From: Thermaerobacter subterraneus DSM 13965
GTDB lineage: Bacteria; Bacillota; Sulfobacillia; Thermaerobacterales; Thermaerobacteraceae
Assembly (NCBI RefSeq): GCF_000183545.2
Contig: NZ_JH976535.1
Coordinates: forward strand, 2,295,837-2,359,836
Direction: 5' to 3'
Length of the DNA stretch: 64,000 bases
Numbering within the stretch: the first letter of the stretch is position 1; every line of letters starts with the position of its first letter. Position numbers and translations under genes: made by a program. The notes beneath the pieces were generated by a model, which worked only from the letters and a program-made list of their open reading frames with translations, did no database searches and was not told where the DNA came from. Of the stretch, positions 1 to 64,000 are shown one piece after another.

Positions 1-45
1 CGCCACCGGCGGCCGCGGACCCTGCCCTGTTGTCTGGCGAATCAT
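1..45 (-). CDS. Possible 5' end of a gene running off the left edge
   Basis: An ATG at position 45 on the minus strand follows a GGGAGGAGCC Shine-Dalgarno-like stretch and opens a frame without a stop to the window edge (first residues MIRQTTGQGPRPPVA). It lies about 237 bases downstream of the RND exporter, in the same direction. Fifteen codons are too few to assign a family. The 46-281 gap before it is GC-rich, contains a short tandem duplication near 211-246 (GTGCCGGAGGCCGGCGG-like) and shows nothing else I can name. Confidence 0.3.
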   Translation of the reverse strand, partial: MIRQTTGQGPRPPVA

Positions 46-281
46 GGCTCCTCCCACCCCCGGCGGGCAGTCGCGGCGCTGCAGGGCGGCGGCGGGCCCC
101 GCCGGCAAAGTGCCGGGGCCGGTGGCCGCGGCGGAGGAGCAGCACGGCTCCCTCAGGTGAAGTGCCTGGGTCGGGGGCCGCGTTGGAGAGGACCGCGAGC
201 CCCGCCGGCGGCGTGCCGGAGGCCGGCGGAGTGCCGGAGGCCGGCGGCGGCGCACCAGCGCGGGCCGCCGGCGACCCCCGT

Positions 282-3200
282 TCAGGCCCGGCCGGCCGCA
301 CCGGGCCGTCGCCGGCCTTCGGCCAGCAGCCAGGCACAAGGCAAGACCACCAGGGTCAGGACCGTGGAGGTGAACAGGCCGCCCACCAGCACCGCCGCCA
401 GGGGCACCTCCAGCTCGCTGCCCTGCCCCGGCACCAGGATCATGGGCAGGGAGCCCAGCAAAGTGGTCAGGGCCGTCATCAACACCGGCCGCAGCCGCCG
501 GCTCCAGGCCAGGCGGATGGCGGTCGCGGCGTCCGCACCGGCCGCCCGGTAACGGCGCGCGGCGTCGACCAGCACGATGCCGTTGTTGACCGCGATCCCC
601 GCCAGGACCACGGCCCCCATCACCGCCGTCAGCCCGATGGCATGGCCGGTGGCGGCCAGGCCCGCCACGGCGCCGGTCAGGGCCAGGGGCAGGGTCACCA
701 TCATGAGGAGGGGATGCACCAGGGATTCGAACTGGGCCGCCATCGCCATGTAGATCAGAAGCAGGGCGCCCAGGGCCGCCGGTACCAGCGTGCCGAACCC
801 TTCGGCCATCAGCACGGCGGTGCCCGCCGGTTCCACCGCGGCGCCCGGCGGCAGCACGGCGGCCACCCGCTCCCGCGCCCGGGCCACGGCGGTGCCCAGG
901 TCAACTCCCTGGACCCGGGCCGTCAGGGTCGCCGCCAGCCAGCCGTCCCGCCGCACCAGGGCGGCCGGCGTGTGACCGGGACGCACCACCGCCAGGTCGG
1001 CCAGCCGCGCCCAGCCCGTCCCTCCGGCCACGGGCAGGCCCGCCAGGCCCCCGCTGCCAGCACCTTGCGGTGCTCCGGCATCTTCAAGGCCCCCGCCGTC
1101 CGGGGGTTGCGCGGCACCTTCCCCGCCCCCGGCAGCCGCCGCGGCGCCTGCGCCGCCCGCGCCGCCTGCCAGGACCGGGGTGGCCGTCCCGGTCGGCGCC
1201 TCGCCGAGGCGCAGGACCACGGGCAGCCAGCGCCCTTCCACGCGCGCCCGGGCCACCGTCTCGCCGGCCAGGGCCAGGCGCAGCTGCTGCCCCACCTGGA
1301 CCGGGGCCAGCCCAAAGCCCGCCGCGGCCGCCGCGTCGACCCGGACGGCCAGGCGGGGCTCGCTGCGGTCCAGATCGACCGCCACGTCGGCCAGCCCGGG
1401 GGTGGCCGCCAGGGCACGGCGAGCCCGTTCCGCCGCCCGGGCCAAGGTGGCGGCGTCGGGAGCCCGCACCGCCAGTTCCACCACCGGCGCCCCGGCCCCC
1501 ACTTCGGCCCAGAGGTTGCGCGGCCGCACGGTGACCTCGGCTCCCCCGAGGCCGCCGCGGCCTTCCCCGGCCCGGGCCAGGAGCCGGCGGATGCGCTCGG
1601 CCCAAGCCTGGGACGAACCGGCCCCTGCCGCCAGGTGGACCCTGACCAGCCCCTGATTCGGCCCTCCCGCCTGCCCCGGCCACGGGCCGCCGCCCGCCCG
1701 GCTGATCACCGCCTGGATCCCGGGCAGGCCGGCCAGGGCCGACTCCACCTGCCGGATGGCGCCGGCGGTGGCGGCCAGGGACGCCCCTTCGGGCAGGGTC
1801 ACGGCGATGTCCACAGCGCCCTCGTCCACCGCGGGCAGGAATTCAGTCCCCAGGCGCGCCGCCGCCGGGATGGAAGCGGCCACCATCACCAGGGCCGCCA
1901 GCAGCGTCAGGCCCGGGTGGGCCAGGCAAGCCTCCACGGGCCGCGGCAACCGGCCGGCTGCGCCCGCCCCTCCGGTGTCGGCGGCGGAGGCGGGCGCAGC
2001 GGGCCGGCCGAACGGTGCGGCGGCCGGCCATCCGCCGGCGGGAGACCGCGGGCCGGCAGCTGCTGGGGCGGGAACCTGGGGGCTTGGAGCGCCGGCCGGC
2101 GCCGTGGCCGGTTCTTCCAGCCACCAGGCCGCCAGGGCGGGAACCATCGTGACGGCGACCAGCAGGGAGGCGGCCTGGGCCAGGGCGTTGGTCACCGCCA
2201 GGTCGTGGAACAGCTGGCCAGGCAGCCCGCCCAGGAAGAGCACGGGCAGGAAGACGATCAGGTTGGTGACGGTGGAGCCGGCGATGGCGGCCGCCACCTC
2301 CTCGGTGCCGGCCGCGGCGGCCTCGGCGGCAGGGAGGCCTTCCTGCCGGCGGCGGGCAATGCTCTCCAGCACCACGATGGCCTGGTCGACCAGCACCCCC
2401 GCACTCAGGGCAAGGCCGCCCAGGCTCATCACGTTGAGGGTCATGCCGGCCAGGTGCATGGCGGCCAGGGTGGCGCAGGCGCTGACGGGAATGGCGGCGG
2501 CGATGACCAGCACCGCCCGGCCGCGGCGCAGGAAGAGCCAGAGGATGGCCACGGCCAGCAGGCTGCCGGCCAGCAGGGACTGCCCCACGCCCCGCACCGC
2601 CCGCTCCACCAGCAGGCCGCCGTCGTAGGTCACCGTGGCCTGCCAGCCCGGCAGGGAGGCCAGGGCGGCCGCCAGGGCCGCGCGCACCGCCCGGCTGACG
2701 GACACGGTGTTGGCCGCGGGTTCCTGGTAGATCATCAGGCCCAGGCCGTCCCTGCCGTTCAGCCGCTCCAGGCTGCCGGGCGGATCCCGCCGGATGTGGA
2801 TCCGGGCCACATCGCCGAGCCGCACCGGCACGGCGCCGGCCAGCACCGGCGCCCCCTGCCCCGCGGCCCGGCCGAGGACGCCGCCCGCCACCGCGGCCGG
2901 GTCCCCTCCACCCACGGCCGCGGCGCCCCACCCCGGAACCCGGCCGGGCGCCGCGCCATCGGACCCCGGAGCCCGCCCCGTTCGACCACCGGGGGCCGCG
3001 CCACCAGGGGCCTGGGCGAGATCCGTTCCCCCCGCCATCCCGTCCCGGGACCGAGAAGGGGACAGTCCGGGAAGCGGCCCGCCACCCAGCTTCCGGAGCA
3101 ACGCTCCCGGGTCCCGCAGCAGGTCCCCCAGCGTCCTGCCGGGCGGGAGCGGCAGGCCGGGGTCGTTGCCCGGGACGCCGGGGACGCCGGGGACACCGCC

Positions 3201-3983
3201 CGGCGCCGCCGGTGCCGCCGGAGCCGGCACCGCCACCGGCGAGGACAGGCCGACCACCACCCGCTCCAGCTCCTCCAGGCGGTGGAACCCGCCCTCCACC
3301 TCCACGGGCCAGCGGCGGCTCCCGTCGCTCCCCGCCACGGCGCCTGCCGGCACGGTGGCGGCGGCCGCCGCCACGGCGACCTGCACCTGCCCCGGCACCA
3401 GCCCGTGCCGCCGCAAGGCTGCGGCGTCCAGCACCACCTCCACCCGCTCCGCGGGAGCGCCGCGCAGGGTGACGGCGGCCACGCCGGGCACCGCCTCCAG
3501 CCGCGGCAGCAGGACCTCTTCCGCCCGGCGGGCCCGTTCCACCGCGTCACCGGGCCCCGCCAGGCTGATCTCCATGACGGGCAGCTGCTGGGGGTCGAAC
3601 CGCAGGATCTGGGGCCGGCCCGTCCCGGGCGGGAGGGGCACGGCGTCCAGGCGCTGGTGGACCTGCTCCCGGGCCGCCTCCAGGTCGGTCCCCCAGTGGA
3701 AGCGCAGGACCACAACGGCGGTCTCGTCACCCGAACGGGAGGTGATCTCGTCGACCCCGCTGACGGTCCGCAGGGCCTGGGAGAGGGGCTGGCCCAGCAG
3801 CTGGTCGATGGCCTCGGGCGAGGCCCCTGGCAGGGAGGCGACCACCGTCAGCACCGGCGGGTTCAGGGCAGGCAACAGGCCGACGGGCAAGGTGCGCAGG
3901 GCGAAGAACCCGGCCCACACCAGCACCCCCATGGCCATCAGGGTGGCCACCGGCCGTGCGATGGCCCAGCGCCAGACCGGCAC
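282..3983 (-). CDS. RND-family (HAE1-type) efflux pump protein
   Basis: Inner-membrane resistance-nodulation-division exporter of about 1233 residues, driven by a proton gradient. The GTG at 3983 is chosen because a GGGGAGG ribosome site sits 7 bases upstream and the family N-terminus (VWRWAIARPVATLMAMG) starts there; longer starts overlap gatB. The usual RND duplication is visible: an N-terminal helix, a porter region (PVLTVVASLPGASPEAI), a first helix bundle with TM4 GVLVDQAIVVLESI, a second porter half and a second bundle with TM10 GIAVNNGIVLVDAA. The AcrB relay pair Asp-Asp in TM4 reads Asp-Gln and the TM10 Lys reads Asn. Three Ala/Gly/Pro-rich inserts make it longer than the usual ~1050 residues, the largest in the first porter domain. 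No membrane-fusion partner is visible next to it, so substrate and partners are unknown. Confidence 0.88.
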   Translation of the reverse strand: MPVWRWAIARPVATLMAMGVLVWAGFFALRTLPVGLLPALNPPVLTVVASLPGASPEAIDQLLGQPLSQALRTVSGVDEITSRSGDETAVVVLRFHWGTDLEAAREQVHQRLDAVPLPPGTGRPQILRFDPQQLPVMEISLAGPGDAVERARRAEEVLLPRLEAVPGVAAVTLRGAPAERVEVVLDAAALRRHGLVPGQVQVAVAAAAATVPAGAVAGSDGSRRWPVEVEGGFHRLEELERVVVGLSSPVAVPAPAAPAAPGGVPGVPGVPGNDPGLPLPPGRTLGDLLRDPGALLRKLGGGPLPGLSPSRSRDGMAGGTDLAQAPGGAAPGGRTGRAPGSDGAAPGRVPGWGAAAVGGGDPAAVAGGVLGRAAGQGAPVLAGAVPVRLGDVARIHIRRDPPGSLERLNGRDGLGLMIYQEPAANTVSVSRAVRAALAAALASLPGWQATVTYDGGLLVERAVRGVGQSLLAGSLLAVAILWLFLRRGRAVLVIAAAIPVSACATLAAMHLAGMTLNVMSLGGLALSAGVLVDQAIVVLESIARRRQEGLPAAEAAAAGTEEVAAAIAGSTVTNLIVFLPVLFLGGLPGQLFHDLAVTNALAQAASLLVAVTMVPALAAWWLEEPATAPAGAPSPQVPAPAAAGPRSPAGGWPAAAPFGRPAAPASAADTGGAGAAGRLPRPVEACLAHPGLTLLAALVMVAASIPAAARLGTEFLPAVDEGAVDIAVTLPEGASLAATAGAIRQVESALAGLPGIQAVISRAGGGPWPGQAGGPNQGLVRVHLAAGAGSSQAWAERIRRLLARAGEGRGGLGGAEVTVRPRNLWAEVGAGAPVVELAVRAPDAATLARAAERARRALAATPGLADVAVDLDRSEPRLAVRVDAAAAAGFGLAPVQVGQQLRLALAGETVARARVEGRWLPVVLRLGEAPTGTATPVLAGGAGGAGAAAAAGGGEGAAQPPDGGGLEDAGAPQGAGSGGLAGLPVAGGTGWARLADLAVVRPGHTPAALVRRDGWLAATLTARVQGVDLGTAVARARERVAAVLPPGAAVEPAGTAVLMAEGFGTLVPAALGALLLIYMAMAAQFESLVHPLLMMVTLPLALTGAVAGLAATGHAIGLTAVMGAVVLAGIAVNNGIVLVDAARRYRAAGADAATAIRLAWSRRLRPVLMTALTTLLGSLPMILVPGQGSELEVPLAAVLVGGLFTSTVLTLVVLPCAWLLAEGRRRPGAAGRA
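3172..3198. repeat. 9-bp tandem repeat inside the RND pump gene
   Basis: Three consecutive copies of GGGACGCCG (the third reads GGGACACCG) lie in the low-complexity insert of the RND gene and encode a Gly-Val-Pro repeat (GVPGVPGVPG). The unit keeps the reading frame, so copy-number change would lengthen or shorten the insert without breaking the gene. Confidence 0.6.
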
Positions 3984-4004
3984 CGCGGACCCTCCCCGAA
4001 AAGG

Positions 4005-4030
4005 ACCGGCGGCGCGCCGGCGCCGCCGGT
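4005..4030 (-). terminator. Intrinsic terminator after gatB
   Basis: A perfect 11-bp stem (ACCGGCGGCGC paired with GCGCCGCCGGT) with a 4-base loop is followed on the minus strand by CCTTTTC. It lies between gatB and the RND pump, only about 22 bases upstream of the pump start, so it either ends gatCAB transcripts or limits read-through into the pump. Confidence 0.6.
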
Positions 4031-4177
4031 TTGGAGGGTGGCCCGCCGGCCCCCCTTTTATCCCCGCATTTGCGCTCCCTGGACCGCGGGCGACCTGCTG
4101 GGCCGCCCTCCTGTCCACCCGGTCCACCCGGGCTGCTCCCCGCAGGCCAGCCCGGCCGGAGCCACCGGTCCGGCCAT

Positions 4178-5818
4178 CTAGCCCTTCAGCCGCTCCCTCA
4201 GGAGCTCGTTGACCCGCTGGGGATTGGCCTTGCCCTTGCTGAAGCGCATCACCTGGCCGACCAGGAAGCCCAGGGCCGTCTCCTTGCCGCCCCGGTAGTT
4301 GGCCACCGCCTCGGGGTTCTCGGCGATGGCCCGGTCGACCCACTCGGCCAGCTGGGCCTCGTCGGTCACCTGCACCAGGCCCCGCTCCCGGACGATGACC
4401 TCCGGGTCGCCACCTTCTTCAAGCATGATGGCGAAGACCTGCTTGGCGATCTTGCCGCTGATGGTGCCCTGGTCGACCAGCCGGAGCAAGGCCGCCAGCT
4501 GGCCCGGCCCGAAGGGCAGGTCCTGGACCGATCGCCCCGTGGCGTTGAGGTGGGCCAGCACCTCGCTCATGATCCAGTTGCTGGCCGCCTTGGGCGCCAC
4601 CCCTGCCGCCACCACGTCCTCGAAGAACCGGGCCAGGGCCGGATCGGCGGTCAGCACGCCCGCGTCGTAGGCCGGCAGGCCGAGTTCGTCCACGTACCGG
4701 GCCCGGCGCTGGCGGGGCAGCTCCGGCAGCCGCGCCCGCAAGCCCTCGACCCAGGCCTCGTCCAGCACCAGCCGGGGCAGGTCGGGCTCGGGGAAGTAGC
4801 GGTAGTCGTGGGCCTCCTCCTTGCCGCGGGAGGGCCGGGTCACGCCCCGCCCCTCGTCCCAGTGGCGGGTCTCCCGCTGCAGCGGCTCGCCCCGGCGCAC
4901 CGCATCCAGGTGCCGGGCCACCTCATGCTCCAGGGCCCGCACCACCGAGCGGAAGGAGTTGAGGTTCTTGATCTCGGTGATGGGGGTGCGCAGGTCGGTC
5001 CCCCCCGGCCCGGCCCCCGCCACCACCACGTTGACGTTGGCGTCGCAGCGCAGGGAGCCCTCCTCCATGCGCACGTCGGAGACGCCGGTGTAAAGGATGG
5101 CGGCCCGCAGTTCCTGCAGGAACAGGCGCGCCTCCTCGGGCGAGGCCAGGTCGGGCTCGGTGACGATCTCGATCAGGGGCACCCCCGCCCGGTTGAAGTC
5201 CAGGAGGGTACCCGTGGCGTCCTGGTCATGGACGGACTTGCCGGCGTCCTCCTCCAGGTGCAGCCGCCGGATGCGGATGCGCTTCGGGCCGTCCGGCGTG
5301 TCGATCTCCACCCACCCGCCGGTGGCCAGGGGCTGGTCGTACTGGGAGATCTGGTAGCCCTTGGGCAGGTCGGGGTAGGTGTAGTTCTTCCGGTCGAACT
5401 TGGTCTCCCGGGCGATGCGGCAGTTGAGGGCCAGGGCCGCCAGGGCGGCGTACTCCAGGGCCTGCTGGTTGAGGACCGGCAAGGTGCCGGGCAGGCCCAT
5501 GCACACCGGGCAGACGTGGGTGTTGGGCTCGGCGCCGAACTGGTTGGGGCAGCTGCAGAAGATCTTGGTCCGGGTGCGCAGCTCCACGTGGACTTCCAGC
5601 CCCACGATCACCCGGTAGCGCAGCCCGTCCTGCTCCTGCCACGGATCCGCGGACGAACCGGCCGCCGGTCGCGGGCCTCCGGCGGCAGGGGTCGCAGCGG
5701 CCTGCCCCGCAGCGGCATCACGCACCGCAACCCCAGTCGCCGCGGCCGGCGCCATGGCGGCCCCGGGCGGCATCGCCGCGGCGTCGTGGGCACGATGGGC
5801 CTCCGCCGCACCCGTCAT
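4178..5818 (-). CDS. gatB: Asp-tRNA(Asn)/Glu-tRNA(Gln) amidotransferase subunit B
   Basis: Catalytic kinase-like subunit of the GatCAB complex, which binds mischarged Glu-tRNA(Gln) or Asp-tRNA(Asn), phosphorylates the acyl group and amidates it with ammonia from GatA. The 546-residue product has the family signature [13 protein letters not shown] near residue 60, the zinc-site cysteines in FCSCPNQ and [17 protein letters not shown], and a C-terminal YqeY-like domain ending [10 protein letters not shown]. About 55 residues of Ala/Gly/Pro-rich sequence precede the conserved start, an unusual extension. The ATG at 5818 overlaps the gatA stop (ATGA), which fixes the start and indicates translational coupling within gatC-gatA-gatB. 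Confidence 0.96.
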
Positions 5819-7284
5819 GCCGCAACCCTCCCCACAGGCGGTCGCAGGTCCAGCTGCAACCGCTGCTCGATGGCGTAGGCGACGCGCAGCACCGCGTCCT
5901 CGGCGAAGGGCCGGCCGATGATCTGCAGCCCCACGGGCAGCCCGCCGGCGAAGCCGCAGGGGACCGACACCGCCGGCAGGCCCGCCAGGTTGACGGGCAG
6001 CGTGCAGATGTCCGCGGCGTACATGGCCAGCGGGTCCTCGGTGCGGGCGCCCAGGGGGAAGGCCACCACCGGCGAGGTGGGCGTGATCAGCACGTCGAAG
6101 GTGGCGAAGAGCCGGTCGAAGTCGTCCTTGATCAGCCGGCGCACCTGCAGCGCCTTGCGGTAGTAGGCGTCGTAGTAGCCTTCCCGCAGGGCGAAGGTGC
6201 CCAGCAGGATGCGGCGCTTGACCTCGGGGCCGAAGTTCTTCCGGGTCTCCAGGTACATGCCCGCCAGGTCGCCGGCCTCGGCCCGGAAGCCGTACCGCAC
6301 GCCGTCGTAGCGGGCCAGGTTGGAGGAAGCCTCCGCCGTGGCGATCAGGTAGTAGGCGGGCAGGGCGTGCTCCGCCGACGGCAGGGAGGTCTCCTCCGCC
6401 ACGGCGCCGTCGGCCAACAGCCGCTCCACCGCCGCCCGGACCGCCTCCGCCACCGGGGGTTCCACCGCCTCGCCGTAGAACTCCCGGGGCAGGCCGATGC
6501 GCAGGCCCTCCACCTCCCCGGTCAGGGCGTCGCGCCAGGCGGCCACCGGCACGGGCGCCGAGGTGGCGTCCGCCGGATCCTGGCCGGCGATGGCCTCCAG
6601 CAGCAAGGCTGCATCGGTGACGTCGCGGGCCAGGGGGCCGATCTGGTCCAGGGACGAGGCGAAGGCGATCAGGCCGTAGCGGGACACCCGGCCGTAGGTG
6701 GGCTTGAGCCCTACCACGCCACAGAAGGCCGCCGGCTGGCGGATGGAGCCGCCGGTGTCCGAACCCAGGGCCGCCGGCGCCTCGCCCGCCGCCACCGCCG
6801 CCGCCGACCCGCCGCTGGATCCGCCGGGCACCCGCTGGGGATCCCAGGGGTTGCGGGTGATGCGGAAGGCGGAGTTTTCCGTGGACGACCCCATGGCGAA
6901 CTCGTCCATGTTGGTCTTGCCCAGGATCACGGCCCCCGCCCGGCGCAGCCGCTCCACCGCCGTGGCCGTGTACGGCGGCCGGTAGCCGGCCAGCAGCCGG
7001 GAGGCCGCCGTGGTCGGAACGCCCTGGATGCAAAGGTTGTCCTTGACGGCCACGGGCACCCCCGCCAGGGGCCCCGCCGCCTCGCCCCGGCGGCGCTTTT
7101 CGTCTTCCTCGCGGGCCTGGGCCAGGGCCAGCTCCGCCGTCACCGTCAGGTAAGCCCCCACCGTGCCGTCCAGCTCCTGGATCCGGTCCAGGAAGAGGCG
7201 GGTCAGCTCCCGCGAGCTGACCTCCCCCTTCGCCAGGCGCTGGGCCAGGCGGTGGGCCGGCTCGAACCAGAGTTCCTCCATCAT
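5815..7284 (-). CDS. gatA: Asp-tRNA(Asn)/Glu-tRNA(Gln) amidotransferase subunit A
   Basis: Amidase-signature glutaminase of GatCAB; it releases ammonia from glutamine and channels it to GatB. The 489-residue protein shows the Ser-cisSer-Lys triad region: VAVKDNLC (Lys), [12 protein letters not shown] (cis-Ser) and [12 protein letters not shown] (nucleophile). The start is the ATG at 7284, overlapping the gatC stop as ATGA; a second ATG follows directly (MMEELWFEP). An intact gatCAB set is consistent with indirect synthesis of Gln-tRNA and/or Asn-tRNA in this organism. Confidence 0.97.
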
Positions 7285-7574
7285 TCGATCACCCGGGGAA
7301 CGCGCAGGAATGGGCCGTTGCGATCGGGGGCGGCAGCCAGCAACGCCTCCCGGTCCGTCCCCGGCCGGGGCTCGTCGGGCCGGGTGACGTTGCCCAGGCC
7401 GCCCAGAACGTGGGTCAGGGGCTCGGCGTCGCCGGTCTCGACCCGGCGCAGCTGGGCCATGGCCTCGACGATGCGGACCATCTGGCCGGCCAGGCGCTCC
7501 TCTTCCGCCGGATCGAGCCCCAGCCGGGCCAGGGCGGCGATGCGCCGCACCTCCTCCCGCGTGATGTCGGCCAT
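7281..7574 (-). CDS. gatC: Asp-tRNA(Asn)/Glu-tRNA(Gln) amidotransferase subunit C
   Basis: Small 97-residue scaffold subunit that wraps around GatA and contacts GatB. It begins [22 protein letters not shown], a typical GatC N-terminus, and ends [10 protein letters not shown] consensus AAAGGAGG ribosome site lies 7 bases before the ATG, and a TATAAT box lies about 23 bases further upstream, so this is the first gene of the gatCAB operon. The stop overlaps the gatA start. Confidence 0.95.
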
Positions 7575-7597
7575 GCTCGTCCTCCTTTCGTGCGGCC

Positions 7598-7603
7598 ATT
7601 ATA
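7598..7603 (-). promoter_or_regulatory. Putative -10 box of the gatCAB promoter
   Basis: A perfect TATAAT on the minus strand lies about 24 bases upstream of the gatC ATG, in a region otherwise very GC-rich. No convincing TTGACA-like element lies 17 bases upstream (TCCGGG), so only the -10 element is supported. Confidence 0.45.
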
Positions 7604-7747
7604 CACCAAGCCTTCCCGGCCCCGGAGGAACCGGCAGCGCCGCCCGCCGCAGGCCGAGCACCCCCCGGCGCAGGACGGCGCGCAGCGCCGCCCGGCCCGC
7701 CGCGGCGGGGGCGTCACCGGCCTTGCTGATCCTCGCGCCCCATCCCG

Positions 7748-8962
7748 TCACAGCCCGCAGATCAGGCTCTCCAGATCCCGGGGGTAGTAGGTCAAAAGCT
7801 CGATCCCCGTCTCGGTGACCAGCACCGTGTCCGAGTGGCGGAAGCCCCCCAGGCCGGGCACGTAGAGTCCGGGTTCGACGGAGAAGACCATGCCCGGCTC
7901 GATCAGGGTCTCGTCGCCGATGTCCAGGAAGGGCGCCTCGTGGGCCAGCAGGCCCAGGTTGTGCCCCACATGGTGGCGCCAGTAGGGCCAGAGGCCGTGC
8001 TCGTCGTAGTAGCGGCGCACCTCCCGGTCGACGGCGGAACACGGCACGCCCGGCTTGATGGCGCCAAAGGCCACCTCCTGCAGCTCCACCATGTGCCGGA
8101 AGAACCGGACCTGCTCGGCGCTGGGCTCGCCCACGAACATGGTCCGCTCCAGCTCGCTCAAATACCCGCCCACGTAGGCGGCGGCACCCGTCACCAGCAC
8201 GTCGCCCGGCTTCAGGATGGCGTTGATGGTGACCGCGTGGGGCAGGGCGCTGTTGGGCCCCACCTGGCCGCGGAAGGTGGCCAGGGCCGAGAGCGGCCCC
8301 ACCGGCCGGCGTGCCCGGCCGAAGGCCCGGATCATGGCCATGGTGGCCTCGTGGGAGGCCTGATGGCTGATCTCCACCTCGCTGGCCCCGGGGACCGCAT
8401 ACTCCTGGAGCAGCTCGTGGGCCAGGTTGCCCCAGCGGCAGCTCTCCCGGATCAGGGCGATCTCCTCGGGGGATTTGACCAGCCGGTGCCGCTCGATGAG
8501 CTTGGCATCCACGGTGATGCGGGCCTCCGGCAGCAGTTCCGCCAGGGCCGGCCCCTGGTAGCCCCAGGAGGAGCCGTAGCCCGCGGCCTCCGCCAGCAGG
8601 TGGGCCGCCCCCAGGCCCCGGTCCTTGAGCCAGCGGGCCAGGTGATCCATGGGGTGGATCTCGCCGGGGTACTCGGGGTAGTCCCGCACCTCGTCCACCA
8701 GGGCGACCAGCTGGGCGTGCTCCAGCTCCAAGCGGGGAACCAGCAGGCCGCAGCGGCCGGTTTCGTCCAGCACCAGGGCGGCTGGCCGCTCGGTGGGGAT
8801 GAAATGGAAGTTGGTCAGATAGAAGATGGACGTGGGGCTGTAGGTGATGAAGGCCGACGCCCCCTGCCGGGCCAGTTCCTCCTGGACCCGGCGGCGCCGG
8901 CGCAGGAGCTCGGCGTCGCTGATGCGCCAGTCGTGCTGGTGGCCACCGGTGTGAACGGTCAT
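7748..8962 (-). CDS. M24 (pita-bread) family protein, creatinase-like, lacking most metal ligands
   Basis: 404-residue two-domain protein: an N-terminal creatinase/prolidase domain (about 15-155) and a C-terminal pita-bread domain. Most M24 peptidases hold two metals with Asp, Asp, His, Glu, Glu. Aligning the motifs, the first Asp is Gly259, the second is Glu270 (SELERT) and the last Glu is Ser377 (GFRHSDT); His334 (GHNLG) and Glu363 (FSVEPG) remain. This resembles metal-free members such as creatinase, including a His in a PHAVT context (His242) and the ERT sequence. The substrate is therefore probably an amidino or other small C-N bond compound, or the protein is an ectoine-hydrolase-type enzyme, rather than an Xaa-Pro peptide. 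It sits next to an M20 dipeptidase. Automated naming as Xaa-Pro aminopeptidase would be doubtful. Confidence 0.75.
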   Translation of the reverse strand: MTVHTGGHQHDWRISDAELLRRRRRVQEELARQGASAFITYSPTSIFYLTNFHFIPTERPAALVLDETGRCGLLVPRLELEHAQLVALVDEVRDYPEYPGEIHPMDHLARWLKDRGLGAAHLLAEAAGYGSSWGYQGPALAELLPEARITVDAKLIERHRLVKSPEEIALIRESCRWGNLAHELLQEYAVPGASEVEISHQASHEATMAMIRAFGRARRPVGPLSALATFRGQVGPNSALPHAVTINAILKPGDVLVTGAAAYVGGYLSELERTMFVGEPSAEQVRFFRHMVELQEVAFGAIKPGVPCSAVDREVRRYYDEHGLWPYWRHHVGHNLGLLAHEAPFLDIGDETLIEPGMVFSVEPGLYVPGLGGFRHSDTVLVTETGIELLTYYPRDLESLICGL

Positions 8963-9049
8963 CGTCCCATCGCCGCCCCCTCCATGCAGTGCGCCTGGTG
9001 GCGCCCACGCAGCGTGGAATCCGGTGAACGGTGGAACTGGGAAACCGCG

Positions 9050-10405
9050 TCAAATCCGGCCAAACCGGTCGAGGATGCGGATCACGTGCTCGATGCCGCG
9101 GTAGTAGTCGTCCACGTAGGCGTTCTCGTTGGGCGCGTGGACCAGGGAGCCGTGGTGGCCGATGCCCACCCCGTCCACGGTGGCGGTCAGGCCGATGCGG
9201 TGGAAGAGGAACATGGGGCCTGTCCCCGCCGCTCGCGGCCGCACCACGGGTTCGACCCCGTAAACCTCCCGGGCCGTGTCACGGATCACGCCTACCAGGG
9301 GGTGGTCCGGGTCCGTCTGGGCCGGATCTTCCGGGCCCAGCACCACGATCTCCAGGTCGCCGAAACCGTGGCGCTCCAGGTGGGCCCGCAGCTTCGCCAG
9401 GATGTCCTCGGCCCGCTGGTCGGGGACCAGGCGGAAGTCGATCTTGGCCCGAGCCTCCCGGGGTAGCACCGTCTTGGTCCCCGGGCCCGTGTAGCCCGAC
9501 ACCAGGCCGCAGATGGTGCAGGTGGGAGCGTAGAGCAGCTTTTCCTGCAGTGCCGTCCCCCGCAGGCCGCCGATGAACTCCTTAAGCCCCCAGGAGGCCA
9601 GCATCTCGTCTTCTTCCAGGGGGAACTGCTCCAGCAGCCGGCGCTCGGCCGGGGTCGGGCCGCGCACGGCGTCGTAAAAGCCCTCGATCAGCACCCGGTC
9701 CGTCGCCACGTCTTTCAAGGTGCCCAGGGCCTGCACCAGGCGCCAGGCGGGGTTGGGCACGATGGCGGCCAGGCTGGAGTGCAGGTCCTGGTTGGCCGCC
9801 CGGGCCACCAGCTCCACGTAGAGGATGCCCTTGCACCCCGCGGAGATGGCAGGCCGCCCCCGGGCATCCTTGCCGCCCGACTCCCAGACCACGCCGTCGG
9901 CGGCCAGCCGGTCCGCGTAACGGTCCATGAACTGGTGCAGGTGGACGCTGCCGATCTCCTCTTCCCCTTCGATGACGAACTTGACGTTGACCGGCAGCCG
10001 GCCCTCGCCCTTGAGCCACGCCTCCACCGCTTTGATGCGGGTCATCAGGTTGCCCTTGTTGTCGGCCACCCCGCGGGCAATCAGGCGGCCGTCGCGGATC
10101 TCGGCCGCGAAGGGGTCGACCTCCCATTCCTCCAGGGGCTCGGGCGGCTGGACGTCGTAGTGGTTGTAAAAGAGCAGCGTGCGAGGTGCACCGGCGTCGA
10201 TCTCCCCATAGACCACGGGGAAGCCCCCCTCCAGGGGAACCACCTCCACCGTGGCGCCGATGCCCTCGAGCATGGATGCCACCAGCCGGGCGCAGTCCTC
10301 CATGCCCAGGTTCTGGGCCGCCACCGAGGGCTGGCGCAGCAGGGTGCGCAGGTCGTCCAGCGCCGTCTCCCGGTGGGCCCGGCTGTAGGCAAGGGCACCT
10401 TCCAA
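9050..10405 (-). CDS. M20 family metallodipeptidase
   Basis: 451-residue zinc peptidase of the M20 (ArgE/DapE/carnosinase-like) group, cytoplasmic, hydrolysing dipeptides or acylated amino acids. Visible ligands and catalytic residues: FYNHYDVQPP (His, Asp), GVADNKGNL (bridging Asp), EGEEEIGS (catalytic Glu and ligand Glu) and HHGSLVHAPNE (C-terminal His). The dimerisation domain is the insert around DLHSSLAAIVPNPA. I choose a TTG start at 10405 because AAGGAGGGG lies 7 bases upstream and the family N-terminus follows (ALAYSRAHRETALDDL). It lies 87 bases from the M24 gene and downstream of the oppF gene, a plausible peptide-use context. Confidence 0.9.
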   Translation of the reverse strand: MEGALAYSRAHRETALDDLRTLLRQPSVAAQNLGMEDCARLVASMLEGIGATVEVVPLEGGFPVVYGEIDAGAPRTLLFYNHYDVQPPEPLEEWEVDPFAAEIRDGRLIARGVADNKGNLMTRIKAVEAWLKGEGRLPVNVKFVIEGEEEIGSVHLHQFMDRYADRLAADGVVWESGGKDARGRPAISAGCKGILYVELVARAANQDLHSSLAAIVPNPAWRLVQALGTLKDVATDRVLIEGFYDAVRGPTPAERRLLEQFPLEEDEMLASWGLKEFIGGLRGTALQEKLLYAPTCTICGLVSGYTGPGTKTVLPREARAKIDFRLVPDQRAEDILAKLRAHLERHGFGDLEIVVLGPEDPAQTDPDHPLVGVIRDTAREVYGVEPVVRPRAAGTGPMFLFHRIGLTATVDGVGIGHHGSLVHAPNENAYVDDYYRGIEHVIRILDRFGRI

Positions 10406-10807
10406 GGCCGAACCCCTCCTTCTCCGCAAGCAGCGTGGCCGGCCGCAGAACCGGGTATGGAAGCGGCCGGCCGGTATGGCCGCGGCGCCGCAGGGGGCAG
10501 CGCTACCGGCGTGGCGCCGCAGAGGCCGGTACCGCCGGCATGATAGGCGCCGCAGGGGCCAGCACCACGGGCGCCTGGCTCCGCCCTTGACGGTCACGGC
10601 GGCAACGGGGGCGCCGGTGCCCCCACCTTCCACGAGGGCGGGGGCATTCCCTCCCGGCATGAAAGCCCCTGCCCGTGCCATGACTGCGCGGGCAGGGGCC
10701 GCGTACCCTGGCCGGCGGCCGGCGGCCGGGCTCGCCGCGGCCCCGGGCGAAGCCGGAGCCGGCGGCGCGGGTCCCGGCCGTGCCCTTCTACCGTGCCGGC
10801 CGCCCCC
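10406..10807. other. Intergenic region between oppF1 and the M20 gene
   Basis: About 400 bases without a supported gene. It holds a terminator-like hairpin (10665-10699) and three imperfect direct copies of GGCGCCGCAGRGG near 10484, 10513 and 10546. I see no clear promoter. Confidence 0.4.
10665..10699 (-). terminator. Intrinsic terminator of the first opp operon
   Basis: Perfect 11-bp inverted repeat (GCCCCTGCCCG and CGGGCAGGGGC) with a 13-base loop, followed on the minus strand by TTTC. It lies 109 bases downstream of oppF1, the last gene of the first opp operon. Confidence 0.55.
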
Positions 10808-11863
10808 TCACCCCAGGGGGAAGTGGCAGGCCACCGCGTGCCCCGGGCCCAGCACCCGGAGAACCGGCATCTCCTCCCGGCAGCGAGGCTGGGCAAAGGG
10901 GCAGCGGGGGTGGAACCGGCAACCCGGCGGCGGGCTGGCTGGCGACGGCACGTCGCCCTGCAGGACGATGCGTTCCCGGCGGCGCCGCGGGTGGGGTGCC
11001 GGAGCCGCCGACAGGAGGGCCGCCGTGTAGGGGTGGGCCGGGTGCTGGAAGAGCTCGTCCACGGGCGCCACCTCCACCAGCTGGCCCAGGTACATCACCC
11101 CCACGCGGGTGGAGACGTGGCGGACCACGTTGAGCCCGTGGGCGATGAAGAGGTACGTCAGCCCCAGCCGCTCCTGCAAGTCCGCCAGCAGGTTGAGGAT
11201 CTGGGCCTGCACCGACACGTCCAGGGAGGAGACGGCTTCATCGGCGACCACAAACCGCGGGTTCAGGGCGATGGCCCGGGCGATGCCGATGCGCTGGCGC
11301 TGGCCGCCGGAGAACTGGTGGGGAAACCGGTGGCGCCAGGCCGGGTTCAGCCCGACCAGCTCCAGGAGCTCCGCCACCCGGCGATCGCGGTCGGCCCGCC
11401 GGCGCATGCCGTGCACCCGCAGCGGCTCGCCGATGATGTCCGCCACGGTGAACCGCGGGTTCAGCGAGCCGAAGGGATCCTGGAAGATGATCTGCATCTG
11501 GCGCCGCACCCGGCGCATGGCGGCCGGCGTTAGGGCAAACAGGTCCTGGCCGTCGAACCAGACCTTCCCTTCCGTGGCATCGACCAGCCGCAGGATCAGC
11601 CTCGCCAGGGTGGATTTGCCGCAGCCCGACTCGCCCACCAGGCCGAAGGTCTCCCCGGGGTAGATCTCCATGGACACGCCGTCCACGGCCCGCACATGCC
11701 CCACGGTGCGGGACAGGATGCCGCGGGTGATGGGGAAGTACTTCTTGAGTCCTTCCACCCTGACCAGAGGTTCGCCCCCCTGGCCGGCCTGGCCTGGTGC
11801 TTCGCCGGTGCCTGCTGCCCCGGCCGGCCGGACCGCGGGGGTTGCGGGTTCGACCGCTGCCAT
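10808..11863 (-). CDS. oppF: Oligopeptide ABC transporter ATPase OppF (set 1)
   Basis: 351-residue nucleotide-binding subunit that pairs with OppD to power peptide import through OppBC. Walker [11 protein letters not shown]-loop IIFQDP, signature FSGGQRQR and Walker [13 protein letters not shown] are present, followed by the oligopeptide-specific C-terminal cysteine motif [14 protein letters not shown]. The H-loop reads FIAHGLNVV, where family members usually have AHDL; the His is kept. The ATG at 11863 overlaps the oppD stop (TGATG), with GGAGGTGA as ribosome site. About 30 Ala/Gly/Pro-rich residues precede the conserved start. Last gene of oppA-B-C-D-F set 1. Confidence 0.93.
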
Positions 11864-13113
11864 CAACCGGTCACCTCCCCAGCACCGCCCGCTGCCTCGG
11901 CCCGGCCGCCGCCGAAAGCCGCCGGGCCTCCGGACGGATGCGCCGGGCTGCCCCCTGCACCCCGGTGCCCCGCAACCAGCCCGGCCTCCTCCGGGTTTCC
12001 GGTAGCAAACCCGGCCGGCCCGGCAGGGGCCTCTCCGAACCGCAGCCCCTGGGCGGCCACCTGCTCGGCCAGCCAGCAGGCGACGTGGCCCCCTTCCCAG
12101 GGCCGCAAGGGCGGCTCCTCTTCCCTGCAACGGGGCTCGGCGTAGGGACAGCGCGGGTGGAACCGGCACCCCCGCGGCATCCGGTCGATGCTGGGCACCG
12201 AACCGGGAATGGCCCACAGCCGGCGCTGCCGCGGCCGCTCCAGGTCCGGCACCGATGAGAGCAGGCCCATGGTGTAGGGGTGGGCGGGCCGTTCAAAGAT
12301 CCGGTCCACCGGCCCTTCCTCCACCACCCGGCCGGCATAGAGGACCACGATGCGGTCGGCCATCTCCGCCGCCACGCCCATGTCGTGGGTGATGAGCAGG
12401 ATGGACATGCCCAGCTCGGCCTTGAGCTGCCGCAGCAGCTCGAGGATCTGGGCCTGGATCGTCACGTCCAGGGCCGTGGTGGGCTCATCGGCGATCAGCA
12501 GCCGGGGGCGGCACGCCAGGGCCATGGCGATCATGGCCCGCTGGCGCATGCCGCCGGAGAACTGGTGGGGGTACTGGCGCACCCGCACCTCGGGCTCGGG
12601 GATGCCCACCAGCCGCAGCATCTCCACCGCCCGGGACCAGGCCTCCGCCCGGCTCTTGCCCTCGTGGAGCATCACCGCTTCGGCGATCTGGTCGCCGATG
12701 GGAAAGACAGGGTTCAGCGCCGTCATGGGCTCCTGGAAGACCATGGCCACGTGGCGCCCGCGGATCCGGCGCATGGCCTCCTGGCTCTGGGCCACCAGGT
12801 CGGTGCCGTCCAGCAGGATCCGGCCTCCAAAGATGGCCCCGTTGTCATACTCCAGCAGCCGCATGATGGCCAGGGAGGTCACGCTCTTGCCGCTGCCCGA
12901 CTCCCCCACCAGGCAGACCGTCTCCCCCACGTCGACGCGGAAGGAGATGCCCTCCACCGCCAGCAGGGGGCCCTGGCGGGTGATGAACCCGGCGGTCAGG
13001 TCCTCCACCTGCAGCAGGGGCCGGCTTTCTCTCGCCGGGTTGGTGCCCCCGGCGGCACCGGTCACCGGCAGCGGTGCTCCGGCGGGCGCCGCAGCCCACG
13101 CCTTGCGGATCAA
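11863..13113 (-). CDS. oppD: Oligopeptide ABC transporter ATPase OppD (set 1)
   Basis: 416-residue ATPase subunit. Walker [11 protein letters not shown]-loop [12 protein letters not shown], signature FSGGMRQR, Walker [13 protein letters not shown] and H-loop LITHDMGV are intact, and the OppD/F cysteine motif reads [14 protein letters not shown]. Unlike usual OppD (about 330 residues) it carries a ~75-residue Gly/Ala/Pro-rich C-terminal tail. The start is a TTG at 13113 with GGAGGTGA upstream, overlapping the oppC stop (TTGA). Confidence 0.92.
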
Positions 13114-14171
13114 CGGGCCTCACCTCCCCGGGCCTCCAGCTCGCCGGCATGCCGGCGGCCGAAGGCCACCGCCGCCCGGGCGGCCAGCCGCATGCCCCGC
13201 CCGATCCGCTCCTTCTGCCGCGGGTCGAGGGCGTCGCGGATCCCGTCGCCCACGAAGTTGACGGCCAGGACCGTCAAGAAGATGCAGGCGCCCGGGTACA
13301 CGGCCAGCATGGGGTTGGTCAGCATGTACTCCTGGGCGTTGTTCAGCATCTGGCCCCAGCTGGTCTGGGGCGGCTGGACCCCCAGGCCGAGGAAGGACAG
13401 GGCCGATTCGGCCAGGATCGCCCCGCCGATCATCAGGGTGGCGTTGACGATCAGGGGCGCCGTGGCGTTGCGCAGCAGGTGGTGGACGATGATCTCCCAA
13501 GCCGGGGTGCCGATGGCCCGCGCCGCTTCCACGTACTGCATCTCCCGCAGCTGCAGGAACTGGCCGCGGACCAGCCGTGCCACCCCCATCCAGCTGGTCA
13601 GCACCAGGATGGAGATCAGGTACTTGAAGTCCGAACCGAAGATGGCCAGCACCAGGATATTCAGGAACAGGGAGGGGAACGACAGCATCACGTCGATCAG
13701 CCGCATCAACACGGTATCGACCCAGCCGCCGAAATAGCCCGCCAGGGCCCCCACCAGCGATCCCAGCAACATGGTGCCGGCGGCCACGGCAAAGCCGACC
13801 ACCAGGGAAACCCGGCTGCCGTAGATCAAGCGGGAGAGGATGTCGCGGCCGATGCCGTCGGTGCCCAGGGGATGATCCGGGCTGGGCGGCGCGTCCACAT
13901 TGAGCAGATCGATCTTCTCCGGCGGGTGCGGGGCAATCCATGGCGCCGCCACGGCCACGCCGATGAAGAACAACAGGACCAGAAGTCCGCCCACCGCCCA
14001 CGGGTTGGTGAAGAACCGGCGCAGCGCCACTCGCCAGAGGGCCACCGCCGGTCCCGCGGGCTCGGCCCCGTCCACGGGCAGTTCCGCGGGGCCCGCGACG
14101 CCCGGCCCCCCCGCACCGGGCCCCTCTCCCTGGGGGCCGGCGCCGGGTTGCCACGGCAGGGGATGGCTCAT
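13110..14171 (-). CDS. oppC: Oligopeptide ABC transporter permease OppC (set 1)
   Basis: 353-residue inner-membrane permease with about six transmembrane segments; it forms the import channel with OppB. The OppC signature is clear: a first helix ([20 protein letters not shown]), [22 protein letters not shown], the EAA coupling loop ([15 protein letters not shown]), and the end [17 protein letters not shown]. The N-terminal ~40 residues are Pro/Gly-rich. The ATG overlaps the oppB stop (ATGA). Confidence 0.94.
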
Positions 14172-15139
14172 GCAGACTGCACCCCCTTCCCCGTCAAGCG
14201 CACCCGGGGATCGACCACGGCGTACAGCACGTCGGCCAGCAGGTTGCCGACCACCACCACCACGGTGACGATCAAGGTGATGGCCATCAACACCTGGTAT
14301 TCCCGCGCGAAAGCCATCTGGACGAAGAGCTGGCCCATGCCCGGCCAGTTGAACACGGCCTCGGTGAGGGCGGCACCGGAGACCACGAAGGGCAGGTCAA
14401 GCCCGAGAATGGTGATGATGGGAATCAAGGCGTTGCGCAGGGCGTGGCGGAAGATGACCCGCCGCTCGGGCACGCCCTTCGCCCGCGCGGTGCGGATGTA
14501 GTCCTGGCCGAGAACTTCCAGCATGCTGGCCCGGGCGTATTTCAGGTAGGCGGCCAGGTTGATGATCACCAGGGTGGCCACCGGCAGGACCATATGGCGC
14601 ACCAGATCCAACAAGTCGCCCTCGCGGCCGTAGGTGTACATGTTCGACAGGGGCAACCACTTCAACTTCAGGGCAAACACCTGCTGGAGGATGATGCCCA
14701 GCCAGAAGGAGGGCATGGCCAAGCCTGCGTAGCCCACCAGGGACGCCAGCGTGTCGGACAGCCCGTACTGGCGGGCGCTATTGTACACACCCCAGGGGAT
14801 GGCAAGGAGCAGCGTTACCACCCATGCCGTTCCCATCAGGATCAGGGTGTTTTTGAAGGTGGGCCAGATGATCTGGGCCACCGGGATGTAGCCCTTGAAG
14901 GTATGGCCCAGGTCGCCGCGCAGCAGATCCCCCAGCCAGTCCAGGTACTGAACGGGAATGGGCCGGTCGAGCCCCAGGTTCTTGATCTGCTGCTCGATGG
15001 CAGCCGGCGAGAGCCCGGGCTGGAGGAAGATCTGAACGGGCCCGCCGGGAGCCAGGTGGATGATGGCAAAGGTCACCACGGTGACCAGCCAGAGAACCAG
15101 CAGGGATTGCAACACCCGGCGCACCAGGTACTCCGCCAA
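14168..15139 (-). CDS. oppB: Oligopeptide ABC transporter permease OppB (set 1)
   Basis: 323-residue permease. The N-terminus (EYLVRRVLQSLLVLWLVTVVTFAIIHLAPGGP), the EAA-type loop DYIRTARAKGVPERRV and the end YAVVDPRVRLTGK are all typical of OppB/DppB. The start is a TTG at 15139; GAGGGGGC about 9 bases upstream is the ribosome site. It follows oppA1 by 93 bases and overlaps oppC1. Confidence 0.93.
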   Translation of the reverse strand: MAEYLVRRVLQSLLVLWLVTVVTFAIIHLAPGGPVQIFLQPGLSPAAIEQQIKNLGLDRPIPVQYLDWLGDLLRGDLGHTFKGYIPVAQIIWPTFKNTLILMGTAWVVTLLLAIPWGVYNSARQYGLSDTLASLVGYAGLAMPSFWLGIILQQVFALKLKWLPLSNMYTYGREGDLLDLVRHMVLPVATLVIINLAAYLKYARASMLEVLGQDYIRTARAKGVPERRVIFRHALRNALIPIITILGLDLPFVVSGAALTEAVFNWPGMGQLFVQMAFAREYQVLMAITLIVTVVVVVGNLLADVLYAVVDPRVRLTGKGVQSA

Positions 15140-15232
15140 CGATCGGATGCCCCCTCTGCCCTCGGGGCAGGCGGGCGGGGCCAGCCTGAAGCCGCCCCGC
15201 CCTGACCCCGGTGATTCGCCTCCGATGGTTCA

Positions 15233-16948
15233 CTAGCTGCCGGCGTCGGCCAGCCACCACTTCTCCATGTTGTACTGCCACCCGTCAGGCAGGGTGAGGA
15301 CGGGCTTGTCTTCCTCCGCCCACTTCACCCGGTCGCTGTAGGCAGCAATGACATTCTGGGTGTAGAGGAAGACGTAGGGCAGGTCCTGGGAGATGAGGCG
15401 CGCGATCTCGGCGTAGACCTGCTTGCGCTCCTCCTGGTCGGTGGTCGAGTACCCCTCGACCCAGAGCCGGTCGATCTCCTCGTTCTTGTACCAGCCCGAG
15501 TTCTGCCCGTTGGGCGGGAAGTACTTGGAGCTGAAGATGGACTCGGCATCCGGGTCGAGAGACAGGCGCCAGCCGAGGACGATGGCCTGGTACTTGCCGG
15601 GCACGATGTAGTCGTTCACCCAGCTGGAGAAGTCCAGGGTCTGGATGTTGACCTTGATGCCGACCTCCTGCAGGTTCTGCTGGATGACGGACACCACATG
15701 CTCGCGCCGCTCGTTGCCTGCGTTGGTCTGCAGGGTGAACTCGAACTTGTGCCCGTCCTTCTGCAGGATGCCGTCGGGCCCGGGCGTCCAGCCGTCCTCG
15801 GCCAGAAGCTGCTTCGCCTTTTCGGGATCGTACTCGTAGTTGACGGCCGTTCCGGCGTCGGCCCACGACCCGGGCAGGAAGGGCCCGTTCAGGATGGTGC
15901 CGTGCCCCTTGAGGATGCTGTCCACCATACCCTGCCGGTTGATGGCATGGGCGATGGCCTGGCGGGTCTTCTGGCTCTCCCACGGTACGAACCCGTCAGG
16001 GAAGTTGTCGGGGTTGAAGTTGAAGCCGAGATAGTCATACACGGGACCCGGCGATTCCAGGATGTTGATGCCGGGTTGTCCCTCCAGGGCCGGCAGGGTG
16101 TTGATGCTGACGCCCGTCAGGACGTCGATCTCATGGTTCAGCATGGCCTGGGCCAGGGTGTTCTGGTCGGCGTAGATCTTGAAGACCACCCGGTCAATGT
16201 AGGGTTCCGGTCCCCAGTAGTCCTCGTTGCGTTCCAGCGTCACGTACTGCTTCTGCGTCCACTCCGTCCACTTCCACGGGCCGTTGGTGATGGTCTTGGC
16301 GGGATCGGTGCCGTAGGGCTGCTTCTGCAGGTCCGCCGGAGCGACGCCCTCGAAGGCATGCTTCGGCAGCGGCTGCAGGTCCCCCAACGCGTAGATGAAA
16401 GGCGCGTAAACCTGCTTCAAGGTGACCCGGACGGTATGCTCGTCCACCACTTCGACCTTGTCGACCTTGTCAAAGTACGCGATGGCGGGCGAGCCGACCT
16501 CGGGGGTCCGGTACATCTCGATTGTCCAGGCCACATCCTCCGCGGTCACGGGCTTGCCGTCGGTCCACTTGGGCGTGTCCTTCAGCTTCACGGTGTAGGT
16601 GAGGCCGTCCTCGCTGATCTCGGGCATCTCGGCGGCCAGGGAGGTCTCGCTGACCACCAGATTGCCCTTGGGGTCGACATCGTACAGGGAAGCCAGCACC
16701 AGGTTGGCCACTTCCTGCGACGGCACGTCGTCGATGAAGAGCGGATTAATCGTGATGATGTCCGAGAAGGTACCGACGGTCAGGGTACCGCCCTTCTTGG
16801 GTCCGGCCTGTTCACCCCCGGCCGGCTGTTCCTGCCCCTGCTCCCCCTGGGCAGGGGCCTGGCTGCCTCCCTGGCCGCATGCCGCCAGCACGAAGGCGGC
16901 GACAAGCAAAATGGCCAGAACAGCACCGAGTCGGCCCGTACGAACCAC
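15233..16948 (-). CDS. oppA: Peptide-binding lipoprotein OppA/DppA (set 1)
   Basis: Extracytoplasmic solute-binding lipoprotein (SBP family 5) of about 571 residues that delivers peptides, or another family-5 ligand such as nickel or sugar, to OppBC. It has a short positive N-terminus, a hydrophobic segment (AVLAILLVAAFVLAAC) and a lipobox LAAC-G, then a Gln/Gly-rich linker and the SBP_bac_5 body (TLTVGTFSDIITINPLF, DGLTYTVKLKDTPKWTDGKPVTAEDVAW). I prefer the GTG at 16948 over the GTG at 16954 because GGAGG lies 8 bases upstream of the former and only 2 of the latter. First gene of set 1. Confidence 0.93.
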   Translation of the reverse strand: MVRTGRLGAVLAILLVAAFVLAACGQGGSQAPAQGEQGQEQPAGGEQAGPKKGGTLTVGTFSDIITINPLFIDDVPSQEVANLVLASLYDVDPKGNLVVSETSLAAEMPEISEDGLTYTVKLKDTPKWTDGKPVTAEDVAWTIEMYRTPEVGSPAIAYFDKVDKVEVVDEHTVRVTLKQVYAPFIYALGDLQPLPKHAFEGVAPADLQKQPYGTDPAKTITNGPWKWTEWTQKQYVTLERNEDYWGPEPYIDRVVFKIYADQNTLAQAMLNHEIDVLTGVSINTLPALEGQPGINILESPGPVYDYLGFNFNPDNFPDGFVPWESQKTRQAIAHAINRQGMVDSILKGHGTILNGPFLPGSWADAGTAVNYEYDPEKAKQLLAEDGWTPGPDGILQKDGHKFEFTLQTNAGNERREHVVSVIQQNLQEVGIKVNIQTLDFSSWVNDYIVPGKYQAIVLGWRLSLDPDAESIFSSKYFPPNGQNSGWYKNEEIDRLWVEGYSTTDQEERKQVYAEIARLISQDLPYVFLYTQNVIAAYSDRVKWAEEDKPVLTLPDGWQYNMEKWWLADAGS

Positions 16949-16954
16949 CCTCAC

Positions 16955-17340
16955 AACCTCCCTCGCACTACAGCCTTGCCGGGAGCCTGCGGAGCAGGCA
17001 CCACGCCCTTGGTCTGCTCCCGAGCTTCGGCTCCCGGAGCGCCCCTACCGTCAAGCGCCGCGCCATGGCAGCAACGAGTCCACGCGGCGCCAAGCACAGT
17101 CTCCAGTCGACTCCGGCCGCTCCCACCCCCACCTGGTGCCCCCCTTCTCCTGGGAGCTCCCGGGTTGTCGGAAGGAATACTCCGCGACACGGCCCCTCTC
17201 CTTCCGAAATCAGGTCGTGGAACCATAAACAGTGGCCTGTTATCGCCCACCAGCCGTGCCCTTCGCTCCCCGCCGCCGTTCCGGATGTCGCGGAACCGGC
17301 CACCACGCGACGCTCACCGGGCCGTTTGAACGCAGAAAAG
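16955..17340. other. Intergenic region upstream of oppA1
   Basis: About 390 bases between the first opp operon and the terminator of the second. It presumably carries the oppA1 promoter. A short dyad AACAG-TGGC-CTGTT lies near 17230-17243 in the least GC-rich part; I cannot name convincing -35/-10 elements. Confidence 0.35.
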
Positions 17341-17379
17341 CAAGGCGCCGGAGGACCGTCACGGTCCTCCGGCGCCTTG
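17341..17379 (-). terminator. Intrinsic terminator of the second opp operon
   Basis: Near-perfect palindrome: 19-base arms (CAAGGCGCCGGAGGACCGT and its complement) separated by one base. On the minus strand it is followed by CTTTTC. It lies about 87 bases downstream of oppF2. Confidence 0.8.
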
Positions 17380-17465
17380 CCGGTTCGTCCAGTGGGGGGT
17401 TCGCCCCGGCCGCGCCTGGGCCATGACCTCTCGCCGGGCGGCGCCAGGGGCTGCCGCCGGACCCC

Positions 17466-18515
17466 TCAGGCGGCGGCGCCGGTCCCCTTGACCAGGTGGC
17501 ATGCGGCCCAGTGGCCCGGGGCGATCTCCTCCAGCGCGGGGCGCTCTTCAAAGCAGATCTTCTCCGCCAGGGGGCAGCGGGTGTTGAAGGGGCACCCCCG
17601 CGGCGGGTTGACCGGACTCGGCACGTCGCCCTTGAGCACGATGCGCTCCCGGGTGCGCTCCACGCTGGGGTCAGGGATGGGCACCGCCGAGAGCAGCGCC
17701 TGGGTGTAAGGATGCTGGGGCCGGAGGTAGAGCTCGTCGCTGGGCGCCAGCTCCATGATCTGGCCCAGGTACATCACGGCCACCCGGTCGCTGATGTGCT
17801 TGACCATGGACAGGTCGTGGGCGATGAAGATGTAGGTCAACCCGAACTGGTCCTTGAGGTCGGTCATCAGGTTGACGATCTGGGCCTGGATCGATACGTC
17901 CAGGGCCGAGATGGGCTCGTCGGCCACGATGAACTCGGGCTTGACCGCCAGGGCGCGGGCGATGCCGATGCGCTGCCGCTGGCCTCCGGAGAACTCGTGG
18001 GGGAAGCGGTTGGCGTGCTCCCGGTTCAGTCCCACCAGGTTCAGAAGCTCGTGGATGCGCTCCGTTCGCTCCTTGCGCCCCTTCACCATGCCGTGCAGGT
18101 CCAGGGCCTCGCCGATGATCTCCGACACCAGCATGCGCGGGTTGAGGGAGGCGTAGGGGTCCTGGAAGATCATCTGCGCGCGGCGGCGGAAGCGCATCAG
18201 GTCCTGGCCCGCCAACTTGTGGACGTCCTGACCGTCGAAGAGCACCTGCCCCTCGGTGGGGTCGTACAGGCGGACAATGGTGCGCCCCACTGTGGATTTG
18301 CCGCAGCCCGACTCGCCCACCAGGCCGAGGACCTCACCGCGCCGGATCTGGAAGGAGACGCCGTCCACAGCCTTGAGGACGGCGCCACGGCCGACCTCGA
18401 AGTGGCGCTTGAGGTTGCGCACCTCCAGCAGCGGACGATCCTGGGCCGGCTGCTCCCGCCCGGGCCCCGCAGCGTCCCGCGCCGCCACCGCCGTCGCCGT
18501 TCCACCCTTGGCCAT
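17466..18515 (-). CDS. oppF: Oligopeptide ABC transporter ATPase OppF (set 2)
   Basis: 349-residue ATPase with Walker [11 protein letters not shown]-loop [12 protein letters not shown], signature FSGGQRQR, Walker [14 protein letters not shown]-loop FIAHDLSMV and the C-terminal cysteine motif [14 protein letters not shown]. It starts 3 bases after the oppD2 stop. Last gene of set 2, before a strong terminator. The first ~25 residues are Ala/Gly-rich. Confidence 0.95.
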
Positions 18516-18518
18516 TGC

Positions 18519-19529
18519 TCACGCCCCCCTTTCCTCGGCGTTGAGACCCACCACCGGCGCGTACGGATGGTGCAGCCAGCACTTGGCGTAATGCCCGGGC
18601 CGGATCTCCTCCAGCGCGGGGTCGTGGTCGTGGCAGACCCGCATGGTGTACGGACAGCGGGCGGCGAAGGCGCAGCCCGCAGGCGGTGCGAACAGATCCG
18701 GCGGCGTCCCCGGGATGGCCTGCAGCCGGTCCCGCCGGTCGTCAAGTCGCGGGATGGACCGCAATAGCGCCTCCGTGTAGGGGTGCTTCGGATGGTGGAA
18801 GATCTCTTCCGCAGACCCCTGCTCCACGATCTGGCCGGCGTACATCACGGCGATGCGGTCGGCCATGCGAGCCACCACGCCCAGGTCGTGGGTGATCAGG
18901 ATGATGGCCGTGCCCAGGCGCTTCTTCAGATCCTGCATCAGCTCGAGGATCTGGGCCTGGATCGTCACGTCGAGCGCCGTGGTGGGCTCGTCGGCGATCA
19001 GCAGCGCCGGGTTGCAGGCCAGGGCGATGGCGATCATCGCCCGCTGGCGCATGCCCCCCGAGAACTGGTGGGGGTACTGGCGCACCCGGGTCTCCGGATT
19101 GGGGATCCCGACCATCTGCAGGAGCTCGATGGCGCGCGCCATGGCCTGGTCGGGCCGCATCCCCTGGTGCTTGATCAGCGGTTCGGTGATCTGCCGCCCG
19201 ATGGTCATGGTCGGGTTGAGGGAGGTCATGGGATCCTGGAAGATCATGCCCATGGACCGCCCCCGGATCTTCTGCATCTCCCGCTCGGGCAGCTTGACCA
19301 GGTCCTTGCCCTGAAAGCGGATGCTGCCGCTCACGATCCGCCCCGGCGGCATAGGGATCAGGCGCATGATGGTCTGGGCCGTGACGGACTTGCCGCTGCC
19401 CGATTCGCCCACGATGCACAGCGTCTCACCCTTGTGCAGGTCGAAGGAGACGCCGCGGACCGCCTGGACCTCACCGCCATGGGTGCGGAAGTGGACGCGC
19501 AGGTCGCGGACTTCCAGCAGCTTCTCCAT
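18519..19529 (-). CDS. oppD: Oligopeptide ABC transporter ATPase OppD (set 2)
   Basis: 336-residue ATPase of normal OppD length. It begins [14 protein letters not shown]; the ATG at 19529 is 8 bases after an AAAGGA site, and longer starts would overlap oppC2. Walker [42 protein letters not shown] and LITHDLGV are intact, with [14 protein letters not shown] at the C-terminus. Confidence 0.95.
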
Positions 19530-19543
19530 AGGCTTCGTCCTTT

Positions 19544-20515
19544 CTACCGGGCCCGCAAGCGCGGATCCAGGGCGTCCCGCAGGCCGTCGCCCACGGCGTT
19601 GAAGGCGAACATGGTGATGCTCAGGGCCAGGGCCGGGAAGGCGAACTGCCACGGCCAGATCCGCATGACGGTATACGCCTCGTTGATCAACGTCCCCCAG
19701 CTGGCCCGCGGCGGCGGCACCCCCAGGCCGATGAAGCTGAGGAACGCCTCGCCAAAGATAGCACCCGGGACCGTCAACGTCAGGCTGACGATGATCGGCC
19801 CCATCACGTTGGGCACCAGGTGCCGCAGGATGAGGGGCAATGTGGGCACCCCGAGGACCCGCGCTGCCAGCACGAACTCCATCTCCCGCAGCTGGAGGAT
19901 CTGGCCGCGCACCAGCCGCGCCATGCCGACCCAGCCCGTCAAGCCCATGGCCAGGATGATGGTGGGCAACCCCGGATTCATGACCACCAGCAGCAGGATC
20001 ACCAGCAGCAGGTACGGGATGCCGTAGAGCACGTCGATGATGCGCATCATGATCTCGTCGACGCGCCCGCCCAGATAGCCCGAGATCCCGCCGTAGAGCA
20101 CGCCGATGATCAGCTCCAGGAGCGCGGCCACGATGCCGATGAACAGCGAGATCCGCCCACCCATCCAGACCCGGGTGAACAGGTCGCGACCGATCTGGTC
20201 GGTGCCGAACCAGTACTGGGCCGAGGGCGGCTTGTTGATGTTGGCGTAATCCTGGAAGTCAAAGGTGTGGCCCCCGACGTGATAGGAGATCACGGGGCCC
20301 AACAACGATCCCAGGGCCATGAAGATCAGCAGCACCATACCTAGCATGGCCAGCCGGTTCGCGCGAAAACGGATCCAAGCGTCCTGCCAGAAGGTCAGGC
20401 TTGGCCGGACGATGGCCTCCGCCTCGCCGGCGGCCATGGGCGCCGGCTGGAAGAGGTCCGGCGTCAGATCGGGTCCCGTCGCCGACGCCGGCCTCGCCGC
20501 CCGGTTCACCGCCAT
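19544..20515 (-). CDS. oppC: Oligopeptide ABC transporter permease OppC (set 2)
   Basis: 323-residue permease with the OppC pattern: first helix (LAMLGMVLLIFMALGSLLGP), YWFGTDQIGRDLFTRVWMGGR, the EAA loop FVLAARVLGVPTLPLI and the end AVGDGLRDALDPRLRAR. The periplasmic loop after the first helix is longer than in set 1 (HVGGHTFDFQDYANINKPP), as in typical oligopeptide systems. It starts 4 bases after the oppB2 stop. Confidence 0.95.
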   Translation of the reverse strand: MAVNRAARPASATGPDLTPDLFQPAPMAAGEAEAIVRPSLTFWQDAWIRFRANRLAMLGMVLLIFMALGSLLGPVISYHVGGHTFDFQDYANINKPPSAQYWFGTDQIGRDLFTRVWMGGRISLFIGIVAALLELIIGVLYGGISGYLGGRVDEIMMRIIDVLYGIPYLLLVILLLVVMNPGLPTIILAMGLTGWVGMARLVRGQILQLREMEFVLAARVLGVPTLPLILRHLVPNVMGPIIVSLTLTVPGAIFGEAFLSFIGLGVPPPRASWGTLINEAYTVMRIWPWQFAFPALALSITMFAFNAVGDGLRDALDPRLRAR

Positions 20516-20519
20516 GGAA

Positions 20520-21449
20520 TCACCCCCTGGCCCGGTTCGTCAGCCGAATCCGCGGGTCGATGATCCCATAGGAGAGATCGACCAGGAAGTTGGCGACGAT
20601 CAGGAAGATGAAATAGAACACCGTGGTCCCCAAGATCAAGGGATAGTCCCTCTGATATACGCTCTCAACGTAATACTTGCCAAGGCCGGGGATTCCAAAG
20701 ATGGCCTCGATGACCACGGTGCCCGTCAGGATGCCCGCCACCAGCGGGCCCAGGATCGTCACGATGGGCAGGATCGCGTTGCGCAGGGCGTGGCGCCAGA
20801 TGACCTCACCCTGGGACAGGCCCTTGGCTCGGGCCGTGTTGATGTAGTCTTGGCCCATCACGTCCAGCATCTGGGTGCGCATCATCCGGACCAGCGTGGC
20901 CAGCATCGTCCCGCCCAGGGCCAGGGAGGGCAGGATCGATGCGACGAAGGTCCCGTTCCAGAGCACCGGCACCAGCTTGAGCTTCACCGCGAACAGCCAC
21001 TGGGCGAACACGGCGATCACGAAGCTCGGCACCGAGACACCCAGGACGGCGATGACCATGGCCGTGTAATCGGGCCAGCGGTTACGGTTCAAGGCGGCGA
21101 TGGTGCCCAGGGTCAGCCCGACGACCAAGGCGAAGACCAGCGCCTGGCCGCCGATCCAGGCGGACCAGGGGAAACCCTCGGCGATCATCCGGTTGACGCT
21201 CTGGCCGATGTTCTTCAACGACACACCCAGGTCGCCTTGGAGCAGGTTGCCCCAGTAACGCAGGTACTGCTCCCAGAGCGGATCGTTCAAGCCGTACTTG
21301 TCCATCATCAGCGCCAGGATCTCGGGCCGCAACCGCGGATCGGCGAAGGGATTCCCCGGAATGGCGTGCATCAACACGAAGGTCACGGTCACCACGGCCC
21401 AGATGGACACCAGCATCAGCACCAGGCGCTGGGCGATGTAACGGCGCAT
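20520..21449 (-). CDS. oppB: Oligopeptide ABC transporter permease OppB (set 2)
   Basis: 309-residue permease. The ATG at 21449 is chosen over upstream starts: AAGGGGGGA lies 6 bases upstream and the OppB N-terminus begins there (MRRYIAQRLVLMLVSIWAVV). TFVLMHAIPGNPF, the coupling loop DYINTARAKGLSQGEV and the end YGIIDPRIRLTNRARG are family features. A hairpin at 21594-21634 separates it from oppA2. Confidence 0.95.
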   Translation of the reverse strand: MRRYIAQRLVLMLVSIWAVVTVTFVLMHAIPGNPFADPRLRPEILALMMDKYGLNDPLWEQYLRYWGNLLQGDLGVSLKNIGQSVNRMIAEGFPWSAWIGGQALVFALVVGLTLGTIAALNRNRWPDYTAMVIAVLGVSVPSFVIAVFAQWLFAVKLKLVPVLWNGTFVASILPSLALGGTMLATLVRMMRTQMLDVMGQDYINTARAKGLSQGEVIWRHALRNAILPIVTILGPLVAGILTGTVVIEAIFGIPGLGKYYVESVYQRDYPLILGTTVFYFIFLIVANFLVDLSYGIIDPRIRLTNRARG

Positions 21450-21593
21450 GCGACGTCCCCCCTTCCTCCCCCGACCAGCATCACCAATCATCGGACGAAC
21501 GCAGCAGACGCACGAGATCCCGGCACGAGGCCGGGATCCCATCGTCCCAACCGGTCTCGTCGTCGGGTGCGCAAGCCTCGGGTCAGGGCGGCC

Positions 21594-21634
21594 GGCGGGC
21601 CCCTCCGCCGCGCGGTGCGGCCACGGGGCCCGCC
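21594..21634 (-). terminator. Hairpin between oppA2 and oppB2
   Basis: Perfect 10-bp arms GGCGGGCCCC and GGGGCCCGCC with a ~21-base loop and no T-run. In binding-protein operons a hairpin here often stabilises the binding-protein mRNA or partly terminates it, giving more OppA than permease; applying that here is inference. Confidence 0.4.
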
Positions 21635-21694
21635 CGGCCGGACCCGGCCTATCGTCTCCTTCCAGGACGGACCGCGCCTGACCGCCCTACGACC

Positions 21695-23446
21695 TCACTG
21701 GCCGCGGCCCTCGGTGTACGCCCACTTGAACTCGGGGCTGTAGCCGATGGCCCGCCGGATGAGGTTCTTGACGTAGGGCTTCTGCGCGTACAGCACCTCG
21801 CGGTGGTAGATCGGCACGATCGGCACGTCCTGGCCAATAAGCTTCTCCAGCTGGATGGCGATCTCCCGCTGCTGGGCGGGGTCCTTCGCCTGCTGGAGCT
21901 GCTTGACCAGGTTGTCGTACTCCTCGTTGCAGTACTTGCCGTCGTTGTAGGGCCCGTCGCACACCCACATGTCCAGGAAGGTCAGCGGGTGGTCATAGTC
22001 GGGACCCCAGCCGGCCATGATGATGTCGAACTTCTGGGTGCGCTGCCGCTCCAGCCGCTCCTCGAAGGGCACCTGGACGATCTGCATGTCGATGCCCAGG
22101 TTCTGCTTCAGCTGCTGCTGGAAGAACTCCAGGCGCGTCTTGACCACGTCGCCGTTGTCACCGACGAACTCCAGGGTCGGGACCTCGGTCAGGCCTTCCT
22201 CCTGGAGGGCCTCCTGCCAGAGCTGCTTCGCCTTGGCCGGGTCGGCCTTGGCCGGGAACAGGTTCAGCGGGCGGACGTACTTCTCCTCGAAGCTGACGCC
22301 CGGCTCGCCCGGCGCCGTGATCACCGGGTTGGTGTAGCTCACCGCCGGCAGACCGATGCCCTTGTTCAGGGCGTTGATGTAGGTCTCCCGGTCGATGGCG
22401 TAGGAGACGGCCTGGCGTGCCTTCGGGTTGTTCCACGGCTTCTTGGTCGTGTTCAGGACCAGGTAGAAGGTGGCCCCGTCGGCGTAGCGGCCCAGCTCGT
22501 CGGCGTGGGTCTGCTCGAACTGCTCCTTGAATTCGGCCGGCACGCCGGTGACGTCGATCTCGCCGGCCTCGTACGCGTTGATGTACGCCGCCGCGTCGCT
22601 CACCATCACGTAGTCGACATAGTCAAGCTTGACGTTGGCAGCATCCCAGTAGTTCGGGTTCTTCTCGATGCGCAGCGAGTTGTTGTGGTTCCACTCCTTG
22701 ACGATGAAGGGGCCGTTGTAGACGGCCTTGTCGGCATCGGTGGCAAACTGGTCGCCGTACTGTTCGACGATGTCCTGGCGCACGGGCTGCCAGGTGCCGA
22801 AGGTCAGCAGGTTCAGGAAGAAGGGAACGTTCTGGCTCAGAGTGACCTTCAGCGTCTTCTCGTCGACGACCTCGATGCCGACGTTGTTGAGGGCCTCTTC
22901 GATCTTGGCATCGTCGCCCTCGCAGGAGCCGTCGTCACCGCAGGCGTTCGCCACATCATTACCGCCCTTGATGTACGGGGCGATGATGTAGGAGTACTGC
23001 GAGGCCAGCCGCGGGTCCATGGCCCGCTTCCAGGCGTAGGCGAAGTCGTTGGCCGTGACGGGCTTGCCGTCGCTCCACTGCGCGTCGCGCAGGTGGAAGG
23101 TCCAGGTCAGCCCGTCCTCGGAGACCTCCCAGCTCTCCGCCATGCCGCTGCCCTCTTTGATCTCGCCGTTGGGGTCCTGGCGTACCAGGCCCTCGTAGGT
23201 GGCGCCGATAATCTGGAAGGAAATCGTGTCGGTCGCCAGCTGCGGGTCCAGGCTCGGCGGCTCGTCGCCCAGATTCAGCTTGAGGTAGTTGGGGCTGTCG
23301 GGCCCGCCGGCCTGCTGCTGAGGTTCCTCCTGCTGCTGGTTGTTGTCACCCTGGCTGCCACCGCCGCTGCCGCAGGCGGACAGGACCAGGGCCGCAACCA
23401 CCAGGAGGCTAAACAGCGCGAACAGCTTGCGATTACGCTTCAACAT
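21695..23446 (-). CDS. oppA: Oligopeptide-binding lipoprotein OppA (set 2)
   Basis: 583-residue SBP family 5 lipoprotein. Signal: MLKRNRKLFALFSLLVVAAL with lipobox LSAC-G, then a Gln/Gly linker (GSQGDNNQQQEEPQQQ). The body matches the OppA/MppA group (EPPSLDPQLATDTISFQIIGATYEGL, DGLTWTFHLRDAQWSDGKPVTANDFAYAW). An insert with two cysteines (ACGDDGSCEGDD, near residue 160) may form a disulfide. The ATG at 23446 has GGGGGG 5 bases upstream. A much better AAAGGAGGTGA stands 6 bases before an in-frame ATC codon 18 codons upstream, so initiation may not be at the ATG. First gene of set 2. Confidence 0.93.
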   Translation of the reverse strand: MLKRNRKLFALFSLLVVAALVLSACGSGGGSQGDNNQQQEEPQQQAGGPDSPNYLKLNLGDEPPSLDPQLATDTISFQIIGATYEGLVRQDPNGEIKEGSGMAESWEVSEDGLTWTFHLRDAQWSDGKPVTANDFAYAWKRAMDPRLASQYSYIIAPYIKGGNDVANACGDDGSCEGDDAKIEEALNNVGIEVVDEKTLKVTLSQNVPFFLNLLTFGTWQPVRQDIVEQYGDQFATDADKAVYNGPFIVKEWNHNNSLRIEKNPNYWDAANVKLDYVDYVMVSDAAAYINAYEAGEIDVTGVPAEFKEQFEQTHADELGRYADGATFYLVLNTTKKPWNNPKARQAVSYAIDRETYINALNKGIGLPAVSYTNPVITAPGEPGVSFEEKYVRPLNLFPAKADPAKAKQLWQEALQEEGLTEVPTLEFVGDNGDVVKTRLEFFQQQLKQNLGIDMQIVQVPFEERLERQRTQKFDIIMAGWGPDYDHPLTFLDMWVCDGPYNDGKYCNEEYDNLVKQLQQAKDPAQQREIAIQLEKLIGQDVPIVPIYHREVLYAQKPYVKNLIRRAIGYSPEFKWAYTEGRGQ

Positions 23447-23506
23447 GGGTACCCCCCTGATGCTGGTTTGCGCCTTCCTCGGCGCAAGACCGGTTCGGAT
23501 GGGGAT

Positions 23507-23517
23507 TCACCTCCTTT
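23507..23517 (-). promoter_or_regulatory. Strong Shine-Dalgarno site upstream of the annotated oppA2 start
   Basis: Minus-strand AAAGGAGGTGA, a near-full anti-Shine-Dalgarno match. It is 61 bases upstream of the oppA2 ATG, but correctly placed for an ATC codon at 23500-23498 that is in frame with oppA2 without an intervening stop. It could serve a non-canonical start or a leader element. Confidence 0.5.
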
Positions 23518-23543
23518 CACCGGTCATTTTTCTTTCGACAAGC

Positions 23544-23549
23544 AGCATA
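23544..23549 (-). promoter_or_regulatory. Putative -10 box of the oppA2 promoter
   Basis: TATGCT on the minus strand (context GGTGTATGCTG) in an AT-richer part of the leader, about 27 bases upstream of the strong ribosome site. No good -35 element is evident. Confidence 0.3.
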
Positions 23550-23586
23550 CACCGTAGGGATGTTCTCGCCGGTCGCGCGATTTCCT

Positions 23587-23611
23587 CCTGTGATACGGTC
23601 CGTTTCACAGG
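23587..23611. promoter_or_regulatory. 25-bp dyad, candidate operator of oppABCDF set 2
   Basis: CCTGTGATACGG and CCGTTTCACAGG, 12-base arms around a central T, with 11 of 12 positions symmetric. It lies about 50 bases upstream of the candidate -10 box, a position suited to a dimeric activator or repressor. The TGTGA...TCACA half-sites are 11 bases apart, not the 6 expected for a Crp site. Confidence 0.45.
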
Positions 23612-23851
23612 GAATAACCGGCGTCCCTCCCAGGCGGTCCCCACCGTCAGCGCCACCGTGGCTGCGGGCGGGCCCCTTGGAAGGGACGCCGCCGCTGAAG
23701 CATCGGACCGGTGCCCGCCTGGACATGACGGGCCCCACCGGCTTCGAACCTTCGGGGTCCCGTGCGCCGGCAGGGCGGAGGACCAGGGCGCACCGAGGAC
23801 CCAAGACCCCTGGGATCCGCGCCGCTTGGCCGCGCTTTTTCCCGGGCCGGA

Positions 23852-24880
23852 TCATCCCCCGCCGGCCACGCCGGCCGGTGCCTCCCAGGCACCCGAGGTG
23901 GGCAGCTTCTCGGCCAGGTGGCAGGCGACCAGGCGGCCGCCCTCCACGGCCCGCAGGGCCGGTTCTTCCTGGCGGCAGATGGCCTCGGCAAAGGGACAGC
24001 GTGTGTGGAAACGGCAGCCGGCCGGCGGGTTGGCCGGCGAGGGCACGTCGCCCTGCAGCACGATGCGCTCCCGCTGCCGCTGTCGGGGCGGGTCGGGCAG
24101 CGGCACGGCGGACAGCAAGGCCTGGGTGTAGGGATGCAGGGGGCGGCGGAACAGGTCATCCACCGGTGCCAGCTCCACCAGCTTGCCCAGGTACATCACC
24201 CCGACCCGGTCGCTGATGTGGCGGACTACCGACAGGTCGTGGGCGATGAACAGGTACGTCAAACCGAAGCGGTCCTGCAGGTCTTCCAGCAGGTTGATCA
24301 CCTGGGACTGGATGGACACGTCCAGGGCCGAGACCGGCTCGTCGCAGACGACAAACCGCGGGTTCAGGGCCAGGGCCCGGGCGATGCCGATCCGCTGGCG
24401 CTGGCCGCCGGAGAACTCGTGGGGGTAGCGCCGGGCATGCTCGGGAGCAAGCCCGACCAGCTCCAACAGCTCGGCCACCCGCTCCCGCAGCGCGCGGCCG
24501 CGGGCGATGCCGTGGACGGCCAGGGCCTCGCCGATGATGTCCCCCACCGTCCGCCGCGGGTTGAGGGAACCGAACGGGTCCTGGAAGATGATTTGCATGT
24601 CCCGCCGCAGCCGCCGCAGGGCCGCGCCGCGCAGCTGGAAGATGTCCGTGCCGTCGAACCGGACCGAACCGGCCGTGGGCTCCAGCAGCCGCAGGACCAG
24701 CCGCCCCGTGGTGGTCTTGCCGCAACCGGACTCGCCCACCAGCCCCAGGGTCTCCCCCGGGAAGATGTCGAGGTCGATGCCGTCCACCGCCCGTACCCAG
24801 CCGCGCGGGCGGCCCAGCCGGCCGCCGGCGGCGGGGAAGTACTTCTTCAGGCCGCGGATCTCGACTAGCGGGCGGCTCAT
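23852..24880 (-). CDS. oppF: Oligopeptide ABC transporter ATPase OppF (set 3, orphan)
   Basis: 342-residue ATPase with Walker [11 protein letters not shown]-loop [41 protein letters not shown] and [14 protein letters not shown]. It overlaps oppD3 by ATGA. No permease or binding protein accompanies this DF pair, so it may energise one of the neighbouring permease sets or a permease elsewhere. The 23447-23851 stretch downstream is the oppA2 leader. Confidence 0.94.
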
Positions 24881-26241
24881 GGGCGGATCCCTCCCGGGGC
24901 CGCGCCGGGCCGCTGGTCGGCCCCAGCGGACAGGCGATCACCGTACGCCGCGCCGTCCATGCCGGCCGGGACGGCCCTGGCGGCCGGGACGCCGCCGGCC
25001 CGGCCGTCTCCACCGGCCGCGGGGTCGCCGGCGCCCGGGTTACCGCCCGCCCGGGCGGCCCCCGCCGCCGGGGCTCCGCCGGCGGCCGGTTCGTCCCGGA
25101 GCCAGCAGGCCACCCAGCGCCCCTCGCCGGCGGGCTTCAGCGCCGGCTCCTGATGGCGGCAGATGTCCATGGCGTAGGGGCAGCGCGGGTGGAACCGGCA
25201 CCCCGCCGGCAGCCGGGCCGGGCTCGGCACCTGGCCCGGGATCACGTGGAGCCGCTGGGCGCGCCGGTGCAGCTGGGGCATGGAGGCCAGCAAGCCCTCC
25301 GTGTACGGGTGGAGCGGCCGGGCGAACAGGTCGTCCACCGGCGCCGCCTCCACGATGCGGCCGGCGTACATCACCAGCACCCGGTCCGCCATGTCGGCCA
25401 CCACACCCAGGTCGTGGGTGATCAGCAGGATGGCCGTGCCCAGGCGCCGGCGCAGGTCCTTCATGAGATCGAGGATCTGGGCCTGCACCGTCACGTCCAG
25501 GGCCGTGGTGGGCTCGTCGGCGATGAGCAGCTGGGGGTCGCAGGCCACAGCCATGGCGATCATCACCCGCTGGCGCATGCCCCCCGACATCTGGTGAGGG
25601 TACTGGCGCGCCCGCACCTCCGGGTCGGGGATGCCCACCAGCCGCAGCAGCTCCACCGCCCGGGCCTGCGCCTCCCGGCGGGGGAGGCGGCGGTGCCAGC
25701 GCAGGGTCTCGGCGATCTGCTCGCCGGCGGTGAAGACGGGGTTCAAGGAGGTCATGGGCTCCTGGAAGATCATGGCGATGCGGTTGCCGCGGATGCGGCG
25801 CATCTCGGCCTCGCCGAGGCGTAAGAGATCCCGGCCCTCGAACAGGATGGAGCCGCTGGCGATGCGGCCGGGGGGCGAGGGGACGAGCCGCAGGATGGAA
25901 AGGGAGGTCACGCTCTTCCCTGATCCGGACTCCCCCACCAGGCCCACCGTCTCGCCGCGGTGGATGGTGAAGCTGACACCGTCCACGGCGGCAAAGCGGA
26001 CCCCGCCGGCGTGGAACTCGGTGCGCAAGTCGAGCACTTCCAGAAGGGGTTCGGCCCTCCCGGGCCGGCCCGCCGCCTCCGATGCCGTACCGGTCCGGGG
26101 CGCCGCGCCAGCGGGCCGGGACCCCGTCCCGGGCGGGACCGGCGAGGGCGAGGGAGGGCCGGCAGGGACCGGCGACCGGCCGGGGAACGGGGGCGCCGCC
26201 CCGGCCCCGGCTGCAAACGGGGACTGGGCTGCCTCGGGCAA
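24877..26241 (-). CDS. oppD: Oligopeptide ABC transporter ATPase OppD (set 3, orphan)
   Basis: 454-residue ATPase: a core with [29 protein letters not shown] (where FSGGMRQR is usual), [20 protein letters not shown] and [14 protein letters not shown], flanked by low-complexity Ala/Gly/Pro tails of about 60 residues at the N-terminus and 70 at the C-terminus. I choose the TTG at 26241 because GGAGG lies 8 bases before it; an upstream ATG at 26310 has only a weak site. First gene of the two-gene DF operon. Confidence 0.9.
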
Positions 26242-26572
26242 CGCGGGTTCCTCCCAGGTGCGGTAGACGGAGCGCCGCCGGCGGGGCCGGCGGCGGCCGG
26301 TGCGCAGCATGTCCGGTAGCAATTCCCTGCACTGGTTCGCTGCAGGATGCCGGGATCCTTCCCGCCGGCAGCCGCAGGCGGCAGATGCCCCTTTCCCCGC
26401 GCGCTCCCCGGGCCTGCGGGGTTCCGCCCGGCCACGCAGGGGCTCCGGCCGGGCATGGTCGCCGCCAGGGGGACTCCGGCCGTCCCGCCGGGCCTGGGCC
26501 GGGCTGCCGTTCCACCGGAGCATGGCGGGATGCGCCGCCGGATCCCGCACCTCTTGTGCGGGGGGCCGCCCC
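26242..26572. other. Intergenic region between ligA and oppD3
   Basis: About 330 bases with no supported gene; a minus-strand reading frame continues through it from oppD3 but has Arg/Pro-rich, atypical content and no good ribosome site. It presumably carries the oppD3 promoter; I cannot locate convincing elements. Confidence 0.35.
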
Positions 26573-31428
<4,856 letters not shown>

Positions 31429-31511
31429 AACCAGAACCTCCCCACGCCGGACCTGCCGGTCCCGGATCACGCCGGGCCGGCTCTTGTGGACAGGGACCGA
31501 CCCGAGGCCGG

Positions 31512-32533
31512 TCAGGAGCCGGTCCGGCCCTTTCCCCCCACGCGGCCCGCAGGCCCCGGCTGCGCGCCCGGGGCCGGGGAGCCGGCGGCTTCCGGCTCGC
31601 CCGCCGTCGACGAGGCGGGCGCCGTGGGCGGGGGACCGTCGACGGGCAGCACCACACGCATGCGCGTGCCTCGGCCCGGCTCGCTTTCCACGTCGATATG
31701 CCCGCCGTGGCTGCGGACGATGCCGTAGCTCACCGCCAGGCCCAGGCCCGTACCCCCCTCCTTGGTGGAGAAGAAGGGGTCGAAGATCCGGCCCAGATGT
31801 TCGGGCGGAATCCCGGGCCCGCGGTCTTCCACCTCGACCACCACGGTCCCCGCCGCGGGATTGGCGAAGGCCCGGATCTGCAGGCAGCCGCCTTCCGGCA
31901 TGGCGTCCAGGCCGTTGCGGATCAGGTTGAGGAACACCTGCCTCAGCTGGCTCTCGTCGGCCACCACGGGCGGCAGCGGCTCCCTCACCCGCAGCTCCAC
32001 CACACAGCTCCGGGCCGCCTGGTCCAGCCGGATCATGTCCACCAGCCTCTGCAGCAGCGCCCCCACATCCACGCGGCGCAGGCGCAGCCGGGGCTGGCGG
32101 GCCAGCAGCAGCAGGTCGTTGACGATGGTCTCGATCCGCTCGATCTCCTGCAGGACGATGTCGATGTAGCCCGCTGCCTCGCCTTCCAGCCGCCGGTCCA
32201 GGAGCTGGATGAACCCCTTGATGGCGGTGAGGGGATTGCGGATCTCGTGGGCAGCGCCCGCCGCCAGCTGGCCCACCGCCGCCAGGCGCTCCGAGCGCCG
32301 CGCCCGCAGTTCCAGTTCCCGTTCCTGGGTCACGTCCTGCAACAACACCACGGCCCCGGCCTTCTCCCCGTCCGGTCCCACCAGGGGAAAGGCCCGGACC
32401 GCCACGGCCAGCGGTGACCCGTCCCGCCCCTCCAGCTCCAAGAGGCGCGGGGGCAGGGGCTCGGTCGCCTCCAGCTGTTCCAGAAGCATGCTATCACAGG
32501 GGTTGCTCGCCCCCAAGGGCCGCGGCCGCGATA
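31512..32533 (-). pseudogene. 3' fragment of IS-disrupted sensor histidine kinase
   Basis: C-terminal part of the kinase whose 5' part is at 34052-36166. It holds the end of a PAS domain (VRAFPLVGPDGEKAGAVVLLQDVTQE), HisKA with the phospho-accepting H-box AAHEIRNPLTAIKG, the N-box [11 protein letters not shown]1 [10 protein letters not shown]-box IFDPFFST and G2 GGTGLGLAV of the HATPase, and a Pro/Ala/Gly-rich tail. The kinase core is intact, but the membrane and input modules are lost. Its frame joins the 5' part exactly when the IS and one 9-bp duplication are removed. A soluble kinase could only be made from a start inside the fragment; I see no good one. Confidence 0.85.
32525..32533. repeat. 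Target site duplication of the insertion sequence (left copy)
   Basis: GCCGCGATA, identical to the copy at 34159-34167. Nine bases is the duplication length known for ISLre2-family elements. Confidence 0.92.
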
Positions 32534-32557
32534 GACTGCATCAAGCTTCGGTAGGTG
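32534..32557 (+). repeat. Left terminal inverted repeat of the IS
   Basis: 24-bp repeat beginning GACTGCATCAAG, ending GTAGGTG; it matches the right end at 20 of 24 positions. Confidence 0.88.
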
Positions 32558-32580
32558 GATCCCCCCGACCCATGCTCCGG

Positions 32581-33513
32581 TTACGCCACAGAAAGGCCGG
32601 CCAGGTGCCGTAACGCCTGCACCCACTCACGGTCCGCATGCGGCCCGTAGAGCGCCGGGATCCGCACCCGCAGCCACTGGGCGACATCCTCCACGTCGCT
32701 CCGACTCAGGCGCTGCCCGAACAGCCGGCCTTGCGGGGTCGACACCACCGGTGGCGCCTGGCGGCGCTGCCAGACCGGACGCGCATAGCGCTCGAGCTCC
32801 CCATTTGCTCGGGCCGCCAACAGGCGGGCCAGGTGCCGTGCCCCGCCTTCGCTCCACGACGCTCCCCGTCGCTTCATCCGCCGGGCCAGCACGTGGTAAT
32901 TCTGCCCCTCGATCGCACCAAGCCGCCGCACGTTCGCGTCGGCCACGATGCCGTCCCAGTGGTTCTTCATGTACTGCTTCAGCTCTTGGACGCGGTCGCG
33001 GTCGTCTCCCTGCGCCCGCCGGCGAGCCGCATCCAGGATCGCCGCCACCTCGGGCCACGGCTTCCCCTCGGCCAGCGCCGCCGCCAGCTGCCGGTGGGCT
33101 TCCGGATCATGCCGCAGCCCGCGCCGCAGCGCCCGCTTGAGGTGGAACGGATCGAGGCGATAGGTGGCCTGGGGGAGGTACTCCAGCACCTTGCGGATCC
33201 ACGGCGCCCCGTCCCCACCCACCGTGCACTGTTCCACCCGGGCCCAATCCCACGCCGCCGCAAAGGCCGCCAGCGCCTCCTCGATGGACGCCGTCCCTTC
33301 GCCCACGGCCACGTGCACCCGCCGGTTCTTCAGCACCGTCCGCCCCCGCGCGTCCGTCGCCTTGCCCTCATACGCCAGTGCATGCATCAGCGCGATCCGC
33401 TCTTTCTGCCCATCCGGCCCGCGCCGCCGGCCCCGCACCAGCAGCTCGTCAAACTCCAGGTCGACGGCGGCCGCCGGCCGGCTCCCGGGCGGGATCTCGC
33501 CCCGCTCAAACAC
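32581..33513 (-). CDS. ISLre2 transposase, C-terminal part (frameshifted)
   Basis: 310-residue C-terminal two-thirds of a UPF0236/ISLre2 transposase. It contains the catalytic-region sequences family members share: VDLEFDELLVRGRR, the VGGDGAPWIRK block with its Asp, the LDPFHLKRAL block, and AIEGQNYHVLARRMKRRGASWSEGGARHLARLLAAR. It begins with a GTG at 33513 overlapping the end of the N-terminal frame by 8 bases. Removing one G from GGGAGGGCGG would join the two into one ~488-codon frame reading QREAVFERGE, as expected for a single-ORF family. So it is either a frameshift mutation, a sequencing error in a G-rich run, or translational coupling. Confidence 0.85.
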   Translation of the reverse strand: MFERGEIPPGSRPAAAVDLEFDELLVRGRRRGPDGQKERIALMHALAYEGKATDARGRTVLKNRRVHVAVGEGTASIEEALAAFAAAWDWARVEQCTVGGDGAPWIRKVLEYLPQATYRLDPFHLKRALRRGLRHDPEAHRQLAAALAEGKPWPEVAAILDAARRRAQGDDRDRVQELKQYMKNHWDGIVADANVRRLGAIEGQNYHVLARRMKRRGASWSEGGARHLARLLAARANGELERYARPVWQRRQAPPVVSTPQGRLFGQRLSRSDVEDVAQWLRVRIPALYGPHADREWVQALRHLAGLSVA

Positions 33514-34042
33514 CGCCCTCCCGCTGCGCCTTCGCCGCTTCGTCCGCTCGGGCCCCGGCCGCCTGCACGTCCGCCCACAAGGCCATGGCGCTCAGCCGCA
33601 CGGCCCCGCAGCTCACCCGCTCCAGCCAGTCCGCTGCCGCCGCGAACGGCACTTGGGTGCACAGCTGAATCCCGAACTCCTGCACCAGCGGCGAGTACCG
33701 CTGCCGCGGCGCCAACCCGAGCACTTCATCCAGCAAGAACCGCCGTACCCCGCTTGGCCGCTCCTGGTAATACCGCCGTTCCCACTGGATCTCGCCCACC
33801 CACGTCATCAGGCTTCGTGGTTGCCGGTTGACGCACTTCAGTTGCCGCCGGTCCCGCTGCTCCATCAGCTGCCGGTCCAGCGCCTCCAAGGCCGTGACCA
33901 GCAGCTGCCTCGCGGCCTCCTGCGCCCCTCGGACCACGGCCACCTCCAGCATTCGAAAGTCCGGCGCCTCCCACACGGCCTTTTCCACAACCCGCGCAAG
34001 CTGCAGGGTGATCTCCCCGATGCGGCGAATCACATCCTTCAT
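33506..34042 (-). CDS. ISLre2 transposase, N-terminal part (frameshifted)
   Basis: 178-residue N-terminal part, starting at the ATG at 34042 behind a GGAGGTGA site. It includes the conserved NRQPRSLMTWVGEIQWERRYY and LDEVLGLAPRQRYSPLVQEFGIQL segments of the UPF0236 family, then runs out of frame after the ADEAAKAQRE helix and stops at 33506. See the C-terminal part for the proposed single-base lesion. Confidence 0.85.
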   Translation of the reverse strand: MKDVIRRIGEITLQLARVVEKAVWEAPDFRMLEVAVVRGAQEAARQLLVTALEALDRQLMEQRDRRQLKCVNRQPRSLMTWVGEIQWERRYYQERPSGVRRFLLDEVLGLAPRQRYSPLVQEFGIQLCTQVPFAAAADWLERVSCGAVRLSAMALWADVQAAGARADEAAKAQREGGV

Positions 34043-34134
34043 GGAGAGGCCTCACCTCCATCCTTGGCCAGAAGGATCGGCTGTCCCGTTTGGGACAACC
34101 TGGTGAGGTCTCTCCTTCGCTTTTCCCCCACCAG

Positions 34135-34158
34135 CACCTACTGAAACTTTAGGCAGTC
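34135..34158 (-). repeat. Right terminal inverted repeat of the IS
   Basis: Complementary copy of the left end, reading outward-in GACTGCCTAAAG...GTAGGTG. Confidence 0.88.
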
Positions 34159-34167
34159 GCCGCGATA
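34159..34167. repeat. Target site duplication of the insertion sequence (right copy)
   Basis: GCCGCGATA, directly adjacent to the right inverted repeat and identical to the left copy. Confidence 0.92.
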
Positions 34168-36238
34168 CCACGGCCGGCGCCCAGCCGGCCCGCTCCAGGA
34201 TGGCCGCCGCCGCGCGGTTGACCAGGGTGACCGTGCCGGCGGCGTCAGCGGCGACGATGCCTGTCCCCACCTGCTCGAAGATCAGGTCCTGGAACCGCTT
34301 CAGGGCGGTGAGCTCCTGCAGGCGCGCCTGGACCTGCTCGAACAGGCGGGCGTTGTCGAGGCTCAGGGCCGCCTGGCTGGCCACCACCGCCAGCAGGTCC
34401 GTCTGGCTCAGGGCCTGGGGGAGGGGCTCGTCCCGGACCACCACCACCGCCGCCAGCAGCTGGTCCCTGGCCACCAGGGGCAGGGCCAGCACCCACCGCC
34501 GCTGGCCCGCCAGCAGCCAGTCCGGCCCCTGGCCGGGTTCCAGCCGGGCCAGCAGCGGCCTGCGCCCTTCCAGCAGCCGCTGGAAGGGCGGGCGGTGCAG
34601 ATCCAGCTCTCCGCCCACCAGGCCCGGCGGCCCGTTGCGCAGGGCCGCCACCCGCAGCACGCCGGCCCGGCCCCCCGGAACCAGCCACAACACGCGCCCG
34701 CCCACGACCTGCAGGAAGGTGTCCAGGACCCACTCGGCCACCTCGTCCGGGTGCAGGGTGGCGTTGATCACCCGGGCCAGGTGGGAGAGAGCCACCACCG
34801 CTCCCGCCGCCTGCCGCACCAGGACCTCGTCGTCGAAGCCCGTACCCCGGCCCTTCGCTCCCCGCCCCGCTTCCCGGACGAACCGGCGCAGCTGCTCAGC
34901 CGCCACGGCCAGCTCCCCGGCCATGCTCAGTCCCCGCTCGGGCAGCCAGGCCACACTGCCCCGCACCTGTCCCAGGGCCTCCACCACCCGGGGGTCGAAC
35001 CGGCTGCCGGCCCGGCCCTGCACCGCCTCCCAGGCCGCCCCGGGATCGCCCCAGCGCTGCAGGGCGAAAAGATAGGCCTCGGCCACGGCCAGGATCCGGC
35101 TGCACAGGGGGATGGCCGTGCCCCCCAGGCCGTCGGGCCCGCCGCTGCCGTCCCAATGCTCGTGGTGGTGCCGGAGGACCCTCGCCACCGGCTCCAGCAC
35201 CGCGATCCGCGCCACCTCCCGGGCCGAGGCCACGGCGTGGCGGGCCAGCTGGGCCGGAGCGGGATCGCCGTCGTCCATGCCCAGGGGGCGCGGCCCGCCT
35301 GCCTCGTGGAGAAGCGCGGCCTGGCGCAGGTTGTCGACGTCCCGCCCGGACACCCCCAGCGCCTCGGCCAGCTCGGTGACCAGCCGCACCAGCATGTCGG
35401 CCCGGCGCAGACCCTGGGGGTCGGCCTGGAGGGTGCGCAGGAAGCGTTCCACCGCCCGCTGCCGCAGGTGGCGGGTCCAGACGGTGGCCACGTAGTGGTG
35501 GACCACCGTCAAAGCGGGGAAGGCGGCCAGGGCCGCGGGGGGATAGCCGTGGCGGGTGAAGAGGATGTAGACGCCCAGGGCCAGCAGGGCGGACACCGCC
35601 AGCCGCCAGCTGTCGGCCACCAGGTAGGTGCGCACCTGCTGCCCCAGGGGAACCCGCTTGTAGAGGGCGAAGGCCACCGTCACCAGGGTGGCGTTGACCA
35701 GGCCGAAGGCCACGGCGCTGGCCAGGTAGGGGGTGGCGGTGTCGCCCGCCACGAGGGGCTGGCCCCACGCGCCGCCGGTGAAGCGGAAGGCCGCAGCGGC
35801 GGCCAGCACGGCCAGCACCGTCTGGCCGATGTTGAAGGCCGTGACCAGGCCGAAAGAGCGCCGGCGCAGGGCCAGCAAGCTCCAGCCCACCACCTCGGCC
35901 CAGATGGGCACGGGCGGCCCCAGGAGCCACAGGGACACCAGGACCACCAGAGAGCCCATGGAGACCGCCTCCCCGCCGGGGGCGGGCACCTGGTACAGTT
36001 CGGCCACCAGCAGGGCGCAACCCAGCACCAGCACCAGCACCGATGGCGGCACCGGCCAGCGCACGGCCTGGACCACCAGGCCCGCCAGGCCCAAGGTGGC
36101 CACGGCCAGCATGTACCGGGCGACGGTCCCCGAAGGCTTCATAGCGGTTCCACTTCGCTGGTCCAAGCGGCAACCCTCCCCGGCGGCGTGCAGCCGCAGG
36201 AGCCCGGGCCGGAATCGCGGTGCCGGTGCCCCTGCCCA

Positions 36239-36278
36239 CGCGAAAGCCGCGTTCGCCCCGGCGAACGCGGCTTTCGCG
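36239..36278. terminator. Strong hairpin upstream of the sensor kinase
   Basis: Perfect 19-bp inverted repeat (CGCGAAAGCCGCGTTCGCC and complement) with a 2-base centre. It lacks a clear T-run, apart from AAA/TTT inside the arms. It lies between the short peptide frame (36464-36550) and the kinase start, so it probably ends the upstream transcript. Confidence 0.6.
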
Positions 36279-36463
36279 TCGCAGCAGCCGGCTCCGCAGC
36301 CCCGGCCGAGGGCCGGAGGGCCCGCCGGACCGGTTCCACCTGCCTTTACACCCCACCGGTGCCCGTGTTTTGATGGTGGTAACCCGGGTGCGAGGGGCGC
36401 GGTGGTGCCTGCAGCCAGGCCGGCCAGGGCTGCGGGTCCGGGCCCAACCCTTCCGGCAAGGGA

Positions 36464-36550
36464 CTACATGGGCCAGCTGACCTGATAGTTCACCACGATG
36501 GTCAGCGCCGCCAGCACACCGGCCAGCAGCTTCGCCGCACGGTAAAGCAT
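36464..36550 (-). CDS. Putative 28-residue hydrophobic peptide
   Basis: ATG at 36550 follows GGAGGTGACGGGG, a near-consensus ribosome site at 5-8 bases, and the frame ends in TAG at 36464. The product starts MLYRAAKLLAGVLAALTIVV and ends NYQVSWPM: a positive N-terminus, one hydrophobic helix and a short polar tail, as in small single-pass membrane peptides. It has no Cys and no charged C-terminal tail, so it does not fit AgrD. It sits alone in a ~880-base region between guaA and the sensor kinase, on the same strand as both, with a hairpin after it. Function unknown. Confidence 0.45.
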   Translation of the reverse strand: MLYRAAKLLAGVLAALTIVVNYQVSWPM

Positions 36551-36954
36551 CCCCGTCACCTCCACCCGCGTCCGGCCGGTCCCGCCCCTCCCGCTGATCC
36601 CGGGCGGCGACCGGCCGCTCCTTGTCGCGGCCCGGCCCGTTCCCTCCGGCCCTGCTAGGAAAAGGTTACGACAAGCCCCCGCAAGATCCTCCTAAATTCG
36701 AAAAAATAGGACCGTGCTTCGACCTTTTTCGTCATGTTGTGGCACAGGCAGGCTGCAGCGCCGGGACCAGTCCGGCTACATACATCCTTCGCCGCTGCCA
36801 CGGCCAACCTGTCCCTCGCCCGGGCGCCCTTCTTGTCGAAGGATGTCTGGGACCCGGGGCTCACCGCCTGGGTCCAGGGCCACGGGCCGGGATCCCCTCG
36901 CCTGGGGCCGGACCCATGCGCCCGGGGCCACCGGCCGGGCAGGGGTCCCTAAGC
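36551..36954. other. Intergenic region with an AT-rich island
   Basis: About 400 bases between the short peptide frame and the guaA terminator. Within it 36655-36740 is strikingly AT-rich for this genome (AAATTCGAAAAAATAGG, CTTTTTCGTCATG), so it is a likely promoter or protein-binding region for the downstream peptide and kinase. Sequences close to the Spo0A box TGTCGAA occur at 36834-36840 (TTGTCGAAGG, plus strand) and 36719-36723 (GTCGAA, minus strand). A minus-strand frame of 69 codons (36655-36864) crosses the island but has no ribosome site or family resemblance. Confidence 0.4.
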
Positions 36955-36984
36955 CCGGAACCCGGCCTCGGGGCCGGGTTCCGG
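36955..36984 (-). terminator. Hairpin downstream of guaA
   Basis: Perfect 13-bp stem (CCGGAACCCGGCC and GGCCGGGTTCCGG) with a TCGG tetraloop, 62 bases after the guaA stop. Only a short T-pair follows, so termination strength is uncertain. Confidence 0.5.
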
Positions 36985-37045
36985 CGGCCATGCCCAGGTC
37001 TGACGCCTCCCCACGGCTCACTCCCACAGGCCTGACCCCCCGGCG

Positions 37046-38620
37046 TCACTCCCACTCGATGGTCGCCGGGGGCTTGGACGTGATGTCGTAGACCACGCGG
37101 TTGACGCCCTCCACCTCATTGGCCAGACGGCGGGCGATACGGTCGAGGACCTCGTGGGGCAGGCGGGCCCAGTCGGCCGTCATGCCGTCCCCCGAGGTCA
37201 CCGCCCGCACGGCCACCGCCTCGCCGTAGGTGCGCCGGTCGCCCATCACGCCCACGGTGGGCGTGCCCGTCAGGACGGCGAAGGCCTGCCAGAGGCGACC
37301 CTCCAGCCCGGCCCGCCGGATCTCCTCCCGGACGATGCGGTCGCAGGCCCGCAGCCGTTCCAGCCGCTCGGCGGTCACGGGCCCCGCCATGCGGATGGCC
37401 AGCCCCGGGCCGGGGAAGGGCTGCCGCTGGACGACGGCCTCCGGCAGCCCCAGGCGGCGCCCCACCTCCCGCACCTCGTCCTTGAACAGGTAGCGGAGCG
37501 GCTCCACCAGCCGGAACGCCAGGTCCGGGGGCAGGCCGCCCACGTTGTGGTGGCTCTTGATGGTCGCCGCGGCGCCGCCCCCGCTCTCGATCACGTCGGG
37601 ATAGGTGGTCCCCTGCACCAGGAAGGGGATGGGTCCCAGTTCTTCGGCCAGCTGGCGGGCCTCTTCCTCGAACACGCGGATGAAGGTCTCGCCCACGGCC
37701 TTGCGCTTGGCCTCGGGGTCGGCGATGCCGTCCAGGGCGGCCAGGAACCGGTCCCGGGCGTCGACCACCCGCAGCTCAATGCCCAGCCCGACCAGGCTTT
37801 CCTGGACCTCCTCCACCTCCCCCGCCCGCAGCAGGCCCGTGTCGACGAACACGCAGGCCAGCCGGGGCCCGATGGCCCGGTGGACCAGAACCGCCGCCAC
37901 GGTGGAGTCGACCCCGCCGCTCAGGGCGCAGAGGGCCCGGGCTCCCTCCAGCTGGCGGCGCAGGGCGGGCACCGCTTCCTCGACGAAGCCGGCCATGGTC
38001 CAGCCGCCCCGGCAGCCGCACACGCCGTAGAGGAAGTTGGCCAGGATCTCCCGGCCCCGGGGGGTGTGGCCCACCTCGGGGTGGAACTGGACACCCAGCC
38101 AGCGGCCGCCGCCTCCCTCCACCGCGGCAAAGGGCGAGGCGGCCGTGCGGGCCAGGACGGTGAAGCCCGGCGGCAGCGTTTCCACCCGGTCGCCGTGGCT
38201 CATCCACACGTCCAGGCGCGGCCCCAGGCCGGCCAGCAGGCGGCCGGGTTCCTCCACCTCCAGGGTCGCCGGGCCGTACTCCCGCTCTTCCGCGCGGGCC
38301 ACGCGCCCGCCCAGCTGGTGGACCATGAGCTGCATGCCGTAGCAGATGCCCAGAACGGGCACCCCGGCATGCCACAGGCCGGGATCGCACTGGGGGGCAC
38401 CGGGCTCGTAGACGCTGGCCGGACCGCCGGAAAGGATCACGCCCCGCGGCCGGTGGCGCAGGATCTGGGCCAGCGGCGCGTTGTGGGGCAGGACCTCCGA
38501 GTACACCCCCAGCTCCCGCACCCGGCGGGCGATGAGGTGGCCGTACTGGGAGCCGAAGTCCAGGATCACCACCCGCTCGGCGGGTTCGGCCGGGGAAAGG
38601 GGGGAACGGGCATCGGACAT
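37046..38620 (-). CDS. guaA: GMP synthase (glutamine-hydrolysing)
   Basis: Converts XMP to GMP with ATP and glutamine-derived ammonia, the last step of de novo GMP synthesis. 524 residues: a class I amidotransferase domain ([21 protein letters not shown], nucleophile Cys in GICYGMQLM, His-Glu in VQFHPEVGH), an ATP-pyrophosphatase domain with the PP-loop [10 protein letters not shown], and the dimerisation domain ending [19 protein letters not shown] at 38620 with AAAAGGAG upstream; an extended -10 box lies about 29 bases before the start. guaB, the preceding enzyme, is encoded separately at 46662. Confidence 0.97.
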
Positions 38621-38648
38621 GGTCCCATCGCTCCTTTTCATTGACGGC

Positions 38649-38657
38649 ATGATACCA
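38649..38657 (-). promoter_or_regulatory. Putative extended -10 promoter of guaA
   Basis: TGGTATCAT on the minus strand, fitting TGnTATAAT at 8 of 9 positions, about 29 bases before the guaA ATG. The -35 region (ACCGGC) is not recognisable, as often with extended -10 promoters. Confidence 0.45.
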
Positions 38658-38707
38658 TGGCCCGGCCTGAAGCCGGTCCCCCTTGACACGCCGGTCCCCC
38701 TTGAAAG

Positions 38708-38740
38708 AGCACGCCGCGGGGTTCCGCCCCGCGGCGTGCT
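38708..38740 (-). terminator. Intrinsic terminator of groESL
   Basis: Perfect 14-bp stem (AGCACGCCGCGGGG and CCCCGCGGCGTGCT) with a 5-base loop, followed on the minus strand by CTTTCAA. It lies 76 bases after the groEL stop. Confidence 0.7.
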
Positions 38741-38815
38741 GTGTTCCGGGAAGGGTGCCGCGCACCAGCGGCTTGCGGCCACCCCGATCGGGCCGGTCCC
38801 TTCGCGGCGACCGGA

Positions 38816-40453
<1,638 letters not shown>

Positions 40454-40741
40454 TTACTGAACGATGGCCAGAATGTCCCGCTCGCTGAGGATCAGCAGCT
40501 CCTCGTCATCCAGCTTGACCTCGGTGCCGGCGTACTTGGAGAAGATGACCCGGTCACCTTCCTTGACCTCCAGGGGCACCTTCTGGCCATTCTCGAGGAT
40601 GCGGCCCGTGCCCACGGCCAGGACCTCACCCTGCTGGGGCTTCTCCTTGGCCGTGTCCGGCAGGATGATCCCGCCCTTGGTCCGCTCCTCTTCCTCCAGC
40701 ACCTTGACGACCACCCGGTCGCCGAGAGGGCGCAGCTTCAC
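40454..40741 (-). CDS. groES: Co-chaperonin GroES (Hsp10)
   Basis: Lid of the GroEL chamber. From the GTG at 40741 it is 95 residues, the normal length, beginning with [24 protein letters not shown] and ending [22 protein letters not shown] stands 9 bases upstream. A second GTG at 40780, also with a good AGGGAGGTG site, would add 13 residues ([12 protein letters not shown]), so the start is ambiguous between the two. The mobile loop ([18 protein letters not shown]) is intact. First gene of groESL. Confidence 0.96.
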
Positions 40742-40913
40742 CGAAACGGTCCCTCCCTTGGGCTGCGGCTGAACGCTCACCGCCGTGCACCTCCCTGAAA
40801 GGATGCAGGTTGGTTCCGGGGCGCCCGGCCACAGCGATTGGATGATGGATTGCGGCATGACCGGCCGGCGGGCCGGCGGGCCGGAGCCCCCGGGCCGCTG
40901 GACGCCTGTCCTG

Positions 40914-40940
40914 TTAGCACTCCCTTCCGGAGAGTGCTAA
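40914..40940. promoter_or_regulatory. CIRCE operator (HrcA binding site) of groESL
   Basis: TTAGCACTC, nine bases, GAGTGCTAA: an exact match to the CIRCE consensus. It lies just downstream of the predicted groESL promoter, the position where HrcA blocks transcription at normal temperature and releases it on heat shock. Confidence 0.97.
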
Positions 40941-40950
40941 GCCACCGACT

Positions 40951-40979
40951 ATGGTAAAGCGGCCAAAAACGGTCGTCAA
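40951..40979 (-). promoter_or_regulatory. groESL sigma-A-type promoter
   Basis: TTGACG (40974-40979) and TACCAT (40951-40956) with a 17-base spacer on the minus strand, directly upstream of the CIRCE operator. Confidence 0.75.
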
Positions 40980-41054
40980 GCCCCGATTTGGCCGCCGCTC
41001 CCAACTCGGCCGCTTATCCTGTTCCCGCGCGAGGGGCGCTTTATGCGTGGCCGG

Positions 41055-41579
41055 TCAGGCATGGCCGGATGGTGCGCCTGAGGGCGGGGGCGGGAGAGGG
41101 TGGCCCGGCGCGTCGTGACCGCCCCCCTGCAGGATGGCCACGGCATGGGCCAGCAAGGGTTCCAGCGCCGCCAGGCACTCGGCCACCCCCCGGGGGCTGC
41201 CCGGCAGGTTGACGATCAGGGTGCGGCCCCGGATGCCCGCCACCCCCCGGGAAAGGTAGGCCATGGGGTTGGCCGCGCCCGTGGCGGCCCGCATCCGCTC
41301 GGGCAGCCCGGGCACCAGGCGCTCCACCACGTCCAGGGTGGCTTCCGGCGTGACGTCCCGGGGCCCCAGGCCGGTGCCGCCGGTGGTGAAGACGATGTCC
41401 GCCCGCCCGGCCGCCGCCCGCAGCCAGCGGGCGATGGCGTCCCGGTCATCGGGCACCACGCCGCGGTCCACCACCACCGCCCCGCCCTCGGCAGCCCAGC
41501 GGGCCAGGTACTCGCCGCTGTCATCCCGGCGCCATCCCTGGCTCACTCCGTCGCTCACGGTCAGGATCGCCACCCGCAC
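41055..41579 (-). CDS. moaB: Molybdopterin adenylyltransferase-type protein (MoaB/Mog)
   Basis: MoaB/MogA family protein that adenylylates molybdopterin before metal insertion. The 174-residue form begins MRVAILTVSDGVSQGWRRDDSG; key segments are FTTGGTGLGPRDVTPEAT and VNLPGSPRGV. The GTG at 41579 has AAGGTGAAGG upstream and matches the family start. An ATG at 41651 overlapping the moaC stop (ATGA) would add 24 low-complexity residues and is the alternative. A ~20-residue Pro/Gly-rich tail ends the protein. Last of moeA-moaC-moaB. Confidence 0.92.
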   Translation of the reverse strand: MRVAILTVSDGVSQGWRRDDSGEYLARWAAEGGAVVVDRGVVPDDRDAIARWLRAAAGRADIVFTTGGTGLGPRDVTPEATLDVVERLVPGLPERMRAATGAANPMAYLSRGVAGIRGRTLIVNLPGSPRGVAECLAALEPLLAHAVAILQGGGHDAPGHPLPPPPSGAPSGHA

Positions 41580-41647
41580 GGCCTTCACCTTCCCTTCCGG
41601 TCCCCCGGGTTGCGGGTCTGCGGTGGCCCCGGGGGCAGGGGTTGCCG

Positions 41648-42268
41648 TCATGCCCGCGGGCCCGGGGGCCCCACCGGCTCGCCCAGGTCCTCCCAGGCCG
41701 GCTCGTCCGGGCGGGTGTACTCGCCGCTGCGCCCGCCGGTCTTGCGCACCAGGCGGACGGCCTCGATCACCATGCCCCGGTCCAGGGCCTTGCACATGTC
41801 GATCAGGGTCAGGGCGGCCACGGTGACCGCCGTCAGGGCTTCCATCTCGACCCCCGTGCGCGCGGTGGTGCGGGCGGTGGCCTGGATCTCCACGCCCTCG
41901 GCGCCGAGCCGGAAGTCGACGGCCACCGCGTCCAGAGGCAGGGGATGGCAGAGCGGGATGAGCCGGCCGGTCTCCTTGGCCGCCAGGATGCCCGCCACCC
42001 GGGCCACGGCCCAGACGTCCCCCTTGGGCACGTCGCCCGCGCGCAGGCGGGCCAGGGTGGCCGGCGCCATGCGCACCCGGCCCCGGGCCACGGCTTCGCG
42101 GAGGGTGACGGGTTTGCCGCTGGTGTCCACCATCCGGGCCCGGCCTGCCCCGTCCAGGTGGGTCCATCCCTGGTCCCCTGCCGCCAGGCCCGGCCCGGTC
42201 CCTCCGGCGCCGGCCGGCGCCCCGGCGCCGGGAACCGCTCCCTGTCCGGAAGGCAAGGGCTCCCTCAC
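41648..42268 (-). CDS. moaC: Cyclic pyranopterin monophosphate synthase MoaC
   Basis: Second step of molybdenum cofactor synthesis, turning the MoaA product into cyclic pyranopterin. Family motifs: [73 protein letters not shown]. The GTG at 42268 overlaps the moeA stop (GTGA) with a GGAGGTGA site 7 bases upstream, which gives a ~50-residue Pro/Ala/Gly-rich N-terminal extension before the conserved start. MoaA is not in the window. Confidence 0.93.
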
Positions 42269-43695
42269 CAGGGGATCACCTCCACCTCCGCACCCGCCGG
42301 CAGGCCCTCGATCTCCAGGGGCAGGTGGACCAGCCCCTGGGCGCCCGTGAGGGCCGAGATCAGGCCGGACTTGCGGGGCTGGGGGCGGGCACCGTACTCG
42401 CCCCCGCGCCAGATCAGGGCCACGGGTACGTACTCTTCCCGGCCCGGCGGGCGGCGCAGGGCCGTCTCCAGGCGCGCCCGGATGCGGGGGCCGGGACCGG
42501 GCTCGGGTGCAAGCCCCAGCCAGCGCTGGATCAGCGGCCGCACCAGCAGCCGGTAGACCACCAGCGCCGAGACGGGGTTGCCGGGAAGGCCGAACACCGG
42601 CTTGCGCCCCGCCATGGCGAAGAGGGTGGGCTTGCCCGGCTTGAGGGCGATGCCGTGGAGGATCACGCCGGGCGGCTCCAGCTCGGCGGCCAGCTCGGCC
42701 GTCAGGTCGCGCTCGCCCACGGAGCTGCCGCCCGAGATCAGCACCAGGTCGGCAGCCGCCAGGGCGGCCCCCAGGGCCTGCCGGAAGGCGTCCGGCTCGT
42801 CCGGCACGTAGACGGGGTCCAGGGGTTCGGCGCCATCCTGCCGCAAGGCGGCCGTCAGGGCCACCCCGTTGATGTCCCGGATCTGGCCGGGTGCGGGCAC
42901 CTGGCCGGGAGGAACCACCTCGTCGCCGGTCAGCAGCAGGGCGACCCGGGGTCCCCGGGCCACGGCCAGGCGGGTGACGCCCGCGCCCGCCAGGGCACCC
43001 AGCTCCGCGGGCCCCAGCCGGCGCCCGGCCGGCAACAGGGCCAGGCCGGCGGCGGCGTCCTCGCCCCGGGCGATGACGTTGTCGCCGGGGCCGGCAAAGC
43101 GGTGCACCAGCAGCCACGGCCCCTCCCGGGTGGTGTGCTCGAACATGACCACGCAATCGGCACCCGGCGGCAGCATCCCGCCCGTCGGCACGGCCACGGC
43201 CTGGCCGGGTTCCACCGTCACCTGAGCGGGCTGGCCCGCCAGCACCCGGCCCGCCACCTGCAGGCGGGCCGGCCGGCCGGGCTCCACGCCCCGCAGGTCC
43301 TGGCTGCGCACGGCGTATCCGTCGACGGTCGACCGGTGAAAGCCCGGGACGTCCTCGGGGGCGTAGACGGGCTTGGCCAGCACCCGGCCCAGGGCCACGG
43401 CCAGGGGCACCTCTTCCGTCGCCAGGGGCGGCCGCCCTGCCGCCGCCAGGATCCGCTGGAGGGCCTCGGCCACCGTGGGGAGCCCGGCGCTGGGGAAGGG
43501 CGCCCGGAAGCCACCGCCCGGCAGGCCGGACTCCGGCGAGGAAGCCGGTGCCGGCCCACCGCCCGGATCCGGGACCGGTCCCTGGGATGCGCTACCGGCC
43601 GCGGTTCCCACCCCCGCGGGCGCGGGGGCCCGGGGTTCCGCGGCGCGAGCCGCAACGTCCGGTTCGTGGCCTGGTTCGGGTTCGTACCCCGCCAC
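42265..43695 (-). CDS. moeA: Molybdopterin molybdenumtransferase MoeA
   Basis: Inserts molybdate (or tungstate) into adenylylated molybdopterin. 476 residues, the first ~65 low-complexity. The core runs from [16 protein letters not shown] through [39 protein letters not shown], the MoCF-like domain [12 protein letters not shown]...[12 protein letters not shown] and [14 protein letters not shown], to domain IV ending [12 protein letters not shown] at 43695 with GGAGGTG 6 bases upstream. First gene of the cofactor operon. Confidence 0.95.
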
Positions 43696-43850
43696 GGCGG
43701 CACCTCCCTGGGCGCGGGCCTTGCGGCCCGGGACGTCCCAGGCCGCCTACACGCCCGCTGGCGTTCCATGGCCGACCTCGGCCTGTGTCCTGTGCGCAGC
43801 TGCCGGCTGGCGGCCGCTGTCCTCCCGGCCGGCGGCCCGCCGCCCGGGCG

Positions 43851-45035
43851 TCAGGGATCCACCCGGATCAGGGTCGCCTCGCCCTGGCCGCCACCGCTGC
43901 AGATGGTGGCGATGCCGTACCCGCCGCCCCGGCGCCGCAGCTCGTAGGCCAGGGTCAGGAGGATGCGGGCGCCGCTGGCACCGATGGGGTGCCCCAGGGC
44001 CACGGCCCCGCCGTTGACGTTCACCTTCTCCGGGTCCCAGCCGCCCAGCTTCATGGTGGTCAGGGCCACGGCGGCAAAGGCCTCGTTCACCTCAAAGAGG
44101 GTGATGTCGTCCCAGCCGAGGCCGGCCTTCTGGAGGGCCCGCTCGGCAGCGTAATAGGGCACGGTGTGCAGGTAGGGCGGGTCCAGCGAGGCCTGCCCCT
44201 GGCTGACGATGGTGGCCAGGGGCTTGAGGCCCAGGGCCCGGGCCCGCTCGGCCTCCATGAGGACCAGGGCGGCGGCGCCGTCGTTGATGCCCGGGGCGTT
44301 GCCCGCCGTCACCGTGCCGTCCTTCTCGAACGCCGGGGGCAGGGCGGCCAGCTTCTCGTAACTGGTGTCCCGGCGCGGCGCCTCGTCGGCCTCCACCCGG
44401 GTCACCTGGCCCTTGCGCCCCGGCACCTCCACGGGGACGATCTCCTCCGCCAGCCGCCCCGCGTCCATGGCCGCCACAGCCCGCTGGTGGCTGCGCAGCG
44501 CCCAGCGGTCCTGCTCCTCCCGCGTGACGCCGTACTCCGCCGCCACCCGGCTGCCGTACACGCCCATGTGGCAGCCCCCGAAGGCGCAGAGCAAGCCGTC
44601 GGTGAGCAGGGCGTCCTCCAGCTCGCCGTGGCCCATGCGGGCGCCCCAGCGGGCCTGGCGCACCAGGTACGGCGCCTGGCTCATGCTCTCCATGCCGCCC
44701 GCCACCACCACGGCCGCATCCCCGGCCCGGATCAGGGCATCCGCCAGGTTCACGGCCCGCAGGCTGGAGGCGCAGACCTTGTTGATGGTGTCCGAGGGCA
44801 CCGTCACCGGCAACCCCGCCTTGACCGCCGCCTGGCGGGAGGGAATCTGGCCCGCCCCCGCCTGGACGACCATGCCCATCAGCACGTAGTCCACCTGGTC
44901 GCCGGCGACCCCGGCCCGTTCCAGGGCCGCCCGGATCGCCACGGCGCCCAGCTCCACCGCCGGGACGTCCTTCAAGGCCCCGCCGAACTTGCCGAAGGGC
45001 GTCCGTGCCCCGTCGATGATCACGGTTTGCTTCAC
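43851..45035 (-). CDS. Acetyl-CoA C-acetyltransferase (thiolase)
   Basis: Thiolase condensing or cleaving acetoacetyl-CoA. 394 residues, standard for the biosynthetic and degradative families. Catalytic residues visible: nucleophile Cys in [21 protein letters not shown], His in [15 protein letters not shown], and the second Cys in [13 protein letters not shown] at 45035 with GGGGGGAGA upstream, which removes 10 residues from the longest frame. It stands alone between moeA and folC; no other fatty-acid or polyhydroxyalkanoate genes are adjacent, so direction of use is open. Confidence 0.95.
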
Positions 45036-45188
45036 CGAACTCTCCCCCCGCACGGCCGGCCTCAATGGAGCAAATCCGAGGCGATGCCCCGCCCCCGGGG
45101 ACGCCGCCGGCGAACCCGCCGGGGCGACCGGGCCGGCCTCTACCGGGCAGTTCGGGCTGCAAGGGTCCGTTCCCTGCGTGCCGCAAGG

Positions 45189-46613
45189 TCAGCCGCCGGG
45201 TGCCGCCGTGGGGACCAGCAGCTGGGCGCGCACCGTCCCCACCAGGTAGAGGCTGCCGCAGACCAGCACGGGCTGGCCCGGTCCTGCTTCCTGCAGGGCC
45301 CGCTCCAGGGCCGCCAGAGGCTCCCGCTGGACGGCCACCGCCACCCCATGTGCGGCCAGCGCCCCGGCCAGCCGCTCCGCCCGGGCGGCCCGGGGCGAGG
45401 GGGGCTCCGTCACCACCGCCCGCGCCGCCACCGGGGCGATGGCGGCCGCCGCCTTTTCCACGTCCTTGTCGTCCAGCATGCCGGCCACCAGCACCACCCG
45501 GCGATCGGGCCAGAGGGCCGCCACCGTCCGGGCCAGGGCCGCCATGCCGGCCGGGTTGTGGGCCCCATCCAGCCAGATTTCCCGGCCCCGCCACCGGACC
45601 CTCTCCATGCGGCCGGGCCAGCGCGCAGCGGCCAGGCCGCGTTCCACCGCCTCCCGGGTCACCGGCAGGCCCCGTTCCGTCGCGGCGGCCGCCAGCAGCG
45701 CCGTCACCGCCACCGCGGCGTTGGCCACCTGGTGCGGTCCGGCCAGGGCCAGGGGCAGCCGGTCCCAGCGGGCGGGGACCGGGGCCGGCCCCCGGTAGTC
45801 CCAGCAGGACCCGTCCGGACCCGCCGAGCGAAGCCGGTAGGTGGCCACGGCCGCCGGCCCGCCCTGGTCCCGCGGATCCCGCGCCTCCGGCGCCGCCTCC
45901 TCGGGGCGCACCTCCCACAAGGGCGCCCCCAGGGCCGCCGCCTCCCGGCGCAGGACCGCCAGGGCCGCCGGATCCAGGGCGCCCGTCACCAGGGGGACGC
46001 CGGGCCGGGCGATGCCCGCCTTGTCGTAGGCGATGGCTTCCACCGTGGGCCCCAGCCGGTCGGTGTGGTCCAGGGCCACGTTGGTGACCACCGCCACCAT
46101 CGGCCGCGGCACCGTGTTGGTGGCGTCATAGCGGCCGCCCAGCCCCACCTCCAGCACCACGGCGTCGGGCCGCCGCGCCTGGACCAGCAGGAAGAACACG
46201 GCCGTCGCCACCTCGAACTCCGTGGGCGGCTCCACCCCTCCGCCGGCCGCCAGGGCCGCCGCTGCCCGCCGCACCTGCTCGACGGCGGCGGCCAGCTCCA
46301 CCCCCGACACCGGCCGGCCGTCGAAGCGGAACCGCTCCTCGTAGTGGACCAGATGGGGGGAGGTGAAGAGGGCCGTCCGGTAGCCCGCCGCCCGCAGGAT
46401 GGCCTCCATCAGGCTGGCCGTCGACCCCTTGCCGTTGGTTCCGGTGATGTGGTAGACGGGCGGCAGGCCCTCCTCGGGGTGGCCCAGCCGCTCCAGCAGG
46501 CCACGGATGCGCTCCAGCCCCAGGCGCATGCCGAAGCGGCCGAGCCCCTGCAGGTAGGCCACCGCCTCCTGGCCCGGCGCCCGTCCCTCCGCACCGGTCT
46601 TGCGTTCCTGCAA
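45189..46613 (-). CDS. folC: Folylpolyglutamate synthase / dihydrofolate synthase
   Basis: Mur-ligase-type enzyme adding glutamates to folates. 474 residues: P-loop HITGTNGKGSTASLM, TSPHLVHYEERFRF, LEVGLGGRYDATN, the NVALDHTDRLG metal-site region, LDGAHNPAGM and a C-terminal Rossmann-like domain with AGMLDDKDVE. The start is a TTG at 46613 with AAGGG close upstream. It is separate from the nearby murC, a paralogous fold. Confidence 0.95.
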   Translation of the reverse strand: MQERKTGAEGRAPGQEAVAYLQGLGRFGMRLGLERIRGLLERLGHPEEGLPPVYHITGTNGKGSTASLMEAILRAAGYRTALFTSPHLVHYEERFRFDGRPVSGVELAAAVEQVRRAAAALAAGGGVEPPTEFEVATAVFFLLVQARRPDAVVLEVGLGGRYDATNTVPRPMVAVVTNVALDHTDRLGPTVEAIAYDKAGIARPGVPLVTGALDPAALAVLRREAAALGAPLWEVRPEEAAPEARDPRDQGGPAAVATYRLRSAGPDGSCWDYRGPAPVPARWDRLPLALAGPHQVANAAVAVTALLAAAATERGLPVTREAVERGLAAARWPGRMERVRWRGREIWLDGAHNPAGMAALARTVAALWPDRRVVLVAGMLDDKDVEKAAAAIAPVAARAVVTEPPSPRAARAERLAGALAAHGVAVAVQREPLAALERALQEAGPGQPVLVCGSLYLVGTVRAQLLVPTAAPGG

Positions 46614-46661
46614 CCCTTGCGTCCCACCTCGGGCGGCCGGGCCGGTTCTTCCAGCCCGTGT

Positions 46662-48306
<1,645 letters not shown>

Positions 48307-48363
48307 TGGGGACCGGAAACCAGTGTACGGATCGCGACCAGTGTACGGGTCGCGGCCGACCCG

Positions 48364-49800
48364 TCAGGCCGGCGTCACCGCCTGGAGGCGCCGGGCCAGG
48401 TCCCGGGCCACCGTCCAGATGTCGCCGGCGCCCATGGTCAGCACCAGATCGCCGGGCCGCACCGTGGCCAGCAGGTGCTCGATCAGGTCCTCCCGGCTGG
48501 CGAAGAGATCCACGGGCCGCCCCTCTTCCTGGGCGATGCGCTCGGCCAGGACGGCGCTGGAGACGCCAGGGATGGGGCGCTCGCCCGGCGGGGCGTAGAT
48601 CTCCGTAAGGATCACCTTGTCGGCGTCGCCGAAAGCCCGGGCGAACTCGTCCATCAGCAGGCGGGTGCGGGAATAGCGCTGGGGTTGGAAGACGGCGATG
48701 ACCCGCCCCGCGGCGCCCCGGCGCTGCCGCGCCGCGCGCAGGGTGGCACGGATCTCCGTCGGGTGATGGGCGTAGTCGTCCACCACCAGGATGCCGTCCC
48801 GGTCGTGGATCACCTGGAAGCGCCGCTTGGCACCGTGGAACCCCGCCAGGGCCTGCGCCGCGACGCCGAAGGGAACGCCCACCTCCAGCCCCACCGCCAG
48901 GGCGGCCAGGGCGTTCAGCACGTTGTGCTCCCCCGGCACCGCCAGGGTGACCTCCCCCAGGGGCCGGCCCTCCTGCCAGACGCTGAAGCGCGTTCCCTCC
49001 GGTCCGGTCTGGACGTCCCGGGCCCGCAGGTGGCAGTCCTCGGCCTCCACGCCGTAACGGGCGACCCGGACCCGGCCCGCCGGCAGGCCGGCCAGCAGCT
49101 GCCGGACCACGGGGTGGTCGCCGCAGGCCACCACCAGGCCGCCCGGCCGCACGTTGCCGAGGAAGCCCCGAAAGGCATCCAGCAGCCGCCGGAAGTCGCC
49201 CTCGTAGTGGTCCAGGTGCTCGGGCTCCACGTTGGTGACCACGGCGATCCGGGGGAAGTAGCGCAGGAAGGTGCCGTCGCTCTCGCAGGCTTCGGCCACC
49301 ACCCAGGGACCATGTCCCAGCCGCGCCGTGGCGGCGCCGAACTCCGGCACCTCGCCGCCCACCAGCACCGTGGGATCGAGCCCGCCGGCCACCAGCACCA
49401 GGCCCGTCATGGCCGTGGTGGTGGTCTTGCCGTGGGTGCCCGTCACCGCCACGGCCTGCCGGTGGTTGAGCAGGTCGGCCAGGACCTGGGAACGGTGCCA
49501 GACGGGGATGCCCGCCTGGCGGGCGGCGACCAGCTCCGGGTTGTCGGCCGGCACGTCGGTGTTGTAGACCACCAGGTCCGCACCCGCCACGTGGCGGGCG
49601 TCATGGCCGATGTGGACCTCCGCCCCGTTCCCGGCCAGCCACCGGGTGCGATCGGAGGGGCGCACGTCCGACCCGCTGACCCGGGCGCCCCGGGCCAGGA
49701 GCACGCGCGCCAGGCCGCTCATGCCGTAACCGCCGATACCGATGAAGTGCACCCGCTTGCCCGACCAGTCCATGGGGGGCGCGTACCCCGGTTCCTCCAT
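48364..49800 (-). CDS. murC: UDP-N-acetylmuramate--L-alanine ligase
   Basis: Adds L-Ala to UDP-MurNAc in peptidoglycan synthesis. 478 residues: Rossmann start VHFIGIGGYGMSGLARVLLARG, P-loop AVTGTHGKTTTTAM, NVEPEHLDHY, GEHNVLNALAALA, the DDYAHHPTEI motif and FQPQRYSRT of the C-terminal domain. ATG at 49800 with AAGGTGG upstream is preferred; an in-frame ATG 45 bases upstream is the alternative. The 49801-50079 region upstream is about 280 bases without an evident gene. Confidence 0.96.
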   Translation of the reverse strand: MEEPGYAPPMDWSGKRVHFIGIGGYGMSGLARVLLARGARVSGSDVRPSDRTRWLAGNGAEVHIGHDARHVAGADLVVYNTDVPADNPELVAARQAGIPVWHRSQVLADLLNHRQAVAVTGTHGKTTTTAMTGLVLVAGGLDPTVLVGGEVPEFGAATARLGHGPWVVAEACESDGTFLRYFPRIAVVTNVEPEHLDHYEGDFRRLLDAFRGFLGNVRPGGLVVACGDHPVVRQLLAGLPAGRVRVARYGVEAEDCHLRARDVQTGPEGTRFSVWQEGRPLGEVTLAVPGEHNVLNALAALAVGLEVGVPFGVAAQALAGFHGAKRRFQVIHDRDGILVVDDYAHHPTEIRATLRAARQRRGAAGRVIAVFQPQRYSRTRLLMDEFARAFGDADKVILTEIYAPPGERPIPGVSSAVLAERIAQEEGRPVDLFASREDLIEHLLATVRPGDLVLTMGAGDIWTVARDLARRLQAVTPA

Positions 49801-50079
49801 CGCCCGTTCCACCTTCCCTGCATCTATGCCGCCATGAATTCGCATCGCGCCGCCCGTTCCCTTGTCCACCGCCGGCCGCCCGGCGCACTTCACGATGTAT
49901 GCCGCGGGCCCGCGGGTTGCCACGGCGGCCTGCCGGGGCCTATAGCCAGAGCTTCTGAAGGCTAGCTTGGGGTCGCGGGCTGGAAAACATTCGCACCGGG
50001 CGGGACCGGCCCGGCCAGCAACCCGGCGGCCTGCTCCCGGCCGCCGCCGGCCCCGGCGGCATGCGCGGAACCGCCGCCC

Positions 50080-50730
50080 TCAGCCCCGGTGGCCGATGGG
50101 CCGGGCCGGCACGCCACCCACCACCGCGCCCGGGGGCACGTCGGCGTTGACCAGGGAGTGGGCCGACACGACGGCGCCGTCGCCGATCACCACGCCGGGC
50201 AGGACGGTGCAGTTGGCTCCGATCATCACGTCGCGGCCGATGACCACCGGCCCCGTCCGGTACTCACCGATGAGGAACTCGTGGGCCAGAAGCACGGTGT
50301 TGTAGCCGATGATGCTGTTGTCGCCCACCTCGATCAGTTCCGGCCAGAAGACGTCCACCATGGCCATGAGGCCGAAGGCCACGTCCCGGCCCACCTTCAT
50401 CCCCAGGCGCCGGTAGAGGAAGTTCTTCACCCCGAACCAGGGCAGGATCCGGCAGAGGGAGATCACCAGGAAGTTCCACGCCACCCGGGGCAGGCTCTTG
50501 GCCTCCCGCCAGTAGTGCAGCGAGTTGCGCCCCGGCGGCACCGGGTGCCGGCGCAGCCGCTGCTGGCGCGGCACCGCCTGCCAGGCCCCCTCCCCGCCGG
50601 ACGGGCCGGCCCCGCCCGGCCTTGGGCTGCCGCTTCCGGCGGCCGCCAGGGCCTGGGACCAGGCCATCTCCCCCGGCGGCCGGCCGCCTCCGCACCGCGC
50701 CTGGGCCTGCCCGTCCCCTGCCGCCACCAT
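50080..50730 (-). CDS. Hexapeptide-repeat acyltransferase
   Basis: 216 residues; left-handed beta-helix family. The N-terminal ~65 residues are low-complexity, then a helical part (SLHYWREAKSLPRVAWNFLVISLCRILPW) typical of membrane-peripheral acyltransferases, then hexapeptide-like repeats (IEVGDNSIIGYNTVLLAHEF, VIGRDVMIGANCTVLPGVVIGDGAVVSAHSLV) with the family's closing PPGAVVGGVPAR. ATG at 50730 behind GGGAGGGG. It follows tsaD by 16 bases and may share its transcript. The acyl group and acceptor (sugar, serine or other) cannot be told from sequence. Confidence 0.88.
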   Translation of the reverse strand: MVAAGDGQAQARCGGGRPPGEMAWSQALAAAGSGSPRPGGAGPSGGEGAWQAVPRQQRLRRHPVPPGRNSLHYWREAKSLPRVAWNFLVISLCRILPWFGVKNFLYRRLGMKVGRDVAFGLMAMVDVFWPELIEVGDNSIIGYNTVLLAHEFLIGEYRTGPVVIGRDVMIGANCTVLPGVVIGDGAVVSAHSLVNADVPPGAVVGGVPARPIGHRG

Positions 50731-50746
50731 GGCCACCCCTCCCGCG

Positions 50747-51808
50747 CTAAAACCATTCGTCCAGGGGCGGGTCGGGATCGACGTCCAGCTCCAGCCCGTC
50801 CCGGCGCCCCCGCCGCCAGGCGGCATACCCCGCCGCCGCGATCATGGCCCCGTTGTCGGTGCAGAGAACCGGGGGCGGGCAGGCAAGGTTCAGGCCGGCC
50901 TCCCGGGCCGCGGCCTCCAGGTCCCGGCGCAGGCGCCGGTTGGCCGCCACGCCGCCGGCCAGGTAGATCTGGCGCGCCCCCACCTGCCGGGCGGCCCGCA
51001 GGGTCTTGGCCACCAGGACGTCCACCACGGCCTGCTGGAAGCTGGCGGCCAGGTCGGGCAGGCGGGCCTCCAGCTCGCCCCGCCGCTGCGGGTCGCGCCA
51101 TCCCCGGCGCTCCAGCTCGTAGAGCACCGCCGTCTTGAGGCCGCTGAAGCTGAAATCCAGCGAGTCGTCGTCCAGCATGGCCCGGGGGAAAGGAAAGGCC
51201 TGGGGATCGCCCCGCTCGGCCAGGCGGTCGATGACCGGCCCGCCCGGGTAGCCGAGCCCCAGCTCCCGGGCCACCTTGTCGAAGGCCTCGCCGGCGGCGT
51301 CGTCCCGGGTGCCGCCAAGCCAGGCCAGGCCCCCGCCCTCCTGCAGGTGGAACAGGTCGGTATGGCCGCCCGACACCACCAGCGCCACCGCGGGGTAGCG
51401 GGGCTCGGGGGCCGGTTCGTCCCCGGGACCGGCCAGGAAGTTGGCGTAGATGTGCCCCGCCAGGTGGTGGACGCCCACCAGCGGCTTGTCCAGGGCCCAG
51501 GCCAGGGCCTTGGCCAGGGAGACCCCCACCAGCAGGGCGCCCACCAGGCCCGGCCCGCGGGTCACCGCCACCAGGTCGACCTCCGCCAGGGTGATGCCGC
51601 TGCGGGCCAGGGCCTCCTGCAGCAGGGGCACGGCGTTGGTCACGTGGCGCCGGGATGCCAGTTCGGGCACCACGCCGCCGTAGCGGCCGTGCTCGCCCGT
51701 CTGGCTGAGGATCACGTTGGCCAGGATGCGGCGGCCGCCCGCCACCACCGCGAAGCTGGTCTCGTCGCAGCTGGTCTCGATGCCCAGGGTGAGGTGGGGC
51801 CGGCTCAC
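50747..51808 (-). CDS. tsaD: tRNA threonylcarbamoyladenosine transferase TsaD
   Basis: Transfers threonylcarbamoyl to A37 of ANN-decoding tRNAs with TsaB and TsaE. 353 residues: GIETSCDETSFAVV, the iron-site HxxxH in GVHHLAGHIYA, VVSGGHTDLF, EAFDKVARELGLGYPGGP, FSFSGLKTAV and LAGGVAANRRLR. The GTG at 51808 overlaps the rimI stop (GTGA). The whole tsaE-tsaB-rimI-tsaD run is here, a common arrangement. Confidence 0.97.
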   Translation of the reverse strand: MSRPHLTLGIETSCDETSFAVVAGGRRILANVILSQTGEHGRYGGVVPELASRRHVTNAVPLLQEALARSGITLAEVDLVAVTRGPGLVGALLVGVSLAKALAWALDKPLVGVHHLAGHIYANFLAGPGDEPAPEPRYPAVALVVSGGHTDLFHLQEGGGLAWLGGTRDDAAGEAFDKVARELGLGYPGGPVIDRLAERGDPQAFPFPRAMLDDDSLDFSFSGLKTAVLYELERRGWRDPQRRGELEARLPDLAASFQQAVVDVLVAKTLRAARQVGARQIYLAGGVAANRRLRRDLEAAAREAGLNLACPPPVLCTDNGAMIAAAGYAAWRRGRRDGLELDVDPDPPLDEWF

Positions 51809-52410
51809 GGGCGCTCGCTCCCGCCAGGGGCCGCGCCGGCACCGGTGGCCGGCTCCGTCCCGGCCTGGAGCCCGGCATCCCGTCCGGTGCGCGGGGCGTC
51901 CTCCCCCTCCGCCGCCACGGGTCCCGGCGGGTCCAGGCGGTCGCGCCACATGATGATGGCGTCCTCCCCGTTGTCCACGTAATAACCCCGCCGGATCCCG
52001 CAGGGGCGGAAGCCATGGCGCAGGTAGAGCCGCTGCGCCACGTGGTTGCTCACCCGCACCTCCAGGGTCATGCGCCGGCAGCCGTACCGCAGGGCCCGTT
52101 CTTCCAGGGCGGTGAGCAGGCGGTTGCCGATCCCCCGGCCCCGGAACTCGGGGTCGACGGCGATGGTGGTGACGTGGGCCTCGTCCAGGATGCACCACAT
52201 GCCCGCGTACCCCACCAGCCGGTCCCCGTGGCGGGCCACGATGTAGTCGGCATAGAGGTTGTCGCGCAGCTCGCTGGCGAAGGCCCGCTCCGACCAGGGG
52301 GTGGGGAAGGAGCGGCGCTCGATGGCCAGCACCAGCGGCAAATCGCCCGGCGTCATGGGGTCGATGCGGATCTCGCCGGGCTGGCTCTGCACGTCGTGGG
52401 ATAGGGCCAC
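51805..52410 (-). CDS. rimI: Ribosomal protein S18 alanine N-acetyltransferase RimI
   Basis: GNAT acetyltransferase of 201 residues; it acetylates an N-terminal alanine (S18 in the family model). Acetyl-CoA loop RGRGIGNRLLTALEE, LEVRVSNHVAQRLYLRHGF and GIRRGYYVDNGEDAIIM are typical of RimI. The GTG at 52410 is preferred because GGAGGTGAGCGGG provides a ribosome site 8 bases upstream; an ATG pair at 52440-52443 would add 11 residues without one. A ~45-residue low-complexity tail follows the domain. Confidence 0.93.
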   Translation of the reverse strand: MALSHDVQSQPGEIRIDPMTPGDLPLVLAIERRSFPTPWSERAFASELRDNLYADYIVARHGDRLVGYAGMWCILDEAHVTTIAVDPEFRGRGIGNRLLTALEERALRYGCRRMTLEVRVSNHVAQRLYLRHGFRPCGIRRGYYVDNGEDAIIMWRDRLDPPGPVAAEGEDAPRTGRDAGLQAGTEPATGAGAAPGGSERP

Positions 52411-52600
52411 CCCGCTCACCTCCCGCGAGGGCAGTTCCATCATAGCATCTTGCCCTGCCGGGGCGTGTCGGGCCACGGCAGGGGTTACCGCGCGTCGCCG
52501 GCTCCCCCCGGGCAGCCGGGGGCCTTCGGGCGGTGGGCCATGTCCCGCCCCGGCCAGTGGGCGGGCGGGGGAAACCCGTGCACCGCAGCCCACCTGCCCG

Positions 52601-53680
52601 TCAGGAGCTGCGCCCCGTCCCGGACGGGGGGGTGGGCTGGGCAGCGGGATGCACGTAAGGCCGGTAGGTCGAACCGGCGGGCAGGTACAGAGGCGCCAGG
52701 GTGCCGGGGTCGTCGCCCCCCGCCGCCAGCCGGTCCTGGGCCAGCCGGGCCACCGCCAGGGGAACGGCGCCGGGGTCGGGCACCACCATGGGGCGCGGCC
52801 CCGGTCCCGGGCCGGGAGCCGAACCCGCCGGGCCCTCCCCCGCCGCCGCGGCCCGGCCACCCCGGTCCTCCCGGTCTCCCTGGGCTTCCCGGTCCTCCCG
52901 GCCTGCCCTGGCCCCGTCCCGGCCGCCCGGCGCGAGCTCGGCCCCGTGCACCGGGTCGATGACCAGCACCCAGCCCCCGGCCGCCACCCCCGGGGTCGCC
53001 CGGGTGTCGCGTTCAGCGCCGGCAGGGCGGGAGGCATCGGCCGGCGCCGCGGGCACCGCCGGCACCGCCGGTACCGCCGGCACCGCCGCGGGCCCGGCCA
53101 GCCATTCCCGCAACATCGCGGCGCTCACCAGGCCGGGACCCCACAGGCGCCGGAGGAGCGGGATGCTGCCTGCCGGCCGGGCCGCGGCCACCGGGTTGCT
53201 GGTCGCCGTCCCGGCGGGCCCGTCCGCCGCGGCAGGATCACCGGCGGCTTCGGCCCCACGGCCGCCCGGCGAGAAGATCGCTGCGTAGAACTCCCCGCGC
53301 CGGGCGGGCCGCGCCACCAGCCACAGGCGGCCGGCCGCCCCGTCCCGGGAGGGTGCGGAGGGTGCCCCAGCGGCCGCCAGGGCCACGGCATCCAGCGTCC
53401 CGACGCCGGCCAGGGGGCAGCCCAGGGCCACCGCCAGCCCCTTGGCCGCTGCCAGCCCGATGCGCAGGCCGGTGAAGGAGCCGGGGCCCAAGGCCACCGC
53501 CACCCCGCCCAAATCCCGGGGGCCGATGCCGGCCTGCCGGCAGAGCCGGTCCACCGCCGGCATCAGGGCGCGGTTGGTGCCCGGCGCGGCCAGTTCTTCC
53601 GCCCCGGCGGGCTCCCCGTCCCGCACCAGGGCCACCCCGCAGCGGGGCCCCGAGGTGTCGATGGCCAGGATCCAGGTCAA
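52601..53680 (-). CDS. tsaB: tRNA threonylcarbamoyladenosine biosynthesis protein TsaB
   Basis: Partner of TsaD in t6A synthesis; a degenerate ASKHA-fold dimerisation subunit. 359 residues against ~230 usually. The N-terminal half is canonical (ILAIDTSGPRCGVAL, VAVALGPGSFTGLRIGLAAAKGLA). The second half is interrupted by long Ala/Pro/Gly/Arg-rich segments, one coded by four 9-bp tandem repeats, before the end DPGTLAPLYL. TTG at 53680 overlaps the tsaE stop (TTGA). Expansion in the less conserved C-terminal half is the odd feature. Confidence 0.92.
   Translation of the reverse strand: MTWILAIDTSGPRCGVALVRDGEPAGAEELAAPGTNRALMPAVDRLCRQAGIGPRDLGGVAVALGPGSFTGLRIGLAAAKGLAVALGCPLAGVGTLDAVALAAAGAPSAPSRDGAAGRLWLVARPARRGEFYAAIFSPGGRGAEAAGDPAAADGPAGTATSNPVAAARPAGSIPLLRRLWGPGLVSAAMLREWLAGPAAVPAVPAVPAVPAAPADASRPAGAERDTRATPGVAAGGWVLVIDPVHGAELAPGGRDGARAGREDREAQGDREDRGGRAAAAGEGPAGSAPGPGPGPRPMVVPDPGAVPLAVARLAQDRLAAGGDDPGTLAPLYLPAGSTYRPYVHPAAQPTPPSGTGRSS
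53052..53087. repeat. 9-bp tandem repeat inside tsaB
   Basis: Four consecutive copies of GGCACCGCC (the third reads GGTACCGCC), encoding (Ala-Val-Pro)n on the minus strand. The unit is a multiple of three, so copy-number changes keep frame. Confidence 0.75.
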
Positions 53681-54162
53681 TGCCAGCCGCCGTCCTTTCC
53701 CGGGAGGGTGTCAAGGAGACGCGCGGCCCGCGGCCCCTGGGCCCGGGCCGTCACCCGGCGGCCCTCCCCCGCCGGCAGGGGAGCCAGCTCCAGCCAGAGG
53801 GCTCCGGCGGGGATCCACCCCGGCGCCCGGTCGGCCCATTCCACCACCACGGCGCCGGACGCCTCCATCTCCGCCGGGTCGACCACGTCCCGCAAGGCCT
53901 CCTCGCCCTCCAGGCGGTACAGGTCCAGGTGATACAGGGGCAGGCGGCCCCGGTAGAGGTGGACCAGGGTGAAGGTGGGGCTGGCCACCCGCCCGCGGTA
54001 GCCCAGCCCGCGGGCCAGTCCCCTGACCAGGGTGGTCTTGCCGGCCCCCAGGGGTCCGGTCAGGGCGATCCAGTCGCCCGGCGCCAGGGCGGCGGCCAGG
54101 CCTTCACCCAGCCGCTCCATCGCCTCCGCGGAGGGGATCGTCACGGTCCGGGAGCCCGTCAC
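53677..54162 (-). CDS. tsaE: tRNA threonylcarbamoyladenosine biosynthesis ATPase TsaE
   Basis: 161-residue P-loop protein required for t6A catalytic cycles. Walker A GPLGAGKTTLVRGLARGLG, VASPTFTLVHLYRG, YHLDLYRL and VVVEWADRAP are family signatures. The GTG at 54162 overlaps the UDG stop (GTGA), so UDG, tsaE, tsaB (and probably rimI, tsaD) are coupled. Confidence 0.96.
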   Translation of the reverse strand: MTGSRTVTIPSAEAMERLGEGLAAALAPGDWIALTGPLGAGKTTLVRGLARGLGYRGRVASPTFTLVHLYRGRLPLYHLDLYRLEGEEALRDVVDPAEMEASGAVVVEWADRAPGWIPAGALWLELAPLPAGEGRRVTARAQGPRAARLLDTLPGKDGGWH

Positions 54163-55058
54163 CGGCGGCTCCCCCCCTCGCCGCCCGCCTGGTCAAAGAG
54201 GTTCAACTGGTGGACGCCGTCCCCGGGCGGGACGCCGTTCCCGGACGGCACGCTGTCGCCAGGCGGAACCCGGTCCCTGGAGCCGGCCGGTGGGGTCCCG
54301 CCCTCGGGCTCCCGGGTCGCAGCGGCTTCCTCCGCTGCGGCTCCCGCCGCGCCGGCCACCGGCCCGCCAGCGCTCCCCGCGGCCGCGGCGCTCCCCGCCG
54401 CCCAGGGTTCCTCGCCCGCCGGGACGCGGCGCCGGTCCGCCGCCGGGGCCGGCCCTTCCGCACCCGGCGGGTAGTGGGGCGCCACGTGGGCCGGGTCGAC
54501 CAGTTCCCGGTACTTGTCGATCACCTTCTTGAAATCGTGCCAGCACTCCCGCTTCAGGGCCGGGTTACGCAAGAGGGCCGCCGGGTGGTAGGTGGGCATG
54601 TACCAGACCCCGTCCCGGACGATCCACTGGCCGCGGGCCCGGCTGATGCGGGCGGCGGGGTCGACCAGCGCCTGCAGGGCGGTGGATCCCAGGAGCACCA
54701 CGATCACGGGCTGCACCAGCCACATCTGGGCCCGCAGGTTGGGCAGGCAGGCGGCCCGTTCTTCCGGGGTGGGGGTGCGGTTGCCGGGCGGCCGGCACTT
54801 GACGATGTTGGCGATGTAGACGTGGCGCTGCCGGTCGAACCCGCAAGCCGCCAGGATGCGGTCCAGCAGCTGGCCGGCCCGGCCGACGAAGGGCCGCCCC
54901 AGGCGGTCTTCGTCGGCCCCGGGCCCCTCGCCGATGAGCATCAGGCGGGCCGACGGGTTGCCGTCACCGAAGACCACCCCTCGGCACCCTGCCCGCAGGC
55001 CGCAGGCGGTGCAGCCTTTGACCACCTGCTCCAGCGTCGCCATGTCGTGGATGCGCAT
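54159..55058 (-). CDS. Family 4 (type 4) uracil-DNA glycosylase
   Basis: Thermostable Fe-S uracil-DNA glycosylase that removes deaminated cytosine products. 299 residues: cluster cysteines in CTAC (16, 19) and KCRPPGNRTPTPEERAAC, motif A GEGPGADEDRLGRPFVGRAG, motif B TYHPAALLRNP. About 85 residues of Ala/Gly/Pro-rich linker follow the domain and end in HQLNLFDQ, resembling the QL(S/D)LF sliding-clamp binding consensus (residues 284-288). ATG at 55058 chosen; ribosome site weak, and an ATG at 55043 is possible. Confidence 0.93.
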   Translation of the reverse strand: MRIHDMATLEQVVKGCTACGLRAGCRGVVFGDGNPSARLMLIGEGPGADEDRLGRPFVGRAGQLLDRILAACGFDRQRHVYIANIVKCRPPGNRTPTPEERAACLPNLRAQMWLVQPVIVVLLGSTALQALVDPAARISRARGQWIVRDGVWYMPTYHPAALLRNPALKRECWHDFKKVIDKYRELVDPAHVAPHYPPGAEGPAPAADRRRVPAGEEPWAAGSAAAAGSAGGPVAGAAGAAAEEAAATREPEGGTPPAGSRDRVPPGDSVPSGNGVPPGDGVHQLNLFDQAGGEGGSRR

Positions 55059-55173
55059 CAGCTCGGCTTCCGGTCGTGCCACGGTACCAGGCCGCCTCCT
55101 CCACCGGCTGCCGGTCCCCTCCCCGGCCACGGTCCCTCCACCACATGCCGGTTCGGCTCGCCGCGGGGATCGC

Positions 55174-56205
55174 CTACCTCGAGGGCCCGCCGGCCAGTCG
55201 GCCCGCCGGCCGGATCTCGCCCACCGTCTCACCCCGGGTGTTGGTCACCGCCACCCGGCCCCACCGCGCCTGGAGGGACCCGGCCCCCGGCGGCAGGAGG
55301 CCCAGCCGCCCCAGCAGGGCCAGAATGGCCACGGGCCGGGCGCGATCCTGGCCGTCGGCGATCTTCAGCGCCACGGCGTGCCCGGTGTCGAGGGCTCCGG
55401 CGTAATATCCCTCCGCCCCCACCTTGCCGATCCACGCCCCGCCCGTGGCTCGGATGACCTCGGTGTCGAACTGGCCGGCCCCGCGGATCATGGTGGGATG
55501 GGCGATCAGCGCCCGCCGAATCCGTTCCAGAGCCGGTCCCAGGTGGTCGAGACCGGGGGGCAAGAGGTCGGGGCGTCCCAGGTACCGGAACATGCGGGCC
55601 ACGTCCACCAGGGGCAAGGCAAAGGTGACCACCCCGCAGCCGTCCACCGCCTCGCGCCAGCGGGGACCGCCGGGCTCGAGACCCGTCAGGGCCGCCACCA
55701 GCTGGCGTACCGCCTGCTGCACCGGGTGGTCCGGCCGGTGGTAGCCCTCCACCGGCCAGCCCCGGTACCGCGCCAGTGCCAGCATGCCGGCGTGCTTCCC
55801 CGAACAGTTGTTGTGCAGCCGGGTGGGCTCGCCGCCCGCCGCCTTCAGGGCCTCGACGGCCGCGGGGCTCGACAGGGGGTGGGGCCCGCAGGCCAGGTGC
55901 TCCGGCCCCAGCCCCAGTTTGGCCAGCATGGCGGCCGCCCGTTCCACGTGCTCCGGTTCCCCGGCGTGGGAACCGCACATCAGCGCCACCTCGGCGTCAT
56001 CGAAGCCGAAGGCGCCGGCGGCACCCGCCGCCACCACCGCCAGGGCCTGGAAGGGCTTGAGGGTTGACCGCAGGAAGGTGATGTGCTCGGGATCGCCCAG
56101 GGCCGCCACCACCCGGCCCTGCTTGTCCACCACCACCGCGTGACCGGCATGGCGGCTCTCCACCCAGCCGCCCCGGGTCACTTCCACCAGCCATTCGGGT
56201 TCCAT
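55174..56205 (-). CDS. L-asparaginase, AnsA (Rhizobium etli) type
   Basis: Hydrolyses asparagine to aspartate and ammonia. 343 residues of the PF06089-type family, unrelated to EcAII. It has the SxxK catalytic pair (TFLRSTLKPFQAL), the Cys-x2-Lys zinc-site segment (HNNCSGKHAGML) and a later Cys (VDGCGVVTFALP), as known for R. etli asparaginase. Also MCGSHAGEPEH and MIRGAGQFDTEVI. ATG at 56205, GGAGA 7 bases upstream. Cytoplasmic; no signal peptide. Confidence 0.9.
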   Translation of the reverse strand: MEPEWLVEVTRGGWVESRHAGHAVVVDKQGRVVAALGDPEHITFLRSTLKPFQALAVVAAGAAGAFGFDDAEVALMCGSHAGEPEHVERAAAMLAKLGLGPEHLACGPHPLSSPAAVEALKAAGGEPTRLHNNCSGKHAGMLALARYRGWPVEGYHRPDHPVQQAVRQLVAALTGLEPGGPRWREAVDGCGVVTFALPLVDVARMFRYLGRPDLLPPGLDHLGPALERIRRALIAHPTMIRGAGQFDTEVIRATGGAWIGKVGAEGYYAGALDTGHAVALKIADGQDRARPVAILALLGRLGLLPPGAGSLQARWGRVAVTNTRGETVGEIRPAGRLAGGPSR

Positions 56206-56275
56206 GCCACCGTCTCCAATCGCCTTCGCACGGGTTTGTCCTGGATTGCCGGTTGGTCCTGGCTGCCGGCGGGTC

Positions 56276-56626
56276 CTAGATCTCGCGCAGGCCCAGGCTG
56301 ATCTCCAGCGCCAGGTTGACGCGGCGCATGGCGCCGGCATCCAGCCGTGCCACCCGCTCCAGCAGCCGCCGCTTGTCGATGGTGCGGATCTGCTCCAGGA
56401 GCACCACCGAGTCCTTTTCCAGCCCGTAGCTGCCCGCCGGCAGTTCCACGTGGGTGGGCAGCTTGGCCTTGTTGATCTGGGAGGTGATGGCCGCCACGAT
56501 GGTGGTCGGGCTGTACCGGTTGCCCACATCATTCTGGACGATCAGCACGGGACGGATGCCGCCCTGTTCGGACCCCACCACGGGGCTCAGGTCGGCGAAG
56601 AAGATGTCGCCGCGGCGGACGTCCAC
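56276..56626 (-). CDS. ndoA: mRNA interferase toxin NdoA/MazF
   Basis: 116-residue PemK/MazF ribonuclease cutting mRNA at specific short sequences. Starts [36 protein letters not shown] with the expected catalytic Arg and Thr region ([11 protein letters not shown]), and ends [10 protein letters not shown]. The GTG at 56626 has GGAGGG 8 bases upstream and gives the usual length; a GTG 6 codons upstream would overlap the antitoxin stop. It lies one base after the antitoxin stop, as in B. subtilis ndoAI-ndoA next to alr. Confidence 0.93.
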
Positions 56627-56627
56627 G

Positions 56628-56846
56628 TCAACCGCCCTCCCCACCCCAATCCCAGCGCCGGGGTTCCAGTTCCCCGGGGAGCCACTCCTCTGCCAGCCGC
56701 TGGTTGAGGGGGCCCATCTCCTGATAGCCGCGGCGCAAGCCCTCCTCGGTGAAGTTGGACCCTGCCGTGCCCGCGCCGGTTCCTGCCGGCGGGGGAGAAG
56801 GCGTGGCCGCAGCGGCCACCGCCTGCCACTGGGCGTCTTCCGCCAC
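56628..56846 (-). CDS. NdoAI/EndoAI-like antitoxin, N-terminal domain degenerate
   Basis: 72 residues. The C-terminal half ([24 protein letters not shown]) matches the toxin-wrapping part of the EndoAI family, and the position between alr and ndoA is diagnostic. The N-terminal half ([26 protein letters not shown]) is Ala/Pro/Gly-rich and shows no ribbon-helix-helix pattern, so DNA binding and autoregulation may be lost. GTG at 56846 with AAGGGGTG 7 bases upstream. I see no better upstream start in this frame. Confidence 0.78.
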
Positions 56847-56935
56847 CGCCCATCACCCCTTGCGGTCCTCGCTCCCCGTGCTTGGACGAACCGGCGCCCG
56901 CCGGCCCGCCGGCTCCCTTCCCGCCACCGGCTCCC

Positions 56936-58120
56936 TCAGAGAAGGTGGGACAGGGGCGCCTGCGCCACGGGACGGCCCCCGCGTAAGTAGATGCGGGGAA
57001 CCCGCCGGCCGATGCCGGTCACCACCTCGTACCCGATGGTGTCCATCCAGCCGGCCATCTCGTCGGCGGTGATCTGCTCGCCGCCCTGGCGGCCGATCAG
57101 CACCACCTCGTCGCCCACGGCCACGGGGCCGGCATCGGTGACGTCGACCATCACCTGGTCCATGCAGACCCGGCCCACGATGGGCACCCGCCGGCCGCCC
57201 ACCAGCACCTGCCCGCGGTTGGACAGCGCCCGGCGCAGGCCGTCGGCGTATCCCACAGGCAGGGTGGCGATCCGGGAGCGGCGGCGGGTGACAAAGGTGG
57301 CCCCGTAGCTGATGGGAGTCCCCGGCGGCACCTCCTTGACCAGGGCAACCCGGGTCTTCCACGCCAGGGCCGGCTGGAGGCCGAAGGCCGCCACCGCCCC
57401 GGGGAAGGGTTCCAGCCCGTACAGGGCGATGCCCGGCCGCACCAGGTCGTACCGGGCCCCGGGCAGCCGCAGCAGGGCGGCGCTGTTGGCAGCGTGCCGC
57501 AAGCCCGGCCGCAGGCCGCGTTCGTCCAGGGCCTGGAGCACCCGGTCGAAGCGACCGAGCTGGTCTTCGGTCAAGGGAGCCTCGGGGTCGTCGGCCGTGG
57601 CCAGGTGGGTGAAGACGCCGGCCACCTCCAGGCCGCCCAGGCCGGCGATGCGGGCGACGACCTCCGCCAGCCGGGGCTGGTCCCAGCGCAGGCCCAGACG
57701 CCCCATGCCCGTGTCGATCTTGATGTGGACCCGCACCTTGCGGCCGTCCCGCCGGGCGGCCTCGGCCAGGGCACGGGCCTCCTCCTCGCTGCTGACCGCC
57801 AGCTCCAGCTCATAACGCAGGGCCAGGGCGTATTGCCAGGGCGGGGTCCAGCCCATGACCAGGATGGGGCAAGCGATGGCGGACTGCCGCAGGTGAACGC
57901 CTTCTTCCACTACGGCCACGGCCAGGCGCCGGGCGCCGTGGGCCAGGGCGGTGCGGGCGACCATCACCGCACCGTGGCCGTAACCATCGGCTTTGACCAC
58001 CGCCATGAGCTGCGCGGGGGCGGCCAGCCGCTGGAGGGTCTGCACGTTGTGGGCGATGGCGTCCAGGTCGACTTCCACCCAGGTGGGGCGCACCGGCCGC
58101 CCCCGGCCCGGCCCTTCCAA
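56936..58120 (-). CDS. alr: Alanine racemase
   Basis: PLP enzyme making D-alanine for peptidoglycan. 394 residues from a TTG at 58120: GGAGGAGTGGCC upstream and the family start RPTWVEVDLDAIAHNVQ just inside. PLP lysine in AVVKADGYGHGAVMVA, substrate-site Tyr in PISYGATFVT, and CMDQVMVDVTD. A GTG two codons upstream (58126) is equally in frame. First gene of alr-antitoxin-ndoA. Confidence 0.95.
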   Translation of the reverse strand: MEGPGRGRPVRPTWVEVDLDAIAHNVQTLQRLAAPAQLMAVVKADGYGHGAVMVARTALAHGARRLAVAVVEEGVHLRQSAIACPILVMGWTPPWQYALALRYELELAVSSEEEARALAEAARRDGRKVRVHIKIDTGMGRLGLRWDQPRLAEVVARIAGLGGLEVAGVFTHLATADDPEAPLTEDQLGRFDRVLQALDERGLRPGLRHAANSAALLRLPGARYDLVRPGIALYGLEPFPGAVAAFGLQPALAWKTRVALVKEVPPGTPISYGATFVTRRRSRIATLPVGYADGLRRALSNRGQVLVGGRRVPIVGRVCMDQVMVDVTDAGPVAVGDEVVLIGRQGGEQITADEMAGWMDTIGYEVVTGIGRRVPRIYLRGGRPVAQAPLSHLL

Positions 58121-58357
58121 GGCCACTCCTCCTCCGCTGGCGGTGACGTGGTCGAAACGGCGCCGCCGGTGGCCCTCCCCGGCCACCGCCGCACCTCAAT
58201 GGGTTCGCCGGTCCGGCCCGGGACCCTGTCGCCGGCGGCGGCAAGTCCCGCCGGCGGCCGTCTCGCCGTCACAGCTTCCCCAGCGGTCCGCAAGGCAGGC
58301 CGGCCACCGGGCCATCCCAAGAGGCGGCCGGCCAAGCGGCCGGACTCCCCGGCCGTC

Positions 58358-60403
58358 TCAGCCGGCCAGCGGCGGCCGCAACCACGCCACTCCCGGCACG
58401 CCCAGGGCTTCGGCGCTGCGGGGCAGCCCGCGCCGGACCCGTTGCAAGGCGGCGGGGAGCCGGGCGATGACCTCCGTAGCCTGGACGGGGACGCCGGCCG
58501 CAGGCGCTGCCAGTTCCCCCGCCAGGGCGTGGAGGAACACGGCCGCCAAGGCGGCGGCCAGAGGTTCGAGCCCCTGGGCCAGCATGGCACCCACGATGCC
58601 GGCCAGGGCGTCGCCCATGCCGGCGCTGGCCATGCCCGGGTGGCCGCGGGTGCAGGCGTACAGATCGCCCGCCGGCCCGGCAACCAGGGTGCCGGCCCCT
58701 TTGAGGACGGCCACCGCTCCCGACCGGCGGGCCAGCTCAAGGGCCGCCAGGGGCCGCCGGGCTTGCACCTGGGCCGTGGTCCAGCCCAGCAGCCGCGCCG
58801 CTTCGCCGGGATGGGGCGTCAGGACCAGCGGGAAGGATCCCGGCCGCTCCCGCAGGCGGTCGATGCCCAGGCGGGCCGCCAGGTTGAGCCCGTCGGCGTC
58901 CAGAACGGTGGGCGGGAACGCCGGGACACCGGCAGGCGAACCAGCCCCGGGCCCAGGATCTTCGGGCCCGCGGGTAGCGGGCGGACCGTCGAGTCCAAGC
59001 CATCCGGCCAGGCAGGCCGCCGCCCCCGGGCTTTGGCCCAGCCCCGGGCCGATGACCCGAACCACCCGGCCGCGGCGCTCCCCTTCCCGCTGCGCCAGCG
59101 CGGTGGCGGCCGCCGCATCCCACTCGCCGCCGGTTGTGGCGGGAAGGGCCCAGGTCATGATCTCCGGGCGGTGGACCGCGGCCTCGGCCCGCACCGGGGC
59201 GGGCACGGCCAGGGTCACGGTGCCCGCCCCGGCCTGCAGGGCGGCCGTGCCCGCCAGGACCGCGGCCCCGACCTGGCCCGGGCGGCCGCCGGCCACGACG
59301 ACGTGCCCCGCCCAGCCCTTGTGGGCATCCCAGGGCCGGTGGGGCAGGAGGGCCGCCACGGAGGCCGCCTCGAGGACGCGGGCGGAGGGAAATCCTTCGC
59401 TGCCGCCGCCGGGCGCGCCGGCTTCCGTCTCACTGCCCGTCCCACCCGCGCCTGTGCCGGTCTCCTGCGGCCAGCCGATGTCGGCTACGAAGACCTGCCC
59501 GGCCCGTTCCGGGCCCTGGCCGAGCAAGAGGCCCCACTTGGCCGCCGCGAAGGTGACGGTCCAGGTGGCGCGCGGCACCACCGGCGCCGCCTCCCCGGTG
59601 TCGGCGTCAAGGCCCGAGGGCAAGTCCAGGGCGAAGACCGGCACCCCCGCAGCTCCCACCACCTGAAGGGCCCGGGCGGCCAGGGGACGCAGGGCACCCC
59701 GCACACCCACGCCCAGCAGGGCATCGACCACCACCCGGGCGCGGGCGACGGCGGCTTCCAGGTGGTAGAAGAACGCGTCCGCCGCCGGCACCACCCCGCC
59801 CTCCGCCCCAGGGTTCTGGCGGGCTTCCTGCCGGGCGCCCGGGGCCGGTTCGCCCGCCAGCGCGATCGCCGGCACGCCCGAACGGGCCAGCAACGACCAT
59901 TGAACCGCCGCCTCGCCCCGCAACCGGGCAGGCTCCGCCAGCAGGAAGACCTTCACCGCGGCAGGCCCCGCCCAGCGGGCCACCCAGCGGGCCAGCACCA
60001 TCCCGTCGCCGCCGTTGTTCCCGCCGCCGGCCAGCACCACCACGGGCTCCCGCGGCGAAAAGGGGCCTGCCACCTTCCAGAGCAGGGTGGCCGCCGTGCG
60101 CCCCGCCGTCTCCATGAGCACCGGGCCGCCCAGCCCGGCTTCGGCGGCCAGGCGGTCGCCGCGCCGGACCGCTGCAGCGGAGAGGATCCACACCCCTGCA
60201 GGGCGGGGTTCCGCTTCCAGGGCGGTACGGCCGCCCGGTGCGACGCCGGTGGCGGAAACCCCTGTCGCAGCCGCCGGCGGCTGTCCAGGAAGCGAGGCTG
60301 CCCCTCCCGGCATCCCGGATGCCCGGCCGGGTGTGGCCGGCATCCCGGCTGCGGGACCTGCAAATTCTGGCCCTGCGGTTCCGGCCGGTTCTTCCGCCGT
60401 CAC
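58358..60403 (-). CDS. nnrD: Bifunctional NAD(P)H-hydrate epimerase / dehydratase
   Basis: Repairs damaged NAD(P)HX: the N-terminal YjeF-type epimerase interconverts R and S forms, the C-terminal ribokinase-like ADP/ATP-dependent dehydratase regenerates NAD(P)H. 681 residues: ~70 residue low-complexity N-terminus; epimerase (LAAEAGLGGPVLMETAGRTAA, LAGGGNNGGDGMVLARW, LDLPSGLDADTG); dehydratase (HKGWAGHVVVAGG, VLDADGLNL, LTPHPGEAARLLG, GHPGMASAGMGDALAGIV). GTG at 60403 overlaps the acpS stop (GTGA) with GGAGG 7 bases upstream. Paired with acpS as in many Firmicutes. Confidence 0.95.
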   Translation of the reverse strand: MTAEEPAGTAGPEFAGPAAGMPATPGRASGMPGGAASLPGQPPAAATGVSATGVAPGGRTALEAEPRPAGVWILSAAAVRRGDRLAAEAGLGGPVLMETAGRTAATLLWKVAGPFSPREPVVVLAGGGNNGGDGMVLARWVARWAGPAAVKVFLLAEPARLRGEAAVQWSLLARSGVPAIALAGEPAPGARQEARQNPGAEGGVVPAADAFFYHLEAAVARARVVVDALLGVGVRGALRPLAARALQVVGAAGVPVFALDLPSGLDADTGEAAPVVPRATWTVTFAAAKWGLLLGQGPERAGQVFVADIGWPQETGTGAGGTGSETEAGAPGGGSEGFPSARVLEAASVAALLPHRPWDAHKGWAGHVVVAGGRPGQVGAAVLAGTAALQAGAGTVTLAVPAPVRAEAAVHRPEIMTWALPATTGGEWDAAAATALAQREGERRGRVVRVIGPGLGQSPGAAACLAGWLGLDGPPATRGPEDPGPGAGSPAGVPAFPPTVLDADGLNLAARLGIDRLRERPGSFPLVLTPHPGEAARLLGWTTAQVQARRPLAALELARRSGAVAVLKGAGTLVAGPAGDLYACTRGHPGMASAGMGDALAGIVGAMLAQGLEPLAAALAAVFLHALAGELAAPAAGVPVQATEVIARLPAALQRVRRGLPRSAEALGVPGVAWLRPPLAG

Positions 60404-60798
60404 GGCCGTCCCTCCCCGGGGCCGGTCCCTTCCAGGATCACCTGGGCCACCGCCCACTGGCCGTCGTGGGAGAGGCTGAGGTGGATGCGCCGGACGCCGG
60501 CCGCCCGGGCCAGGGCGGACGCCCGGCCCGCGACCTCCAGCCACGGGCGGCCCCCCTCGTCCTGGCGGACCCGGATGTCCCGCCAGCGCAACCCCCGCAG
60601 GCCCGTGCCCAAGGCCTTGGCGAAGGCCTCCTTGGCCGCCCAGCGGGCCGCCAGGCGCCGGGCCCTGTGGGGCCCGGTGCCGGCGGCGGCCAGCTCGTCC
60701 GGAGAGAAGACCCGCTCCGCCCAGCGCCACCCCCGGCGGCGCAGGATGGCTTCGATGCGCTCCACCTGCACGATGTCGATCCCGGTCCCCACGATCAC
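60400..60798 (-). CDS. acpS: Holo-[acyl-carrier-protein] synthase
   Basis: Transfers phosphopantetheine from CoA to ACP. 132 residues: GTGIDIVQVERIEAIL (metal-binding Asp), RWAAKEAFAKALGTGLRGL (Glu and Lys of the active site) and IHLSLSHDGQWAVAQVIL. GTG at 60798, GGGGAG 8 bases upstream. Precedes nnrD with overlap. Confidence 0.96.
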   Translation of the reverse strand: MIVGTGIDIVQVERIEAILRRRGWRWAERVFSPDELAAAGTGPHRARRLAARWAAKEAFAKALGTGLRGLRWRDIRVRQDEGGRPWLEVAGRASALARAAGVRRIHLSLSHDGQWAVAQVILEGTGPGEGRP

Positions 60799-61185
60799 GC
60801 CCTTCGCTCCCCTCTCTCCTCTTTCTAGCGCAGCGGGCGGCCCGGTAAAAGGTACCGGGAACGGGAGACCGGGCGGTCCGGGGTGAAACGGCCCTGCCAG
60901 GGAGCGCGCTGCCCCTCCGGCGAGCGGGTGGGGCTGCAGTGCGGGTTCCCGGCCGTGGACGCCTCGAGCGGTCCCGCCCGGCCGGTGCACCCGCCATAGG
61001 CGGAGCGCCCTTCCCGTCAACTGCGGGAAGGGCGCTCGGCAGCATGGTGACGGTTGGCCCGGCTCACCCGCCGGGCTGGTTTTTGCGGTGACGTCGCCAG
61101 GCCTACTCTGCCGGACCTCCCCTGGCTGCCGGCTGAGCATCCTGCTCCTGCGGCGGCTTCCGATGGTCTGGCCGCAAGCTCCCGC
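60799..61185. other. Intergenic region between the propeller gene and acpS
   Basis: About 390 bases with no supported gene. It contains the hairpin at 61003-61037 and, by position, the acpS promoter, which I cannot identify. Confidence 0.35.
61003..61037 (-). terminator. Hairpin downstream of the propeller-cytochrome gene
   Basis: Perfect 14-bp stem (GAGCGCCCTTCCCG and CGGGAAGGGCGCTC) with a 7-base loop, 149 bases after the stop. No T-run follows, so termination is uncertain. Confidence 0.5.
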
Positions 61186-62823
61186 CTAAGGCATGGCGGG
61201 ATCGTCGTCGTACCCCTTGGCCGGGTCCAACGGCTTTTCGATCTGGAGCTCGGTCTTGATGTTGAGGCTACGGTGCTGGTCGCTCTTGAGATACTCGGCG
61301 ATGATCTTGGCCTCCTGGTCGTTGATGGGAGCCCCGTTGCCCCGCATCTTCTCCACGATGGCGTCCCACTGGTCACCCCGGGCGTTGTTGCGGATGATGC
61401 GGCCCACGTCGTGGCAGATCGTGCACTTCTGGAAGAATAACGCCTCGGCCTCCGAGCGGGGCTCCGGCATCACCAGCCTGGCGGCCTTGGCGATGACCTC
61501 CTTGGCCTGGTCCTTGTTCTCCTGCCACCGGGCGATGACGTCCGGCGGGACGTTGGACTTCAGCGCCAGGCCGTTCGGGTTGAGGCCCACCGTCACGGTG
61601 TTGACGCGCTCCATCTTCTCCACATCGATGATGGAGATCGAGTTGGCGCCCCAGTTGGTGACGTAGGCGGTCTTCCCGTCCGGCGAGAAGTAGATCCAGT
61701 GCGGGTTCTGGACGACCGGGATCTCCTTGATGACCTCGAAGGTCTCGAAGTCCAGCACGCTGATGTGCTGGGCGCCGTTGTGGTTCACCCACACGTTGCC
61801 GTCGGGACCGTAGTAGGCGATGTTGGCCCCGCCCCCCGTCTTCACGGTCTTGATCAGCTGGCCCTTGTCCGCATCGATGAAGGAGAAGGAGCCGTCGGAA
61901 CGGTTGCCGGTGGAGATGACGTGGGTCTTGCCCAGGAACTCCACGTTCACCGGCTTGGGCACGTTCCCGACCCGGTGGACGATCTGGTCCGTCGCCGTGT
62001 CGATGATGATCACTTCATCATCCAGGGTATTGGCGACGGCCACGTACTTGCCGTCGGCCGACATCCCCAGGCCGCTGCCGGAACCGCTGCCGTAGTCCGT
62101 GTTCGTCCGGTTGATGTGGTCGACCTTCCAGTTCTCCAGGTCGATGACCGCCACCCGCGTGTCGGCCTGCAGGCTCACGTACGCTTTCTTGCTGTCGGGC
62201 GTGACCACCACGTCCCGCGGCTTCTTCCCGACCTCCACCACGCGCAACAGCCGAGGGTCCTTGGCATCCAGAACGGCCACGGCGCCCGAGCCGTTCAGCG
62301 TGACCAGCACGTACCGGCCATCCGGCGTCATGCCCATGTGCAGCGGCCCCGCCGGCTTGCCGTCGGCCGACTTGGGCAGGTCGATGCGGCGTACCTTGTT
62401 GCCGTTCTCCGTGTCGATGGCCGCCACCCAGTCGCCGTAGCGGATGGTCACCAGCACCCAGCGCTGGTCCTTGGTAATGTAGGGGTGGTGCGGTACCCCG
62501 CCCTCGGTGCGGATGAACTGCACCGGCTCGCCCGTGGCCAGGTCGACCACGGTGACACCCTGGCTCACCTCGTCGGCGACGTAGAGCCAGCCGTTACCGT
62601 CCCACTTGGGATCGAGTTCCGGCCCGGCAGCGTTCTGGGACTCGTACCAGCGCACCTCGTAGTTGGGATCGATGGTCGCAGCCGGGGTCATCACCCCGCC
62701 GCACGCGGCGAGAAAGAGCGATGCGGCCACCAGCCCGGCCAGGCCAAGGCGGGTGGCCCCATGCGAGCCGGGACGTACGCGAACACGGCATGGCTCCACG
62801 GACGCGTGACGGTGCCCTCCCAT
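61186..62823 (-). CDS. Lipoprotein with YVTN-type beta-propeller and C-terminal cytochrome c domain
   Basis: 545 residues. N-terminal signal with lipobox (LAGLVAASLFLAAC-G), so anchored outside the membrane. Residues ~55-430 are WD/YVTN-like beta-propeller blades, with repeats such as GMTPDGRYVLVTLNGSGAVAVLD and YFSPDGKTAYVTNWGANSISIID. The C-terminus has one heme c site CTICH and a likely axial Met in KMRGNGAPINDQE, a mono-heme cytochrome. This resembles the cytochrome cd1/NirF-like propeller families, but the electron partner and substrate are unknown and no nir genes are present. ATG at 62823 with AAGGGGG 10 bases upstream. Next upstream gene is a TauE permease. Confidence 0.85.
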   Translation of the reverse strand: MGGHRHASVEPCRVRVRPGSHGATRLGLAGLVAASLFLAACGGVMTPAATIDPNYEVRWYESQNAAGPELDPKWDGNGWLYVADEVSQGVTVVDLATGEPVQFIRTEGGVPHHPYITKDQRWVLVTIRYGDWVAAIDTENGNKVRRIDLPKSADGKPAGPLHMGMTPDGRYVLVTLNGSGAVAVLDAKDPRLLRVVEVGKKPRDVVVTPDSKKAYVSLQADTRVAVIDLENWKVDHINRTNTDYGSGSGSGLGMSADGKYVAVANTLDDEVIIIDTATDQIVHRVGNVPKPVNVEFLGKTHVISTGNRSDGSFSFIDADKGQLIKTVKTGGGANIAYYGPDGNVWVNHNGAQHISVLDFETFEVIKEIPVVQNPHWIYFSPDGKTAYVTNWGANSISIIDVEKMERVNTVTVGLNPNGLALKSNVPPDVIARWQENKDQAKEVIAKAARLVMPEPRSEAEALFFQKCTICHDVGRIIRNNARGDQWDAIVEKMRGNGAPINDQEAKIIAEYLKSDQHRSLNIKTELQIEKPLDPAKGYDDDPAMP

Positions 62824-62945
62824 GATCGACGGACCCCCTTCAAGGCACGACACTGCCGCGGAGAACCAGCGCCTTGGACGCACAGGCCTGAGATGTTCAG
62901 GGCATCGCTGGCCCGCAGGCAGCCGGTCACCGCGGCATCGAAGCT

Positions 62946-62995
62946 CCGTATCACTTGCACTTCCGTATCACTTGCACTTCCATATCACTTGCACC
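62946..62995. repeat. Three tandem 17-bp repeats upstream of the propeller gene
   Basis: Unit CCGTATCACTTGCACTT at 62946-62962 and 62963-62979, and a third copy (CCATATCACTTGCAC...) from 62980. They are AT-richer than the surroundings and lie about 120-170 bases upstream of the propeller start and 75 bases after the TauE stop. They could bind a regulator, or be a replication-slippage product. Confidence 0.75.
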
Positions 62996-63068
62996 GTATT
63001 CGGTGTTGGCTTCGGTGTTGGCGACCGAAATCCTCTTGCGATGAGGCCTGCCCGGCCGGCACAATCTG

Positions 63069-63842
63069 TTACCCGGAGACGGCCTGGCGCCACATTTGGA
63101 CCACGGACCCCCAGACCACGACGGCGACCATCCAGCGCAGCGCACCGGCGCGGACCCGTTTCGACAGATACCCCCCCGCCTGGGCCCCGGGGACCGAACC
63201 CAGCACCAGCGCCAGCGCCAGCGGCCAGTCGACTTGCCCCGTCGCCACCTTGCCCACCATGCCGAAGGCCGCGGTGAAGAGGACGATGGCCAGGGTCGAG
63301 CCCAGGGTGACCCGGGTGGGAATCTTGAGCACGTACATCATCAAGGGCACATAGATGAAGGCGCCCGGCGCCCCGACGAGCCCGCCCACCAACCCCACCG
63401 CCAGGGCGATGGCCACCGCCAGCGGCCGATTGAAGCGGACGTGGTCCGCCGTCGCGTCCGGATCTTCTTCCCGGCGGGGCAGGAACATCAGCACGCCCGC
63501 GGCCGTGGCAACGCCGGCGAAGAGAAGGAGCAACGCGCGGGGGTTCACCAGATCGGACAGCAGGCCGCCCGCCAGGGCGGCGAGGGCGCTGGCTCCTCCC
63601 ATGGTCAGGACCAGATCCTTGTGGACGAACCGGTTGCGCCAGTGGACCACCATGCCGGACAGCGCTGCGAAGAACACCTGCACGATGGTGATGGCGGCCA
63701 CCTGCTTCATGTCCAGGGCCGGGAAGCCGAACAGCGGCGGGACGAACAGGAGCAGCGGAACCATGAGGATCGCACCGCCGAGCCCCAGCAATCCCGAGAA
63801 GAACCCGCCGGCCAGGCCGATCAGGAAAAGGAGGGCGCTCAT
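63069..63842 (-). CDS. TauE/SafE family membrane permease
   Basis: 257-residue integral membrane protein with about eight helices in two repeats. Conserved repeat starts: GFFSGLLGLGGAILMVPLL and GLVGGLVGAPGAFIYVPLMMYV, the family pattern for sulfite, sulfonate or other anion export. ATG at 63842 with GGAGGAAGG upstream. A regulatory or metabolic link to the propeller lipoprotein is inferred only from adjacency. Confidence 0.92.
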   Translation of the reverse strand: MSALLFLIGLAGGFFSGLLGLGGAILMVPLLLFVPPLFGFPALDMKQVAAITIVQVFFAALSGMVVHWRNRFVHKDLVLTMGGASALAALAGGLLSDLVNPRALLLLFAGVATAAGVLMFLPRREEDPDATADHVRFNRPLAVAIALAVGLVGGLVGAPGAFIYVPLMMYVLKIPTRVTLGSTLAIVLFTAAFGMVGKVATGQVDWPLALALVLGSVPGAQAGGYLSKRVRAGALRWMVAVVVWGSVVQMWRQAVSG

Positions 63843-63920
63843 CCGGACCTTCCTCCCCTTGTCCCATGTCCTCAGATTTCCTGAAGCGCCCCGTTACCGC
63901 ACATGGCCGCGGGGTGCACC

Positions 63921-63948
63921 GGGCGCCCGGGTCCGGTCCCGGGCGCCC
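63921..63948 (-). terminator. Hairpin between the edge gene and the TauE permease
   Basis: Perfect 11-bp stem (GGGCGCCCGGG and CCCGGGCGCCC) with a 6-base loop, no T-run. It lies 12 bases after the stop of the partial gene at the right edge. Confidence 0.45.
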
Positions 63949-63959
63949 GTTCCCACCGT

Positions 63960-64000
63960 TCAAAAGGTGACGTTGACGTCCGCCTCAGCGGCGAAGGCCA
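63960..64000 (-). CDS. Possible C-terminus of a gene running off the right edge
   Basis: Minus-strand frame open from the edge to TGA at 63960-63962, ending AFAAEADVNVTF. It is followed by a hairpin, as for a real gene end. Too short to name a family. Confidence 0.4.
   Translation of the reverse strand, partial: AFAAEADVNVTF

Follow-up and report, generated by a model that had tools for sequence, protein, structure and literature searches.

The locus examined here raises two linked questions: whether a frame of only 28 codons, standing alone between guaA and a sensor kinase, is a gene at all, and what its product might have to do with the kinase encoded behind it. The window (the whole stretch of DNA analyzed) comprises 64,000 nucleotides of the Thermaerobacter subterraneus DSM 13965 genome (contig NZ_JH976535.1). 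By translation and comparison of family genomes, the micropeptide gene consists of 28 codons plus a stop (MLYRAAKLLAGVLAALTIVVNYQVSWPM; positions 36464 to 36550, minus strand), with its ATG at 36550 and its final stop base at 36464. The ATG is preceded by GGAGGTGACGGGG, giving the layout GGAGGTG-ACGGGG-ATG, in which the Shine-Dalgarno (SD) site GGAGGTG occupies 36557 to 36563 (minus strand). Codon counting places the C-terminal tail QVSWPM at 36467 to 36484 (minus strand). A sequence-only reading had described a short frame with a near-consensus ribosome site, on the strand of the sensor kinase and in an otherwise empty interval of ~880 bases, and these points were borne out: guaA, the micropeptide gene, and the kinase gene all lie on the minus strand, and the gap from guaA to the kinase start (36142) is roughly 900 bases. 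Pfam and NCBIfam scans assigned the micropeptide to no family, and the three distinct sequences of the genus, scanned against NCBIfam at E values up to 10, likewise matched 0 families, a result to be read with the tendency of HMMER filters to lose weak matches of short proteins. Known RNA families at the locus were rejected as well, since the only matches (microRNA, snoRNA, and sRNA models) were below gathering scores and were taken as chance.

The surroundings of the gene are partly conserved. The upstream neighbor guaA (GMP synthase; 37046 to 38641, minus strand) is also found upstream in other family genomes. An AT-rich island noted earlier corresponds to an upstream dip in GC content to 0.63 to 0.66 at ~36600 to 36900, with flanks at 0.70 to 0.77, and a hairpin that had been given as 19 bp exists before the kinase but has 20 bp (36238 to 36279, no strand assigned; arms at 36238 to 36257 and 36260 to 36279, by reading). 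A related CCGCGT...ACGCGG hairpin is present in the other four family genomes. For the hairpin and the AT-rich stretch, no tie to micropeptide action was found. Reading of the DNA further identified a block CATCAAAACACGGG...GTGTAAAGG between the micropeptide and the kinase (36343 to 36375, minus strand), which keeps a constant spacing in the genus and is possibly promoter-like, and a block GGTCCTA...TAGGAGGATC upstream of the micropeptide (36685 to 36713, minus strand), which has similar counterparts in three other genomes and is duplicated in G003. Beside the GGTCCTA...TAGGAGGA block lie Spo0A-box-like blocks (TTTTGTCGAAAA in G003 and ATTTGTCGAAAAT in G001), so called on the basis of what we take to be the Spo0A box motif; they stand upstream of the micropeptide at L003, L004, and L013, the counterpart site in the window being 36685 to 36713. 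A Spo0A C-terminal domain is encoded in the window's own genome.

Comparison within the family indicates that the frame in the window is a real gene. An initial search of 61 genomes (the window's own and 60 relatives) recovered the micropeptide in the three other genomes of the genus, with two weak matches left uncounted (one with an internal stop in G010 and one within a 220-residue frame in G054). A profile built on the genus micropeptides then recovered all five family genomes, a second genus included, and in 5/5 of these genomes the micropeptide lies between guaA and the same kinase. The label "orphan" given to the peptide was thus not borne out. Start, Shine-Dalgarno site, and frame are kept in all five genomes, with the same GGAGGTG in each and a length of 28 or 29 codons; the four distinct sequences have M1, R4, Q23, S25, W26, and P27 in common, so that Q, S, W, and P of the tail are invariant. 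The 87-nt frame departs from that of the near-identical genome G002 at 1 position, the third base of the stop codon, compared with 14 differences in 300 nt upstream and 16 in 300 nt downstream. Loss of the frame in relatives had been named beforehand as the outcome that would count against the gene, and the frame proved to be conserved. A second proposed check, the comparison of synonymous with nonsynonymous changes, was favorable in direction and modest in size: at larger distances within the family, pN for the micropeptide frame was 0.27 to 0.42 and pS was 0.47 to 0.60, consistent with moderate constraint.

The partner of the micropeptide is a multidomain sensor whose gene is interrupted in the window. 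Its N-terminal part (34052 to 36142, minus strand) comprises a membrane domain, HD_5, GAF, and the start of a PAS domain, and the final codons of this frame fall past the insertion point of a UPF0236 transposase. The transposase (32581 to 34042, minus strand; two overlapping frames at 32581 to 33513 and 33506 to 34042) splits the sensor gene, and the C-terminal kinase half follows beyond the insertion (31512 to 32516, minus strand), as judged against the whole G002 protein. In G001, G002, and G003 the kinase is whole, with 969, 991, and 968 residues, respectively, and the G001 protein carries HD_5, GAF, PAS, HisKA, and HATPase domains. In the window genome the kinase is split while the micropeptide is intact, and this break in the receptor gene may keep the pair from working there as it does in relatives. 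The HD_5 domain of the window sensor is well recognized (PF13487, E = 2.9e-19), and an intact HD motif is absent from the sensor in the window and its family, which has LLHEAGG in place of the core LHDxGK.

The membrane domain of the sensor (residues 1 to 239; 35426 to 36142, minus strand), which served both as bait and as the region for fold modeling, appears to be MASE9-like. The Pfam MASE9 model (PF20972) matched neither the window protein at E values up to 1 nor the G001 domain at E values up to 5, and the own-family domain is linked to the core domain profile by hhalign (98.7%, E = 2.8e-16, 135 columns). Among the core proteins themselves, MASE9 was matched at an E value of 1e-5 by 32/46 peptide-positive and 16/27 peptide-negative members. 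An AlphaFold2 model of the window domain, built from 9 sequences (the window and eight relatives), had a pLDDT of 76.8. When this model was aligned with VIA-align 2, ECF-transporter S-components and CbiM-type proteins occupied each of the first 21 rows (Z = 14.4 to 8.2) and the row after these had a Z of 5.5, values to be read with the facts that the rows were drawn from Foldseek's list, where the best E value was only 0.022, and that high Z scores are not unusual among helical bundles. The modeled domain thus resembles ligand-binding ECF S-components, although a shared fold proves no function. Known members of the S-component fold hold small ligands.

Because the micropeptide is so short, we distinguish searches with its own sequence from searches with the sensor domain. 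The peptide profile gave a match at E values up to 1 in 68 of 154 class genomes, of which the 5 family genomes were counted as convincing; of the others, the one inspected, at L020, has its match in a frame that overlaps with a longer gene. In 398 phylum genomes the same profile found the 4 own-genus genomes and G426 (E = 0.0078), and no convincing relative outside the family. A profile of the core peptides, i.e., those found at the phylum-level loci described below, scored the window peptide at 2.2 bits, which was reached by 441 of 3876 scored shuffled decoys, and the score from a profile of the class-level peptides was reached by 430 of 3941. Under the core profile the class-level peptides were divided, five of the eleven scoring clearly higher than decoys, and their family matches (LptM, E = 0.25; DUF7322, E = 0.039; LSR, E = 0.13) were all below curated cutoffs. 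The window peptide is related to the core peptides by position, size, and layout, and the profiles did not support the relationship.

Searches with the sensor domain revealed a much broader pairing. With the kinase membrane domain as query A2 and a cutoff E value of 1e-8, 28/154 class genomes matched, family included. Many of these distant sensors are preceded by a short hydrophobic frame that has a Shine-Dalgarno site, and at 11/25 class loci outside the family this frame has W-P or W-G near its end (e.g., MVRRIFWSLALLATLALAGLSQISWPDIP in G006, VKNLLRALVTLALLALAGGAWINWPW in G048, and MARVLKVAVPLALVAIFALSAAAQSNWPW in G039). We then applied a fixed rule (a frame of 18 to 50 residues, mean hydropathy of >1.8 over 15 residues, and a Shine-Dalgarno site), which was set after these peptides had been seen and was slightly altered later. 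Under this rule 16 frames passed at the 25 class loci and 0 passed on the reverse strand; 15 were family-like, the frame at L062 passing the rule, being unlike the family, and being excluded from the 15/25. Nine of the 25 loci had no frame, and at three of these (L045, L046, and L041) the flank is short or a gene abuts.

At the level of the phylum, a broader profile (A4) found the membrane domain in 124/398 genomes and 89/266 genera. The micropeptide was present at 26/26 of the best loci outside the genus (the best 30 of the matches minus 4 own-genus loci), with 0 on the reverse strand; examples of these core peptides are MKNIVKAILALVALVLAGGGTFWW, MKKATIIKVLLALLALALAGGANLSWQ, and MNKVVLILVTLLGVVLAGGASFTWGGGG. 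Among the matches listed, 47 of the next 79 loci had a micropeptide 60 to 400 nt before the match, again with 0 on the reverse strand. These 79 loci are the next 81 rows minus G526, which lies near a contig end, and G171, an 80-base stub, and the interval of -400 to -60 was chosen after the data were seen, with 4 rule-passing frames falling outside it. Seven of eight named loci, including a Thermincola and a Symbiobacterium thermophilum MAG, also carry the micropeptide; six of them repeat peptides of genomes already counted and provide no independent test.

The occurrence of the micropeptide follows the output domain of the sensor. We took in the downstream proteins for 46/47 positive and 27/32 negative loci of the 79-locus set. 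All 46 positive proteins have HD_5 with invariant HD-GYP motif columns (one also has GGDEF), whereas the 27 negative proteins include 19 with GGDEF and 9 with HD_5, one having both. Among sensors sharing the membrane domain, the micropeptide thus precedes 46/55 that contain HD and 0/18 that have GGDEF only (Fisher P = 8.5e-11, a value made too small by counting each related sequence on its own, although the split spans many families). Nine HD-containing sensors lack a micropeptide by the rule; L153, L160, and L171 were counted as negative, although a shorter peptide could be made out there by eye once the scan was relaxed, and L172 was counted as negative with a rule-passing frame just outside the interval. 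The HD motif pattern is present at 25/26 of the best phylum loci, and L090, which fails the pattern, shows VHDVGK and HH by eye. The window genome itself has a second protein with the membrane domain (L151, L183; G000:C1:2445553-2446218), which is of the GAF-GGDEF type and has no micropeptide. The micropeptides found in this way form a group of very short peptides with aromatic tails whose genes lie immediately ahead of one type of sensor. The earlier proposal that the peptide might serve the kinase as a small membrane regulator or as a signal peptide is partly supported: the conserved pairing (5/5, 15/25, 26/26, and 47/79) speaks for it, and the idea that the peptide is an orphan does not hold.

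The core peptides share a simple layout: a basic N terminus leads into a helix of ~16 residues, frequently closed by AGGA, and a tail only a few residues long follows. An aromatic residue occurs within the last six positions in 74/74 core peptides (from the best 26 and the next-79 sets), and it is Trp in 60. Within families the leader is constant and the tail varies: one family has LSWQ, LQWN, LKWT, LTWG, VSWG, and YTWG, and another has TFWW, SVWW, SFYW, SIYW, and TYFW. For ten groups comprising 38 peptides, pooled pN was 0.071 in leaders versus 0.238 in tails, and tail pN exceeded leader pN in 8/10 groups, being 0 in the other two. In label shuffles, 0/2000 reached the pooled pN difference, with the reservation that pairs drawn from one group depend on each other. 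Leaders have the lower pS as well (0.262 versus 0.535 in tails), so part of this contrast reflects constraint on the leader DNA. Tail pN is lower than tail pS, and we read the tails as diverse, not positively selected.

The DNA upstream of core peptides carries signals of its own. In the 125 nt upstream of the 74 core frames we counted 111 AGCGRA repeats versus 9.55 expected from shuffles, an excess that kinship inflates; at least two repeats occur in 36/74 upstream regions, with 0 on the reverse strand (e.g., L109, L117, L157, and L099:3166-3214). No Rfam family was found for this region, either in 20 loci at gathering scores or in 20 regions at an E value of 0.5, and it is perhaps an undescribed RNA element. 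Single folds of core upstream regions often have the micropeptide Shine-Dalgarno site paired, which suggests a structured leader on the strength of single folds only; RNAalifold gave no consensus pairs for 30 aligned core upstream regions. Three kinase-type operons have a c-di-GMP-I-GGC riboswitch (RF03167) 211 to 218 nt before the micropeptide (L039:2544-2636, minus strand; L040:578-670, plus strand; L044:2542-2632, minus strand), linking the pair to c-di-GMP.

We are somewhat inclined to regard the micropeptide as a cognate partner of the adjacent sensor, acting either as a membrane-presented ligand or as a subunit or co-receptor. What we observed here for this reading is the conservation, the pairing, the bias toward HD-type sensors, and the fold resemblance, along with core tails that vary more than their leaders and always keep an aromatic residue. 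Against it stand the profile comparisons that do not recognize the window-family peptides above decoys, a tail pN below tail pS (and 0 in two groups), the HD-containing sensors and class loci that lack a micropeptide, and the split kinase beside an intact micropeptide in this genome. The micropeptide would span the membrane as a single helix, the basic end lying inside and the short Trp tail outside. The tail, either cleaved and diffusing as a pheromone or kept attached, may then be presented to the S-component-like (MASE9-like) domain of the neighboring sensor and could change the sensor's output, which would be an HD-GYP-type phosphodiesterase in most of the relatives examined and, in the window family, a histidine kinase whose HD motif is degenerate. 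More speculative, and in our view rather doubtful, is the general form of this idea, that exported or tethered aromatic-tailed micropeptides serve across the phylum as specific ligands of MASE9-type sensors that reuse the S-component fold, known from vitamin transporters, to receive peptides, each lineage having its own tails. If it were true, peptide signals would set c-di-GMP through HD-GYP domains and a kinase pathway in the window family.

Two other roles would also place a small gene here, as would chance. An open frame with a Shine-Dalgarno site could arise by accident, and the 54 frames of at least 25 amino acids that overlap 33000 to 40500, like the own-family pN only moderately below pS, allow for this. 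Yet start, Shine-Dalgarno site, and tail are conserved in 5/5 genomes of two genera, the frame is nearly free of differences from G002 while its flanks are not, and the pairing with the sensor is phylum-wide; because of this conservation and pairing we reject a chance frame as extremely improbable. The micropeptide might instead be a structural subunit whose helix packs through small residues (AGGA) and serves the folding or stability of the sensor, not signaling. One gene beside one membrane protein would fit such a part, as would the better conservation of the helix in core groups and the S-component-like fold of the partner domain; CbiM-type S-components function with a small membrane partner. 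A packing helix, however, has no need of the aromatic residue kept in every core tail, the tails vary among close relatives while the helix is constant, and none of the 18 GGDEF-only sensors with the same domain has a micropeptide. We consider a purely structural role fairly unlikely.

The micropeptide could also be a regulatory leader peptide, whose translation or RNA controls expression of the sensor in cis and whose product matters little. The constraint on synonymous sites of leader codons, the conserved, folded-looking DNA upstream of and around the start of core peptides, the strand-specific AGCGRA repeats, the c-di-GMP-I riboswitches in three kinase-type loci, and the hairpin between micropeptide and kinase in our own family are all in keeping with such control. 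The same RNA signals may equally regulate production of the micropeptide, which would suit a signaling gene, and a hydrophobic helix with an aromatic tail is maintained across the phylum. Known arrest peptides conserve the C terminus, whereas in 8/10 core groups no part varies more than the tail; core tails are variable, yet our own family keeps Q-x-S-W-P. On balance we hold a leader peptide to be improbable, yet both it and the structural subunit are serious rivals of the ligand reading.

AgrD-type precursors and AgrC-type kinases combine a short, basic-start membrane peptide with an adjacent multihelix sensor, the leader being kept and the C-terminal part varying. The pair described here shares these features, but its sensor partner is MASE9-like with an HD output. 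No AgrB-like processing gene was present among the neighbors examined (guaA and the sensor; in G001 the sensor, pcrA/uvrD, ligA, and an oligopeptide ABC transporter), and the invariant ring Cys/Ser with a charged tail is absent: S25 is invariant but is followed by 3 to 4 mostly hydrophobic residues, and Cys occurs only in G004. We rejected an AgrD-type autoinducer on the lack of a model match and of AgrB among the examined neighbors. MgrB and SafA are small one-helix membrane regulators of sensor kinases, and the micropeptide is likened to them by description, not by sequence, as a single-helix protein with a membrane sensor as its supposed target; in contrast to them, its gene lies directly before the sensor gene and accompanies this type of sensor across many families. 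The model of the sensor domain aligns best with ECF S-components and CbiM-type proteins, but here the domain forms one protein with HD, GAF, PAS, and kinase domains, and no transporter context was seen among the genes examined. As for MASE9 (PF20972) sensors, many core members match the model directly, and the own-family domain is linked to them by profile comparison.

For MASE9-type sensors, the adjacent micropeptide is a concrete, testable candidate ligand or subunit, and searching just ahead of a sensor family offers a way to find genes of 23 to 31 codons. If the tails are pherotypes, peptide signaling would feed straight into c-di-GMP control in many little-studied bacteria. The passages on sensing in a 2022 review of c-di-GMP sensing (PMC8846402) contain no peptide signal. 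A literature search, with subscription literature largely outside its coverage, found no paper on micropeptide-sensor pairing, and in the text it covered, the name MASE9 was matched only in a colorectal cancer paper.

Other small elements are found close to some of these pairs. At L059 upstream and at L083 downstream of the sensor are C-terminal ends with an (I/V)S(I/V)GD(V/I)xMAIGLFLLIQ-like stretch, belonging to a small membrane protein that is presumably DUF5317. At L072, L078, and L091, ACCCAAACC ahead of the micropeptide gene is by eye the complement of GGTTTGGGT behind it, and at L080 and L115, AAACCGCTT likewise pairs with AGCGGTTT around the gene. Such flanking complementary blocks are a possible long-range stem around the whole micropeptide gene.
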